Shown one piece after another: positions 1 to 64,000 of a stretch of 64,000 nt of DNA. Source of the stretch: Sacculina carcini. Its lineage: Eukaryota; Arthropoda; Thecostraca; Sacculinidae. The stretch spans positions 3,388,501 through 3,452,500 of the forward strand of contig OU696576.1 of the NCBI GenBank assembly GCA_916048095.2. Direction: 5' to 3'. Every line of letters starts with the position of its first letter. Position 1 is the first letter of the stretch. The position numbers and the translations under genes were made by a program. A model generated the notes under the pieces. That model had not been told where the DNA came from. It made no database searches and was given only the letters and a program-made list of their open reading frames with translations.

Positions 1-839
1 AGGTCCACAAACTGGCTCATCGCTTTACCTGTTGTGCTGATGGGCATGCGAGCTTCTTACAAACCAGACATCAACTCGTCTTCAGCAGAGCTTGTCTTGG
101 GAGAGAAAATGCGTCTGCCGGGCCAGTTCTTCTCTCAAACGACTCCAGCGCCGGCTTGTGAGACTGCTCGACAACTGGCAACTGCCATCTCCAAGCTGCG
201 ACCGACACCAACATCCTGGCATCGGAGTTCTGACGCCAAACGCCCATTTGTCTCGCAGCCGCTGAAAACAGCGACACACGTATTTGTCCGCGTCGATGCT
301 GTATGCCCGCCTTTGACACCACCTTACCGTGGTCCATATGCTGTAATCAAGCGGGGTGACAAAGCTTTTGTCCTGGACATCAACGGAAGACTAGACACCG
401 TCGCCCTTGACCGGCTGAAACCAGCATTCTCGGAGAACAGTGACGCGCCCTCTCCTGCTTCGGCATCGGCTCTTCCGAACGGACCACCAGCAGCCACTTC
501 AACGACTCAGACACCTCCCATTCCAGCTGAACCATCTCTCACACAGTGTCCAGACAGAATTGTGTAGTCACGGCGCGCCCGACTGGTTCGCGTCCCCAGA
601 CGCTATCGGTAATCGGTGCCTTGCACCTGAAGGGGGCTGTGGCCGCCGTCTGTTATTTCTATTTATTTAATAGTTAAATATCATGCAATTGTTATATTGT
701 TTCTGTTTTATTGTTAGACCTTGTGTGCGCCAAATGTGAAGGTGTAAAGACAACAACACATCGTGCTTCTGTAAATACACCAGTTGTTCGTTGCAGCTCG
801 TGTGTGTTAATTACTCGTTACTGTAGGCGTTCCTACACA
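1..839 (+). mobile_element. 3' end of a Ty3/gypsy (CsRn1-like) LTR retrotransposon
   Basis: The frame from the window edge to 567 encodes the end of a retrotransposon integrase: a leader like LMGMRASYKPDINSSSAELV, then a C-terminal segment with VCPPLTPPYRGPYAV, DKAFVLDINGRLDTV and DRLKPAF. This pattern is typical of the CsRn1/Kabuki group of Ty3/gypsy. A purine run (gaagggggc, about 629-637) precedes a probable 3' LTR at 638-839 that starts TGTGG and ends CTACACA. The rest of the element lies left of the window. The reading frame is open through the integrase tail, so the copy may be fairly young. The clade name is inferred from the sequence style, not from a tree. Confidence 0.8.
638..839 (+). 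repeat. Probable 3' LTR of the left-edge gypsy element
   Basis: About 202 bp running TG...CA directly after a polypurine tract. The matching 5' LTR is outside the window, so both boundaries rest only on the PPT and the TG/CA ends. Confidence 0.55.
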
Positions 840-982
840 TCCATGGTTTAGACGGCCGATTTTTTGTATATGGAAAGTGTGTGTTGACAGCTTTCATTAA
901 TTCATCTATTTTTCCAGCCTTCAATTCAATATTCATTCATTCATTCAAAATAGTGATATAGGAGTTATTTCATCTATAAGCC

Positions 983-1216
983 TGTGGCGATTGGCTCGCC
1001 ACGGAGCTACACTAGCACACAGAGCGAGTGTTCTGGACCGACTGTTTATTGCGACACAGGACACACATGCACAAGGTTGCAACGCACATGCAGATGCATA
1101 GGATTGTGTAATATGATGCCGCACACAAAATGCTGCAAGGGCAGAGGACACTGCGCGTGTGCTTCTGGCAGGTTCCCCGAAGTGGTGCGTGACGCTGTTG
1201 CACGTGGCGCACCACT
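983..1216 (-). repeat. 3' LTR of the TRIM
   Basis: 234-bp copy nearly identical to 1693-1926. Most differences cluster in the first 60 bases, with one c/a change near 1176. Confidence 0.85.
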
Positions 1217-1673
1217 GAGCTCCCCCACCAGAAGCGGAGCGCTGTTGTTGATGAGTCGGCGAATACACCGGTGTAAAAACCGGCGCGCTGTACTGCACCG
1301 CAACACGAGGCCAAGTAGGTTTCACACAATCCAGTCGTCCTCGTGCTGCGCAGTCCGGTAGCGTAACAAGGTATTGTTGCAAAGACTGCAGCCAGCAAGG
1401 AGTCGAGCCAATCTTGATTGTGTTGACCCCTTGCTGCGCAGACGGTTGCTTCTGATGTTTTAACGTCCAGCGGTATCGGAACAGAGATTGCGTACGCGCC
1501 GGACGGAGTCGGTCCTCGATGGTGTGATGCTGGTTACTCTTGCCAGCAGCTTATGGTGCGTCGTCATCATAGCGAGGCACAGACGGCTGCTGACAGAGAG
1601 GCGCGGAGCGAGTAGATGGCGCATGTAGATAGCGCAGATGAGGCGCCACAGATATCAAACACAGCACCACACC

Positions 1674-1691
1674 ATCACGTCGGGGTCACCA
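1674..1691 (-). other. Primer-binding site, tRNA-Trp
   Basis: The plus strand reads atcacgtcggggtcacca, matching the conserved 3' end of eukaryotic tRNA-Trp with its CCA. The minus strand is therefore the complementary primer site, one base inside the LTR edge. Confidence 0.85.
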
Positions 1692-1692
1692 A

Positions 1693-1926
1693 TGTGGCGG
1701 TTCGCTCGCCACGAAGCTACACAAACACACAGGACGAGTGTTCTGGACCGACTGTTTATTGCGACACAGGACACACATGCACAAGGTTGCAACGCACATG
1801 CAGATGCATAGGATTGTGTAATATGATGCCGCACACAAAATGCTGCAAGGGCAGAGGACACTGCGCGTGTGCTTCTGGCAGGTTCACCGAAGTGGTGCGT
1901 GACGCTGTTGCACGTGGCGCACCACT
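1693..1926 (-). repeat. 5' LTR of the TRIM
   Basis: 234-bp copy next to the tRNA-Trp primer site, followed outside by the target duplication AGCC. Confidence 0.85.
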
Positions 1927-2783
1927 AGCCCACTATAGTGCTCTCCAGTGCATTTATATATGTATAACGAATTATATTCAATATATCAATCGATTATATA
2001 TTATTTTATATATTCAATATATATTCGATTATATATTCAATATATTAATAATTTAATCGAATCATATTCATTGTATTCAGTTCGATTACAAAACAGATAT
2101 GTACTACTCACTATGTACTTTACAAGTATGTGCTGTATATACTACAAGTACAAAAAAGCTATGTATCGTGTGTGCTTACTTTATGAGTAACTTTATCAGC
2201 CAATACATCAGTGTCAGCGATTTTGCATAAATCCACTGTTCTTGGAGAGCACTCGCAATCAAATCGTGCACACACACACACTCACACATCTACAGAAACA
2301 GCACACTTTCAGAGACGGTACACTCTATCTTATGGCAAGTGTAGAGGCATCACGTGCAAATAACGCTTGTAGTTGCTAGCCATTGTAATGTAGTGTTTTC
2401 GCTAGGCTCGAAGTGGCAGCTATGGGAGTCTGGGGTGTGTGTGTACTACGCCAGGCGGTGTGTGTTTGTTTCCATAATGTTCCGGGTATATTTTGATGTA
2501 TAAAGTTTAATCGTTGTTTGTGACACCAATACAGAGTATACAGTTGGTTTTGGATAACAATACAATTGGTTTTGGATCTTTCTTAATCACCAACAACATA
2601 ACATTACATGGTGGCAGCGTAAACATGTTTCCATGCGATGATTTGAGCATTAGGCTGATTTGAAGTTTTTTTGAGGTTCTGTTATTCTTTGCCGGTTTGA
2701 GCAAGATTTTCGAACGTTTCTCGTGGTGTTCTGGTTGCGGAAACATTTGTTGACTTCATTGCTGAGATTTTTGTATCGTCATT

Positions 2784-3480
2784 ATGACCGAAATGTCAGG
2801 CATTGCTATTCCATCTCTGGATTGGGATTCTTCTGACTTACCCAACTCGTTCAGAAAATTCACGTCTTATGTTGACCATGTTTTCAAGGGTCCGTTATCG
2901 CAAAAATCTGATGAGGAGAAAGCGTCATTTCTGATGCTGTGGCTAGGGCCAACAGGTATCGAATCTTTCGAAATGATTGCGGAAGATGAGAAAAACCCTG
3001 AAATTTTTTTTGGAAAGGTTCAAATTCCATTTTGCTCCTAAATGCAATTTCAGAATTGCAAGGTACCATTTTTCAGCACTCAAACAGGGAGATTCAGAAA
3101 GTATTGATGATTTTGTTTCTCGACTCGTTTTGCAAGCAGGTAAATGTCAGTTCTCTCCTGAAAAAAGAATGAAAGAAGATCGAATTGTGGAACAATTAAT
3201 ACTTGGATGCAGACACCCTCAGATACAGGAAAATTATTGACTAGGGACTCATCACTCACGTTGAATTAGGCCGTTGATATTGGACGCACATTTGAGGCAA
3301 ATCGAGCGCACATGGATGTTTTTCAGACAGATTACAACACTGTCAATGCTGTAGCAAAGTTAAAGAGTTCTAGTAGAAATAGCAACGACAGCGAAATCGC
3401 TAAATGCAGATATTGTGGAAAGTCACATGCGCCTGATAGGAAACAATGCCCCGCATTGAAAAGCACTTGTTACAAATGAA
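2784..3480 (+). pseudogene. gag of the 2384-6965 gypsy element (broken)
   Basis: The frame opens at 2784 (MTEMSGIAIPSLDWDS) and continues in a second frame from about 2977 to 3240 (YHFSALKQGDSESIDDFVSR), the usual retrotransposon capsid region. A zinc-knuckle-like segment, KCRYCGKSH, follows near 3404. A frameshift in the poly-T run near 3005 and a stop at 3238 break the gene. In family members the product is the nucleocapsid/capsid protein that packages element RNA. Confidence 0.75.
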
Positions 3481-3502
3481 ATAAGGTCGGCATTTTGCTT
3501 CC

Positions 3503-6500
3503 ATGTGCAAATCTACCGGCCAATCATTTGGGTCTCGACGAATACACTCAGTTCATAGTAATGACACTGTTGAAAAGCCGGAATGTTCTAGTGGCGATAC
3601 ATTCACGTTTCGTAACACGGAATTTACGGGGAACTTTCACAAGAGAGAAGCGCTTGTTGATTTATCCGCGAGTATCCCAGGGACGAAAGGCATTCATACC
3701 TTGAGGGCTAAGGTTGATACTGGAGCCGATGGTAACATTTTGCCGAAACGGTGTTTAGATAGAATGTCCAACACTGTTGATGTTCAGCAAGATGAGACGA
3801 AGATTCATGTCTACAGTGGCATTTCAGTAGAGCAATGTGGATTTCTGACCATTGATTGTACATTTGAAGGAAAAACATCATCTCTGAAGTTTCACATTTT
3901 GAATACCACTGGTCCAATTTTGATCGGATTGCCAGCCTGTATGGAGCTGGGCATGGTGAAGTTACATCAGTGTTTATGCCATTCAACAGCAGGAAATCAC
4001 AGGCATTGATGGTTTGATAGGCAAATTCCCGGATGTTTTTCAGGGACTGGGTTGCTTGCCTGGTATTGCCCAATTGGACGTGAACACAGATGCCCCGCCT
4101 GTCGTCCATAGCCCTCGACAGTGTTCTATCAGTGTCCAAGAGGAATTGAAAGCTGAACTACAGATAATGCAAGACTTAGATGTCATTGAGCTTGTGCAAG
4201 CGCCCACCGATTGGGTATCGAGCATTACGGTTACAAGAAAACCAAGTGGTACACTGCGAGTTTGCTTGGATCCACGAGATATCAACAAGGCCATTAGACG
4301 ACCGCATCATCGTATTATTACAACCCAAGATATCACACATACTATGGCTGGATAGACTGTTTTTTCTAAGCTTGATGTTAAGTCGGGATACTGGGCTATC
4401 AGACTTGATGAGCACTCGAAGAAACTGACAACTTTCAATAGCCCTTTGGGAAGGTTCTGTTTCAAACGGCTACCGTTTGGCATCTGTGCTTCACAAGACA
4501 TTTTTCAACTGAAAATGGACCAATTTCCACAAGGTCTCACTGGCGTTATCAATATTGCAGATGATATTGTTGCGTTTGGCCAGGACCAGGATGAGCTTGA
4601 CTTACGCTTAGTTCAGTTGATGAAACGAGCTCAAGAATGTGGGATCGTACTAAACGCCGAAAAGTGTAGCATTGGTGCTGATGAAGTGATATTCTTTGGC
4701 AATGTGTACTCCGCGAAAGGTTGCAAACCAGATCCACGCAAGGTGGAAGCTCTGAAGGGTATCTGTGTGCCCAAGTCGCGATCCGAATTGCAATCTTTTC
4801 TGGGAATTTGCACATATTTATCGAAATATATTCCAAACTTTTCGGAGAAGACTCATCGTCTGCGACAACTCTTGAAGTCATATGTTGAATTTCAATGGTT
4901 GACGTGTCACACAGATGATTTCGAGACTCTCAAGTCGGTTGTGAGTTCTGATGCTGTTCTATCTTTTTATGACCCGACAAAACCTTTAGTCGTTGAAGTT
5001 GACGCTTCTGGTATAGCATTAGGTGATGTGCTGTGGCAAGATGGTCGTCCTGTAGAACATGCTTCCAAATCTTTGACAGATGCAGAAACACGCTACAACA
5101 ACATTGAGCGAGAGCTGCTGGCGGTTGTATTCGTCTGTGAAAATTTTCATGTGTATATGTATCTGTATGGTCGCGAAACAACAGTTATTTCCGACCATAA
5201 GCCATTGGAAATGATCATGCTGAAACCAATATATCGAGCTCCAGCTCGCTTGCAGCCGATGCTTTTGAGGATTAGCGACTACAATATCACGATCCAGCAT
5301 CGACCTGGTAAAACATTAACGATCTCCGATGCTTTGTAGGGTCTCCCGAACGTGAGTCGCAAATCCAGCGACGCGATTTCCCTAGATGTGTGTGTCAGTC
5401 TGGTGTCTTTTCACCGTCACGTATGGAAGAGCTGCGTCAATAAACGAAGACCGACGAAGAGCTGATGCTGTTGTGGCGCACTATTTGTGCTAGTTGGCCA
5501 AGGCGCATACAAGAGATACCTCCGTTGATTCGACCTTACTGGAGTGTGCGTGATACTCTTATCATTGATGACGGACTTGTGCTAAATGGAGATGCCGTTG
5601 TCATCCCTGTGTCACTACGACCGTGGTATCTGAATAAGATTCACGAAGGCCATCAAGGTGTAGTAAAGATGAATCTGAGGTCCAGGGAGACCGTGTTTTG
5701 GCCCACCATTCGCAGGGACATTGAAAGGCGAGTGACAGAGTGTAACCACTGCCAACAGGTTCGTCCTTGCACCAGTGCTGCTGCTATTTTGGAGGAACAC
5801 CAGCACCCGATTCCTTCTGCACCGTGGGTGGAGGTCAGTGTGGATATGTTTCACTACAATGGTGCTGACTATATGCTAGTTGTGGATCACTACTCGAAGT
5901 ACCCATTTGTGAATCGTCTAATCGAAGGTACAACGAGCAGACACGTGATCAATCAATTGGCGAAATTGTTCGCTGAACAAGGATCACCGCAAACACTTTA
6001 TAGCGACAATGGACCGCAATTTGCAAGTCATGATTTCAAGCAATTTTCAATATTTTTTCGAGTTCACTCATGTTACTTCCTCGCCCCACTACGCACAGAG
6101 TAACGGCATTGCTGAACGTGGCGTGCGAACTGTTAAGGAGCTGATGAAGACGTGCACAACGAGAGCCGCATTTTACGCCGGTGTGCGAACTCTGCGTAGC
6201 ACTCCAATTGATTCCTTTCTTCCATCTCCTGCAGAATTAATGTTCCGTCGCTCAATTGATATTTTGCCTCGTCACACGAATGGTAACGCTGTTGTCCGAG
6301 ATCGTCTTGAGCATGTGCGCGAGAAACAGTAGATCAACTATAATCAGCGATAAAAGCGACCCTCACCATCGGCCGTGTTCAAACCCGGCGAAACTGTGTA
6401 TACGCGTGATCACAAATCACGGACGTGGAAGTCCGCTGAGGTTGTCGGACGTCACACTGCACCTGCATCTTACTTTTTGAAGAGAATACCGGTTGCGTCT

Positions 6501-6779
6501 CCAAAAAAGGCAGCGGACGATACTGTTGCAGTTCCGTCTCCGAAGAAGAGCCCTGCCGATTCGCCGCCTCCACGTAACGAGACATCTTCAACTGTCGCGG
6601 GTTGGTCACCGGACAGCACGCCGGAAGAATCTACGTCAAATACAACTCGTATGTCAAATGGCGCACAGCCTGTTACCTTCAGGAGGTCCGCGGCGCATAT
6701 CCGATCACCATATCGCACGCGTTCCGGACGACTTGTGGTCCCTTCATCTCGTTTTCAAAACAAGGGGGATGTAATGTAG
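3503..6779 (+). pseudogene. pol of the 2384-6965 gypsy element (broken)
   Basis: An aspartic protease motif, VDTGADGNILP, lies near 3712. Reverse transcriptase follows from 4014, with CLDPRDINKAI, VKSGYW (3' of a stop at about 4354) and the catalytic INIADDIVAFG near 4551. RNase H follows (VVEVDASGIALG near 4990; YNNIERELLAVV near 5094). The frame stops at 5337. Integrase begins near 5465 with the zinc-binding GHQG...CNHCQQ segment and the catalytic region VEVSVDMF, DNGPQFAS and QSNGIAERGV. The last part is in a different frame from about 6009. A proline-rich tail runs to 6777, next to the 3' LTR. At least four frame breaks show decay despite the intact LTRs and target duplication. Confidence 0.88.
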
Positions 6780-7588
6780 TGTTTTCGCTAGGCTCGAAGT
6801 GACAGCTTTGGGGGTCTGGGGTGTGTGTGTACTACGCCAGGCGGTGTGTGTTTGTTTCCATAATGTTTCGGGTATATTTTGATGTATAAAGTTTAATCGT
6901 TGTTTGTGAACCCAATACAGAGTTGGTTTGGGATCTTTATTAATCACCAACAACATAACATTACAGCCATCTATACTATGCTAAATATTGTATGGTATAT
7001 ATTTTTGTATATGGTGCCTATTTGCTTGTACGGAGTAGTGTGAGTGTGTGTATGTTGTATGCACGTTCTATGAGCGAGCGTAATATCTCCAAAAAGTGAA
7101 CTGTCGCAGTGCGCGCCATAGGGCAATTGTTTGCGCAGAATGATTGTGTTTGTTGGTGAATGTGTTTTAGTGGGCCATGTTGTGTTGTGATTGTGTTGGT
7201 TTGTGATATCTTGCTTTTTCGCTTGAATTCAAGTACACATGCTGCTTGAATTCATTGAAATGTTTTCTTGTTGGCGCGCGTGAGACTGCAATGCTCCCGC
7301 ACACCCGTCTTCTAATACGTCTTTTGTCTTTTATGTTGGGTGTTCTACAAGCTAACCATCCTTTAACAGAGTGACCATATAACAGTTTACAGTTGAACAG
7401 GTCCTCCTAACGTTCTCAAAATAAAAATATTGAGAAAAAACAATTAGATAAGTCATTAAATACTGGTCATTTCAATTTGTAAATATATAAATCCAATTGT
7501 GACAGTTTAAATTCAGTTGGGTCAATTCTAAATTCAGTTGGAACAATTTTGATTTCAGTTGGGACAAATGAGATTGTAAAAGGTATAG

Positions 7589-7946
7589 CTAGTCTGGTAA
7601 CACACTTGTCATCATTGCTAACGTAATTTCAATGTGCTATCACTTTGAATGACCTCGTACTCTTGCATTTGCTTATTTTTTGCACAAAATAGTGTACTCA
7701 CACATTGATGTTTTCGTTCAATGTATGTTGTGTTTCTTTTCTCATGTAACACACCCACACTTAATTGAAAGCCCATCCTGCGTAATGTGTACGCGTGTAA
7801 ATATTTCCGCCACAGTCAGTGACTATGTCGGCCACACTCACGCAAGTGGAGTGATATACCACTCATATTTTAACAAAAATGAAATACTTTTCTTTCAACT
7901 GTTTTCATGCGTTCTTACATTTTTAATAAACAAAACTGCCAACTGC
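7589..7946. other. Non-coding stretch downstream of the FYV7-like gene
   Basis: I see no credible gene or element boundary here. It probably holds the 3' untranslated region of the minus-strand gene ending at 7947 and AT-rich intergenic sequence. Confidence 0.5.
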
Positions 7947-8208
7947 TCAATCGACTGAGTCAACATCCATTTCACGCTGAATTTTTCCCAACAGCAACTC
8001 GATCCGACCCTTCATCACTGGCTGGCCGCGAGCTGTTTTCTGCGAAATCTTGCGATAATTATCGGTGCGTTTTTTCTTGTAGGCCTTCAACGCCGCCTTT
8101 CTCTCTTCACACTGACGCAATTTCTGCACCCGTTTCTCGCGTCGCTCGTCTGCAATGCGGCTGAATTTCAACTCGGCTTGTTGCAGTGCAGACATTTTCA
8201 TGCGATCG
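7947..8208 (-). CDS. FYV7/CCDC59-like ribosome biogenesis protein, last exon
   Basis: This exon encodes a lysine/arginine-rich helix (ALQQAELKFSRIADERREKR, then YKKKRTDNYRKISQKT), followed by the signature RGQPVMKGRIELLLGKIQ and a stop at 7947-7949. The layout matches the conserved C-terminus of the FYV7/CCDC59 (TTF-1-associated protein 26) family: basic coiled coil, KKT.KGQP, then a short LL.KIQ helix. Yeast FYV7 acts in 18S rRNA processing in the nucleolus. The acceptor is aacag|c at 8209-8210, and the first base completes an AGC serine codon begun by the upstream exon. Joined to that exon the protein is 146 residues, shorter than vertebrate CCDC59. Family assignment is from memory of motifs. 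Confidence 0.8.
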
Positions 8209-8595
8209 CTGTTGTGTCGCAGACTGTGACACCACACACACGCATACACACAACCAATCGATTAAATAAAAAATAGCAATGAATTAATTGGTATTTCTCG
8301 CATATATCTCACTTTTCTGTCCCGTTTTCGTCGTCGCCAATACCAATTGGCGAAAACAGTATTGAAGCGTGTACATCTACTTCATATCAATGACAAACCA
8401 ACATTCAACGCTTTGAAACTTGCCATTAACACATTTACACAGCGATAAATCCCACTACTCAGTGGGATTAACGTTGAATAACATTGTCTTAGCAACTATG
8501 CGTACATCATCACAAACATTTTGGCTCATATCAATACGAAAAAAAGAAAGAATATGGTGAGGCAAAACTTCTGCACGTTTCTGTACAGCGTCTAC

Positions 8596-8774
8596 CTCTG
8601 AGAGATCAAGTGCGTGCGCCGTGCATCATTGCCCGACGCACGCTGCTCCTTCTGCAAAAGCCGCTGGTACTGGCGCATGATGCCACGCTGCTTGTGGTCT
8701 ACATGACGCCGAAGCTCGCCTCGTTGTGACACACGCGCTTCGCCCGAGCCACCAGCACCGCTGCTACTGCTCAT
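8596..8774 (-). CDS. FYV7/CCDC59-like protein, upstream exon
   Basis: The exon reads from ATG at 8774-8772 (MSSSSGAGGSGEARVSQRGE) through HKQRGIMRQYQRLLQKEQRA to a donor AG|GTAGAC at 8595-8594. The 179-nt coding part ends in phase 2 (AG), matching the single C at the start of the next exon across a 387-bp intron. The IMRQYQRLLQKEQRA helix resembles the conserved N-terminal Q.SY.KLL.KEKKA segment of CCDC59. GC-rich third positions contrast with the surrounding transposons. The frame also stays open upstream to 8785, where an acceptor could join a possible earlier exon at 14156-14120, so the start at 8774 is not certain. Confidence 0.75.
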
Positions 8775-8785
8775 GCTGAAATTCA

Positions 8786-9127
8786 CTGGCCGTCGCTCTG
8801 CCAGCCAGCCAACCAAACAGCTTAGATTGGCACGCGAATTTAGATTGTTGCACCCGTGACAACAGTATGTAGAAACGGGTCAAGATCGTTTGAATGAAAT
8901 AAAAGGTAAAGTGAGTGACATAAGCTAATGTAATTAGGACGCAGAACATGACATCTTCATCGATATAAACAGAATGAAAAAAGTTGAACATGATATAACT
9001 ATCAGGTTACAAACTATCAACTATCAATTTAGAAAGCATGATAGATAAGCAAAACGGCGGACTATTAGGCTGTTGTGTTTGAGCATTGGTAGAAAAGCTA
9101 GTGTAGCGATCTCCTCACATGAAACTT
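8786..9127. other. Non-coding stretch upstream of the FYV7-like exon
   Basis: AT-rich, with no gene or repeat boundary that I can support. It is either promoter/5' flank or intron of the FYV7-like gene. Confidence 0.4.
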
Positions 9128-9766
9128 GTAATGTCCGCACATTTATTGCTTTCTCGACACACTGATGATTACTGGCTTGTAGATATGATGGTGTACCGAT
9201 AGGTGGCGCACTGATAAAACATACATACACCTCTCCTTCAGACATGACGAACTATCAAACAAGATACAACGACATACATTGACAGACCACAATAAAGATA
9301 ACACAATTGACTTTATTTTTCAACGTACATAGTCGGTCAGATATGCCGGTAGTCGTCTAATAAGAGACGAGCGTCGAAATGGATCAGGCACGTTCGGGAA
9401 ATTCTCGGGATCATCTCCTTGCTGTGCTGAGTTGGGCTGGTTTTGGACGTCAGGCGTATGTTACACCGTTATCTCGTTTGTTAGCAGCAGTTGTCGTTTA
9501 TTTCGCCGGTATCTCACACCTCCCACTGATACCTCATAAGACATGTTACCCAGGTTTATAGTGCACACACCCGGACTCCAGATAATCGACCCGGGCAATT
9601 TCATGCTAATGTACGAACCAACTTTTATGGGCACCAGGTTATGTCGACCTCTCCTGCTGTCTTACAGTTGCTTTACACGTCGTTTCTGTGACTCTAATTG
9701 CTCACGAACTACAATTGGTGTGCAAGGAATCAGTTCTGTACAATTGCTTGGCAATAAAGTCCTACA

Positions 9767-11961
9767 TCAACGTCCAAATAGAATGTGGCTTGGTGGATAA
9801 CGAGTGTATTCGCTGGACGTATTTCGCCATGTCAGTAAAGTACAAAACGGATTTTCGTTTGCGGCCAGCGCTTTTGTAAGCAGCTGTTTAACAGTCTTGA
9901 CAGAATTTTCCGCCTTACCATTCGACTGTGGATATCGAGGACTGGATGTTATGTAAATTACATCTGTGAAGAGCATAAACCGTTTAAACTCATACGTCGT
10001 GAATTGTGGACCATTGTCAGTTACCAGGATTTCCGGAAGACCGTGACGAGCGAACTGTTCCGTCAAACAACACCACTGATGTTGTACTCAATTGATTTAG
10101 CCAGTCAACCTCAACATAGTTACTGAAGTAATCCACTAACAACAAATAGTGCTTGCCATTGAATTCAAACAAATCTGCAGCCAATTTTTGCCATGGACGA
10201 TGTGTTACATCATGCGAAATCATGGGTTCGGTTGGCTGGTTTGGCCTATTAGACAAACACACTGAACAATTCAGAAACATTTGTCAAATTTCGGTTGTCA
10301 TCTCAGGCCCGAATACATTTTCTCTTGTGTATCGCATAATCGATGCTAAACCAATATGATTCTTATGAAGTCTGCAAAGTACGCCTAAGCGTAAGGATTT
10401 AGGAACCACCAATTTGCCGGATTTGAAGACGAATTCGTTCTGTGTGATTATTACTGAAATAAATTGCCAATATTGAGAAACTCCTGGTTCCAGAATCGAC
10501 CGCCTATCGGGCCATCCGGTTTTCGCGTATTTGATGACTTGCTGGAGGACAGTGTCATTGTCTGTGGCAATTTGGTATTCTACTAGACGTTCTGGTGACA
10601 CTGCCAATTCTGATGTCAAGTTCACCTCCTCAAACTCAACACTGCTAACGCTTTGTATGGCTGGACCACCAGTGACAAGACTGAGTGCACCCGGAACCAT
10701 AGGGCCAGGGCAGTAATGCAATGTGACATTGTAGCGATGTAAATTGAGTAGCATTCTTTGAAGGCGTAGTGGGGCATCACAAAGTGGTTTCTGTTGTATG
10801 GACACTAGTGGTTTGTGGTCTGTTTGCACGAGCACCGAACGTCCGTACATAAGCTGACCCAACCTTGTCAGAGTAAATGACACCGCCAATAGCTCCCTTT
10901 CGATCTGAGAATACGACCACTCGGCCGGTGTTAGAGATCGACTGCAATAAATAACTGGCCGACCTTCCTGCATCAAAACTCCGCCGAGACCTGTACTTGA
11001 TGCGTCGCACTGTACAGTAGCTGATAGTTATGGTTTGTAGTAGGCAAGAACCGGTGCTGTCACTAATTGTTTGAGTTTGTCAAACGACCGTCGACACTGC
11101 TCACTCCAATACCAATCATGCTTTTGTTTAGTGAGTTCTCTAAGCGGAGCAGCAATTGTTGATACATCTAGGGTCTATCTAGATAAACAGGAAACGATTC
11201 CCAAAAATCATTTCAGCTCAGACAGGTTGGTAAGGCTCGGAAAAGTAGTGATTGACGATATTTTACTTGGACTGGGTCGCATTCCACCCTCATTGCAAAT
11301 GTGACCCATCCATTCTACCTCCGACAAATATCCAATATTTTTTGGGTGGAGCTTCAGATTTCGACAGCGAGCACTTTCCAGAAAGGCAACTAGGTAATGG
11401 TCATGGTCAACTCGTGCCTGTTCGTATGTATCTTCTTTACCGAAAACGAGAAAGTCATGAGCGATAACTTCCACACCATATAAGTCACTGATCATATAAA
11501 TCATGAGGCGCTACCATATTTCTGGTGCACACGATGTGCCATACGGAATGCGGCACCATCTGTAACGGCCAAATGGCGTGTGAAAAAACACAACCGTGAC
11601 GATGCTTCGAATAGGCCCACATGCAATAACACAGCGTGCACATCAACAAGAGAGACCACCTTCGCTCGAGACAGGCGATAAGATACTTCATCTATCGTCG
11701 GTGTTTTATTATGAGGTCTACGTATAGCTATATTCAAAGTCCTGGGATCTAAGCAAATTCTTAAATCCCCTAATGACTTGGGACAATCACAATATTTGAG
11801 ACCCAATCAGAGGGCTCAATCACATTTATAATCACTCCTTGATTATCGAGATCGTTAAGTTTGGCTCTGAGTTTTTCGCGCAAATGAATACTCATATGGC
11901 GAGGAGGCTCAACCAAATGAGTGACACTGGTATCAACCTGGATTTCATAGTCCCGGCACAT
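9767..11961 (-). pseudogene. pol remnants (RT, RNase H, integrase) of the 9.1-13.9 kb gypsy
   Basis: From high to low coordinates: RT leader with EPSDWVSNIV near 11800 and CLDPRTLNIAIRRPHNKTPT near 11750; RT thumb with GYLSEVEWMGH near 11330; RNase H with VIYCSRSLTPAEWSYSQIERE near 10930 and TDHKPLVSIQQKPL near 10800; integrase zinc-binding remains near 10330; integrase core with AADLFEFNGKHYLLLVDYFS near 10170, ILVTDNGPQFTTYEF near 10020 and PQSNGKAENSVKT near 9920. Frame breaks occur between all blocks. The catalytic RT Y/ADD box is not recognisable. Confidence 0.85.
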
Positions 11962-12634
11962 TAATCCAATTATATATTTTTAAAACACATCCAAAAATTG
12001 TGATAACAGAGACTACCGCGTTGCCTTACCATGCACTGTATTATCTGCCCGATTATCCGGCAAACGCTGACATATATTTGACATTGGGGAATCAAGGTAC
12101 TTCCCCGGGACATAGTCCAGCAGGTCACAATCCAAAACTGATATTAAACCCATTTCAACCGAGGTACGTAAACTCAGTAATGGAAATACAGCCAGATCCA
12201 CAATGTAACACATCACATGATACCAGCGATCACACAACATATTTGTTAAATACATGTTTGTCTTACCCAAAGTGGACATAAGAGTACCATTATACATATG
12301 CAACACTGTTTTACACGCCGTTAAATTATAAATATTCAAGTCATTAGTGATTGCCTTGTAATTATCCGCTGAGATGACATTCGACTACGACCCAGAATCT
12401 ATGAAAAATTTCAGTTTCACACCACTCACACAGTCTCCAATGTTTTGAATGCCTTGCTATCGCCACTGTATGCACTGTTTTCAGTCGCGAGCGAATCCTG
12501 CACATCGTTCTGCAGAGTCTGCACATCGAGCAGAGTCTATCACGCAGAGTCAGTCATGCAGAGTCAGTCATGCAGAGTCAGTCTGCAGAGTCTATCACGT
12601 ACGAGCGTGCGATAGTTCAACGCCAGCTAGACTA

Positions 12635-13270
12635 CTAGACTAGACACCTAGAATAGTGTAGGTGCTGTAGCCTAGGTGGCGTTGCATAGTTATGCCGTGA
12701 TGACGCACCACGCGCAGAGTGGGGTGGCTCCCTCTCTCTGACAGCGCTGCTCCTGCTGCTATCTGCAGTCTGCTGTCCTTGCACTGTCATCCGACACTCC
12801 ACACTGCCAGCAAAGTGATGACGACAATTGCAGGCCCGACATACGCGACTCCAGGTCGGGCAACGTTGACGAATCATCCCATGTTTGCGCATGCAAAAAC
12901 GACATGTGGGCATTTCGATGATGCACATGTCTTCTGTTGATTCCCCAACAACGTGAACTGGTTCAGTATTGGACATTGATATTTGATCACGTCTGGATGC
13001 CTCCTCTGACAGAGCTACTATGATCGCCGATGCCAGTGTCAGTGCGGGCACCTTCAACAACGCTTGCTGCGTTGACTTATCCGAAATGCCTATACAAAGT
13101 CTGTCTGGTTTCATCTCTTCGCTGTGTCTGAAATTGCAAGTCGATGCGAGATTACACAACACCTGACACGAGCGCTGTAACACTCGCACCTGGTTGTAGT
13201 GAACGATGGTTAAAATTAAAACGCTCCATGACAACATTCGTATGTGGAGCACAATATGCGTCAAATTCAC
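12635..13270 (-). pseudogene. gag/nucleocapsid remnant of the 9.1-13.9 kb gypsy
   Basis: An open stretch contains EEMKPDRLCIGISDKSTQQ, the usual capsid C-terminal pattern, and a cysteine/histidine cluster (CRFCMRKHGMIRQRCP and CRACNCRHHF) like paired zinc knuckles. It lies upstream of the RT fragments on the same strand. The 5' part of gag is not readable. Confidence 0.6.
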
Positions 13271-13899
13271 GGATGAGATCGTCCAAGTTTACATCGTCCT
13301 CAACCCATGAAAAGTGAATTGTGATCTCCTGAGCCGCTCTGCCGGCACAATTAAAAATGTCCCCACCTGAACTGACAATGGTTTGTCGGCCAACTCACGA
13401 GCTGAAGCATTATACTGCCATTATCGACGCCAGATGCGCCAAATGCTGGCCAACGACGGATAACTCTAGTCCAGCTCTGGTGGCTGTCAGCACGATGCCA
13501 TATTGCACAAAAGAATCAAACCAATGTACAAATAGAAACACAATCAACGGATAACGCAGGCCCAACACTTCTGACACCATGTAACGTCCGCACATGTATT
13601 GCTCACTCGACACACTGATTTATGGCTTGTACACACTTGATGATTAATGGCTTGTACACATGATAGGGCACTGATAAAACATACATATGTCACAAAACTC
13701 ATCACATGCTTGCATCAACCAAAATAGACGCACATCCGCCAGGAATATTGCGCCAATATTTTCAAGTCATCATAACAAGATAACTGCGGACTGTGTAAAT
13801 TCAAGCAATGAACTAACTCAAAGCAATAGTTACAGCATATTACACATTAACTTGATATCACAATAAAAGAAAGTATCAATATACACGCATACGGGACAA

Positions 13900-14440
13900 A
13901 TCGTTAACTTCGACCGGTGGATTGACTGTGTATGGTAGATTGGTATCAATCAATCAATATCTTACGCGAAAGCACCGGTTCTTCATTCATGTATTACATT
14001 CAATTACACATTCCATATACAGCGCTTGAAACCCAGTAGAACGTTACGTATTACAAAAAATGACAGCTAATGACAGGTACTTTTTCGGTAAACAAACTTC
14101 AAAAGGACAATAAGCATACCTCGCCGAAAAGCAGGGTTTCTGCACGATGACTTCATGATTCCAAGTGTCGGTCGGTGCGCAAAAACTTCATCGATGTGTC
14201 ACAATTCGTTTTCTGTCAATCACAATTCACCGCCAAACGTTAGCCAAATACCCAAATCGCTCATTTAAATGAATACGCACAAGGTGTGTGTCACACCGCG
14301 CGTGTAGATCAGTGGTGTGCCAAAGGGTACAAAATAATGACTCTACGTGAGATGAACATCATATAGTAGACTTCACACAAGTGAGACATACACCCCACGA
14401 TGAATGAGCTTAGATGAATAGACCTAAGAAGACATAAATC
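13900..14440. other. Low-complexity-free stretch; possible 5' region of the FYV7-like gene
   Basis: No transposon is recognised here. It contains the candidate exon at 14156-14120, described separately. The rest shows nothing I can support. Confidence 0.35.
14120..14156 (-). CDS. Candidate short first exon of the FYV7-like gene
   Basis: The minus strand reads ATG then 12 codons (MKSSCRNPAFRR) plus one base, ending at a donor-like G|GTATGC (14119-14118). Joined to an acceptor at 8787-8786, the frame continues VNFS into the ATG at 8774 without a stop. The intron would be 5.3 kb and contain the old gypsy. The acceptor lacks a good pyrimidine tract and the exon is tiny, so chance is a real alternative. 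Confidence 0.3.
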
Positions 14441-14649
14441 AGTGATTCCCAACCGGTGTGCCGCGGCACCAAGGGGTTCCGCGAGCTCTTTTAACGGTGC
14501 CGTCAAAATTCAGGGGACAATTACATATTTGTATTATAATACCATTTTGTAATAGCAGGATCAGTGTAAAATAATTCATATTTATGTATAAGGTGTTGTA
14601 ACACCGATGCAAAATATCAAAATGAAAACAATTACAATAAAAACAACGG

Positions 14650-17600
14650 GGTTTCTGCACTCTACACTACACTCACTCTGCGGTCTCCGTCCTCCCTCTG
14701 CTTGTTCTTCTCTCACTGCTGACGAACTTTCTTCCTACTTCGTGAACAAAATTGAATCTGCGAAATCTAAAATCCCCCTCTCTCGTACTACCTCCCACTG
14801 TCAGCTCTCGTCTTCCTCTCAACTGGTCCTCTCCGATTTCCTTTTTCTTCTGTCCACATGTAAATTCGTTTCCTCTCCTCCTGATCCCATAAATTTCCGA
14901 GTCATTGATCCATCCTTCGACTCCTTGATTCCTTACCTACTTCACCTAGTCAACTCCTCATTCTTGCCGACAAGCACGCTCATGTACATCCTATACTAAA
15001 AAAACCTTACCTCGATCCTTCTTCATGTAGTAACTATCGTCCTACCTCCCTCTTCAGCTTTTCCTCCAAACTCGTCCAATCTGCAATTTTCTCTCAGTTA
15101 TACCCTTACGTCTGCAATGCTCTTGATTCTCACCAATCCGGTATCCGCCCTGGTCAATCTACTGCACCCGTCCTCATTTCGGTCTCTCAAGGTATTCTTT
15201 CCTCCTTCTCTTATCAACAACAACAACAACAAATGTATTTTCTATAGCGCACACAGTAATCAGAGGCGCGAAACATGAAAAATAAATGGACGAAAGAAAA
15301 GAAAATAGAATTAAGTAGCTCGGCGGGGGAGAGTCACAATGAGCAGTCGAAGAAAGTCAATATACATGGTAATATTGAAGTAAATATAGAGCAGATACAT
15401 GGATATGAATACATATATGTAAATATAGAGTTAGTGAACAAAATTATCAAATAAGTGAAAGTAAGTGAGAGCACAAACAAGCAAGTGGCAATATGAGGGC
15501 TAGTAGCGTCGAAACGGAGGAGTAAGAGGGGACGGCAAGGATAGTAAATAGTTGTGCAGTGAGGTAGAAAAAGACATGTAAGATTTCTTCTCCAGTATGT
15601 GAAGAGGTAGAGAATTATATACACGAGGAGCAGAGAAAAAGAATGATTTAGCGGACCAGCTGGATGCATGGAGAGCAGGAGGGGAGACGAGGGGAACAGG
15701 ACGACGGCTAGAAAGATTGGTGTTACAGGTTAGTAGCGAATACAGATAGGCGGGTGGAGAAGACGTGTGAATAAGTTTATATACAAGACAACATAGCTTA
15801 AAATGAATTCTAGAGACAGCGGGCAGCCAACCGAGTTTGTGAATGTGAGCGGAGGTAGGTGTTCTGGGAGGGAGACGTAACACAAATCTGCACGAGAGGT
15901 TGATGATAGACTGGAGGGAGCGAATAGACTTTTGAGGAAGATGAAAAAATAAGGAGTTACAATAGTCGATACGTGAGAATATATAAGAATTTACTAGGAG
16001 AAGAGCGGATGCCTCGTCTATGTATGGACGTATAGGGTAAAATTGTCGTAAGGTGAAACGGCAGGAACGGTTGATGTACGAGATATGTTTGCAGAAATCG
16101 AGGGAAGGATCCAAAAAAATACCTAGGTTTCGGATGTGGGACGAAAGAGGCAGATCAAATGAGCAGGGGCAATTCTGGGGGGATGAAACACAATAAATTC
16201 TGTTTTGTCGGGGTTCAGTAAAAGTTTTCTGGATGACGCCCATGCAGAAATGTGTGATAAGAGTTGACCGACCTGACCAAGTTTAGAAAGAGAGAAAGGA
16301 AAGTAAATTTGAATGTCGTCCGCGTAAATATGAAATGAGATAGGATAAGAGCGAAGAATAGGGCAAAGAGAAGAAACATAAAGATTGAATAGAAGGGGAC
16401 CGAGAAGAGAGCCTTGGGGAACACCGGATTTGAGAGGTACATGAGTGGAAAATTCTGCATTGGAGCGTACAGCAAAGGTCCTGTCAGTCAGATAGGAAGA
16501 AAGGAGATTTAGGGCAGAAGATGAAAGGTCAACGTGAGCAAGATCTTGACAGAGAATAGAATGGTCGACAAGGTCAAAAGCAGAAGAGAAATCTAGAGAA
16601 ATAAAGAGGAAAAAGTCGCCGGAAGAAAAAGAAGTGAAATATCATTTAAGAGAGAAAGAAGAACAGTTTCAGTGGAGTGATTAGAAATAAAACCGGATTG
16701 ACAAGGATCAAGGGCTGAATTTATACAATGTCGCAGCTGGGGCAGAATAGCGGCTCCCAGGAGCTTGGATGGGAGAGGGAGAATATATATTGGCCTATAG
16801 CTGCTAGGAAGGGAAGGGTCCAGGGAAGGGTTTTTAGGATAGGGGAGACAATTGCGTGTTTAGATGCCAGAAAAAGTACCGTGGAGGAAAGAAGAGTTAA
16901 TAAAGTGAGTGAGTAAAGGAGCGAGAAGAATGGCAGAGTCAGAAAGTGCCTTAAAGTTGATAGGGTCAGAGGGGCACCTCGAATTTTGTAGTTTCTTAAG
17001 GAATAGTGCGGTGGTAGCAGGAGAGATAGGAGAAAAGGAATCCAAGGAGATATTGGAAGACGGGAAAGTCAAGGACAGTGAAGAGGACGGCAATTTTGAT
17101 TTGGCTTTGGTAAGTTTTTCTTGGAAAAATAATGAAAAGTCAGACGCCGAAATTGAGCAGGGAGTTGATTTTGCAATACCGGTGAGAGATTTCAAAGTGG
17201 ACCACTTGGACTGGGAGGACGTTGAGCGGGAAGTAAGTTTTGATTTATAGAAAGACGATTTGGCGGCAGTAAGAGCAGAAATAAAAGAATTTCGGGCAGT
17301 GCAAAACTGAGACCATTTCAGGTCAGTTTTGAACCGGCGCCAGCAGCGCTCACGGGCCCGAGACTCAGCTCGCAGACGGCGTAAGTCAGGTGTTAGCCAT
17401 GGTTGCTGGCTGACAGAAGGTTTGACGACACATACGCGCAAGGGGAACAGTGTATCATTGATGCTAGACAAACACTCATTGATAAAATGGGAAAGAGCTA
17501 TCGGGGGAAGGAAATGGTAATGTATCGGAGAGAGAGAATGAGAGACGAGAAGCCTGAAATGGGAAGAGTCAAAATTACGGAAGATTCGTGCGAAGTATGT

Positions 17601-18140
17601 TTTAGAAGGGTTGAAGTTACGATGCACCTGAAAATCCATGGCAAATGAGATGAGGCTATGATCGGAAATAGTGGGATCTGGCGGGTAGGTGAGCAGATTA
17701 GAGGAAATTAGATTAGCTGATGGGCAAATGAGAAGGTCGAGTGTATGGCCAGAAGAGTGTGTTGCACCCGAGTTAATGATAGAAAGTTCCCAAGAATCAA
17801 GTAAGGAGATGAAATCACTGGCGTAGGGTTGAAGTGAGGGAGAATCTACCCAGAAGTTAAAATCTCCTAGGACAATAAATTTATCACAAAATTTTTGAAA
17901 GAAAAGGGATATAAGAGTGTCAAAATCTGCAATAAAATTAGAAGAACCAGGATTGTTGTGACGATAAACGAGAAGAAAGCCAATTTTAGGAGATGAGGGT
18001 AACGAGAGAGATAGTGCAATAAATTCAAAGCAAGTAGATGTGAATGAGATATCAAGAGTTAATCAGTTATCGCCATTCTGTTCTTCTAGTACTAATTGAT
18101 TTGAGTTCTACCCTTGACTTGGTTGATCACTATTCATATC
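14650..18140 (+). mobile_element. L2/CR1-type LINE fragment split by another LINE
   Basis: Plus-strand LINE sequence at 14650-15210 encodes LTADELSSYFVNKIESAKSK and SSPPDPINFRVIDPS, then an RT leader (tcttcatgtagtaactatcgtcc and HQSG-like coding). It resumes at 18072 with a piece equivalent to the RT motif VLLVLIDLSS.LDLVDH. The interruption is the minus-strand LINE at 15216-18066. The copy is frameshifted and ends where the next LINE fragment begins near 18140. Its paralogue at 35.5-37.2 kb shows the uninterrupted order. Confidence 0.8.
15216..18066 (-). mobile_element. L2/CR1-type LINE, nested, 5'-truncated
   Basis: The minus strand runs from the apurinic-endonuclease end (a GDFNFWVDSP block near 17858 and a TISDHSLISFAMDF block near 17660), through the linker (MDFQVHRNFNPSKTYFARIF, from 17639) and the RT, to the C-terminal domain at 16243-15500 (NLGIFLDPSLDF, SSRRPVPLVSPPA, FSAPRVYNSLPLHI). 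The 3' tail ends in a (TTG)n run, seen as caacaacaac at 15216 on the plus strand. A probable 5-bp target duplication TTATC flanks it (15211-15215 and 18067-18071). Several frameshifts, including in the central RT (about 16250-16870), make it inactive. Confidence 0.85.
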
Positions 18141-18940
18141 CATGACCTCCTTTATCTCGATGAACTCTCATCAATTTGGCATCGTCGGCAAAAAGGTGAA
18201 CGGTGCTGTCCAGACCGTTTGTTATATCATTGATATATATCAGAAACATTATTGGTCCGAGCACAGAGCCTTGTGGCACCAGACTTTTCACCCGCTTCCA
18301 CGAAGAAGCCACTCCCCTCACAGTTGTACTCATTTGTCTATCGGCCAAGTAATGTTCCATCCATTTCAATAGTGGTCCTTGTATTCCTCCACAATACTCC
18401 AGTTTACACAGAAGCCTTCTGAATGGGACCTTGTCGAAAGCTTTGCACAAGTCCAAGTATATGCAGTCCACCCACTTGTCCCTCTCCTGTACAGCATCAA
18501 TAATTTTGTTGTAAAAGCATAAGAGACTCGACACACATAATCTTGATTGTCTAAATCCGTATTGTGCATTTGACAAAACCTTTTCTCTCTCCAGATGTTT
18601 TACTCATTGGTCCTTGATAATTTTTTCACACACTGTACATATCACGCTGGTCAGTGATATAGGCCTGTAATTTGATGGTTCCTCTTTCGAACCCTTCTTG
18701 TGAATTGGAACAATGCTCGAATATTGCCATTGTGAATGAACTTCACCCAGGCGCAAGCTAGTACATATGACGTCATACAATGGCTCCATCAACCCTTCCC
18801 TGCATTCCCTGATAATGCTCCCCTCTATTCCGTCTGGTCCAACTGATTTCCTATTCTTTACCCTCGACAGTCTCTCAATCAGGTCTTTCTTAGATAAATA
18901 CACATCTCCCATAAATAAATACACATCTCCCATTTAATCT
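18140..18940 (-). mobile_element. CR1/jockey-like LINE RT fragment
   Basis: The minus strand encodes the RT leader LIERLSRVKNRKSVGPDGIE (near 18875) and NYRPISLTSVICTVCEKIIK (near 18665). After a stop near 18602 come YGFRQSRLC, DCIYLDLCKAFDKVPFRRLL, VPQGSVLGPIMFLIYIND and VHLFADDAKLM, with the catalytic FADD. The endonuclease and the 3' end are missing. It belongs with the minus-strand LINE at 45.2-48.2 kb by its motif style. Confidence 0.85.
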
Positions 18941-19120
18941 CTAGTCTCCTTAGTCTCCCCAGTATCTCTAGTCTCCCTAGTTTACATAGCATCCATAGTC
19001 TCTCAGTGTCTAGTGTCCATATTGTTAGTACAACACAGGTATATATACCCACGACCACAGGTCGTCGGCTCAATGTGCCTCACTGAATCTCACCGGGCAA
19101 ACAGTTCTGCTGCGCAACCT
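18941..19120. other. Short junction sequence between LINE fragments
   Basis: It contains imperfect repeats of a TCTAGTCTCC-like unit (18951-19020). No gene is supported. Confidence 0.4.
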
Positions 19121-22100
19121 AGTTGGGAGCTATTTATAAACATGATCTGACAGAACACACGCGTGTTACCACGAGATGCTCAGCCAAGTCAGACACACAA
19201 AAAGGTCACAAATTAACTGTCAAGCTACTTCGCACATCGCACAAAAACTTGAATGCCACTCTGCCTCCAGAAACACAGGTGCGGTGGGTAGTCAGGGGTC
19301 CACCTTGGAACTTGAGAATGGAGGAAATCATGCTGCAAACCCAGTAGAATCTAAATCTACCAGTGTTCATCCAAACGTGAACAAAAAATTTGGTATTCAA
19401 TTTGCCTTGTCTAGCAGATCCAAGGGTAAAAAATGTGATCTGAACATACACAAAGGAGAAGTCAAAATGTTCAAATGTATGTATAATATGTATGTATGTA
19501 CAAGTTGAAGAAATTCTTAGTGTTAGTATCATGTGCCTTGTATTTTTAAAACGTTTGAGACCGCCCGATTGGCATCTAACGTTATTTCTACTACTGCTGA
19601 TATTCAGGGGTTTGATGAAATGAGTGACCAATTACGGAACAATGTCCACGTAATAATTTATGGGTGCAGCTTAAGACGGGAGGAACTGCTAAATAGGGGA
19701 AAATTTGCCAATAAAAAGAACGAGTCTGATAAAACTGATCAACCAAAGGTGAATCAAACACGCGGCCAATCTAGCTCTGTCCTTGAAGAATTAACAAAAA
19801 CAGTCACTAGTAGATTGAATTTGTCGAATATAAAGATAGTGTATACGAATGCAGATACACTGACTTCTAATAAATTGACTGAGATTAAGACTAGAATTCC
19901 AACACTTAGGCCGCATGTCATAGCAATCACTGAGGTCAGGACGAAACACTTCAAAGAGAGGTCAAAACACGATTTTCAACTAGAGAACTTCGTCGCTTTT
20001 TGCTGCGATTTAGAACCTGGAAATGGAAGGGGTATACTCATATACATTCATGAGTCACTAAGTGAAAATGTGTCGCAAGTCAATGCGCTACCATTGCTTG
20101 AGGAAGCAACATGCTTGGAGGTACAGTTAAAGGGGGGAGATAAATTATAACTTGGGTGTATGTATAGAAGTCCTAACTCAACTGATGACAATAACGAAGC
20201 TCTTAAAAACCTCATCTGTTCCGTTTGCAGTGGCTCTTATACCCATATATGTCTGATGTGCGACTGCAATGTCCCTCATATCGACTGGGAATTGCAGACT
20301 ACATCCGAGGTAAACAACACATTTGAATCTAAATTTATCCAGACAGCACAAGACTGTTACTTGTATCAACATGTCAGTCAGCCTACAAAAGCCAAATCAT
20401 TTGTTGATTACATTTGACTACCATTGCTATACAGACCATATTTGACCATATTGAGACCAACCAAGAAAAACTTCCAATATAACATAGGAAATTATAATGC
20501 TATGCGTCAAGTTATCGAGGAGTCTAGTTGGTTGCGAAACTTTGATGAAACATTACGTGATCTCAGCGTGAATGATATATGGGATCTAATCAAAAGTAAT
20601 ATCCTCAAATTACGAGATGAATTTGTTCCAACATTAGTATGTGGAGGTAGGCCTAACTGGAAGCATGGATTTTCCATATCAGATGAGTTGAAATCATTGA
20701 CAAAGAGTAAAGATCGTGCCCATCACAAATGGATGGCACACCGCTACCGAGATGATGCGGACAAATACAGACTGGAATTTTGCAAATTGTGAAACAAATG
20801 TCAACAAACTAGCCGCAAAGAGAAGCGCATATATGAATTAGGAATTGCAAAAAAGGCTAAGCACCAGCCCAAGGCTTTCTGGAAGTTCTCGAAGGATAAA
20901 CTTAAAACAAGGACTGGAAGACCACCCTTATTTTCAAACCATGAAAATGCTCATACTTTGTGTCATGATGATTTAGGAAAGGCTGAGATATTACAACGAC
21001 AATTTGTCTCTGAATTCACCAGTGAGCCAATCGGTCCTGTTCCTCAGCCAACAGTGTACAATAGTAATTATATTGAGCCACCCGTTATTTCGCATGAAAA
21101 TGTACTGGGCAAGTTGTCATCTCTCGATGTGAGCAAAAGTTGTGGTCCTGATGAGATTCATCCTGGACTGTCAAGCAGCTGGCCTACTACCTGGCGAAGC
21201 CCATCACATTTCTCGTCAATAAGAGTATTGACACGGGGAAAATATAAAAAGATTGGAAGAAGGCTCTAATATCATCGATCTATAAAAAAGGATCCAACAA
21301 AGTCGCAGCAAATTACAGACCGATCAGTTTAACATCAATAGTTTGCAAAATCCTATACACATTTTTCCGTGAATCTATGATGGACCACCTTCTGAGCAAC
21401 AACTCCATTTACCACAAACAATATGGATTCATTCGTGGGCGGTCAATGGTCCTCCAGTTATTGCACTTCACTGACTATTGTTGAGATTATGGCTGCAGGT
21501 GGAGTGTTAGATGCAGTATATTTGGATTACGCTGAGGAATTTGACTCTGTCCCACACCGTCGCCTGCTGACTAAGCTTGGTATCAGAGGGAAGACCTTAC
21601 ATTGGATGGAAGAATTTCTTACTGGGAGATCTCAATCGGTCTTAGTTAATGACAAGAAGTCCTCAAGTGCTCCTGTGGCGAGTGGAGTCCCACAGGGCAG
21701 TGTGCTTGGACCGGTACTCTTCATAATATATGTAAACGATCTTCCGAATACTGTGAGCTCCAATTTATATATGTTTGCTGATGATTCCAAAATTATACGA
21801 CATATAACGAAGCCTCATGATGCCCAAGTGCTGCAACATGACCTTGAAAGAATTCAGGAGTGGTCTCATCATTGGCTTTTCAATTTCAACCCTGAGAAAT
21901 GCAGTGTTATCCTTCGGCATGGTTAAAAACATGGTGTGCTCATCGCTACAATATATATGGACAAGAAGTCGAACATTTTGAAACTGAAAAAGATCTGGGT
22001 GTGATGGTGAACTCCACACTCAAATTTGAAGAGCATATTCTCAAAAAGATAAAGATGGCCAATTCTATGATGGGTCTAACCCGGCGAGTCTTCTCATATC

Positions 22101-22200
22101 TTTTGCATATCTTACAAAGCTTTTGTAAGGACACACTTGGAGTACGCTCGAGCCGTCTGGTCACCAAGATACAAAAGGCTTGTAAATAAACTTGATGTAG
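19120..22200 (+). mobile_element. CR1-like LINE, long but decayed
   Basis: From 19533 a frame leads into an endonuclease domain: IKIVYTNADTLTSNKLTEIK near 19830, PHVIAITEVR near 19912, GRGILIYIHESLS near 20025, then after a stop GCMYRSPNS near 20155 and HICLMCDCNVPHIDW near 20244. RT motifs follow: SKSCGPDEIHPG near 21130, an NYRPISLTS-type block near 21315, AVYLDYAEEFDSVPHRRLL near 21510, VPQGSVLGPVLFIIYVND near 21687 and MFADDSKII near 21771. A C-terminal piece (EYARAVWSPRYKRLVNKL) ends near 22190. Stops and frame changes separate the blocks. Confidence 0.88.
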
Positions 22201-23340
22201 TATATATATATATACTGGAGATTGAGATTCGCTGGAGATTGGTGGTCATATTGTTGAGGATGCAGCGTGGCAGCGGAAGGAGTCCGATGTTCACCACATC
22301 AATGTGGCCGAGCTGGAAGGGGTATTGAAAGGATTGAATTTGGCTGTCAAGTGGAATTTGACCGATGTGGAAGTACGCACTGATTCAGCAACGGTATTGG
22401 GCTGGGTCAACACAGCCTTAAATAAGGAGAGAAGAATCAAGACAAAAGGTTCAGCTCAAGCTCCTTCACCAAGTCACACAGTATACCCAACCGTCGCTTT
22501 ATCAGAAGCTCAGCTGCACCTTTTGTCTTGATTCTTCTCTCCTTATTAAAAGGCTGCGTTGACCCAGCCCAATACCGTTGCTGAATCAGTGCGTACTTCC
22601 ACATCGGTCAAATTCCAATTGACAGCCAAATTCAATCCTTTCAATACCCCTTCCAGTTCAGCCACATTGATGTGGTGAACATCGGAATCCTTCCGCTGCC
22701 ACGCTGCATCCTCAACAATATGACCACCAATCTCCAGCGCCACGCCAACGGCCAAGTTGCTAGCGTCACACCACACCACCCCCTTCTTTGTTTTTGGCAC
22801 ATTCCACACACCCCCTACAGGGTCACCACGCCTTACTCTATCTAACACTTCTCGAATCATTTTCACAACATTGTTCAAGTTCAAGTTCAAGTTCAAATTG
22901 TATTTTTTCCACAAGCAAATAACAAATAGCATAACAACAATAAATAAAGAAAGTGGATATAGAGTCTGCTGAGACATTGTCTCTTTTGCAGACTTATGTA
23001 ATAATGATAATTTTGTTCCAACATGAAACATTGACAAGTGATTAAATAATGATTATATGATACAGTGATTAAACATTGTTATATATATGAGTTGTTAAAT
23101 AAGTATATATATAACAATGTGTGATGTATGACACGCTATATTATATAGATTTAATGGCACAACAATATTACCAGATACACAATTCATAGTACTCTCTCAC
23201 ACATATTGAGTGTGACAAAGAATTGACAATGACAATAATGACGATGACAAAAATTCAACACTGCACACGAGTCGAGAATATGTTAAAATCACATTTTCGG
23301 CATGCCAGCACGCTATCATGCAGAGGTACAACATCATACG

Positions 23341-25455
23341 TCAGTGATCCAAATCGAGCAAGTACTTTTTTATTTTGTACTTGAAGGAGCTAACTGTCAT
23401 TGAGGAGACCTGTGTTTTCAATGAATCGGGAAGAGCATTCCATGTTTCGGGTCCTAAATATAAGATAGAATTACGGAATAATTGAGTCCGGTAGTTCGGT
23501 ACATGTAAATTTATGTTATTTCTTCTAGTCAGTTGGGAGTGATGCAGAACATGGAAGATTCCATTTTCATGTTTTATCGATCTGAATGTATCCAACAAAA
23601 AAAAAAAATATCTGTGAATGTGTCTTAACTTCAAGAGTTTCGCTTTTCTAAAGATATCATCTGCTGAGTCATATTTCTTTTTGAAAGACATTATTTTTAG
23701 AACACGTTTTTGTTGAACGAATAATTTGTCCAAAAACGAAGGCCAAGTGCACCCCCAGACAGATATACAATATATAAGTTTTGAATAACATAGAGTGTAG
23801 TATATCGTCCGCATTGCTTCTGTACTAAGCTTATTACGAACCCTATACATAATGCCGGCAATGATGGATAAATTCTTGCATAGGTTGTCGATGTGATTAT
23901 TCCAGTTGATATATTCATCTATTAACACCCCCAAGAATTTCACTGTTTGTACTCGATGCACCACTTCTCCATTTAACATCACTGTGTCCAGGTGATGTGT
24001 GAGTGATCTGTGCTGAAATAACATTATATTGGTTTTAGATGTATTTATTTTCAGTTTATTTGCATTCATCCAACAGTTCACGAGAACCAGTGTTTGTGTC
24101 AGTCTAGAGTGAAGGCATTGTAAATCATCTGCGGAAACAAGGATGCTCGTGTCGTCAGCGTACATTGTTAAGTGTGCTTCTTTTGCAACATATGTTATAT
24201 CATTTATGTATAGCAAAAATAAGATTGGTCCCAATATAGATCCCTGTGGTACTCCATGGTGAATGTATTTATATTGTGAAGGCGAATTGTTACAGACAAC
24301 AAATTGCTTCCGTCCGGAGAGATAACTTTCGTATAATTTATGAACGGGCCCTCTCAATCCAGCGTTTTTTAATTTAGCAAGTAAAATGCGATGGTTCAAG
24401 GAGTCAAATGCTTTGGAAATGTCTATAAAAATTGCAGCCACATATCGCTTTCTATCCAATTGCTCATATATCGTCGAAACAAAATGCAGAAGAGCCGACT
24501 GAGTTGATTTATTTTTTCTAAATCCAAATTGGGTGTGAGATATAAGACTTTTTGCTTCAAGAAAATCAATGAGTCTGCATGCAATGGCCTTTTCATAGAT
24601 TTTACTCATGACTGGTAGTAAGGATATCAATCTGTCATTATTTATGTCCGTCTTGGCGCCTGCTTTAAACAGAGGTAATGACTTGGAAATTTTTAATTTA
24701 GTGGGAAATATGCCTTTACGGAAGGATAAATTAATCAGGTACGTGAGAGGAGCGGATATGAAGTCTGCGGTCTTTTTAAGCATGAAAGCGGTTACTTCAT
24801 CAAATCCTGCGGAATTCGATTTTATTGATAGTGTGTGTCTCTTAATTTCCTCTACACTACAGGGAAGTAAGTACATAGATGCGGCTGAAGACGCGTCCAA
24901 ATATGTAGTAAATGCGGTGCCAGGGTCTTGATCATCATATCCAACAATATTCGTAAAGTGACTGTTGAATTTGTTAGCAACTTCATGCCTTGCAATTGAG
25001 TCCAAACCAATTGACTTCTCGGGAGATTTTTTTCGGTATCCCAAGACTGCATGTATTTGTTTCCAAGTTTCTTTTGGATTCCCTTGTATGTCTCCGAATT
25101 GTTTGGTGTAATATGCATTTCTGGTATCTCTGAGTACTTGTGTCAGCGTATTTCTGAACTTTTTGTATCTTTCCTTATATGTAAGAGGCCATTTTCGTGA
25201 TAGTCTCGCCAATCTATGTTTCTCTCTGATACTTTTAATGATTCCGGGTGTTAAATATGGACATAATTTTGGCAATTTTTTCTTTCCGAAATATTTGAGT
25301 GGAAAATTATTTTCGAAATATTTCATGAATTTGTCAAAGAAAGTATTGAAAGCAGCATCAGGGCATTCACACTCGTAAACATCGTCCCAGTTTTGATATG
25401 AAATATCATCTACAAATTTATTCATGTTGTTACTATTGAAATCTCGTCTCAGCAC
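23341..25455 (-). CDS. CR1-like LINE reverse transcriptase (long open frame)
   Basis: The uninterrupted 704-codon frame reads through a linker helix region, the RT leader (KSNSAGFDEVTAFMLKKTAD), SLPLFKAGAKTD, TQFGFRKNKSTQSAL, the first catalytic block VAAIFIDISKAFDSLNHRIL, HHGVPQGSILGPILFLLYIN, and the catalytic YADDTSILVS. The C-terminal domain has LIYCISVWG and GPETWNALPDSLK, as in CR1/Daphne/Crack-type LINEs. The usual NYRPISLL block reads NDRLISLLPV, a substitution. The frame is separated from the endonuclease upstream by a frameshift or stop near 25456-25502, so the full ORF2 is broken although the RT is intact. Confidence 0.9.
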   Translation of the reverse strand: MLRRDFNSNNMNKFVDDISYQNWDDVYECECPDAAFNTFFDKFMKYFENNFPLKYFGKKKLPKLCPYLTPGIIKSIREKHRLARLSRKWPLTYKERYKKFRNTLTQVLRDTRNAYYTKQFGDIQGNPKETWKQIHAVLGYRKKSPEKSIGLDSIARHEVANKFNSHFTNIVGYDDQDPGTAFTTYLDASSAASMYLLPCSVEEIKRHTLSIKSNSAGFDEVTAFMLKKTADFISAPLTYLINLSFRKGIFPTKLKISKSLPLFKAGAKTDINNDRLISLLPVMSKIYEKAIACRLIDFLEAKSLISHTQFGFRKNKSTQSALLHFVSTIYEQLDRKRYVAAIFIDISKAFDSLNHRILLAKLKNAGLRGPVHKLYESYLSGRKQFVVCNNSPSQYKYIHHGVPQGSILGPILFLLYINDITYVAKEAHLTMYADDTSILVSADDLQCLHSRLTQTLVLVNCWMNANKLKINTSKTNIMLFQHRSLTHHLDTVMLNGEVVHRVQTVKFLGVLIDEYINWNNHIDNLCKNLSIIAGIMYRVRNKLSTEAMRTIYYTLCYSKLIYCISVWGCTWPSFLDKLFVQQKRVLKIMSFKKKYDSADDIFRKAKLLKLRHIHRYFFFLLDTFRSIKHENGIFHVLHHSQLTRRNNINLHVPNYRTQLFRNSILYLGPETWNALPDSLKTQVSSMTVSSFKYKIKKYLLDLDH

Positions 25456-25502
25456 AGTTTGGTCGTTATCCGCAGCGATAGAGTTTTCTCTAAAATTCGA
25501 GA

Positions 25503-26210
25503 CTATTGGAAAATGATATCGGATTGTATGATATAGTTGGAGGTGTTTTTCTCTATATTATTGGTCCATATGTGATCGATGAGTGCAGCCGAGTTCTTTG
25601 ATATTCTGGTGGGCTTTGTAGTCACTGGCCATAAGGAAAAGGTTAACATTAAGTTTGTAAAATCTTTGAATTGAGTGTTTCGTATTAGAAGGTTTATATT
25701 CCAATCTCCGAACAGAAAAATGGCATGATAAGATTTTCTAGAGACTTCGTTGAGTATATCGTTGATTCTTTCAAGAAATTTATTAAAATTCCCGTTCGGC
25801 GGCCTATAGATTGAAGCAAGAAAAAATTTGCTCTTACCTCGCTCAATTTCTACACTTACACATTCAAATTCAGGTTCACTCAGACACAATTCGTGTAACT
25901 GGGTGGATATATGTTTGGCATGCACATACATGGCTACTCCACCACCATTTATGTTTCTGTGAACCCCGTACATTGTGTAGTTGGGAATTTTATATATCTG
26001 CGCTATGTCTTTGTCAAGTCTCGTTTCGGCAAATCCCATTACATCAAATTTATGCTCACTGACAGATATAACTTCGTCTAGGTAGTCATACAAATTAGAG
26101 GGAATGCTCACGATATTCAATGCAACGATCGAGAAGGTGGATACGTCATAGGTCGTTAAACTGACATCCAATGTTGCGTATTGAGATTCAGGAATTGATT
26201 TCATTTCTAC
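25503..26210 (-). pseudogene. Endonuclease domain of the CR1-like LINE
   Basis: The frame begins inside LTR-element sequence (26384-26211 is read-through) and enters LINE coding with IVSIPSNLYDYLDEVISVSE, VMGFAETRLDK (the catalytic glutamate block), INGGGVAMYVH, FFLASIYRPPNG, AIFLFGDWNINLL and SAALIDHIWTN. These are the apurinic/apyrimidinic endonuclease signatures. It ends at a stop at 25503, just before the RT frame, and the SDH block is altered (IIQSDIIFQ). Confidence 0.8.
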
Positions 26211-26294
26211 ACCGACCAGTCTGTCCCAATGTCCGCCATGCGCTCTGCGTTTAATGAAACTGCAGGCCAGTCTCAACCACCTCGCCACCGGGTA

Positions 26295-27036
26295 ATGGCA
26301 AAAATTTCCCAAGATATGATAAAGCCATTCAATGGAGACGGAGATGTTTTCGCATGGATAAAAAAAAGTGCGACTTGTTGCCAAGCTCCAGAAAGTGGAT
26401 GATGTGGCGAGTTTGCTCCCACTGTACTTGGAAGGCTCTGCGCTTGCAACATATTTAGAAATGGAGGAGAATTATCAGGAAGATGCTGACAGAATCGAAG
26501 AAAAACTAAAGGAAGTATTTTCAGACAGTGTCTTCATTGCGTATCATAAATTGACCAGAATGAGATGGACAGGTGAGCCCATTGATGTGTTTTCAAATGA
26601 AATAAGGCGGTTGGCTGGACTGTCAGGATTTGTTGGAGAAGGTCTTGATAATATTGTAAAGTTAAAATTCGTGAACGGATTTCCTGATGACATCAGCAAG
26701 CAGTTGCAGCAGATCAACAATGTGGGGTGTGTTCCATTGGGCGAAGTGCTTAGCAGGGCCAGAGTACTTGCTGTGAGAGGAGATAGCTCCGTGAACGCAT
26801 TGGCGGCGAACAACACGCTGACTGACAGAAGAAAAACTGCAGTGCGCCGGAACTCATTCGAAGACAAATGCGTCGTACGCGGAGAGCCTCATATAGCGCG
26901 AAGTGGCAGCCATAGAAAATCAGTGACGTGTTTTAGATGTGGCAAGGAAGGCCACATTGCAGTTCAGTGCACCGCTGATCCGGGAAACGACCAAAGGGGA
27001 ACTGGTGCGCCAGCAGTCACCCCTTTGACTCACTGA
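26295..27036 (+). pseudogene. gag of the divergent LTR element (one frameshift)
   Basis: An ATG at 26295 opens a capsid-like frame. A run of eight A's at 26360-26367 shifts it, and the protein continues in the next frame from about 26368 to the stop at 27034-27036. Visible features are LLPLYLEGSALATYLEMEE, FIAYHKLTRMRWTGEPIDVF and a CCHC zinc knuckle, CFRCGKEGHIAVQC, near 26931. One base too many in the A run explains the break; sequencing error there is possible. The stop of gag overlaps the ATG of pol at 27036. Confidence 0.8.
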
Positions 27037-29870
27037 TGGCGCAGCCTGGCAGACTGCCTCTGGTCAATGTTTTAGTTGTAGGCAGAAATGTTCGGGCATT
27101 AGTGGATACCGGCTGTTCAACAGTTGTCGTGACGACGGAGATTGTTAAGAATTATGAGGCAGGTGGTTTCATAAGTGCGTTTGACGGGAGGCAGGTGCAA
27201 TGCCGAGGGAAGACCTGGGTCAAATTGACAGTGGAAGGCAGAAGCGTGAGAGTGCGTGCGATGGTAGTTGATAAGATAGTGAACGACATAGATTGTGTAT
27301 TAGGGATGGATGTGATTGATTGTCTTGGTGGTGTATTTGTGACAAATAATGGTGTCAAATTTGGGGATTGCAGTTGTGTTGCTGTGGGTGCTGAGACACC
27401 AGCACCAGGCAATATAACATACCATAGTAAGAAAAATGAGAGTAAACAATTGAGTATCAACGATAAAGACTTTTTCACGTCGTTCGATGGAGAAAAATGG
27501 GAGGTAGAATGGTTTGTGAAGGAAGACTCCCCAGTGTTAAATAACTCTATCGGCTGCTACAATCAAACAATAAAGTCAGAAACACGTCACGAGTTTGACA
27601 CCGAAGTGAAACGTTGGGTAGCAGAAGGGATTCTGGTGCCGTGGACAGGCAACACAAAGTCGGGTGTATTACCGCTGCTTGCAGTGGTGCAACCGACGAA
27701 GAGAAAAGTTCGCCCAGTACTCGATTTTCGAGAATTAAATGAATATGTGAGTAGTCATACGGGTGATGAATTCATCGATATATGTAATGAAAAATTGAGG
27801 AAATGGAGGTGCATCGATGGTCCTGCGTCTGTGGTAGATTTGAAGACGGCATATCTACAAGTTCACGTGTCGAAGAAATTATGGAAATATCAGTTGGTCA
27901 AATACCGCGGCAGAGTCTACACTATGACGAGAATGGGTTTTGGGTTATGTTCAGCCCCTAGAGTAATGACGAAAATTGTGCGAACGGTGCTGCAGCAGTC
28001 AGATGTGATTGAGCGTGCTACCGACTCATACATCGACGATATTATCGTGAATGAGACCATAATTTCAGTGAAGGCAGTGGTGCAACATCGACAGAAATAT
28101 GGATTGGTGGCAAAACAGCCAGTGCCAATTGAGGAATGTGCTGTGCTGGGCATGAAAGTGTTCAGAAACATAAATGGTGCACTTGTGTACAAAAGAGGAA
28201 ATGAAGTTCCACGGTCGGTTGATAAATTAACAAAAAGGGAATTGTTCTCGTTGTGCGGAAAATTGGTAGGCCATTACCCGGTGGCGAGGTGGTTGAGACT
28301 GGCCTGCAGTTTCATTAAACGCAGAGCGCATGGCGGACATTGGGACAGACTGGTCGGTGACAATGTTATGAAAATGATTCGAGAAGTGTTAGATAGAGTA
28401 AGGCGTGGTGACCCTGTAGGGGGTGTGTGGAATGTGCCAAAAACAAAGAAGGGGGTGGTTTGGTGTGACGCTAGCAACTTGGCCGTTGGCGTGGCGCTGG
28501 AGATTGGTGGTCATATTGTTGAGGATGCAGCGTGGCAGCGGAAGGAGTCCGATGTTCACCACATCAATGTGGCTGAACTGGAAGGGGTATTGAAAGGATT
28601 GAATTTGGCTGTCAAGTGGAATTTGACCGATGTGGAAGTACGCAATGATTCAGCAACGGTATTGGGCTGGGTCAACGCAGCCTTAAATAAGGAGAGAAGA
28701 ATCAAGACAAAAGGTGCAGATGAGCTTCTGATAAAGCGACGGTTGGGTATACTGTGTGACTTGGTGGAGGAGCTCGAGCTGAATTTTAAGATTGTGCGAG
28801 TTCCCACTACGGTAAATAAAGCAGACGAACTGATCCGCGTCAAGAAAGAATGGCTGGCAATGCTCGTAGAAAGTGAAGAAGAGAATCATTGCACCGCGTC
28901 GAGTTCTAGTGTATGTGCTATGACGTCGGAAAGACTCGCTGAACTCCATGAATTACATCATATGGGTGTGGATAGAACACTTTATTTAGCGCGACAAGAG
29001 GATCCAAGAGTGACACGAGACCAAACACAACGTGTTGTTCAATGCTGTGTTAGATGCCAATCAATCGATCCAGCACCAGTCCAGCACACGTCCGGAAGCC
29101 TGAATGTGAGCAAGTCATGGTCAAGATTGGCCATTGACGTGACTAATTACCGCCAGCAAACATATCTGTCAATTGTGGACTGCGGTCCAGGTCGGTTCGC
29201 CATCTGGCGAGAGTTGCGTGCTGATAACGCAGAGCTGGTGTGTGCCATTCTCGATGAGATATTCAGGGAAAGAGGTCCAGTTCTCGAGCTGCTCATGGAC
29301 AATGGTATGGTGTTTAGATCAGAGCAAATGAAAAGACTGATGGAAAGGTGGAAGATACAACCCTATTTCAGAGCTGCATATCGCCCAAGTGGTAACGGCA
29401 TTGTAGAGCGTAACCATCGTACCATCAAAGCTTTGGCAGATAAAGCTCAAGTGACACCGTTGTCGGCAGTGTTTTGGTACAATATGACGCCACGCGAGGG
29501 CTTGACTCACAATTCGGTACCACATAAACACGTCCATGCATACGAGTGGAGAAATCCATCGTTAGAAATGCCGCCGAGACGCGAGTCCACTCAGTCTTCC
29601 ATCAGCGTAGGGGATGAAGTTTGGGTGATGCCCCCCGTTCCTAAATGTACAACGCAGTGGACGCGCGGTAGAGTAACAGACATCAATTCGCCAATCAACA
29701 TTTATGTAGACGGGATGCCGCGACATATATTGGATGTGCGGCCGGCAAGAGACGCTCATGACCAACGCCACGTTCCGACAGATGCAGAGCTCGACGATGT
29801 GGAATTGCCTCGGCGCTCAACAAGACAACGGAAGACCCCGGCGTGGCTAGATGATTATGTTACTGATTGA
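27036..29870 (+). CDS. Pol polyprotein of the divergent LTR element (944 codons, intact)
   Basis: One open frame carries, in order: an aspartic protease (RALVDTGCSTVVV, residues about 23-36); reverse transcriptase with RPVLDFRELNEYV (about 226-238), ASVVDLKTAYLQVHV, MTRMGFGLCSAPRVM and the catalytic SYIDDIIVNE (about 330-339); RNase H with VWCDASNLAVGVAL, INVAELEGVLKGLNLAV and VEVRNDSATVLGWVN; an integrase zinc-binding segment (HHMGVD...CCVRCQ); and the core with SRLAIDVTNY, LLMDNGMVFRSEQM and RPSGNGIVERNHRTIKAL. The three integrase acidic residues are present. RNase H carries N in the DVEVRNDSA block where the 22-kb copy has T; the neighbouring D is kept. It could still be functional if expressed. 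Confidence 0.92.
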   Translation: MAQPGRLPLVNVLVVGRNVRALVDTGCSTVVVTTEIVKNYEAGGFISAFDGRQVQCRGKTWVKLTVEGRSVRVRAMVVDKIVNDIDCVLGMDVIDCLGGVFVTNNGVKFGDCSCVAVGAETPAPGNITYHSKKNESKQLSINDKDFFTSFDGEKWEVEWFVKEDSPVLNNSIGCYNQTIKSETRHEFDTEVKRWVAEGILVPWTGNTKSGVLPLLAVVQPTKRKVRPVLDFRELNEYVSSHTGDEFIDICNEKLRKWRCIDGPASVVDLKTAYLQVHVSKKLWKYQLVKYRGRVYTMTRMGFGLCSAPRVMTKIVRTVLQQSDVIERATDSYIDDIIVNETIISVKAVVQHRQKYGLVAKQPVPIEECAVLGMKVFRNINGALVYKRGNEVPRSVDKLTKRELFSLCGKLVGHYPVARWLRLACSFIKRRAHGGHWDRLVGDNVMKMIREVLDRVRRGDPVGGVWNVPKTKKGVVWCDASNLAVGVALEIGGHIVEDAAWQRKESDVHHINVAELEGVLKGLNLAVKWNLTDVEVRNDSATVLGWVNAALNKERRIKTKGADELLIKRRLGILCDLVEELELNFKIVRVPTTVNKADELIRVKKEWLAMLVESEEENHCTASSSSVCAMTSERLAELHELHHMGVDRTLYLARQEDPRVTRDQTQRVVQCCVRCQSIDPAPVQHTSGSLNVSKSWSRLAIDVTNYRQQTYLSIVDCGPGRFAIWRELRADNAELVCAILDEIFRERGPVLELLMDNGMVFRSEQMKRLMERWKIQPYFRAAYRPSGNGIVERNHRTIKALADKAQVTPLSAVFWYNMTPREGLTHNSVPHKHVHAYEWRNPSLEMPPRRESTQSSISVGDEVWVMPPVPKCTTQWTRGRVTDINSPINIYVDGMPRHILDVRPARDAHDQRHVPTDAELDDVELPRRSTRQRKTPAWLDDYVTD

Positions 29871-29889
29871 TCTTCAGATCAAGGGGGCA

Positions 29890-29893
29890 TGTA

Positions 29894-29926
<33 letters not shown>
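29890..29926. repeat. (TA)n microsatellite
   Basis: About 34 bases of pure TA directly after the TGTAG that follows the LTR element's purine tract. Confidence 0.95.
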
Positions 29927-29928
<2 letters not shown>

Positions 29929-29929
<1 letters not shown>

Positions 29930-30580
29930 AAATTCGTTTGGACAGCGTTGTTGTTGTGTAGCCACAAACGTCGCCGAAACTCGCACTACATTGGCTACAC
30001 AACAACAACGCTGTCCAAACGAATTTCAGCACACCTTCAAGACGGAGCCATTGCCAGGCACTACCGCCAGCAGCATCAAATCAAAGTGGACCGAAAGACT
30101 ATGGATGAGAAAACCGAAATCATTTACAGAGAAAATGATATCCGTAGGCTCAAAATAATTGAAGCTGTATTTATTAATAAAAATAAATGTGAAATTAACA
30201 TTCAACAACAGCCAGATGTCGCCCTCCCATCCATGCGACACCAATCGACCTTGGCACATAGGTGCTAATTTTGTAACGACCGTTTGCCGCATAGGTGTCA
30301 TTATGTAGGTGCCACATTGGCACATGAGTGATATATTGTCTCACCTTGTATATAAACACCGTTTATCGTGGACTGTTTGGTATTGTGTATTTTGTTTTGT
30401 ATTGTGTTATATCTACTTCTCCTGACGATGGCTAGTGATAGCCGAAAGGTACCTCGAGGAATAAACTTCAGTGAACAACTGAGTGTGTTGTCTCCTGAAC
30501 ACAGAAAAATCGTGCGCAGCATAGAGAAGCTATCGTACCAGCACAACAGTGCCCAGATTGCTGTTGATTTCAACAAATCG
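29929..30580 (+). mobile_element. Penelope-like element, 5'-truncated, with inverted start
   Basis: The plus strand encodes the GIY-YIG endonuclease end of a Penelope-like element: HYIGYTTTTLSKRISAHLQD near 29982, a basic linker, EIIYRENDIRRLKIIEAVFI near 30117, and a stop at 30266. Upstream, 29929-29964 is an exact inverted repeat of 29992-30027, giving a hairpin with 36-bp arms. Such inverted 5' ends are common in Penelope insertions. Downstream non-coding sequence holds a hammerhead-like motif (30422-30447), expected in the pLTR. RT is missing. Confidence 0.85.
30422..30447 (+). ncRNA. Hammerhead ribozyme-like motif
   Basis: CTGACGA (30422-30428) matches the core CUGANGA. It is followed by a 5-bp stem II GGCTA/TAGCC with a GTGA loop (30430-30443), then GAAA (30444-30447). 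Penelope-like elements are known to carry minimal hammerheads. Stem III and the cleavage triplet are not securely identified, so activity is uncertain. Confidence 0.55.
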
Positions 30581-30582
30581 TG

Positions 30583-30621
30583 CATATATATATACATGCA
30601 TATATATATATATATGCTCGT

Positions 30622-30697
<76 letters not shown>
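30583..30697. repeat. Long (TA)n microsatellite with imperfections
   Basis: A TA-rich run of about 110 bases with a few ATACATGCATA and GCTCGTATACA interruptions, lying between two Penelope-like fragments. Confidence 0.95.
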
Positions 30698-30699
<2 letters not shown>

Positions 30700-30724
30700 G
30701 AATTTAAGGATATACTCTGTTGTC

Positions 30725-31510
30725 TCAAAACTTGCAGTTGAGATCAACTCCTCTGCAGCCGTTCATCAATTTACTGGGTTCCACTTCCCGTATATATGCG
30801 GCCTCAACGTATTTTCTCTGGATGTGATCTCTCAGACCTTCATGTATTATTGACCATTTGATCCTTGCGGGGTTCGTCTGATGCTCCTCTCTGAAATGTT
30901 GTACGACTGCACTATTCAGTTTAGGATTAGTGTGCTCTATGATTCTAGTTTTGATAGGTCGGGCCGTTTCCCCAATGTATATTTTATGACACATGCCACA
31001 TTCGATTTTGTATATCAAGTGCTTTTTCCAGCACTGTTGCTTTTTGTTAGCCATATGGCATGTGTTACATTTCACTGGGCAACCCAGTTTTTCTTTTGGA
31101 GGTCCAAAGATACTTTTTAGAGGTCGACCAGCATCGAACCATACCCGAACCTTATCAGACAATCCTGTGCGTCTTAGAAGAGCCTTACATTGACGTTTGT
31201 GCGCTTCCCCGAGAAATGGCATTTTCAAATAGTAGAGATTCTTGTCTAAATTTCTCTTTTGTTTTCGTTCTGACTCGATGGCTCGTTTTTCAATTTGTTT
31301 TATAGCATGATGGGGGTAGTTATTTTGTTTCAAACGCTGTTTTACTTTGCCAAGCGATATGCTCATATCCTGTGGTGTTATCGACCTCCTACAAGCCCTC
31401 ACAAATTCACCATGTGCAACTGAATGTTTTGCTTGCCTAGGTCCATGGGAATGCCAGTTCATAATAGAGCCACTGTGAAACGGCTTCATATAAAGTTCAC
31501 TTGTGAACAT
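30725..31510 (-). mobile_element. Penelope-like element, minus strand, 5'-truncated
   Basis: From about 31490 the minus strand encodes an RT/endonuclease linker (ISLGKVKQRLKQNNYPHHAI, LRRTGLSDKVRVWFDAGRPL), a zinc-finger-like cysteine set (GCPVKCNTCH ... CWKKHLIYKIECGMCHKIYI), the GIY-YIG signature LIYKIECGMCHKIYIGETAR, then FREEHQTNPARIKWSIIHEG and a stop at 30725. The frame is intact over this span. The RT domain is missing because of 5' truncation. This family differs from the plus-strand copy at 29.9 kb. Confidence 0.88.
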
Positions 31511-31620
31511 ATCACATAACACAACACATATGTTATCACTGCTTGATAAAGCCGTAAGGCGAAACGTTGTGGTAAAAAAATAAATATTGTGTCTGAAGAA
31601 GTTCAACTTCATCTTATATC
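31511..31620 (+). repeat. Inverted Penelope pLTR piece with hammerhead-like core
   Basis: On the plus strand, CTTGATAAA (31542-31550), GCC-GTAA-GGC (31551-31560) and GAAAC (31561-31565) resemble a decayed hammerhead core. It is oriented opposite to the adjacent coding fragment, as expected for an inverted 5' piece of a Penelope insertion. Confidence 0.5.
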
Positions 31621-31924
31621 ATTTATCCACCAGACACGTGAGTACTCCATACATTTTGGATCTAAATATATATATATATATAAAATTATTTTTACATATT
31701 GTTTATCATGTTAATTGCATTGATGTTAATTGCTTGTTAATTTATAATTGTGAGAGTTCCTGAGTTGCCATGGCAACGCAACGGAAAAATGTAACACGGG
31801 GAGATTTTTTGCGGGGAGTGAGGAGAAGAGTGAGGGAAACGGAAGGAGTGTTTTACGTGTATTGGAGTTTGTTGAAAGTGTTGTTTCATTGTTAACTGTT
31901 TTATAATAAAAAACTACACTTGAA
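31621..31924. other. AT-rich stretch, nothing recognised
   Basis: It contains a short TA run (31667-31682) and no supported gene or element boundary. Confidence 0.4.
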
Positions 31925-32440
31925 GAAGTTCAAATTAGAGCAACCAAATTAGTCGATGGACTAAAGCACCTGGATTATCCTGAACGGCTGAAACATCTCA
32001 ATCTGCACACCTTGAAGCTCATAAGACACAGAGGCGACATGATCGAGATATGGAAACACTTCAACGTATACGATAGAGATATTCTACCAGAATGCTTCGT
32101 CCCACTCGAAAGGCCAAATAGACGGCATGGTAGACAGTTGTTTAAGCATAACACTATCAATGGTATGTTCAAACTCCATAGCAGTGGCTTTTACCACCGC
32201 ACCATCACCACATGGAATGAACTACCTCGTGAAGTAGCGGAGGCCCCGTCCATGAATTCATTTAAGTGCAGGCTTGACAAATGTTGGGATCAACTAAGAT
32301 TTAAGTTCGACCCATATGCTCCGATGTCGTGGTCGGCACGTTGCCAGTGTGACATGCAGTGGTTGTAACTATGGGAGCGCATCGTAGAGTCGTTTCTTCG
32401 ACTGGACTGCGGAATGTGCTTAAGAATGCATAAGTAAGTA
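31925..32440 (+). mobile_element. CR1-like LINE 3' terminal fragment
   Basis: The frame to 32368 encodes the LINE RT C-terminal domain: VQIRATKLVDGLKHLDYPER, then LKLIRHRGDMIEIWKHFNVY, and near the end FYHRTITTWNELPREVAEAP and SFKCRLDKCWD. This is the usual end of CR1/jockey-like ORF2. Only the last 140 or so codons are present, so it is a strongly 5'-truncated insertion. Confidence 0.85.
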
Positions 32441-32616
32441 TGTCACTAATGAAACACCCTAAAAGACAAGTCAAACTAAGCATGTATTTCCTTTGAACGT
32501 TGCCGGGAACTATTAAAAGGCTTACCAAAGGTGCCGCAAACTAGAAAAAGTTGAGAACCACTGCTTTGAATTAATACTCAACAGCACGCTTATGAATAGG
32601 CTTTTTGAGCAGATGT

Positions 32617-34990
32617 TGTTGTTGTTGTTGTTGTTGGTATAGCGCGTCGGCCGATTCCGACCACTTTGCGCTGAAATAGTCTCTAGAGCGTCACATCGTC
32701 GTTAAATGTCAATCGTCAAGATTTTTAAAAAAGGATAAGATATGAGTGGAAATGACTAGGATATGAAAAGCAAATGATTTAAAGCACATCACAGTTCCTC
32801 GGCAAGACCGGTCACAAAAACGTATTCAACCAAATGTTTGGTCAAATGCGGATCGCTACTGCTCAGCAAACTCGCCCTATTCCATGATATATTCTTATTG
32901 AGGCAGTATTCGTGCAATGGCTTACGACTCTCGGCATAGCACATGCAATCTAAAAGTATATGGTCGATAGTTAAAACGGCATTACATCGAGAACAGTGAG
33001 GCGGTGGAGTACTTTCCATTAAAAACCCGTGAGTCAACCTTGAGTGACCTATACGCAGTCTGGCCAGTAATACTTCTATTCTCCGTGGTAGAACAGCTGT
33101 CACTGACCAGGGACCAACGTCATCGGTGACCTCGCCCAGTTTGTATTGATGCCGTTCTTGCTGCCAGCGGGTCTTCACAAATTGCCGAATATGACTATCC
33201 ACGATCGCATCTGTAATCGACTTATTTAAAGGATAGTTTTGTATCGTGATCTCCTCGAGAGCGCATTTAGCCTCTGCATCCGCTAATTCGTTGCCAGTGA
33301 TTCCTCGGTGAGCTGGCACCCACATAAAAACACAGGATTTGCCGCTCGTCACAATTTGTCTATATAGGTCTAAAATTCGATGGTGAATAAAATCGAGTGA
33401 TGAATGATTGGATAAATGTTGAAGTGCCGCCATGGAATCTGATATGATAAAAAACTTTGGGTAATGTTGAAAGCTCGCAAACTCAACTGCTTTGTAGATT
33501 GCATACAGTTCCGCGTGAAACACAGTGGTGTAGGACGGCAGGCGATAGCGAAAAGTTTGCTGGTGCTCAGGTGGCACGTTTTTCACTATGACCGCGCATC
33601 CTACTCTGTCTTGCCACTTCGACCCGTCAGTGTAAACGTGTACCCAGTCCTTGTTTTGGTGATAAAACTCGGCGAACCTATCGCGAACTTCGAGGTCTGT
33701 GAGTACGCCCAATTTCTCCTGACATAGGCACGTTGTCACGGGAATGTGTGTGACCCATGGTGCAGGAGGACGGTGTACCTCAGTTTGATTTTCACTCGGT
33801 ATCGGAACGTTCATCTCAATCGATTTTGCTAAAGCTCGCCTCGAAAATGTGGATGCAAATACACGATGTCGCCGACTGCGCTGATGAGATGGAATTGGAT
33901 GAAAATTTAAAATTCGACAGATAAAATGACCTTTTCTAATGAGAATTTTAAAAGCGTACCTCAGGATAGTTTTATTTCTCCTCACTTCAAGAGCGGGGAT
34001 ACCAGTGTATGCACGTAAAGCTCCGACCGGTGATGATCTGAAAGCCCCAGAAATGATTCTGAGACCTTCGTTCTGGACGGTCTCTAGCTGCTGTAGAACT
34101 GACGGACTCGCCGCTGAGTAGACCTGCGCACCGTAGTCAATGACCGGCAAAACGAGGGTCTTATATATGCTCTGGAGCACCGACGTACTTCCGCCCGCGT
34201 ACCGATTGCCCGCGATAACACGCATTATGTTCAGTCTCTTGGCGCATTGTGTCTTCAAATGGCTCACATGTTGCCGCATATTGAGTCTCTTATCAAGAAT
34301 AACTCCGAGGAATTTATGCGACTGTTGATAAGGAATTGCTTCGTCTGCCACTGTAAGTATGGGACCCTCTTGAAAACTATCAATCGCATACATTACGGCG
34401 GCAGACTTCCTTCCAGAAAACCTGAGACCATTTGTGCTCGCCCATTGTGTCAGACCGTTTAAAGCTTCTTGCATAATAGAAAACATTTCATGCACCTCAC
34501 TACCTCGGACCCATATAGCACAGTCATCAGCATAAAGCGAATACGAGACTCCCGTCGGTATGCGATAAAACATGTCATTAATCATTAAATTAAATAAAAG
34601 AGGAGATAAGCAGCTGCCCTGAGGCAGGCCCTTTGCTGACGCATGCCAGTCAGAGAGGACACTGCCCAGCCTCACCTGAAACCACCTGGTACCTGTGATA
34701 AAATTTCTGATATATTGTGCCAATTGGCCTCTGAAACCCATATGATGAACTTTGTGGAGCAAAATATCTGGGGAAACACTGTCGTAGGCATTTTGAGCAG
34801 ACACCGCAGTTGTAGCAATCAGCTTGCATTGGTAATTGATAAGAGGATAATTAGTGGGCCTATTAATCAAATGAGTTTGATAATGAACAAGAAAAACATG
34901 AATCATTTTACTTTGACTCATAATCCATTACGTCAATCAATCAATAAATGGCAAAGTCAACATTTTTGTAAATTATTTGGACGTTTTATG
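32617..34990 (-). mobile_element. I-group (Nimb-like) LINE with RNase H, 5'-truncated
   Basis: The minus strand carries the RT and RNase H of ORF2, a 3' untranslated stretch, and a tail of CAA repeats (seen as ttgttgttg at 32617-32637). The endonuclease is absent. The RNase H domain places it in the I superfamily. A relative with another tail lies at 55.8-60.0 kb. Confidence 0.88.
32789..34921 (-). CDS. I-group LINE ORF2 fragment: reverse transcriptase plus RNase H
   Basis: The frame of 710 codons is uninterrupted. RT blocks: AQNAYDSVSPDILL (about residue 42), KGLPQGSCLSPLLFNLMIND (about 93), SLYADDCAIWV with the catalytic YADD (about 122). Then comes the thumb, with HKFLGVILDKRLNMRQHVSH. 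RNase H: WVHVYTDGSKWQDRVGCAVI (about 441), FHAELYAIYKAVEFA, FFIISDSMAALQHL and a WVPAHRGITGNELADAEAK block, so all catalytic acids are present. A Cys/His cluster near the end (PPHCSRCNAVLTIDHILLDC) matches I-type elements. The N-terminal 40 residues are probably read-through, and RT fingers are lost by truncation. Confidence 0.9.
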   Translation of the reverse strand: MSQSKMIHVFLVHYQTHLINRPTNYPLINYQCKLIATTAVSAQNAYDSVSPDILLHKVHHMGFRGQLAQYIRNFITGTRWFQVRLGSVLSDWHASAKGLPQGSCLSPLLFNLMINDMFYRIPTGVSYSLYADDCAIWVRGSEVHEMFSIMQEALNGLTQWASTNGLRFSGRKSAAVMYAIDSFQEGPILTVADEAIPYQQSHKFLGVILDKRLNMRQHVSHLKTQCAKRLNIMRVIAGNRYAGGSTSVLQSIYKTLVLPVIDYGAQVYSAASPSVLQQLETVQNEGLRIISGAFRSSPVGALRAYTGIPALEVRRNKTILRYAFKILIRKGHFICRILNFHPIPSHQRSRRHRVFASTFSRRALAKSIEMNVPIPSENQTEVHRPPAPWVTHIPVTTCLCQEKLGVLTDLEVRDRFAEFYHQNKDWVHVYTDGSKWQDRVGCAVIVKNVPPEHQQTFRYRLPSYTTVFHAELYAIYKAVEFASFQHYPKFFIISDSMAALQHLSNHSSLDFIHHRILDLYRQIVTSGKSCVFMWVPAHRGITGNELADAEAKCALEEITIQNYPLNKSITDAIVDSHIRQFVKTRWQQERHQYKLGEVTDDVGPWSVTAVLPRRIEVLLARLRIGHSRLTHGFLMESTPPPHCSRCNAVLTIDHILLDCMCYAESRKPLHEYCLNKNISWNRASLLSSSDPHLTKHLVEYVFVTGLAEEL

Positions 34991-35121
34991 GTAAGCTAAA
35001 TACGATTGCGGTCTATTTTCGAATGTTTCTGCTCGAGTTTGTTGTTTTTGTTTATGGTGCAGTTTATTTCGTTTATCCGTGTATAAGTATGCGCTAGAGG
35101 AAATATAATCTTGAATTGAAT

Positions 35122-35250
35122 ATGGCGGCATCGGATGAGGGAACGCGATCACATTTGAGTCGCGATTCACCATCGTCAAGTTTATATCCGGACATTTCTG
35201 ATGACATTCTACATGCAAATGCAGATGATTTGAATCAACAACAAATCAAT
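35122..35250 (+). CDS. Candidate first coding exon (possibly of the spartin-like gene)
   Basis: An ATG at 35122 opens 43 codons (MAASDEGTRSHLSRDSPSSS, then LYPDISDDILHANADDLNQQ) that end exactly at a consensus donor AAT|GTGAGT (35251). The sequence is unlike any element around it. It ends in phase 0, as required by the next plus-strand host exon at 40148, and only LINE copies lie between. No family match is recognised, and the MIT domain usual at the N-terminus of spartin is absent, so the link is inference. Confidence 0.45.
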
Positions 35251-35480
35251 GTGAGTTGTCGTTTCTCACATAGACTGACATAGACGAATCCCTGGAAGAG
35301 GCTTTAAGATTAATCCCTGGAAGAGGCTTTAACCTTGATCGTCTGAAACGTCGTTCAAGGGCGTTGGAGCGTACCTGGCGACGCACTCGCCTCTCTTGTG
35401 ACTGGTCTACTTTTTGCTCTTCTTTTTGAATGCTCTGCTCGCTTATTATATATTTCTTCTCTAGCATCCTCCAAGCAAGC
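35251..35480. other. Intron-like sequence with short duplications
   Basis: It includes a near-exact direct repeat of AATCCCTGGAAGAGGCTTTAA (35286-35306 and 35312-35332). No gene supported. Confidence 0.5.
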
Positions 35481-37226
35481 TTATTACTTGTCTCGACTTT
35501 CTTCTCTCTCTCGAGGAAGCTCTCTGGAACACACTCAACTCCCTTTCTGGCCTTCGCTCGCCCTCAGCTGTTTCCTCTCTAACCGCCAACGAGCTTTCCT
35601 CCTATTTCACAAGCAAAATCATTTCCGCCCAATCTAGAACTCCTTCTGCTTTCCTCGTCACACATACCACCTCCCTATGCAAATTCTCATCATTTTCTCA
35701 TCTTGAAATTTCTGACTTCTTATCTCTTCTCTTCTCCCGTAAATTTCTCTCGTCTCCTGATCCGATTAACTTCAGTATAATTGCTCCTGCTATCGACACC
35801 CTGACTCCTTATTTACTCCATCTTATTAACTCCTCCTTCTTACATGAAAATTTTCTTGCTGATAAGCACGCCTATGTTCGTCCTATCCTCAAGAAACCCT
35901 CGCTTGAACCTTCCTTATGCTGTAACTACCGTCCTATATCCCTCCTTAGTTTTTCCTCCAAACTCCTGGAATCTGCCATCTTTTCTCAGTTATCTCCTTT
36001 TATTTGTAACGTCCTTGACATTCACCAATCCGGATTTCGTCCTTCTCATAGTACTGAATCTGTCCTCATCTCGGTCACTGAAGGTATTTTGTCGTCATTC
36101 TCTTTTCGAAAATCCATTCTCCTTGTCCTTCTTGACTTAAGCTCAGCCTATGATCTTGTAGATCATGAGAATCTCATTAAAGACCTTTCTCACATTGGTG
36201 TTTCTGATCCCGCGCTCTCCTTGCTTCGCTCCTATTTGCATAATCGATCTTACTCTGTCCAGTTCAACTCTTCCGTCTCTAATTCGATCCCTCTTACCTC
36301 TGGTGTACCTCAAGGGTCTATCCTTGGTCCTCTTCTTTTCAATCTTTATATGTCCTCTCTCTGCCGTATCCTTCGACGCTGGTCTATCCCTTTTCACATA
36401 TATGCTGATGACATCCAATTCTATATACCTTGTCCCTTTTCTGACCCTGATCTTCTGTCTGGTATACTTTCTGATATATCTTCTTGGACCTCCTTCCGTC
36501 GACTTCTTCTGAATACTGGTAAATCAGAATTTCTTGCTCTTCACCCTCCTCGTTTGTCTCCTCCTCTTTTGCCTATATCTCTCTTTTCGTCTGTTAGAAA
36601 CCTTGGCATTATCTTTGATTCCTCACTTTCCTTCTCTGCCAATATTCTTGCTACTGCTCGCATCTGTCGCCTTATACTCCGCTCTCTCTATCCTATCCGT
36701 CCATGCCTCGACCAGCCCTCTTCTATCAAGCTTGCTCAATCACTCATCTTTTCTAGACTGGATTACTGCAGCTCGCTCCACTTCAAGTGTCCTAAATCTT
36801 CCTCGAAAATTCTCCAGCGTGTGATGAACCAATCCTGCCGTTTTGATTTATATCCTGCTTTCTGCCGCCATACTTCTCCTTATCTTTTCAAGTTCCGCTG
36901 GCTTCCCATCAAATCTAGAATTCACTTCAAAATTTGCTCCATAATCTTTAAACTGTTGCACTGTCCCACTAAACCTACGTATCTCTATGCCTTACTTTAT
37001 CTCTCTGAAACCCCCTCTTCTCGACATCCTGTCCCTTTAGCCTGCCCTCGCGCTTTAAATGAGTCCGCGTGGTCTTCCAAATCTTTCTCCTTTTTCGGTC
37101 CGCGTCTTTACAACTCTCCCCTCTCACATCACCTCATCGTTGTCATATCGCTCATTTGCTGCTTCTCTTCGTAAATATCTTTTCGATCTATCCTTTGATC
37201 CCACCACTCACGCCTTAGCAGAGCAC
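35480..37226 (+). mobile_element. L2/CR1-type LINE, best preserved plus-strand copy
   Basis: It starts within the endonuclease-RT linker (LTANELSSYFTSKIISAQSR near 35580). In a shifted frame the RT follows from 36089 to 37174: KSILLVLLDLSSAYDLVDHE, SGVPQGSILGPLLFNLYMSS, HIYADDIQFYIPC (YADD), NLGIIFDSSLSF, then the C-terminal YLFKFRWLPIKSRIHFKICS, SSRHPVPLACPRALNES and FFGPRLYNS. It ends near 37226 at a head-to-head junction with a minus-strand copy, without its tail. The NYRPISLLSFSSKLLESAIF block lies near 35925. Confidence 0.88.
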
Positions 37227-38140
37227 TCACGCCTTAACAAGAAGCAGTGCAGACGATTCGTCGATGTGTCGGCGTATAGGGTAGAGTTGGCGCAAGATGA
37301 ATCGACAGGATCGGGTAATGTTTGAAAGATGCTTGGAGAAGTCGAGTGAAGGATCAAAGACAATGCCCAAACTACGAATATGAGAGGAGAGGGACAAATG
37401 AAGACAGTTCGGAGATATCCTAGGAGGGTGAAATAAAATATACTCTGTCTTATCGGGATTCAAGAGGAGATCTCTGGAGGTTGCCCAGGCAGCTATGTTG
37501 GATAGAAGTTGGTCTATGAGATAACTGTTAGAAGACGAAGAAGGGAAGTAAATTTGGATATCATCCGCATAAATGTGGAAAGATATAGGGTAGGTGCGGA
37601 GGATCGGACAAAGAGAAGAAACATAAAGATTAAACAAAAGAGGACCGAGAAGAGAGCCTTGGGGAACACCCGAAATAATAGGAGAAGAAGATGAATATTC
37701 AGAGTTACAGCGTACCGAAAACGACCGATCAGCAAGATAGGATGACAAAAGAGACAGCGCGGAGGAAGAAAGACCGGCATGCCGTAGATCCTGGCGGAGG
37801 AAAGAGTGGTTCACAAGGTCAAAAGCGGAAGAAAAGTCAAGCGAAATGAAAAGCACAGAATTACCCACGGAAAAAGAAGCAAGTATATCATTAAGCAGAG
37901 AGAGGAGCAGAGTTTCAGTTAAGTGCCCGGAAACGAAACCAGATTGACATGGATCTAGGGCCGAATATATACAAGGACGGAGCTGAGGAAGAATGGCAGC
38001 TTCAAGAAGCTTGGAAGGAAGAGGAAGCAAAGAAATAGGTCTGAAATTGCTGGGGATGGAGGATTCAAGGGAAGGTTTTTTGAGAATAGGTGAGACAATG
38101 GCGTGTTTAGATGCTAGGAAATTACCATGAAGAAAAGAAC
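37227..38140 (-). mobile_element. L2/CR1-type LINE RT fragment, minus strand
   Basis: The frame at 38030-37227 reads LLEAAILPQLRPCIYS, CQSGFVSGHLTETLL, SVLFISLDFSSAFDLVNHSF, SGVPQGSLLGPLLFNLYVSS and HIYADDIQIYFPS, ending at RRHIDESSALLLVKA. The C-terminal domain and tail are missing at the junction with the plus-strand copy at 37226. Both copies contain the RT core, so this is not simple twin priming of one insertion. Confidence 0.85.
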
Positions 38141-38414
38141 TATTTACATATTGTATATGTATGAATAATCATTAATTTTGAGTGATTCATTTATGATAAT
38201 GCACAATGATTAATTGTTTAGTGAGTTTTGTGCGAACAGGAACGACGTGGATTGTAAAATTAAGTAACTGTTCTGTAATGTTTATTATGTCGTTTGGTCG
38301 TTGTTATAGCTTGCAAGCTATGTAATTGTTTTTATGTCACTTGGAATAATTTACTATGACGGTTGATCTGTAATGTAACTTATCTGTAAGTGATCTGTAC
38401 TGTGACTTTTTAAC
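38141..38414. other. AT-rich spacer, nothing recognised
   Basis: No coding potential or element ends can be supported here. Confidence 0.4.
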
Positions 38415-40003
38415 CTATATATGTCCAGTTCTACGGAGTCACAGTGTTACTTACCATATCTATGCCGACGACATCCTACTATATATCCCCTGTCCTTCTA
38501 TCATCCTTCTCTTCTTTCCAATATCCTACGTGATATTACCTCATGGACCTCATCTCGACGCCTCTTCCTCAATACTTCTAAATCCGAGTTCTTAATTCTT
38601 GACCCTCCTCCTTAACTTACTCTGCCTCTCCGCTAATGTACGTAACCTGGGTATTCTTTTTATATTCCATTCTTTCTTTTACCAATAACGTACTTTCTAT
38701 TGCTCGAACCTGCTACCTTATTCTTCGTTTTCTTCACCCTATCCGCCCTTGTTTGGCCCAACCTTCGGCTATCAAATTTGTTCATTCTATAATTTTGTCT
38801 CGTCTTGACTACTGCAGCTTACTCCACCTCAACTTACCTCGGTCTTCTTTGAAAATTCTTCAGCGTATCATCAAACAATCCTGTCGTTTCGTATTCCACC
38901 CTACTCGCTGTCGCCACACTTCCTCCTTCCTGTTCCAATTCCACTGGCTCCCCATCATCCCACGTATCCACTTTCGTCTTTGCTGCCTCGTATACAAACT
39001 ACTACATGTGTTTACTACTTGATCTACTTATAGTTAATACTACTTGATCCTTCCATCAATCAGTCGTCCCGTAATCCACTTCTTTTGGTCTGTCCTCGCG
39101 CCTTAAATGAATCCCCTTGGTCAGCTAAATATTTATCGCTCTATACCCCTCGACTATACAACTCACTTCCTGTCTCTATTACTTCCTCCTTCTCTTTTCG
39201 CCAATTATCTTCTTCCCTCCGCAAAAATGTATTATCTATTTCTTTGCTGCCGAGAATATTTTTTCTTCTGAGAGCCGCAAATATTATTTCCCACTCTCAC
39301 TACCTAAGTCTCGGTCTGCCTCGGTCTACATCTCTGTGGTGCTGTATTGTTTTCAATCGTTGTTCCATTGTATCGTTGTACTCATGTTTATATATGTTAT
39401 TATTTTCTATTGGTTCGGTGCCACGCAGAGCTGTTCTTCTGTTGATATTGTCATGTGAAGTCGTTTGTGCATATCCACTCCTATGAATTGTTCTCTTGTT
39501 TAAGTATGTTTTTGTTTGCTATGTGTTTCTTATGCTACTCTATGTGAATATTCTCTTTCTGATTCTCACTTTGTACTTAAAAGGTTAAAAGGTTAAATGC
39601 CTAAGTGGCAGCTGCTACACGGGAAGAAGCCGAAGCTTATGAACACACAGGCGTGCCCCGTGCAGCTCGCGGCCACCGCAGAACCGACCCTCTCCACGCT
39701 ATGGCGCCACAAGGACGTAAGACGTATTAGAGAGAGCCACCTCCCCAGAATGCATGGCACAACTCATGACTGATATCTGGTACCATTATTTTCTGCTGGG
39801 TGGACAGGGGCTGTGGGATTGTAGAATTCGCCCAATGAAATTCTGCTCCGCCGGGTTTCGAACCACGGACCTCCCTCTTGTGAGGCGGGTGTGCTAACAA
39901 CTGCACATGCACTACTTGTGTATGTTGTAGTCTTGTTTTGTCGTTTTCGCGCTTGTGACTATGGGCGCTATAACAAAGAAATCTTTGAATTTGAATTTGA
40001 AAT
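38415..40003 (+). mobile_element. L2/CR1-type LINE 3' half with TTGAAT tail, split by a SINE
   Basis: It begins at the RT catalytic region (YHIYADD-equivalent at about 38445, in a broken frame) and continues with the C-terminal domain (ILSRLDYCSLLHLNLPRSSL near 38800, FLFQFHWLPIIPRIHFRLCC near 38940). The 3' end reads gggcgctataacaaag and terminates in TTGAAT repeats (39987-40003). A minus-strand SINE (39585-39910) interrupts the 3' untranslated region. Frames are broken at several places. Confidence 0.82.
39585..39910 (-). mobile_element. tRNA-derived SINE, minus strand copy
   Basis: Read on the minus strand: a tRNA-like head with TTAGCACACCCGCCTCACAAG and GGTTCGAAACCCGGCGGAG, a body containing AGCAGAAAATAATG, GCATTCTGGGGAGG and GTGTAGCAGCTGCCACTTAG, then a tail of AACCTTTT units (39585-39600 on the plus strand). 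The same body occurs at 50667-50995. Confidence 0.85.
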
Positions 40004-40147
40004 TCAAATATCTTGACAATATCTATGCGAAGTATGTGTGGCCATAGGTTGATCGTTTTTCACTATTTGGCTCTGGCGTTTGATATTTTCGTTGTGTGCG
40101 TCATCACGTTTTTTTTGTCCACTTTGTCCGCGTCTGTATGATTGCAG

Positions 40148-40349
40148 GATTTTTGCGGTAGCAGCGAGGCGGCTGCGCTGTTGCAGATGGCCGATGGGTG
40201 TGCGCACGACGGTGCAATGTCGGGTGCACGCAGACCGCACCAGCGCATGCTGTTGCTGAGCAATGCGGCGCAGCTCTACTTCATAACGCCGGACGATGTG
40301 GTCGAATCCTTGCCCGGCCTCAGCGATGTGGAATTCTACGTTTTCACTG
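40148..40349 (+). CDS. Spartin-like protein, exon A
   Basis: The acceptor is ttgcag|GAT (40146-40147), phase 0, and the donor is CTG|GTGAGT (40350). The exon encodes an acidic/alanine-rich lead-in and then RMLLLSNAAQLYFITPDDVV and VEFYVFTG, corresponding to the spartin region that reads GVQMFFVTPEG in vertebrates, before the senescence domain. GC-rich codons set it apart from the flanking LINE. Upstream exons, including any MIT domain, are not identified for certain. Spartin acts on endosomes and lipid droplets in animals; that role here is inferred from family. Confidence 0.8.
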
Positions 40350-40703
40350 GTGAGTGGAGCATTGAACTCACTGGAGATCTTGTGGAAATTTCCCTCCATA
40401 ATAATAGTTGAATATATCGTCTATCAAATGCATTGAACTCCAGATTGAAGTTGATTAACCTCGAATTGAATTTTTTCTCAAATTGAATCTTGTTTTTCTC
40501 ATTTAGAGGACCAATCTATCTCAATTCGAAATATATTCATTTCCTATTCGGATATGGTTATTTGAGAATGCATGAGGTACTCAACTATATGTGACGTGGT
40601 GATTCCTACGGTTTGAGTTTGGTAGAGTGAGGTTGAAGTGTGTGGCTGGCTGAGTTTGCTCAAAAGTTTGACGTCCATGTTAAGTTGTTGTATTGTGCCA
40701 CAG

Positions 40704-40835
40704 ACAACGTACAGGCGGGTCACCCGGGCGCCTTCATCAAAGTGGGACAGTGGACGTTTCCGCTGATTAAAGGCTGTTCACCGGTGTTGCTCTATCAACA
40801 CAATCACTTCATATTTCCCGACCTGGAGAACAGCG
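40704..40835 (+). CDS. Spartin-like protein, exon B
   Basis: The acceptor is ccacag|AC and the donor is GCG|GTGAGT (40836), phase 1 to phase 1. It encodes DNVQAGHPGAFIKVGQWTFP and LIKGCSPVLLYQHNHFIFPD. These align with the spartin segment PAFLQV.DW.YPL.P..SPVL....G.Y.FPD, including the conserved SPVL and FPD. This alignment is the strongest single argument for the family. Confidence 0.88.
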
Positions 40836-40928
40836 GTGAGTCACCGGCAACACATGCATAAATGTCACATATTTTGGGGGTGTTTCAAAGCCTAAGTATG
40901 ACATGAAACGTATACAAGTTTTCATATA

Positions 40929-43252
40929 CATTATAACCTCCGCTGACGAACGCGTCAGCTCACGAACTTTTCGCCTCACGAACATTAAATTCGCCAGTAT
41001 ACAGCCTCGGCTGACGAACTAGTTTTTGGCGGACGAACTAAACCACGCGGCCGAATAGCGCCACGGTGGCGGCCACGCTCACGGCGTCCCAGTTCGTCAC
41101 CGCCTTTCGTTAAGTGCGCACGTGGTTTGTGTTTGATATATATTTTGGACCATATTGAGTGTACTTTCGCTATTATGGGACCGAAAAAGACCCCACCATA
41201 GGCTAGTGTTGAGCCTAAGAAAAGATTGAAGAAAATTATGATCGAGCAGAAGAACATCATTGAAAAACACGACGAGGTGTGCGTTTGTGTGACTTAGCGT
41301 CCCAGTACCAGTAGGTTAAGTCTACCATTGCTACCATCCTTAAGAACAAGGAAGCTATTATGGGTGCGTGTGTGGATAAGGGTGTTTCTGTGTTGTCTAA
41401 GCAACGGTCTCAGGCAATAGAAGAGGTTGAAAACCTTCTGTTGATTTGGATTAATGAAAAGCAGATAGTAGGTGACAGTGTGAGTTAGAGTATCATCGCC
41501 GAGAAAGCACGGCAACTTCACTCGGATATCATCAAGATGCAAGCTGGAAGTTCGCCATCCATTGATGATTTCAAGGCTAGCCACGGTTGGTTCGAGAAGT
41601 TTAAGCGTCTTACAGGGATTCACAGTGTCATTCGTCATGGTGAGGCAGCCAGTTCTGATGATAAAGCTGCCGAAGCTTACAAAGAATTATTTCTCAAGAT
41701 GGTGGAAGAAGAAGGCTATGTTCCTCATCAAGTGTTTAATGCTGATGAAACCGGTCTTTTTTGGAAAAAGATGCCTAAGCGGACTTTCATTACACAGGAA
41801 GAGAAGTCCGTCCCTGGGCATAAGCCTATGAAAGATAGGCTAACCGTCCTGATGTGCGGCAATGCCAGTGGCGACTGTAAGATACAACCAATGTTGGTTT
41901 AACACTCAGAAAACCCCAAGGGCATTCAAGAAAAACCAGGTGGTTGAATCCAAGCTTCCTGTAATGTGGAATTCCAACACCAAAGCTTGGGTTACTCCTC
42001 TCCTGTTTATGGACTGGATGCATGATATTTTCGCTCATTCAGTGAGGAAATATCTCCCTGTCAAGTGTCTTCTTCTCCTTGACAATGCCCCAGCGCATCC
42101 ACCAAGTTTGGAGGAGGAACTTTAAGGTGATCTTGAATTTATCAAGGTCAAATTTATCCCTCCCAACACAACCCCCCTCCTGCAGCCCATGGACCAGCAA
42201 GTGATCGAAGCTTTAAGAAGCTTTACACTAAGGTTTTATTTACTCGGTGCTATAAACCGACCAACATGACCAATGACACCGACCTATCCCTTATAGGGAT
42301 TATTGGAAGGACCATTTCAATGTATATCATTGTGTTCAACTGATAGAAAAGGATTGACATGGTGTTACCTTTCGAACCTTGAAAGCAGCATGGAAGAAGT
42401 TGTGGCCCGCATGCATCCTTGAGAGGGATTTTGAAGGATTTGATCCTCAAGACTCTGTTGTTGTGAACGACAATATTTCCATGGGACAGAACATGGGACT
42501 CAGTGGATACAAATGATGTCGAGGAGCTTGCTGCTGACCATAATGAGGTCCTCAACACAGAGGATTTTATTTGCCTTCAAGAGGACAAGCAGAAGGAAGC
42601 CATTCAGGAGTTGTCATCTGAGGACGAGGAGATGGCTGCAGCATCAAGTGAGAGCATCAAGACCATGCTAGCTAAGTGGAGTGATGTGCAGGCTTTTATC
42701 GAGCAGTACCATTCAGAAAAGACTGTGGCTATGAGAATCATCGACATGATGAATGATAATGTGATGCCTCAGTTTCGTAAGACCATACAGCTGAGAAAGC
42801 AACAGGTGTCAATTAAGAGGTTTCTAGTCAGCAAAAAGGATAAAGGAAAGGATCTTTCTAAGAAGCAAAGAAGAGAAGCCACACCGGAGATTGAGTTACC
42901 TACATTGCTTATGGAAGCTGACTCTCCTTCCAAACAGTAACTCCCTCCCTCCCTCTTATTTCTTTAATTACCATTCGTTCGTTCAATACAATTATTTTAT
43001 TACAATTCGTTTCTTTTATTATTTTCGTTCATTTCTTTAATTACAATACAATAACACATTTATTATACATACAATAAGGTATTTTTCAGTCTTAAGGCTT
43101 ATTTAGTAGAAAATTATGTTTTATGGGGACCTGGGAACGGATTATTATCATTTTAATGGTTTCTTATGGGAAATAAATGTTCGGAAGACGAACTTTTTGT
43201 CTTACGCACACTTTCTGGGAACCAATTATGTCCGTGAGCCGAGGTATCACTG
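40929..43252 (+). mobile_element. Tigger (pogo group) DNA transposon, near full length
   Basis: The terminal inverted repeats begin CATTATAACCTCCGCTGACG at 40929 and, on the other strand, CAGTGATACCTCGGCTCACG at 43252, flanked by TA (40927-40928, 43253-43254). The 2324-bp length is typical of autonomous Tigger1-type elements. It lies in the spartin intron between exons B and C. The 5' terminal repeat is more diverged than the 3' one. Confidence 0.9.
41175..42940 (+). pseudogene. Tigger1-like transposase (broken)
   Basis: It opens with MGPKKTPP, a stop, and a CENP-B-like helix-turn-helix region (EPKKRLKKIMIEQKNIIEKH). After frame breaks, FKASHGWFEKFKRLTGIHSV lies near 41569. The DDE domain has QVFNADETGLFWKKMP near 41729 (first acidic pair), MKDRLTVLMCGNASGDCKIQ, KLPVMWNSNTKAWVTPLLF and LLLLDNAPAHPPSL near 42070 (second acid). 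The C-terminal part resumes in frame at 42503. Stops at about 41214, 41487, 41900 and 42123 inactivate it. The close resemblance to vertebrate TIGD1-type sequence is notable. Confidence 0.88.
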
Positions 43253-43338
43253 TATATGATTCAGCCTGTTATGTATATCAGGGCTGCTGTCGTATTGTGA
43301 CTGTTGCCACTCTTGTAAATTTGTCTCTGATTTGGCAG

Positions 43339-43578
43339 GCGCTTATGTTGTGCTGGTAATAGCACCACCGGCGACTGCTGCTGATGATGGCCGTGATATG
43401 GGTCGGCGCGTGCACAGTCTGCTGGAGCACCACGCCATGCTGTTGCTGAGACAGCCGGAGCCTTACACTGGCAAGTCGACAATTGTGCCGCAGTCGGCGC
43501 TGGTCGAGGAGAGAGTCAACTACAACGCTGCCTCCGACCACTCTACCGCCTCCCAGCTGTCATCCACACTGGCCGCAG
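43339..43578 (+). CDS. Spartin-like protein, exon C
   Basis: The acceptor is tttggcag|GC after a short pyrimidine run, and the donor is GCAG|GTGTGT (43579). It encodes GAYVVLVIAPP (compare spartin GSYVGVVLSS), then a helix, RRVHSLLEHHAMLLLRQPEP, and a serine-rich linker (YNAASDHSTASQLSSTLAAG at the junction). Phases 1/1 fit exons B and D. The intron before it holds the Tigger at 40929-43252, which ends 86 bp upstream of the exon. Confidence 0.85.
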
Positions 43579-43651
43579 GTGTGTGCGTGTTTTTGTTTGA
43601 TTGAATGCATTTGCATTCCAACATGTTCACCGAGCATCGTTCCTTGGCGGA

Positions 43652-43654
<3 letters not shown>

Positions 43655-43732
<78 letters not shown>

Positions 43733-43866
43733 GTATGTTTGTATATGTGTGTGTGTGTGTGTGTCTGTTTGTGTATGTGTGTGTGTTTATCTCTGTTTGT
43801 ATGTGTGTCTGTGTATTTGTATGTGTGTGTGTGTGTGTCTGTTTGTATGTATGTCTGTGTGTGTAT
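43655..43866. repeat. (GT)n-rich microsatellite
   Basis: About 210 bases of GT with scattered TTTGTATG interruptions, in the intron after spartin exon C. Confidence 0.95.
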
Positions 43867-44070
43867 ATTCACCGCGAGAAAGAAATCGTTGACGCTTGTG
43901 CCTCGCTTTCCATTAATATAATTTTTCAACATTTCAATTATGTATTTAATTCCTATTTCCACTGTCAATTTATTTCATTCTTTGATACTGCTATGAGTAT
44001 GTGTGTGTGTGTGCGTTCGTGTGAGTCCGTTGGATTGTCTATATGTGCGTGGTTGGCCACCTCTCAACAG

Positions 44071-44280
44071 GTGGTGAGATACTGGCGCGCGGTGTAACCG
44101 ATGGTGCGGCCAAACTGTCTCGCTGTATTGGCCGCGCCACCACATACTGGATTGACTCCAGCAGTGGTGACGGCGGTCACGAGGAGGAGCGAGCGGTCAA
44201 TGTTGACCCGCGACTGCAGAGCTCATTGTCAGCCGCCGAACAAGTCTCGTCGAGCGTGGTCACTGCCAGCGATCGCATCG
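44071..44280 (+). CDS. Spartin-like protein, exon D (start of senescence domain)
   Basis: The acceptor is ctcaacag|GT and the donor is TCG|GTCAGC (44281), a weaker but valid GT. It encodes GGEILARGVTDGAAKLSRCI, a linker rich in acidic residues and LQSSLSAAEQVSSSVVTASD. The pattern of small-residue amphipathic helices matches the plant-related senescence domain of spartins (ISKGL..GA..). The donor lies immediately before a long GT microsatellite. Confidence 0.82.
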
Positions 44281-44286
44281 GTCAGC

Positions 44287-44288
<2 letters not shown>

Positions 44289-44360
<72 letters not shown>
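44289..44360. repeat. (GT)n microsatellite
   Basis: A pure GT run beginning nine bases after the donor of spartin exon D. Confidence 0.95.
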
Positions 44361-44362
<2 letters not shown>

Positions 44363-44905
44363 ATGTGAGAGAGAGATTACATGCGTGTGTTCTGTGTATG
44401 AGGTTCTGTGAAAAATTTGCACATACACACATGTAGTATTTGCAGTACAGTATGAATGTGAATTTCCCACCGATAAGTCACTGTAGCACTTCAGAGGCTA
44501 TGCACAGTAGGCTCCAAATGCTTGAGCGTACGAGTGTTGATATAATTCATTTACGTGTAAATTGAACCTCGCTTTAAATATCACGGGTTAAGTAGCGAAG
44601 CCAATGTTGACTTCTACCAGGATACTCAAAATTATGATGTGATGTGTTTTTGAGCAGCATTAGAGGTCGGTTTGTGTTTCGTGGCAACCGCTCTCTGTTG
44701 TGCAATCTACCAAACATTTGGTCTCTGTATTTCCAGCTATGTGTAGTCAAACGTTATCCATCAATATGAATAAAGTCAAAATATAAACAATCATATTTTT
44801 TATGTCAGATTCATGCCGTCAATAAAAATACAAATGTGTTTGTTGTGTTGGCGGTCACTGTATTGATGTGTGTGTGTTTGCTTGCGCACGTATGTACACA
44901 CTCAG
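44361..44905. other. Intron sequence between spartin exons D and E
   Basis: No element or gene is recognised here. Confidence 0.5.
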
Positions 44906-45057
44906 TGGGCGCGGTGGGTCAAGGTACCGTGTGTCTTGCGCGCTACCTGGCGCCTCATGTGCGCGCCGCTGGCACTCAGCTTTTGCGTGCCAGTGGCGTT
45001 GTCAGCAGCAACAACAACGAAGGATCGGTCAACGACGACGATGCCGTCGAGAAAACG
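44906..45057 (+). CDS. Spartin-like protein, exon E (senescence domain)
   Basis: The acceptor is cactcag|TG and the donor is AACG|GTCAGT (45058). It encodes VGAVGQGTVCLARYLAPHVR and a linker ending DDDAVEKT. LAPHV matches the conserved ELAPHVKKHG segment of spartin. The exon ends in phase 0, which fits exon F 16.3 kb downstream. Confidence 0.85.
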
Positions 45058-45639
45058 GTCAGTACAGTGCATGTGTGTAAACTTTATTCACATGTGTTTA
45101 TTTAGTACATGTGTGTGTGTGTGTGTGGTAATGTATGTATACACCGATTTGTTGATATGGGATAAGATCTTTTAGGCTCGGACTGTCCCGTTTCGGTAGC
45201 CACAATTGTCCAGCTTTGTCTTAAATGTGATAATACTTTCACTATCGACTACTTCTTCCCTTAATTTATTCCATTTATCCACGCATCTATACGGAAAACT
45301 TAACTTTTTCAAATTACTGCAGCACCTAGTTTTTCAGTTTTATTTTGTGTCCTCTTCTTACACTGGATTGTGCAAGGTCCCCTCGTTCTCGTCTTTTGTA
45401 ACCAATGTAACCAGTCCCAATTTTTCCAATCTTTCTCGATATGTTAATTATTCAGCTCTGGTATCAACTTAGTTGCTATCCTCTGAGCCCTCTCCAATTT
45501 TGCAACTTCTTTTTTCATATGTGGTGACCAAACAATTTTTGCGTATTCCGATTTGGGTCTTATTATTATTGACACTATTACACTATTCTTATTACACTAT
45601 TATTTTTTCTGAGGGTTTCTATACCTTTTACAATTTCAT

Positions 45640-45793
45640 TTGTCCCAACTGAAATCAAAGTTGTCCCAACTGAAATCAAAATTGTCCCAACTGAAATCAA
45701 AATTGTCCCAACTGAAATCAAAATTGTCCCAACTGAAATCAAAGTTGTCCCAACTGAAATCAAAGTTGTCCCAACTGAAATCAAAATTGTCCC
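45640..45793 (+). repeat. 21-bp tandem repeat, left tip of the foldback element
   Basis: About seven near-identical units of TTGTCCCAACTGAAATCAAAA. They differ mainly at the last bases (AAA-G or AAA-A). Confidence 0.95.
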
Positions 45794-46840
45794 AGCTAGA
45801 ACCACAATGTATGTTATTGATTTTACATTAAATATCAAACTTAATTGTTATCAGTACATTTTATTGTATTTCACATGGAAAAATTAGCATTAGTCGTAAA
45901 ACATAGATATATACTACTTACTATGTACTATACAATTATGTGTTACGGTATGTACTACAATTACAATGCAGATATGTACCGTACGTACTTACTTTATGAG
46001 GAACTCTATCAGCCAATATAGCAATGTCAGCGTATATACCACCAGCGCGTGTACTTAAATTCTAGGAACAAAGCAAGATATCACAACTCAACACAATCAC
46101 AACGCAACATGGCCCACTAAAACACCTTCACTGACAAACACGCACGAACGTTCTGCGCAAACAACTGCCCTATGGCGCGCACTGCCCAGCCCCCTGCATC
46201 CCCCTGCTCGCTCATAGCACGTGCATACAACATACATACACTCACACTACCTCACACAGACAAATAGACACCATACACACATATATATACACATACACAC
46301 GTGATGCCTGAACACTTGCCATAAGACGGAATGTACCGTCTCTGAAAGTATGATGTTTCTGTAGGTGTGTGTGTGTGTGCACGATTTGATCGCGAGTGCT
46401 CTCCGAGAACAGTGGCTCTATACGCTGACACTGATATTGGCTGATAGATTGCGCGTCATAGGGCAGTTGTTTGCGCAGAAAGTTCGAGCGTATTTGTTAG
46501 TGAAGGTGTTTTAGTGGGTCATGTTTCGTTGTGATTGTGTTGAGTTGAGATATCTTGCTTTGTTCCTAGAATTTAAGTATGCGCGCTGGTGGTATATACG
46601 CTGACATTTATATATTGGCTGATAGAGTTCCTCATAAAGTAAGTACGCACGGTACATATCTGCATTGTAATTGTAGTACATACCGTAGCACATAATTGTA
46701 TAGTACATAGTAAGTAGTATATATCTATGTTTTACGACTAATGCTAATTTTTTCATGTGAAATACAATAAAATGTACTGATAACAATCAAGTTTGATATT
46801 TAATGTAAAACCAATAACATACATTGTGATTCTAGCTGGG

Positions 46841-47034
46841 ACAATTTTGATTTCAGTTGGGACAATTTTGATTTCAGTTGGGACAATTTTGATTTCAGTT
46901 GGGACAATTTTGATTTCAGTTGGGACAACTCTGATTTCAGTTGGGACAACTTTGATTTCAGTTGGGACAACTTTGATTTCAGTTGGGACAATTTTGATTT
47001 CAGTTGGGACAACTTTGATTTCAGTTGGGACAAA
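46841..47034 (+). repeat. 21-bp tandem repeat, right tip of the foldback element
   Basis: About nine units of TTTTGATTTCAGTTGGGACAA, the reverse complement of the left array but with two more copies. Confidence 0.95.
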
Positions 47035-48146
47035 TGAAATTGTAAAAGGTATAGATCCAAATAGTTAAAAACGTGTCTTATCTGCGCTGTGGTCCTGTAT
47101 GCCGTACTCACAGGTTTTCCTATGTGCTTCTCCGCCGACAATGTATTATGCGCACTACACCTAGATCCTTCTCCTCCTCAACCTCCGATATTGAATCATT
47201 ACCTATCAGATATTGAAAATCGGGCCTATATATGATTTTCCTATTTTCATCACATGCCACTTTGTGTTGTTAAACTCCATGTTCCATTTGTTTGCCCATA
47301 TGGGAATATTTTCCAGGTCTTGCTGTAGCTTCATGCAGTCATCAATTGTTCTCTCCGGCCTCAAGGGTTTAGCATCGTCTTCAAATAAAATCATGTACGA
47401 CTAGTACTGAGCCTTGAGGCGCTCCGCTGGTCACACTCCTTCAACTTGATTGAGCTCCTCTGACACAAGTGGACATTTTTCGATCCGTTAAGTAATCGCT
47501 CATCCATTCATGAATTATTCCTTCTATGCCATCCACAACGTTTTGCTTCCATATTAGTATCTGCAGCGGTACCTTGTCAAAAGCCTTTTTCATATCCAGG
47601 TAGACACAGTCCACCCACCCTTCTCGTTCCTGTATTATATCAATTACTTTTGAATATTAGTTCCACAAATTTGTTTGACACGACTTTATCTGTCTGAATC
47701 CATATTGCCCCTCTGACAGGATGTTATGTCGCTCTAAATACTCGACTCATCTTTTGCTGATAATTCGTTCGCACAGTTCATACAGCACACAAGTCAGTGA
47801 CACAGGTCTATCATTTCGATGACCATTTCTCGCGCCACTTTTATATATTGGTGTGATCCACGCAGTCTTCCACTCCTGGGTACTCTTCCAATGTGTAATG
47901 ATTTTTCCAATATGTCGAAAATCGGCTCCAATAGCTGCTCTTTGCATTCTTTTCAAGTATTTCCGGATATTCCGTCAGGTCCGATAGATTTCCTGTCATC
48001 GAGCTCGTTTAGCAAACTTAACACTTCTTGTCTAGTTACTGCAATGTTCTGTAGAGTATTGTCATTAGTTATTGTCTGTTCATATGTAAATTCACTTTCC
48101 TTGGTGAATACCTGCTGGAGTGTCTCGTTCATTATTTCACATATGG

Positions 48147-48351
48147 CAGCGCCCGGGAAAGTCCGGACCGCGGGCCGGCTCCGGCCCGCGGAGTGGTTCA
48201 ATCCGGACCGCGAAAGGTTTTGGAGAATGTGATGAAACCACGACTTTCGTTAATTTTTACAAATTTACCGGAAAGAATCTGCATTTTGGCCCGCTGAGCG
48301 TTCAAAAAATCTAAATTTTGGCCCGCCGAATGAAAAGTTTCCCGGGCACTG
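48147..48351. mobile_element. hAT-type MITE with perfect 8-bp target duplication
   Basis: The 205-bp element has inverted ends CAGCGCCCGGGAAA and (other strand) CAGTGCCCGGGAAA. It is flanked on both sides by ACATATGG (48139-48146 and 48352-48359). It contains a GC palindrome GCGGGCCGGCTCCGGCCCGC (48170-48189). It is inserted into the minus-strand LINE. The 8-bp duplication and CAG...CTG ends indicate hAT mobilisation. Confidence 0.93.
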
Positions 48352-48359
48352 ACATATGG

Positions 48360-48800
48360 TATCTGCATCGTCATATTCACCATTGTCGGTTATGAGGCTT
48401 CGTATCCCAGTTTTCTGTTTTAATCGATTGCTCACATATTTATAGAACAATTTTGGTTCTTCACGGCTGTTGTCGAGGATTTTTTCTCACATTTTGTCTT
48501 TTCTTGTCGACGGATTCTCACATAGCTGTTTCTTACTATTTTAGACTTTTTCCGGTTCTCTTCTGAATTTCGTCTTCTCATTTTGTTCTAGGCCTTCTCT
48601 TTCAAATGTCTTGGCAGTTCGCATTTCCTGTTGAACCACATATTTCTGCTATTCATTTCCTTGAACATTGGAACGAATTTACTCACTCCTGTATTATATA
48701 CACTCAATAATAAATCGCACTTTCCTTGAATGTTAGTCTCCTCCTATAGTTTCTCAGTCTTCTCCAAAGTTTAATTTCACCAATTATCTTCAGAAAAGCC
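48360..48800 (-). other. Continuation of decayed LINE-like sequence
   Basis: The minus strand resembles the linker between endonuclease and RT (for example FYKYVSNRLKQKTGIRSLIT near 48450), consistent with the LINE upstream of the MITE. It is too decayed to annotate further. Confidence 0.5.
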
Positions 48801-48814
48801 AAATTTATCGTTGG

Positions 48815-49790
48815 GCACACACATATCAAGCAACAGGATCAGTGAACAACCTCAACAAAAAGTCAGAAACACCCATATTTGGCAGGAAACCGACTGTAAG
48901 ATCTCCTGACAATGTGAATGCGGTGAGAGTTTTTTTCGCAAGGAGCCCGAAGAGGTTCATCCGAAGACGAAACCAAGCGCTGGGTCTTTCAGGTGTGTAG
49001 GTGCAAAGAGTCATGATCAAGGATTTTAATCTGTACCCATACAGGATCCAGATTAAGCATTAACTCACAGCGGCTGACATGACAAAACGTGTTGGGATGT
49101 GCCGGTGGTTCGAGAACAAGATCGAAGAGGATCCTGATTTTCTTGATGTTTAGTTCAGTGACGAAGCTCACTTCTTTCTCTGTGGGCAAGTCAACAACAA
49201 TAACAATGTTTTCTTGGGCACGCAAGCCCCAGACGAGGTGCTTCAGAGGTCCTTGCACTCTGTGAAATGCACGCCCTGGTTGGCCATCTCAAAACATGGG
49301 ATAATCTGACCATTTTGGTTTTATAACACAGACGACCTTTGTGACAGCGGCATTAACTGTCACAAAGAAGCGTTACATTACGGTGCGTAACAAGTTCTGG
49401 AGGGCACTTGGGTCAGGTCGCGGTGCGAGTCGAGATGTACAATGGTTCCAACAAGATGGAGCAACTCCACATAAAGCTAACATTACGATGGAGTGGCTGG
49501 ACAACCGATTCCCTGATCGGCTGATCAGCAGGAGACAGGAGCCCGAGAGGTGTCCGCACTCACCCTATCTAAGCCCTCCAGGTTCTTATCTCTGGGGGTT
49601 CTTGAAGGACCTCATCTATGAGCATCGTCCTCAATCCATTGCTGAACTGAAAGTGGCCATCACCCATCAAATTTGGGCTATCAGGAGGGAAGAGTGTATC
49701 AAGGTGGTTGACAACTTTGCTCGTCGGCTCCAAGTGTGCTTGCAGCGCAAAGGTGGTCATTTGGAACATGTGCTCTAGCAAAATTATCCT
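48815..49790 (+). pseudogene. Mariner/Tc1-like transposase remnant
   Basis: A helix-turn-helix-like start (IFGRKPTVRSPDNVNAVRVF near 48870, PKRFIRRRNQALGLS near 48950) is followed, through stops, by a block equivalent to the first catalytic region (FSDEAHFFLCGQVN near 49154). Then comes an open frame to 49778 with VQWFQQDGATPHKANITMEW (second acid), FPDRLISRR and YLSPPGSYLWGFLKD. In active relatives the last block is DLSPCDF or similar, so the third acid appears lost. Terminal inverted repeats were not identified. Confidence 0.78.
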
Positions 49791-50280
49791 TTAAGCGAGA
49801 AACATCAAATATTCACTTATTGTTATTGTTATCGTATCCGCTTCCAGTAAATGTAATAATTTTTTAAGTTTCTCGTCTGAGTAATAAATTATCTCTTTGT
49901 ATTTGGGCTGCATGTATTGCGAGACAACCTATACTTTATGATCATCTCATCGATTGAAAGTTTTGGAAAAAATCCCAATGTCAACCTCAACCTAGAAGAA
50001 TGTCAGCCTCATCGACATCGAGGCCATGGTTGTTCAGGGGGACCACAGGCATTCAATCATAGTTAGATCACAGTGTACAGACATCATATTGAAAAATATA
50101 AAACATTTGAAGGACACCCACTATACGCGGTGTATCCTTTGACGCTTTCCGGCAGTGATCTTTTTTCAGTTCATCAAGAAAAACTAGAAAATAACATTAC
50201 ATCTTTTCTTTGCATTTCATCATGTATAATGAGCCTAAATATATAAAATAACTAATTTCAATTAGCCAACTTCATTAATT
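49791..50280. other. AT-rich stretch, nothing recognised
   Basis: Lies between the transposase remnant and a decayed LTR element. No support for a gene. Confidence 0.4.
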
Positions 50281-50284
50281 TTAT

Positions 50285-51690
50285 GATTGCCGGCTAATGG
50301 GTTAACCATTGGCACAATTGGCAATCCAAATTCTAGTCTTGTGAGATCATTCCATATTCCGCGACAATCGACCGTCTGGAAACTCTATAATGATTTATCT
50401 ATTCTCAACCCAAGGTACGCATTTTTCAAGTCCACCAATGACACCTCATCCCCTCTACGACGCAATTCCCTAATATTGTCCAAACATGCATCCGCCTCAG
50501 CTGTAAGCGCATCCAAGTATTAGTTGAATTCTCTAAAATCCATCACCGGATCGCTGTAGCACCGCCATCATGGGTATAAGCCCTTGTTAGGGCCAGAAAC
50601 ATATTCGTCTCATGGTCTCAGTCGATCACTGGTAATCTACCGCTCCATTTCTTGGTTATATCTTTTGGACTCCGTGGGGTAGTGGTAGCACATCCGCCTC
50701 ACAAGCGGTAGGTCCGTGGCTCGAATCCCGGCGGAGAGGAATTTCATTTGACGAATTCTATAATCCAACAGACCCTGTCCGCCCAGCAGAAAATGATGAT
50801 ACCATATGGCAGTCATGTGTTGTGCCATGCATTCTGGGGAAGTGGCACTTTCTAATACTTCTTCCGTTTATGTAACGCTATAGCATGGAAAGGGTTGGTT
50901 CTGCGGTGGCAGCGAGCTGCACGGCACACATCTGTGTTTGTTAGCCTCGGCTTTTTCCCGTGTAGCAGCTGCCACTTAGGCCTTTAACCTTTAACTTTGC
51001 CACCTGCCGGAATACTGTACTGAACAGCTCTATTATATAGCATGTCTGGCTATTTTCCTCCTGCTCATTTCCAAGTGACAGTCTAAACCCTCTGTCTACT
51101 ATCGAAGTTCACTCTAAAAACTTTTCGTCAATGTGAAAGCTGGCGACCGACTAAATGGGTCGATACCAGCGCTACAACAATCTCCGACGTTGGTGTCTTG
51201 AATACGTTCTGAGGTGAGAATACCGTAACTCCTAACAGTGAAATATCATTCATACCTAAAATAAACGCCAACTGGCCGATAGGCAACAACGAGAGGACAC
51301 GCATTTGTCCAGTCCTTATACACCATACGTATAACGCTCGCAGTTGTAAAACTGAATGATTTTCGATTCCATCGAAGGAATGCTAAGTAGTGTACAATGC
51401 AAGTAGAACATTCCGTATCTACGATCACCTTTTTATTTATTTTATCCACCAATAACTGTACGCATGGGAGCGCCCCATTTACTGCTGATCAGAGACCGTC
51501 GCTGACGTCTCTTCTCGCTGGTTTCCCGACTTTGAATGTTGAACACATTTCAAAGCAATATGTCCATCTTCTCCACAGCCGAAGTACACCACAGAGCCCT
51601 TTTTGCGACACGTTCTCTCAGAGTTTCCCCATTTGCCGCACAAATAGCACCATGGTAAGTGGAACGTATTAGGTATTCCTAGGTAGGTAC
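50285..51690 (-). mobile_element. Decayed divergent LTR element (relative of the 26-30 kb one)
   Basis: On the minus strand: zinc-knuckle-like WCYLCGKWGNSERTC and CGEDGHIALKC (51650-51560), a protease-like INKKVIVDTECSTCIVHYL (51440-51385), then an RT piece with SLVDLKNAYLGLRIDKSL and LTRLEFGLPIVPMV (50450-50300). The DLK.AYL...D.SL.. and LTR..FGL blocks match the pol at 27.0-29.9 kb in kind. A SINE interrupts it at 50667-50995. Integrase and LTRs are not visible. Confidence 0.68.
50667..50995 (+). mobile_element. tRNA-derived SINE, plus strand copy
   Basis: The head is a tRNA-like fold with an anticodon-loop-like CCTCACAAG (CAC) and a B box GGCTCGAATCC. The body is homologous to 39585-39910 on the minus strand: AGCAGAAAATGATG, GCATTCTGGGGAAG, GGTTCTGCGGTGG, GTGTAGCAGCTGCCACTTAG. 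The tail is CCTTTAACCTTTAAC. Polymerase III transcription and LINE-borrowed mobility are inferred. Confidence 0.88.
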
Positions 51691-51732
51691 AAGGTATTCC
51701 TCGGCTAACGATCTCCTGGCATTCAATTATAC

Positions 51733-54115
51733 CAGTGGTTCTTAACCTTTTCTGTCCCGTTACCCCACATGAATTTCCTTGGCACCTCCATTACCCCATT
51801 CAAATTCGAAATAACAAAACACTATTGAATACTTCAGAAACATTTATTATGCCAACGAAAAATCAGCCAACATTCGAATATGGAGAAATGAATCAGTGAG
51901 ACATTTTTCACGACAAATTGGAAAAAAAACTAATGAGAGACCTGACACTGTTTCACAGCCATCAAACGGCTGAACCGTGGGGTGTAAGTAGTGAGGCAAC
52001 ACCTCAAGTCCCCATCAATCACAAGCCTGTTGCGAGATTTCGTCTTCATGGTCAACATCACCAAAAACCCCGCTTCACATCGATAAGTTGATGCCGCTTG
52101 GACAAGAACAGTGAGAGCTTCCTTTGCCAGATGAGGATAGTCCTCCCTTTGCGTCGCCCAGAAGGAGACCAAACTTTCACCAGCTTCAAAATCCGTCCTC
52201 AACTGGTTGTCTTCTCTCAGCTTCAGGAACTCCAGCTTCGTTTGAACGGCGGTATCTGGAATTGTGTTTTCACGCACCGTGAAGGGTCGCAAGATCCAGG
52301 GCTGATTTCGTCGTTCTTCGAGACCTGGGAAGTACTCCTCAATTGCTTCTGTCACAGCGACAAGATGTGCCGAGATCTCTTCTCGGAAGGAAAATTGGAT
52401 ATTCGGAACAGCTTCAAGTAATCCAGTCAACTCCAGGAAAGAGGACGTATCACCATCATTGACGCGCCTTGTGTACAACTCTAGCTTTTTCTTGAAATCC
52501 GCAACCTTGTCCATAGCGATTGGTATGAAAGTTTGATTGCCCTGCAGGCAAACGTTCAGGGCATTTACCTCAGAGAAAAAGTCGCACAAATACGCAACTT
52601 TCGTCAGAAACCCATGATCATTCATCTTCTCCTGAAGCCGATTCTCTTTCCCAGTACGAGCCCTTTCCAGAAAGAGAGCGACCTCCTCCCTAAGATCCAA
52701 TACACGCGTCAGGACATTCCCGCGGGAAAGCCACCGTACCTCCGTATGATACAAGAGATTTACGTGTTCCGCTCCCATTTCTTCGCACAGTTTTCGAAAG
52801 ATGCGACAATTCGTTGCGCTTGTCCGGATATGGTTCACGATGTTCACCACGTCTGACAGCACATCTTTTAGCGAAGCAGGAAGGGTTTTCATCGCCAAAG
52901 AATACCGGTGGATCATGCAATGGTTGAAGATGACATGAGGTGCAACGTTTTTGACATAGGCTTTGAACCCAGACCTGCAGCCTGTCATGGATGGCGCACC
53001 ATCAGTGCAAACACCAACAAGGCCCTTCCAGTCGAGCTCATGTTTGGTAATGAAGGTTTCCACAATTTTGAACACGTCCTCTCCTCGTGTGGTGGTGGTC
53101 AGCGGTTCGGAGAAAAGATACTCTTCCTTGAGATCGGTTCCGCTGAGATAACGGGCGAACACCATTAATTGTGAACAGCTGTCGACGTCTGTGGACTCAT
53201 CCAGTTGTAAGGAGTAAAATTGGCTATCCTTGAGACTGTTCACAATCTGTTCCAAAATGTCTTGGCTCATGTCCTGAATACGGCTCCGGATCGTATCGTT
53301 GGAAAGCGAGATTGTCTTGAGCTTGTCCGCCTGCTTCTCGCCTAGCATCAGCTTCGTCGACTCTAGTACACATGGCTTTATCAGCGTCTCGCCAATAGTA
53401 TGTGGTTTCTTGGCTTCGGCGATCCGCAGGGCGATACGATAAGATGCCTCGAGTGCTGCTGTAGTCTGCTGAGCGAAGTGACCCGTAGAGTCAATGCGTC
53501 CAGCCTTCAGCGCGGTTTCGCGTCTTTTGAAATAATCCAAGCTCTGCCCTTTAAGATGATTATGTGCTGATTCCAAGTGAGCCTTCAGTTTGCTCGGCTT
53601 CATGCTCTCTTGCGTCAGAACCTTATTACAGACAACGCATTGCGGCTTCTCGACTCCCTGCTGGACAATGCTGGTGAAACCCATTCGCAGGAATGCTTCA
53701 TTGTACGACCGTTTTCTTGACATTGTTCACGATTCAATCTGCAAAGGAATGAACACAAAATCAGAAATCACAAAATAAAACACACGGACAGTGTAGCACA
53801 GTAAAGCACCATGATCGGCCATAATTCACTCGATGTATGTAGTAATAGCACAAAATACGAGAGCAAAAGGTTTGCCCGGGTGAACTACTGTGTGTGGCCT
53901 GGGCGGTGATAGTGACGCGGCTATGATTGGCTGGAGGGGCAGACCAAAACAATGGGGAGTGGTAGCCGCGCTGCTATTGGCTAGCCTGCCACGGGGCTCC
54001 TCAATTGTCCCCACGTTGATGTCAAAATCAACTGTCCCCATTACCCTGCCATTACCCCCAGCAAAACCCCAAATTACCCCACTTGGGGTAATTACCCACA
54101 GGTTAAGAACCACTG
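51733..54115 (-). mobile_element. hAT DNA transposon, apparently complete
   Basis: The 16-bp terminal inverted repeats CAGTGGTTCTTAACCT are perfect (51733-51748 and, reversed, 54100-54115). The 2383-bp element contains one long intact transposase frame. A subterminal palindrome TTACCCC.ACTT.GGGGTAA lies near 54074-54092. ATTCAAT occurs on both sides (51721-51727 and 54120-54126) a few bases off the ends; a clean 8-bp duplication is not seen, so the exact ends or post-insertion changes are uncertain. Confidence 0.9.
51930..53723 (-). CDS. hAT transposase (ZBED5/FAM200-like), intact 597 codons
   Basis: It begins with a BED-type zinc finger ([20 protein letters not shown] then [10 protein letters not shown], residues about 27-56). 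The RNase H-like core has [19 protein letters not shown] (about 168, first acid), [20 protein letters not shown] (about 235, second acid) and [20 protein letters not shown] (about 324). The C-terminal dimerisation region ends with [20 protein letters not shown] (third acidic residue in CEAGF). Length and domain order match the ZBED5/FAM200/SCAND3-type hAT family. No stop or frameshift is present. Full terminal repeats suggest a recent arrival or an active element; domestication is unlikely because the TIRs remain. Confidence 0.93.
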
Positions 54116-54125
54116 TATAATTCAA

Positions 54126-55600
54126 TGCTACAAATTCATCGTCTGTTAATTGACTCAAGGACATGCAAGCACACACACGCGATAGACCTACGCTGCAATA
54201 CAAAACAATTGCGTAACACAATGCAAGCTTATATCATACGCACGTTGCAATAACGAGCAATGGCGTAACAATAAAAGCTCAATGTAGGCAATACACATGG
54301 ATTCACACATGCAATTCACGCACACCTCTCTCCTCCCATCTCATGAGTCATCTTGAGCGGCGTGCCCGATAGTTGTTGATGAATAAGTGTTTTTCTGCAA
54401 ACGACTGGAACGGCGATGAGCCGTTTGCTCAGCAGAGGTCGATGAGAGCACTCTGTCGTAGAGAAACGAGCCTTTCATGGCGATGACAGTTGGTGGGATT
54501 TGGCACTTATTTCTCCACAAAAGTCGACCACTCACTAAGTGAATCTGGTATTGTCGTCGCCTGCCACGCGACATCACAACGCCAACTATGTACCAGCGTT
54601 TCGTCAGGTGATCTTGGGTACGTTGTTGATCGTTTCGAATAACGGGGAGCGTGTGAGCACGTTTGTTGTAGCAAGAGACCACGTGTCTAGCTGTTGCTGC
54701 AGCACGACGATTTGCCTCTTCTTCTTTTGTTTGACATTCTGTCTGGAGTGCAGCAGAATGTGCTGGCAGACAGGTGCAGAGAACATGGCCGTACAGAACT
54801 TGAGCCGGCGAACGACCAGTGTGTGCTGGGGCTCTTGTAATCCACGGTCGAACTCCTCTTTGTCAATGTTACCGTTAGGCGCGACCTTTACTATCAGATG
54901 TTTAACACTTTTCACAGTTGTTTCCGCGTGTCCATTGTATTGAGGGTAATGTGCCGATGTGATCACTTAACGAACACCCCACTTTTCCAGGAACTCCGTT
55001 AACGTATGGCTGGTAAACTGGGTCCTCGTCGGTACGCAGCTTGACGGACACGCCAACCCTGAAATAGTGCCGGAACTGGCGTATTGTAGCTGCATCGATG
55101 GTATCCCGCCCACATGGTGCGAACACCCTCCACCCGGATATACGCTCTGCAATGACAAGAAATTGTTTCCCTGCTACGCTGAAATGGTCGGCTGAAACTG
55201 ACTTGAACGGTCTTTAAGGACGGTCGTCATTCATGTGCGGCTCCGGCTGTGGACTAGTCTGACAGGCCTCACAGATGCGGACCACAGCGATATCAGAGTT
55301 AATACCCAACCAAACAACTGTTTGGCGTGTTCTACGTTGTGTGGTCTTAACTTCACCATGACTCTCGTGCAGATGAACCAACACGGTTTTGCGAAGCGCT
55401 GCAGGAATCAAAATACACGGACCGTAGATAATAATGCCGTCATCGCAGTGACTCGTCACGGATTTTCCAATAATCTAGCGTGAAGGTTGACATGAAACAT
55501 GTAGTTTGTACCGTTGATTTGAGAAATCCTATTGGGCATTCTCTAGCAGCTTGGCGTATGTTGGGTCATCGCGTGCGGCCTGCTGAAACTCCTTCATTAT
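54126..55600 (-). mobile_element. Ty3/gypsy remnant: integrase end and probable 3' LTR
   Basis: The minus strand reads QQAARDDPTYAKL near 55580, the zinc-binding block IIIYGPCILIPAALRKTVLV...RICEACQ (55440-55260), a broken core (PSSCVPTRTQFTSH-like near 55035), ITSAHYPQYNGHAETTVKSV (54960) and the C-terminal LTKRWYIVGVVMSRGRRRQY (54600). A purine tract (plus strand cctctctcctccc, 54325-54337) adjoins a tentative LTR at 54126-54324. Everything upstream of 55600 is lost at the palindromic repeat. Several frameshifts. Confidence 0.8.
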
Positions 55601-55619
55601 TATAGCCGTGGTCATACAA

Positions 55620-55735
55620 GGCCAATTGTTGGCCAAGCCAACGATTGGCTTGGCCAACTGTTGGCTTGGTCGAGTGGGCACACGATACCGATGGTTGGCT
55701 AAGCCAACAGTTGGCCAAGCCAATCGTTGGCTCGA
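55620..55735. repeat. Cluster of TTGGCCAAGCCAA palindromes
   Basis: The block GCCAACGATTGGCTTGGCCA and following bases (about 55636-55666) is inverted at about 55699-55730, with the 13-mer motif itself palindromic. It would form a compound hairpin. Confidence 0.85.
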
Positions 55736-56039
55736 CCGGCGAGCATCTCCCGGTCACAAAGCGAGCGCGGTCCCTGCATCTCCGCGCTCGGCGGTTGCTA
55801 GCGCACCGCCTTCCGCACACGACGGAGCGACTCCCACCACTGCCATGGAGGTGGAGAGTTCCTCTAAGCGGAAGCTCTCGGTCTCTCCAAGTGGGTCCCC
55901 ACCTGACGTGGAGAGAGAACGATCGGCCAAGCGATGCGATTAGGTACCTGTGCTACCTGGTTTTTAGTGTATATGTGTTTTTTTAACGGGAGTATTTATT
56001 TGTATTTTATTCTATTATATTTATTTTTATGTCCATTTT

Positions 56040-59000
56040 ATAATGGAATATTAGAGGTATTAGACCGAATTTTAATTATTTACTGCATATTTTACACTCC
56101 CGACAATCATCGATTTTAGCAATACAGGAGACTAAGCTTTCAAATTCTTCGTATTTTAGTATTCAGGATCTTGACGTTTTTAGATATGATAATCCCAGCT
56201 CGACTATAGCCCATGGCGGGATTATGCTGGCTGTTCGCACCAGTGTACCCTGTCGCCGCCTGCATATTCAATCAGATTTGCAGGTGGTTGCGGTTCGGTG
56301 CTGGCTGGGTGGTAGGGAGGTGAGTGTGTGCTCATTGTACCTGCCGCCTGGTCGCCCGTTCCCAAGGGCTGACGTCGAGTTTTTAATCAGTTCACTTCCA
56401 CCCCCTTTTTTGTGTTAGGCGATTTTAATGCTCACAGCCCTTTTCTGGGTTGTAATGCATATTGTAGCCGTGGTTTTATTATGGAGGATATTTTAACTGT
56501 TTTAGACATATGTATTTTAAACACAGGTACATATACGCATTGCACCATGCCATCGGGAAGCATGTCCGCTCTGGACCTCAGTCTGTGCAGTTCCAGTCTG
56601 CAGGCATCCACGAGCTGTACCTTTGAGAACAGTCTGTATGGGAGTGACCACTTCCTATATGGATCTGTCTCAATGAGGTACCTAGGTTGGGAACACGACC
56701 ACCGAGATGGAATTTCAAACGAGCTGATTAGGTCCGCTATGATTGCTTGCCACTGGAAGCCATGGGAAACCCCACACTTCGACCCAGCGTCGAAGATTTT
56801 ACTGAGGCCATTGTCACCTGTGCCAAACAGAGCATTCCGCGTACGGCATCTCGTCCCCGGCGGCGTCCTGTCCCTTGGTGGACAGACGCGTGTTCTGCGG
56901 CGTTGCGAGAGCGACTTCGTTGCTGGGGTCGCTTCCGGCGCAACAGCACGGTGGCAAACATGTTTTGCTTTCGCCACGCTAGCGCACAAGCTCGATGGAC
57001 CTTTCGCGAGGCGAAGCGGGCCTCGTGGGTGTCCTATGTGTCCAGCATTAATCGGCATTGTCCTATATCCTTCATATGGGACCGTATAAAGCGCATCTCT
57101 GGGAAGTACCGTCTCACTCCACTGCCTTCTCTGAAGATCAATGGCGTGGACGTGATAAATCCGGAGCATGCTGCTCACGAAATTGGCCGATATTTAGCGG
57201 AGCGCTGTCGTGCAAACGTACACGACCCTGATTTTGCGGCGATCAAACAGCAGTGCGAGAGATCACCCGTTGATTTCTCCACCAACTGTCAGCTGCCAAT
57301 CAACAGCGATATTTCAGCATCTGAGCTGAGAACAGCCTTGCGATCGCTTCGCGATGTGGCTGAAGGCCCTGATGATGTTCACAACCTCATGCTGAAACGT
57401 CTGTCGCCCGCAGTGCTGTCCACTTTGCTGCAGGTCTTCAATGATCTGTAGAATGGTGGGCAGTTTCCAGCCTCATGGTGACGGGCAATCGTGATACCCA
57501 TCACAAAACAGGGCAAATCGGGCGATCACCCGTCTGACTATCGCCCGATATCGCTGACATCCAGTCTCTGCAAACTGCTTGAGAAAATGCTTTGCAGACG
57601 GCTGGTATGGTTTCTGGAACGCGGTCGGCTTTTCAATGATGTTCAGTGCGGATTTCGCCAGGGTCGCTCAACGTTAGACCACTTGGTGACCATTGACTCT
57701 CGCGTACGTGAAAGTTTCGCGCGAGGTCACCACGTCTGGGCGATATTCTTTGACATCGAGAAGGCATATGACACCACATGGCGACATGGTATTCTTCGCA
57801 AACTCCATCGCTGTGGTGTCAGAGGCAACATGGGGAGTTTTGTACACAATTTACTTTTGCACCGCACATTCTGTGTGCGTGTGGAGAACTCCCTGTCTCG
57901 TCCGTTCGATCAGACAGAAGGCGTTCCACAGGGTAGTGTGCTCAGCGTGGCCCTTTTTGCTATAATGATCAACGACATTGACAATCATTTGCCTCCCTCG
58001 ATTGGACGGTCTCTATTTGTGGACGACTTTGCCGTATGGTGTTCTTCCCGCAGCCCTGTTGCTGTCCAGCGTCAACTGCTGCTGGCGGTGAATAAAATAG
58101 AGACTTGGGGAACGCGTAACGGCTTCCGCTTCTCGACGTCCAAAACGGTCGGTGTACACAACCTCATGCTGAAACGTCTGTCGCCCGCAGTGCTGTCCAC
58201 TTTGCTGCAGGTCTTCAATGATCTGTAGAATGGTGGGCAGTTTCCAGCCTCATGGTGACGGGCAATCGTGATACCCATCACAAAACAGGGCAAATCGGGC
58301 GATCACCCGTCTGACTATCGCCCGATATCGCTGACATCCAGTCTCTGCAAACTGCTTGAGAAAATGCCGTCGAGGTGCCTGCCCTGACATGGAAGTGGAA
58401 TTGTACGGCAGTGCTGTCTCATTCCAACGCACGGTTCGGTTTTTTGGGGTCACGTTGGACTCGCGCTTGACCTACACCGACCATATTTCACAGCTGAGAA
58501 CCACATGTCTAAAGGCACTGAATGTGCTGAAGACTGTTTCCCGCATGCTGTATGGAGCAGATCGACAGTCCCTTCTCCTTCTGTACCGCTCGTTAGTCAG
58601 GTCGCGTCTCGATTACGCAAGCATCGTATATGATCTGGCTTCGGAGTCAGCAAAAAGCCGTTTGAATGTCGTACACCACGCAGGGATACGCATTGCCACC
58701 GGCGCGTTTCGCACGTCGCCAATCGTCAGCCTCCTCGTTGAGGCTGATGAGGCTCCGCTGGCGCTCCGTCGTTAAGAGCTGGGCATGCGTTATTCTTGCA
58801 AGCTGGCAATCACTCATGAAAACCCCGCGTATGACGTAGTATTTTCCCAGCATGTGCCTGAGCAGCATCACCTTCCAGGACCTCAGTGTTCTGTGCTGTT
58901 TTGCAGCAAAATGAAGGCACTGCTGGAGTCATGCAGGATGGGTGCTAACGGCGTCCTCAGGCAAGAATACACGGAGTCACCCTGGGAATTGGTCACACCC

Positions 59001-59852
59001 GAGGTCGACGTCTGGCTAGCAGCTCTGCCGAAACACCGTACAGTGCCCAATGTGCTTCGCTCTGGAGCGAATGCATTCTTACGGACGGTATACTGCCGTG
59101 TACACTGATGGGTCTAAGTCGGCCAGTGGTGTGGGTTGTGCGTTTGTAAGTGCGCTTCTATTCACACGGCTGAAATGTACGCTATCCTGCTGGCCCTGGT
59201 TTTTATTCGCTCATCTTCATTTTCATTGTTTTTAGTTCTATCCGACTCCCTTAGTGCTTTAACTTCATTATCGTCTTTCTCCTTACATCCTCTTATATAG
59301 AGGATTTTTATCTCTCTTGATATCATCCACCACCAGGGCAAGCGTGTAAAGTTCTGCTGGATTTCGGCCCATATTGGTATTTTGGACAACGAGCGAGCTG
59401 ACAGAGCCGCAAAAAGAGCTGCTGAACGAGACTTTTATTCATTTTATTTCAACTTTCCCATTCCGTATTCGGACTTTTATCCTATTATACATCGTTTCAT
59501 CCGTTCTCGCTGGCAGCTCTCCTGGGACGAATGTGGTTCTAACAAATTAAAAGCTATGAAGCCCGAAATCGGACATTGGATGTGCTCGTGTCGCCGGAAG
59601 AGGTCCGAGGAAGTGGCGCTCTGTCGTCTACGTGTGGGTCACACGTACGACACGCATCGCCATCTTCTACTCGGACAACCTGAACCCACGTGCAGCGCAT
59701 GTAATGCACGTCTCTCCGTGCAGCACATCCTGGTGGAATGCCCATCATTCTCAGAGGCGCGTCAACGTTTTCTTGGATCCGTTCGGACTATTCACGATGT
59801 TCTTGGACAGGAGCAATCGGCGGTCATTGAGGGCCGCATTTTTTTATTTTAA
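56040..59852 (+). pseudogene. ORF2 of the I-group LINE (broken)
   Basis: The endonuclease starts with an NIRGIRPNF block near 56047, then GGIMLAVRTSVP near 56217, a frame break at 56418 and FNAHSPFLGCN near 56425. The linker has RRRPVPWWTDACSAALRERL near 56860 and FREAKRASWVSYVSSINRHC near 57003. RT: IPITKQGKSGDHPSDYRPIS (57492), CGFRQGRSTLDHLVTID, AIFFDIEKAYDTTWRHGILR, EGVPQGSVLSVALFAIMIND, SLFVDDFAVWCSS (FVDD) near 58012, then the duplicated insert, then VRFFGVTLDSRLTYTDHISQ. RNase H: AVYTDGSKSASGVGCAF near 59096, a gap, and LDNERADRAAKRAAERD near 59379. A terminal Cys/His block PTCSACNARLSVQHILVECP lies near 59687. Multiple stops. Confidence 0.87.
58157..58366 (+). repeat. 210-bp internal duplication in the LINE RT
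   Basis: This block repeats 57380-57589 almost perfectly (ACAACCTCATGCTGAAACGT through GCTTGAGAAAATGC). It is inserted between the sequences for STSKTVG and RRGACPDMEVE, adding a stop in the middle of the RT. Confidence 0.93.
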
Positions 59853-60189
59853 CGGCTTTTGCCTTTTAGAACTATTTATTGATTTTTATTCTTCTGACTT
59901 TCATATTCATATCACTCACCCTCACGCTTATTTATTTCATCGCTCCATTACGTTCATATGCATACTTTCCGTTTAATTTAGCTATTAACAGACTGGGGGG
60001 GTGCCATATGGCCCTAGAGGCCGGTGCACCCCTTCAGCGTGACAGTGCGAGTTCATTGCACGGCAACGTGCAATGAGGCAAACGGCTGAAATGCAGGCTT
60101 GAAAAGTTGAACATGTTCAACTTCGGTTTTCGGGGCAATTGTTGGCCAAGCCAACAATTGGCCTCGTGTGACCACGGCTTTAGCGTATA

Positions 60190-61284
60190 CAGTAAAAACG
60201 TTCTTGTCCGGCATCAACGGGACCGCCGACATGCCGGATACTTGAATAGAAGCAAAATTATGTCCACAATCACCACCCTACACTCACGCATCTTACCATT
60301 ACAAAGATCAGCTGATACAACACTGCTGTACTAACATTCTCTTCAATACTTTCCTCTTACGAATAGGTTAATGGTTTACAAAAACCAAGTATACACTTAT
60401 TTGCTTTATTCAATATCAACCAACATGTACAGCATACAATAATCATATGAAAATGTACCAGTGTTTATGACACTTATTCGCTCTCCACACCTGTCACTGT
60501 ACATCCTCCGGGTCATCATCATCACCAGATTTTTTACTTGTTTGCCCCATTTTTTATTACAAGCTACCTTAAAATCGTTTCTAATGCTTCCTTGTCTGAA
60601 GCTCCTTCTTCTTTGCAACAAAAACTCATTCTGAGTGCAGTGAAGAGTCATAACAGCTCTGGTTGACATGTGTGTGCACTGCTCAGCAAACCTGACAAAG
60701 CCAACTATGTGTTTCGCAGCCTGTTTCCAAGTGACTTTAGGCTCATCATCATCATCAACACTATCATCACTAATTTTCTCTAAACGGTCTTCTACAACAG
60801 CGTTGACAAGTTCCTCGTCTGTGAGATTGAATGTTACGGCCTGATTTTCGTCCACGTCCATTCATTCCTGTAACGCTTCATCTGTGCACTCAATGCGCTC
60901 TGGTCGTGATCTAGTACAATATTGTCCTTTTAACATATTCGCCCCAACCCTCCCCAGATTCTCATAGAACACATTTGGCTAATATGTTCGCTCGTGCAAG
61001 CAAATATTCAGAGCCGTACAAAGACCTGTGAGTGGGGTTAAAGGTGTGGCCAATATCTTCACTTGTCAATACCGCATCAGAACAACGTGTGGACAATATA
61101 TTCACCTGAATCCAGGCGTTTTTCGACCCAGTAGTATATTCATCAGACAGTGAGCTCTGATTAGCCAGTGGTTTTCTACATAATGTTCAACTTACTGGTT
61201 TCAATGGTGCGAATCATTTCAGAGTACCAACTCGGGGAAAATGTATCGGATACCTGAAGGTGCCGGATAATAGGGGTTTTACTG
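60190..61284 (-). mobile_element. Tigger/pogo-like transposon, internally deleted
   Basis: The ends CAGTAAAAACGTTCTTGTCC (60190) and, reversed, CAGTAAAACCCCTATTATCC (61284) are inverted repeats continuing with GGCA. TA flanks both sides. At 1095 bp it is too short for an autonomous element. It lies 47 bp upstream of the last spartin exon. Confidence 0.87.
60406..60861 (-). pseudogene. C-terminal piece of a Tigger-type transposase
   Basis: The frame starts at 60861 (MDVDENQAVTFNLTDEELVN) and contains an acidic stretch (ISDDSVDDDDEPKVTWKQAA) and TLHCTQNEFLLQRRRSFRQG. The acidic linker and the following helix are typical of Tigger/jerky transposase tails. The DDE domain is missing. The last 50 residues are probably read-through. 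Confidence 0.7.
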
Positions 61285-61303
61285 TATATGTGTATAAGCG
61301 TGT

Positions 61304-61328
61304 ATGTGTGTGTGTGTGTGTGTGTGTT
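61304..61328. repeat. (GT)n microsatellite at the last spartin acceptor
   Basis: A GT run ending two bases before the TTGAG acceptor, in place of a normal pyrimidine tract. Confidence 0.9.
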
Positions 61329-61331
61329 GAG

Positions 61332-61619
61332 ATGGATGACGTGGTGGCGGTGGGCGGCGGCTTGTTGAGTGGATTGGGCAGCGTGTTTTGGTCGCTGGAG
61401 CGCGCCGGCCGGCAGTTGACTGCCAGCGTGGCTGACAGCACGGTGCGTCTGGTGCATCATGGATATGGCGATGAGGCGGCAGTGGCCACTGCGGCAGCAC
61501 TTGGCACGGCCGGCAACCTGCTGCTGGTCGGACACAACGCGCGAGCGCTCGGCGCCAAGGCCCTGGCCAAGCGCGTCGCTAAGGACACCGGCAGGCAGGT
61601 GCTGCACGCCGACCAGTAG
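61332..61619 (+). CDS. Spartin-like protein, last exon (end of senescence domain)
   Basis: The acceptor is gttgag|ATG (61330-61331), directly after a GT microsatellite, and the stop TAG is at 61617-61619. It encodes MDDVVAVGGGLLSGLGSVFW, SLERAGRQLTASVADSTVRL, then GYGDEAAVATAAALGTAGNL and ALAKRVAKDTGRQVL. It aligns with the spartin C-terminus (V.AASSV.GFSTVW..LE.A...., YKYG..AGEAT..A..., KK.A..TG..LL). Together the six exons give 407 residues. The tail after the senescence domain is very short compared with vertebrate spartin. An independent start at its ATG cannot be excluded. Confidence 0.87.
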   Translation: MDDVVAVGGGLLSGLGSVFWSLERAGRQLTASVADSTVRLVHHGYGDEAAVATAAALGTAGNLLLVGHNARALGAKALAKRVAKDTGRQVLHADQ

Positions 61620-62390
61620 TCAGGCGCGAATGCGGATTTCAGATTACAGCATTGATTCATATGACACATGTGTGTCGTTTGTGATATAATCTCGCGTTTC
61701 CCGTTATCATATCATCCCATTATCCGTGTATAGTCAATATTAATTATCAACGGAGACCAGCATCCCCGGTCCTCGTGCATCCTCAGTTGGGTTTGCCGGA
61801 TCTAGCTAGTCGGCAGGGATGGACAAGGGCTTGTCGTATGCTGATACCTTGTTTGCTGGCTGTCTAATGTCTTACTGTTGAGCAGGACCAAAAGTGAGAC
61901 GGTGCATGTGTGGTTGTGCGTACATTAGTCGGTCGTGTGGCTGTGCTGATGAATGAGCAATGTCACAAGTAATGTGTATTAGCTGTCACTGCTATCATAG
62001 CTAACCTGTGAAGGTAAATATTGGCGTGTTTGTCTTTGTTTCAATATCGGCAGGGATGTTATGTTGGATGTGATTTGGTGAGTGTTGTGGGTGTTTGTGT
62101 GAAGTTGATATGTAGGCACGGTTGTTATTTACCACGGATGCACTGGTTCAAGGTATTCAGTGATATGGGAATTCTAGACGGGTCCCTGGGAATTATATGA
62201 GTAGCATCTATGGCGGTAGTGTATCGATTTTTCTGAGAAAGACCTTCGGTGGAATGACCAGTGGGGTAGAGGAAGGGAAAGGGTTGGCAGAGAACTTAAT
62301 TGGCTTCAATAATTTCGCTTACATTTGTGTGAGGGGTCTCGGTGAAAATACTTAGGACAGCGCATTGTGAAGCGTATATAATACTTGGGC
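61620..62390 (+). other. Probable 3' untranslated and downstream region of the spartin-like gene
   Basis: No coding potential, no clear AATAAA signal and no element ends are visible. Confidence 0.4.

Positions 62391-62392
<2 letters not shown>

Positions 62393-62438
<46 letters not shown>
62393..62438. repeat. (TA)n microsatellite
   Basis: A run of about 45 bases of pure TA. Confidence 0.95.
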
Positions 62439-62440
<2 letters not shown>

Positions 62441-62696
62441 GGGTTGTCTATCCTCTAGGGTTATAAATTACCGATGTTCATATAGGATGTGTAATGTTTG
62501 AGATTAATTTCGGATTTTTGTTGGATTGTTGGCGTTCATTCTTACTATATAGAAAAACTATCGTATCCCGGAGAACAAACAAATATATTTTCATTGTTCT
62601 GTGTGTTTGTGTTTGAAAAAGTATATGTGGCGTATTATGTATGAACTGGAGTAACGTAGTTGATGTGAAATATTGGTATGTTTCATGGGCGTAGAT

Positions 62697-62873
62697 CAGG
62701 GGCGGGAAACCTTTTTAGAGTGAGGGCCAGATGAGACTTTTGGAAGGAGGTTGCGGGCCTGAGCGACTTGTTAAAGGAGTAAAAATAAAACGAGAAACAT
62801 TTGTTTTTATAAGTTGTATTTTCGCACTACTAGTATTACGATTACTACGCGGGCCAGGGTTTACCCGCCCCTG
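62697..62873. mobile_element. hAT-type MITE, 177 bp, perfect target duplication
   Basis: The inverted ends are CAGGGGCGGGAAACC and (other strand) CAGGGGCGGGTAAACC, flanked by the exact 8-bp duplication GCGTAGAT (62689-62696, 62874-62881). The interior GTGAGGGCCAGATGAGACTT resembles the sub-terminal part of other hAT derivatives. No coding capacity. Confidence 0.94.
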
Positions 62874-62881
62874 GCGTAGAT

Positions 62882-63896
62882 GAATCGTTGTTTCTTTCGG
62901 GTCGTCAGATGAAACGTTGCTTCTGTGTGCCTGCGTAGTCTTGGGAGAAGGGCCTCTTCACGATACATTTTCGTTTATTTAACCAGTTCCAATATACACT
63001 CAGTCGGTATAGATGTGTATTAGTGTTCAAAATCATGTCTACAACTGGTGTATGGTCTATGACTTTTTGCCTAGCTGCTTCCTAGTTCCTAACTGATCCA
63101 ACTCAACCCTCCATATGTGTTCGACCCGCCGTTTTTATGCTGTCCGGAACCTTTTGACTCTGCCCATCACTAATTTAGTCCTAAGCTGCTCTTAACGAGG
63201 TCGCAGCGAGTGGATGATGCGTAAATCCGCTGTCATAATCCATCAAGTCAACTGTGTGCGTGATAGCAAGTGGACATTCACATGTGATTGCGAACGTGAG
63301 CGATGAGGTGATTACTAGGGCTGTCTTAAAAGTCCCCTAATAATGGAAAAAGTAACTTTATTTTCGAGAAAGGTAACCTAAAAACTTTCCCGAAATTAAC
63401 CTCATGACTTCTCAGAGACAATTTTTCAAGAAAGAAACCATTGACCCACATCATATACCCTTTTTCCACCTTGTCTCCGTTCTGGTATCATTTTAACAAC
63501 ATACCACCAAAATGTGGCCTAACATCGCAAATATAAACATAATCATCAAAAAGTAAGCGAAAACCAAAAAAATTCACGTATTTCATTAAAGATCACAATA
63601 TTGTTATTTCTATTGCTTTGGACAACCCACAAAAATACTTTTAGATTTATAAAAGTAACCTAACACTTTCGGTAGCATTTAGACTTTCAGATATAGAAAA
63701 GTAATATAATACTCTTGGTAACTTGCAAACGCCAGTGGTGGGTCGCATGCGTGCCTCTGTGTCCCGTGCGACCTACGCCTCTGCGCCCCGTGTGACCTAT
63801 GCTTCACTGAATTGCAGGCACACGCATAACGCTGGGTGCAGTGTGGTAACAGTGTCCCGGTTTGGAAACGGTAATTGACAAGTGACAGTGTGAGTA
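62882..63896. other. Downstream non-coding stretch
   Basis: It includes AT-rich sequence with repeated GTAACCTAA-like phrases (63373, 63653) that may belong to an undefined repeat. No gene supported. Confidence 0.4.
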
Positions 63897-64000
63897 GAGA
63901 TGCGACCTAAAAAACCCGCCGTTTTTTATATAAAAAACGTTTTTTGGCCAAAAAAAACCGCGACCATAAAAAACACGTTCTTTTTGGTTTTTTTTGAAGA
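63897..64000. mobile_element. Possible start of a hAT-like element at the right edge
   Basis: TAGAGATGCGACCTAAAAAA followed by alternating AAAAAAC and TTTTTTGG tracts resembles TAGAGATG-type hAT termini and their A/T-tract sub-termini. The rest lies outside the window, so this is weak. Confidence 0.35.

What the first reader, a model, noticed from the sequence alone, without database searches (positions are those of the whole stretch)
45619..47054. Foldback element with 21-bp tandem-repeat tips and no recognisable transposase
The sequence shows arms of about 555 and 604 bp in inverted orientation, terminal CTATACC/GGTATAG, tandem 21-bp units just inside the ends (about 7 and 9 copies), and a 277-bp gene-less loop. 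This layout recalls Foldback/Galileo elements, but I recognise no family with this repeat unit. Unequal copy number in the two tips suggests slippage or recombination.
Basis: partly seen in the sequence, partly recalled or inferred. Interest (0 to 1): 0.75.

Follow-up and report, generated by a model that had tools for sequence, protein, structure and literature searches.

The report
Foldback transposon with 21-base repeat tips
The element is a gene-less jumping element whose two ends carry rows of a 21-base repeat, and related elements in the same genome pair each family of jumping enzyme with its own version of that repeat, so the rows are probably where the enzyme grips the DNA.

Summary
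Window 45619-47054 is a foldback with phased 21-bp arrays at both tips (7 and 9 internal units) and no gene. It is not a fused satellite: the host genome holds 376 places with its end pattern and two exact uninterrupted copies of its insertion site, which show insertion of TACC...GGTA at CTAG with duplication of TA. The flanking C and G belong to the target. A relative with the same ends and units (L051) carries an uninterrupted IS630/Tc1-mariner-type transposase frame, one of 117 matches in the genome. Seven array types were seen in the loci fetched. In a 16-row transposase tree labelled by array type, the three types with several rows (A 2, C 5, F 6) each form one clade. The period is 21 bp in all seven types, while the unit sequence differs. 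The tip is itself unit zero: its inner half follows the family unit, its outer half is shared. Best reading: a non-autonomous Tc1/mariner-type transposon whose ends are arrays of transposase binding sites two helical turns apart. Binding is inferred, not shown. New variant of a known kind: passages read give two or three such repeats per Tc1-mariner end.

The parts
45622..47051 (.). non-autonomous foldback element (TACC...GGTA), 1430 bp
   Evidence: sequence, arms; limits set by empty copies of the site
45619..45621 (.). left target base C and left copy of the duplicated TA
47052..47054 (.). right copy of the duplicated TA and right target base G
45624..45644 (+). left tip unit (unit zero, CCTTTTACAATTTCATTTGTC), in register with the array
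45645..45791 (+). left array, 7 internal 21-bp units
45792..46181 (+). left arm inside the array
46182..46449 (.). loop, 268 bp; homologous to the non-coding stretch downstream of the transposase gene in family F copies
46450..46839 (-). right arm inside the array
46840..47028 (-). right array, 9 internal 21-bp units
47029..47049 (-). right tip unit (unit zero)
6989..7588 (-). older half element of the same lineage: inner arm pieces, three degenerate 21-bp units and one tip ending in GGTATAG
2090..2356 (.). older relic: arm and loop pieces, no tip

Best explanation
The window element is a non-autonomous derivative of a Tc1/mariner-type (IS630-Tc1-mariner) cut-and-paste DNA transposon. Each end is an array: one tip unit plus a variable number of 21-bp units in exact register. 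I infer that each unit is a transposase binding site, that 21 bp (two helical turns) puts bound subunits on one face of the DNA, that the inner half of the unit is the family-specific core read by the transposase's DNA-binding domain, and that the conserved outer half of the tip unit (CCATTTRCAA) marks the cleavage end. A transposase from a coding relative such as L051/L054 acts in trans, cuts at the tips and inserts at CTAG with duplication of TA. Shown: ends, target, duplication, unit period, correspondence of unit and transposase clade, uninterrupted coding relatives. Inferred: binding, trans-mobilisation, and that the foldback arose when the transposase side was replaced by an inverted copy of the non-coding downstream side.
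For: Empty copies of this insertion site: 16 places, 2 exact and 14 with 1-3 mismatches, reversed control 0. Second site, for the copy in L032: 1 match, reading GGTACTAGAAT, control 0. End pattern 186+190 places, control 0; all-family tip pattern 337+328, control 0. L051: same ends and units around an uninterrupted 347-codon frame with DDE_3 at 1.1e-21. IS630 model NF033545 above its cut-off in 5 of 5 proteins, one each from families A, C, D, E, F; the only PDB profile hit up to E 0.1 is Sleeping Beauty SB100X at 7e-4. Of 82 tip matches 5 had no unit; of the other 77, period 21 is best, ties included, in 74. C precedes TATA in 63 of 77 ends and A or T stands before that in 76 of 77. The tip fits its own family unit best in register 0 (102 of 147 bases, next 62; without family C 83, next 52). 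The tip's inner half matches its own family far above permuted families (62 against 45.6; 2 of 5040 permutations as high), the outer half does not (720 of 5040). Transposase tree labelled by array type only, 16 rows: 5 label changes, the minimum; A 100/100, C 98/96, F 100/100. Loop and arm of the window element match the non-coding stretch downstream of the transposase in 6 of 6 family F copies.
Against: No binding or transposition was tested. Only one uninterrupted family A transposase was seen; of the 117 matches the other three at 85% identity or more are partial and broken, so family A may no longer move. L051 matches the window element at 83-93% over its pieces: a relative, not the proven source. 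In one search the register of each family was set from the tip, so its 77 of 77 in phase is partly circular; one search is the non-circular test. The DNA-binding regions (65.3% and 63.7% mean identity between families) are only slightly more divergent than the catalytic part (68.3%) and less so than the C-terminus (56.3%): no strong sign of co-evolution. Near-copies make tree labels cluster (noted); types D, E and G have one row each. Slippage alone can grow an array.
Confidence: 0.85

Rival explanations
1. The arrays are by-products: slippage and unequal exchange multiplied a 21-bp stretch near the end, and only the outermost unit matters for transposition.
For: Unit number varies from 1 to 19 among 76 ends, and 4 family A ends count a single unit. 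Minisatellite growth inside mobile elements is well known; a review table lists satellite DNA within a Tc1-mariner MITE of Xenopus tropicalis (PMC9659126, passage).
Against: The period is 21 in seven types whose units share only 9 to 19 of 21 bases; seven columns are invariant where shuffling gives 0.06, 0 of 20000 as high (shared ancestry not removed); the tip's inner half changes with the family unit. Chance growth would not be expected to keep length, phase and pairing with the transposase clade.
Confidence: 0.12
2. Foldback/Galileo or sea-urchin TU type element of the P or another superfamily.
For: Same outline: long arms, tandem repeats near the tips, small loop.
Against: TA duplication at CTAG; the coding relatives have an IS630/Tc1-mariner-type transposase. 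FB, Galileo and TU duplicate 9, 7 and 8 bp (recalled).
Confidence: 0.02
3. A host 21-mer satellite that inverted and was spread by other means.
For: Tandem 21-mers.
Against: Copies share tips, empty sites exist, and the 100 listed of 413 two-unit matches lie in short clusters, often as opposed pairs at element spacing.
Confidence: 0.01

Closest known systems
Tc1-mariner elements with IR/DR ends: Sleeping Beauty (PMC7827188), Bari (PMC4120734, PMC4877112); passages read
   Same: TA duplication; DDE transposase; several direct repeats per end bound by the transposase. In Sleeping Beauty one subdomain reads a core at the 3' part of all repeats and the other touches the 5' part only in the outer repeats, which parallels the shared inner half and special outer half of the tip unit here.
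   Different: Two or three repeats per end (PMC4120734 passage); Bari has three of 18 nt within 250 terminal nt (PMC4877112 passage). Here 1 to 19 contiguous units of 21 bp, and a CTAG preference.
Galileo, P superfamily (PMC3688188, abstract and passages read)
   Same: Long, internally repetitive arms; further transposase binding sites were found in the tandem repeats; resembles Foldback.
   Different: THAP/P-type transposase; target duplication of 7 bp and longer repeat units (both recalled).
Tetris/DAIBAM foldback of Drosophila virilis (PMC4079207, abstract and outline read)
   Same: Apparently non-autonomous foldback with tandem repeats in the arms; its tips are shared with another element.
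   Different: Repeats of about 220 bp; the abstract names no autonomous partner.
Paramecium Sardine and Thon (PMC3408717, passages read)
   Same: Tc1/mariner-type transposase, long (500-700 bp) complex terminal repeats, TA ends.
   Different: No 21-bp array described in the passages read; DD(35)E spacing.

Membership tests
IS630-Tc1-mariner superfamily | TA target duplication | tested here: met
   two independent insertion sites against empty forms
IS630-Tc1-mariner superfamily | DDE/D transposase of the IS630/Tc1-mariner type in elements with the same ends | tested here: met
   DDE_3 and IS630 models; D151, D234, E266 in family A give DD31E; the five other rows have two more residues there, DD33E
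IS630-Tc1-mariner superfamily | terminal inverted repeats | tested here: met
IS630-Tc1-mariner superfamily | cut-and-paste movement with a footprint on excision | not tested
   no excision sites were sought
Tc1-mariner IR/DR architecture | two or three direct repeats per end bound by the transposase | tested here: inconclusive
   repeats present but 1-19 per end and contiguous; binding not testable here
Foldback (FB) / Galileo, P superfamily | 7-9 bp target duplication (recalled) | tested here: not met
   TA only
Foldback (FB) / Galileo, P superfamily | P-type (THAP) transposase in the full-length form | tested here: not met
   the coding relatives tested encode IS630-type transposase
Helitron / Helentron | no target duplication (recalled) | tested here: not met
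   TA duplicated
MITE | non-coding, sharing tips with a coding relative | tested here: met
   at 1.4 kb it is larger than typical MITEs (recalled)

The most novel reading that the evidence does not exclude
This lineage uses a distinct kind of transposon end: a polymeric, helically phased array on which transposase assembles as a row of subunits, with the array sequence changing together with the enzyme's DNA-binding domain and kept uniform by exchange between units. Families thereby become separate mobilisation groups within one genome, and unit number could tune activity copy by copy.
Probability: 0.4. Interest if true: 0.75.

Novelty: new variant of a known kind. Interest (0 to 1): 0.58.

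Why it matters
Why some transposons carry long, internally repeated ends is an old question. It was studied in Galileo, where the abstract reports that no transposition events were detected (PMC3688188). Here one genome offers several sister families with uninterrupted transposase frames, matching arrays of fixed period and different unit number, and related elements without genes. Binding specificity, the need for helical phase, the effect of unit number, and co-evolution of enzyme and site could be tested directly.

Tried and rejected
Rejected: the Tigger/pogo transposase in L053 as the partner enzyme; it lies in a nested element with its own 25-bp inverted ends and TA duplication. Rejected: retroelement frames in the long copy L032 as element genes. 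Of 23 loci around family A ends (L031-L053), tblastn with the lineage's transposases finds a full transposase only in L051; L047 has a 43-residue match in a family C fragment outside the A element; most of the others match only over about 25 residues where the L072 frame runs on into arm sequence, and five have no match.

The first tree (18 rows) included L070, which I had labelled A by transposase identity and not by array, and L069, which has no array; one search repeats it without both. Relatives in viral contigs: none of 107 pattern matches confirmed; in prokaryote genomes 1 of 115, distant and partial (L074, 31% over 58 residues), not pursued. A link between recognition-helix residues and the unit's 3' end (C and E against D and F) rests on five proteins and is not used as evidence. 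Arm identity within 11 elements is 93.4-98.9%, against a mean of 94.1% (sd 1.7, 308 pairs) between elements (L043, which holds two elements, set aside); somewhat higher within, not enough to date anything.

In print: ten paper searches. In the listings, abstracts and passages seen I met no Tc1-mariner or IS630 element with long phased arrays at its ends; the nearest is the satellite-bearing Tc1-mariner MITE of Xenopus in a review table, whose source I did not read. Repbase and subscription papers are not held.

Full report
What is there. The window holds a foldback between 45619 and 47054: arms of 542 nt at 96% complementarity around a 268-nt loop, and a 191-nt terminal inverted match at 95%. 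Just inside both ends stands an array of 21-bp units, with 7 exact cores on the left and 9 on the right. Nineteen cores occur in the window with up to 2 mismatches, against 0.46 expected from shuffles; the three outside the element (7512-7567) belong to an older half copy at 6989-7588. No ORF of 150 aa or more lies in the element.

The copies have common ends. The window lies in a 264-Mb assembly of 43 contigs. A 34-base end pattern with up to 3 mismatches occurs 186+190 times, with 0 for the reversed control. The arm search scored 40 of 724 candidate places, so its 58 matches are a lower bound. Of 21 stretches examined (20 loci and the window copy), 11 have both ends 1.4-1.54 kb apart by the end motif with up to 4 mismatches; L032 (3.3 kb) and L047 (2.1 kb) are longer, L031, L036, L044, L045, L046, L048 and L050 show one end, and L049 none.

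Target and duplication. The window flanks without the element read TTTTCTGAGGGTTTC-TA-GATCCAAATAGTTAAAAAC. This string exists twice exactly and 14 more times within 3 mismatches, control 0; these are uninterrupted copies of the repeat in which the element sits. Of the 16, 7 read CTAG at the centre, 5 CCAG and 4 CTAT. For the copy in L032, which sits in a Ty3-type polyprotein gene, the gapped flank pattern found 1 site, reading GGTACTAGAAT, control 0. So the insertion is TACC...GGTA with duplication of TA. Among 77 distinct ends of all types C precedes TATA in 63, and A or T stands before that in 76, so the preferred target is close to WCTAGW. The sample is weighted to family A (48 of 77).

The enzyme. 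Three longer copies were fetched. L053 contains a Tigger-like gene, but as a nested element with its own ends. L052 has no transposase match beyond arm sequence. L051 contains, between arms of the same family, an uninterrupted 347-codon frame on the minus strand with the DDE_3 domain. Searching with it gave 117 matches (117 of 689 candidates scored). Five proteins, one each from families A, C, D, E and F, pass NCBIfam's IS630 cut-off. Pfam DDE_3 is found in 6 of 6 lineage proteins scanned, and the only PDB sequence hit of the profile is Sleeping Beauty SB100X. The triad spacing reads DD33E in five rows and DD31E in family A.

The array is a property of the lineage. Around the transposase copies fetched (20 loci, L054-L073, of the 117 matches; L054 is the same copy as L051) the ends read TATACC(A/T)TTT(A/G)CA, with single departures such as TATACA, and continue as 21-bp arrays with different units: A TTGTCCCAACTGAAATCAAAA, C ATTTAATCCATTTGCATTTTG, D AAATCTGATTTGATCCAAATG, E AAATAGACTTAATCCAAATGA, F AATTAGATTTGAGAAAAGTGA, G TCAATTTTACAAAAGTGAAAA. 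Two of the 20 show no recognisable array (L069, L070). L063, L064, L067, L068 and L071 show one end only, and L057 one C tip and one D tip of two different elements. A seventh type, B, is a gene-less foldback (L043). On a tree of the 16 rows that have both a readable transposase frame and an array label, the label needs 5 changes, the minimum; A (2 rows) 100/100, C (5) 98/96, F (6) 100/100; D, E and G have one row each.

Anatomy of an end. Written in register, an end is TATA, a tip unit, then 1 to 19 units (76 ends). The tip fits its own family's unit far better in register 0 (102 of 147 bases) than in any other (next 62). The outer ten bases of the tip are nearly the same in all types. The inner eleven follow the family unit: 62 of 77 matches against 45.6 for permuted families, 2 of 5040 permutations as high. 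Across the seven units seven columns are invariant (positions 3, 6, 7, 9, 15, 17, 18), against 0.06 for shuffled units; T6G7 and T17T18 stand eleven bases apart. The units share ancestry, so these numbers describe the pattern and do not prove selection.

How it probably works. In Sleeping Beauty one subdomain of the DNA-binding part reads a core at the 3' side of every direct repeat, and the other touches the 5' side only in the outer repeats (PMC7827188, passages read). The tip described here shows the same division: an inner half shared with the internal units and an outer half of its own. I therefore read the array as a row of binding sites with a period of two turns. This step is inference. 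The foldback shape can also be explained: the loop and arms match the non-coding stretch downstream of the transposase in 6 of 6 family F copies, and L051 keeps left arm and loop beside its gene with only a short right arm. An inverted copy of that side in place of the gene would give the window element (inference).

A composite. In L043 an A-type element sits at the centre of the B foldback, whose halves would otherwise form a palindrome around CTAG. In one search, 11 pairs of facing B arms lie 2.0-2.3 kb end to end, and a family A tip is listed between two B tips at C2:10631562-10633066, so the composite seems to have spread as one unit. Only one of these was read in full.

Known or new. [quoted passage not shown] A review table lists satellite DNA within a Tc1-mariner MITE of Xenopus tropicalis (PMC9659126), whose source I did not read. 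In ten searches I saw no report of a Tc1-mariner or IS630 element with long phased arrays at its ends, but only open-licence papers are held and most were seen as listings. I therefore call it a new variant of a known kind.

Noticed in passing
L043:2907-4996: Foldback B carries a family A element at its palindromic centre; B arms elsewhere keep the same distance (11 pairs), which suggests that the composite multiplied as a unit. B itself stands at the end of another A element.
   Followed up: partly
L053:1106-3599: Tigger/pogo-type element (DDE_1, HTH_Tnp_Tc5) nested in a family A arm, with 25-bp inverted ends that include the TA.
   Followed up: partly
window 22550-22874 and 28360-28684: 325-bp inverted repeat, 98% complementary, 5.5 kb apart, with further inverted pieces at 22230-22419 and 26210-26299; origin not examined.
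   Followed up: no
window 51930-53723 (-): 597-aa open frame with a weak hAT dimerisation match (4.9e-4, below the curated cut-off).
   Followed up: no
window 27036-29870 (+): 944-aa open frame with integrase, protease and reverse transcriptase type domains and DUF7047, a Ty3-like retroelement; described only.
   Followed up: no
L044 and L045 (C6:1584800-1606500): Two family A copies about 15 kb apart share the same left flank: probably a segmental duplication rather than two insertions.
   Followed up: no
   Followed up: no
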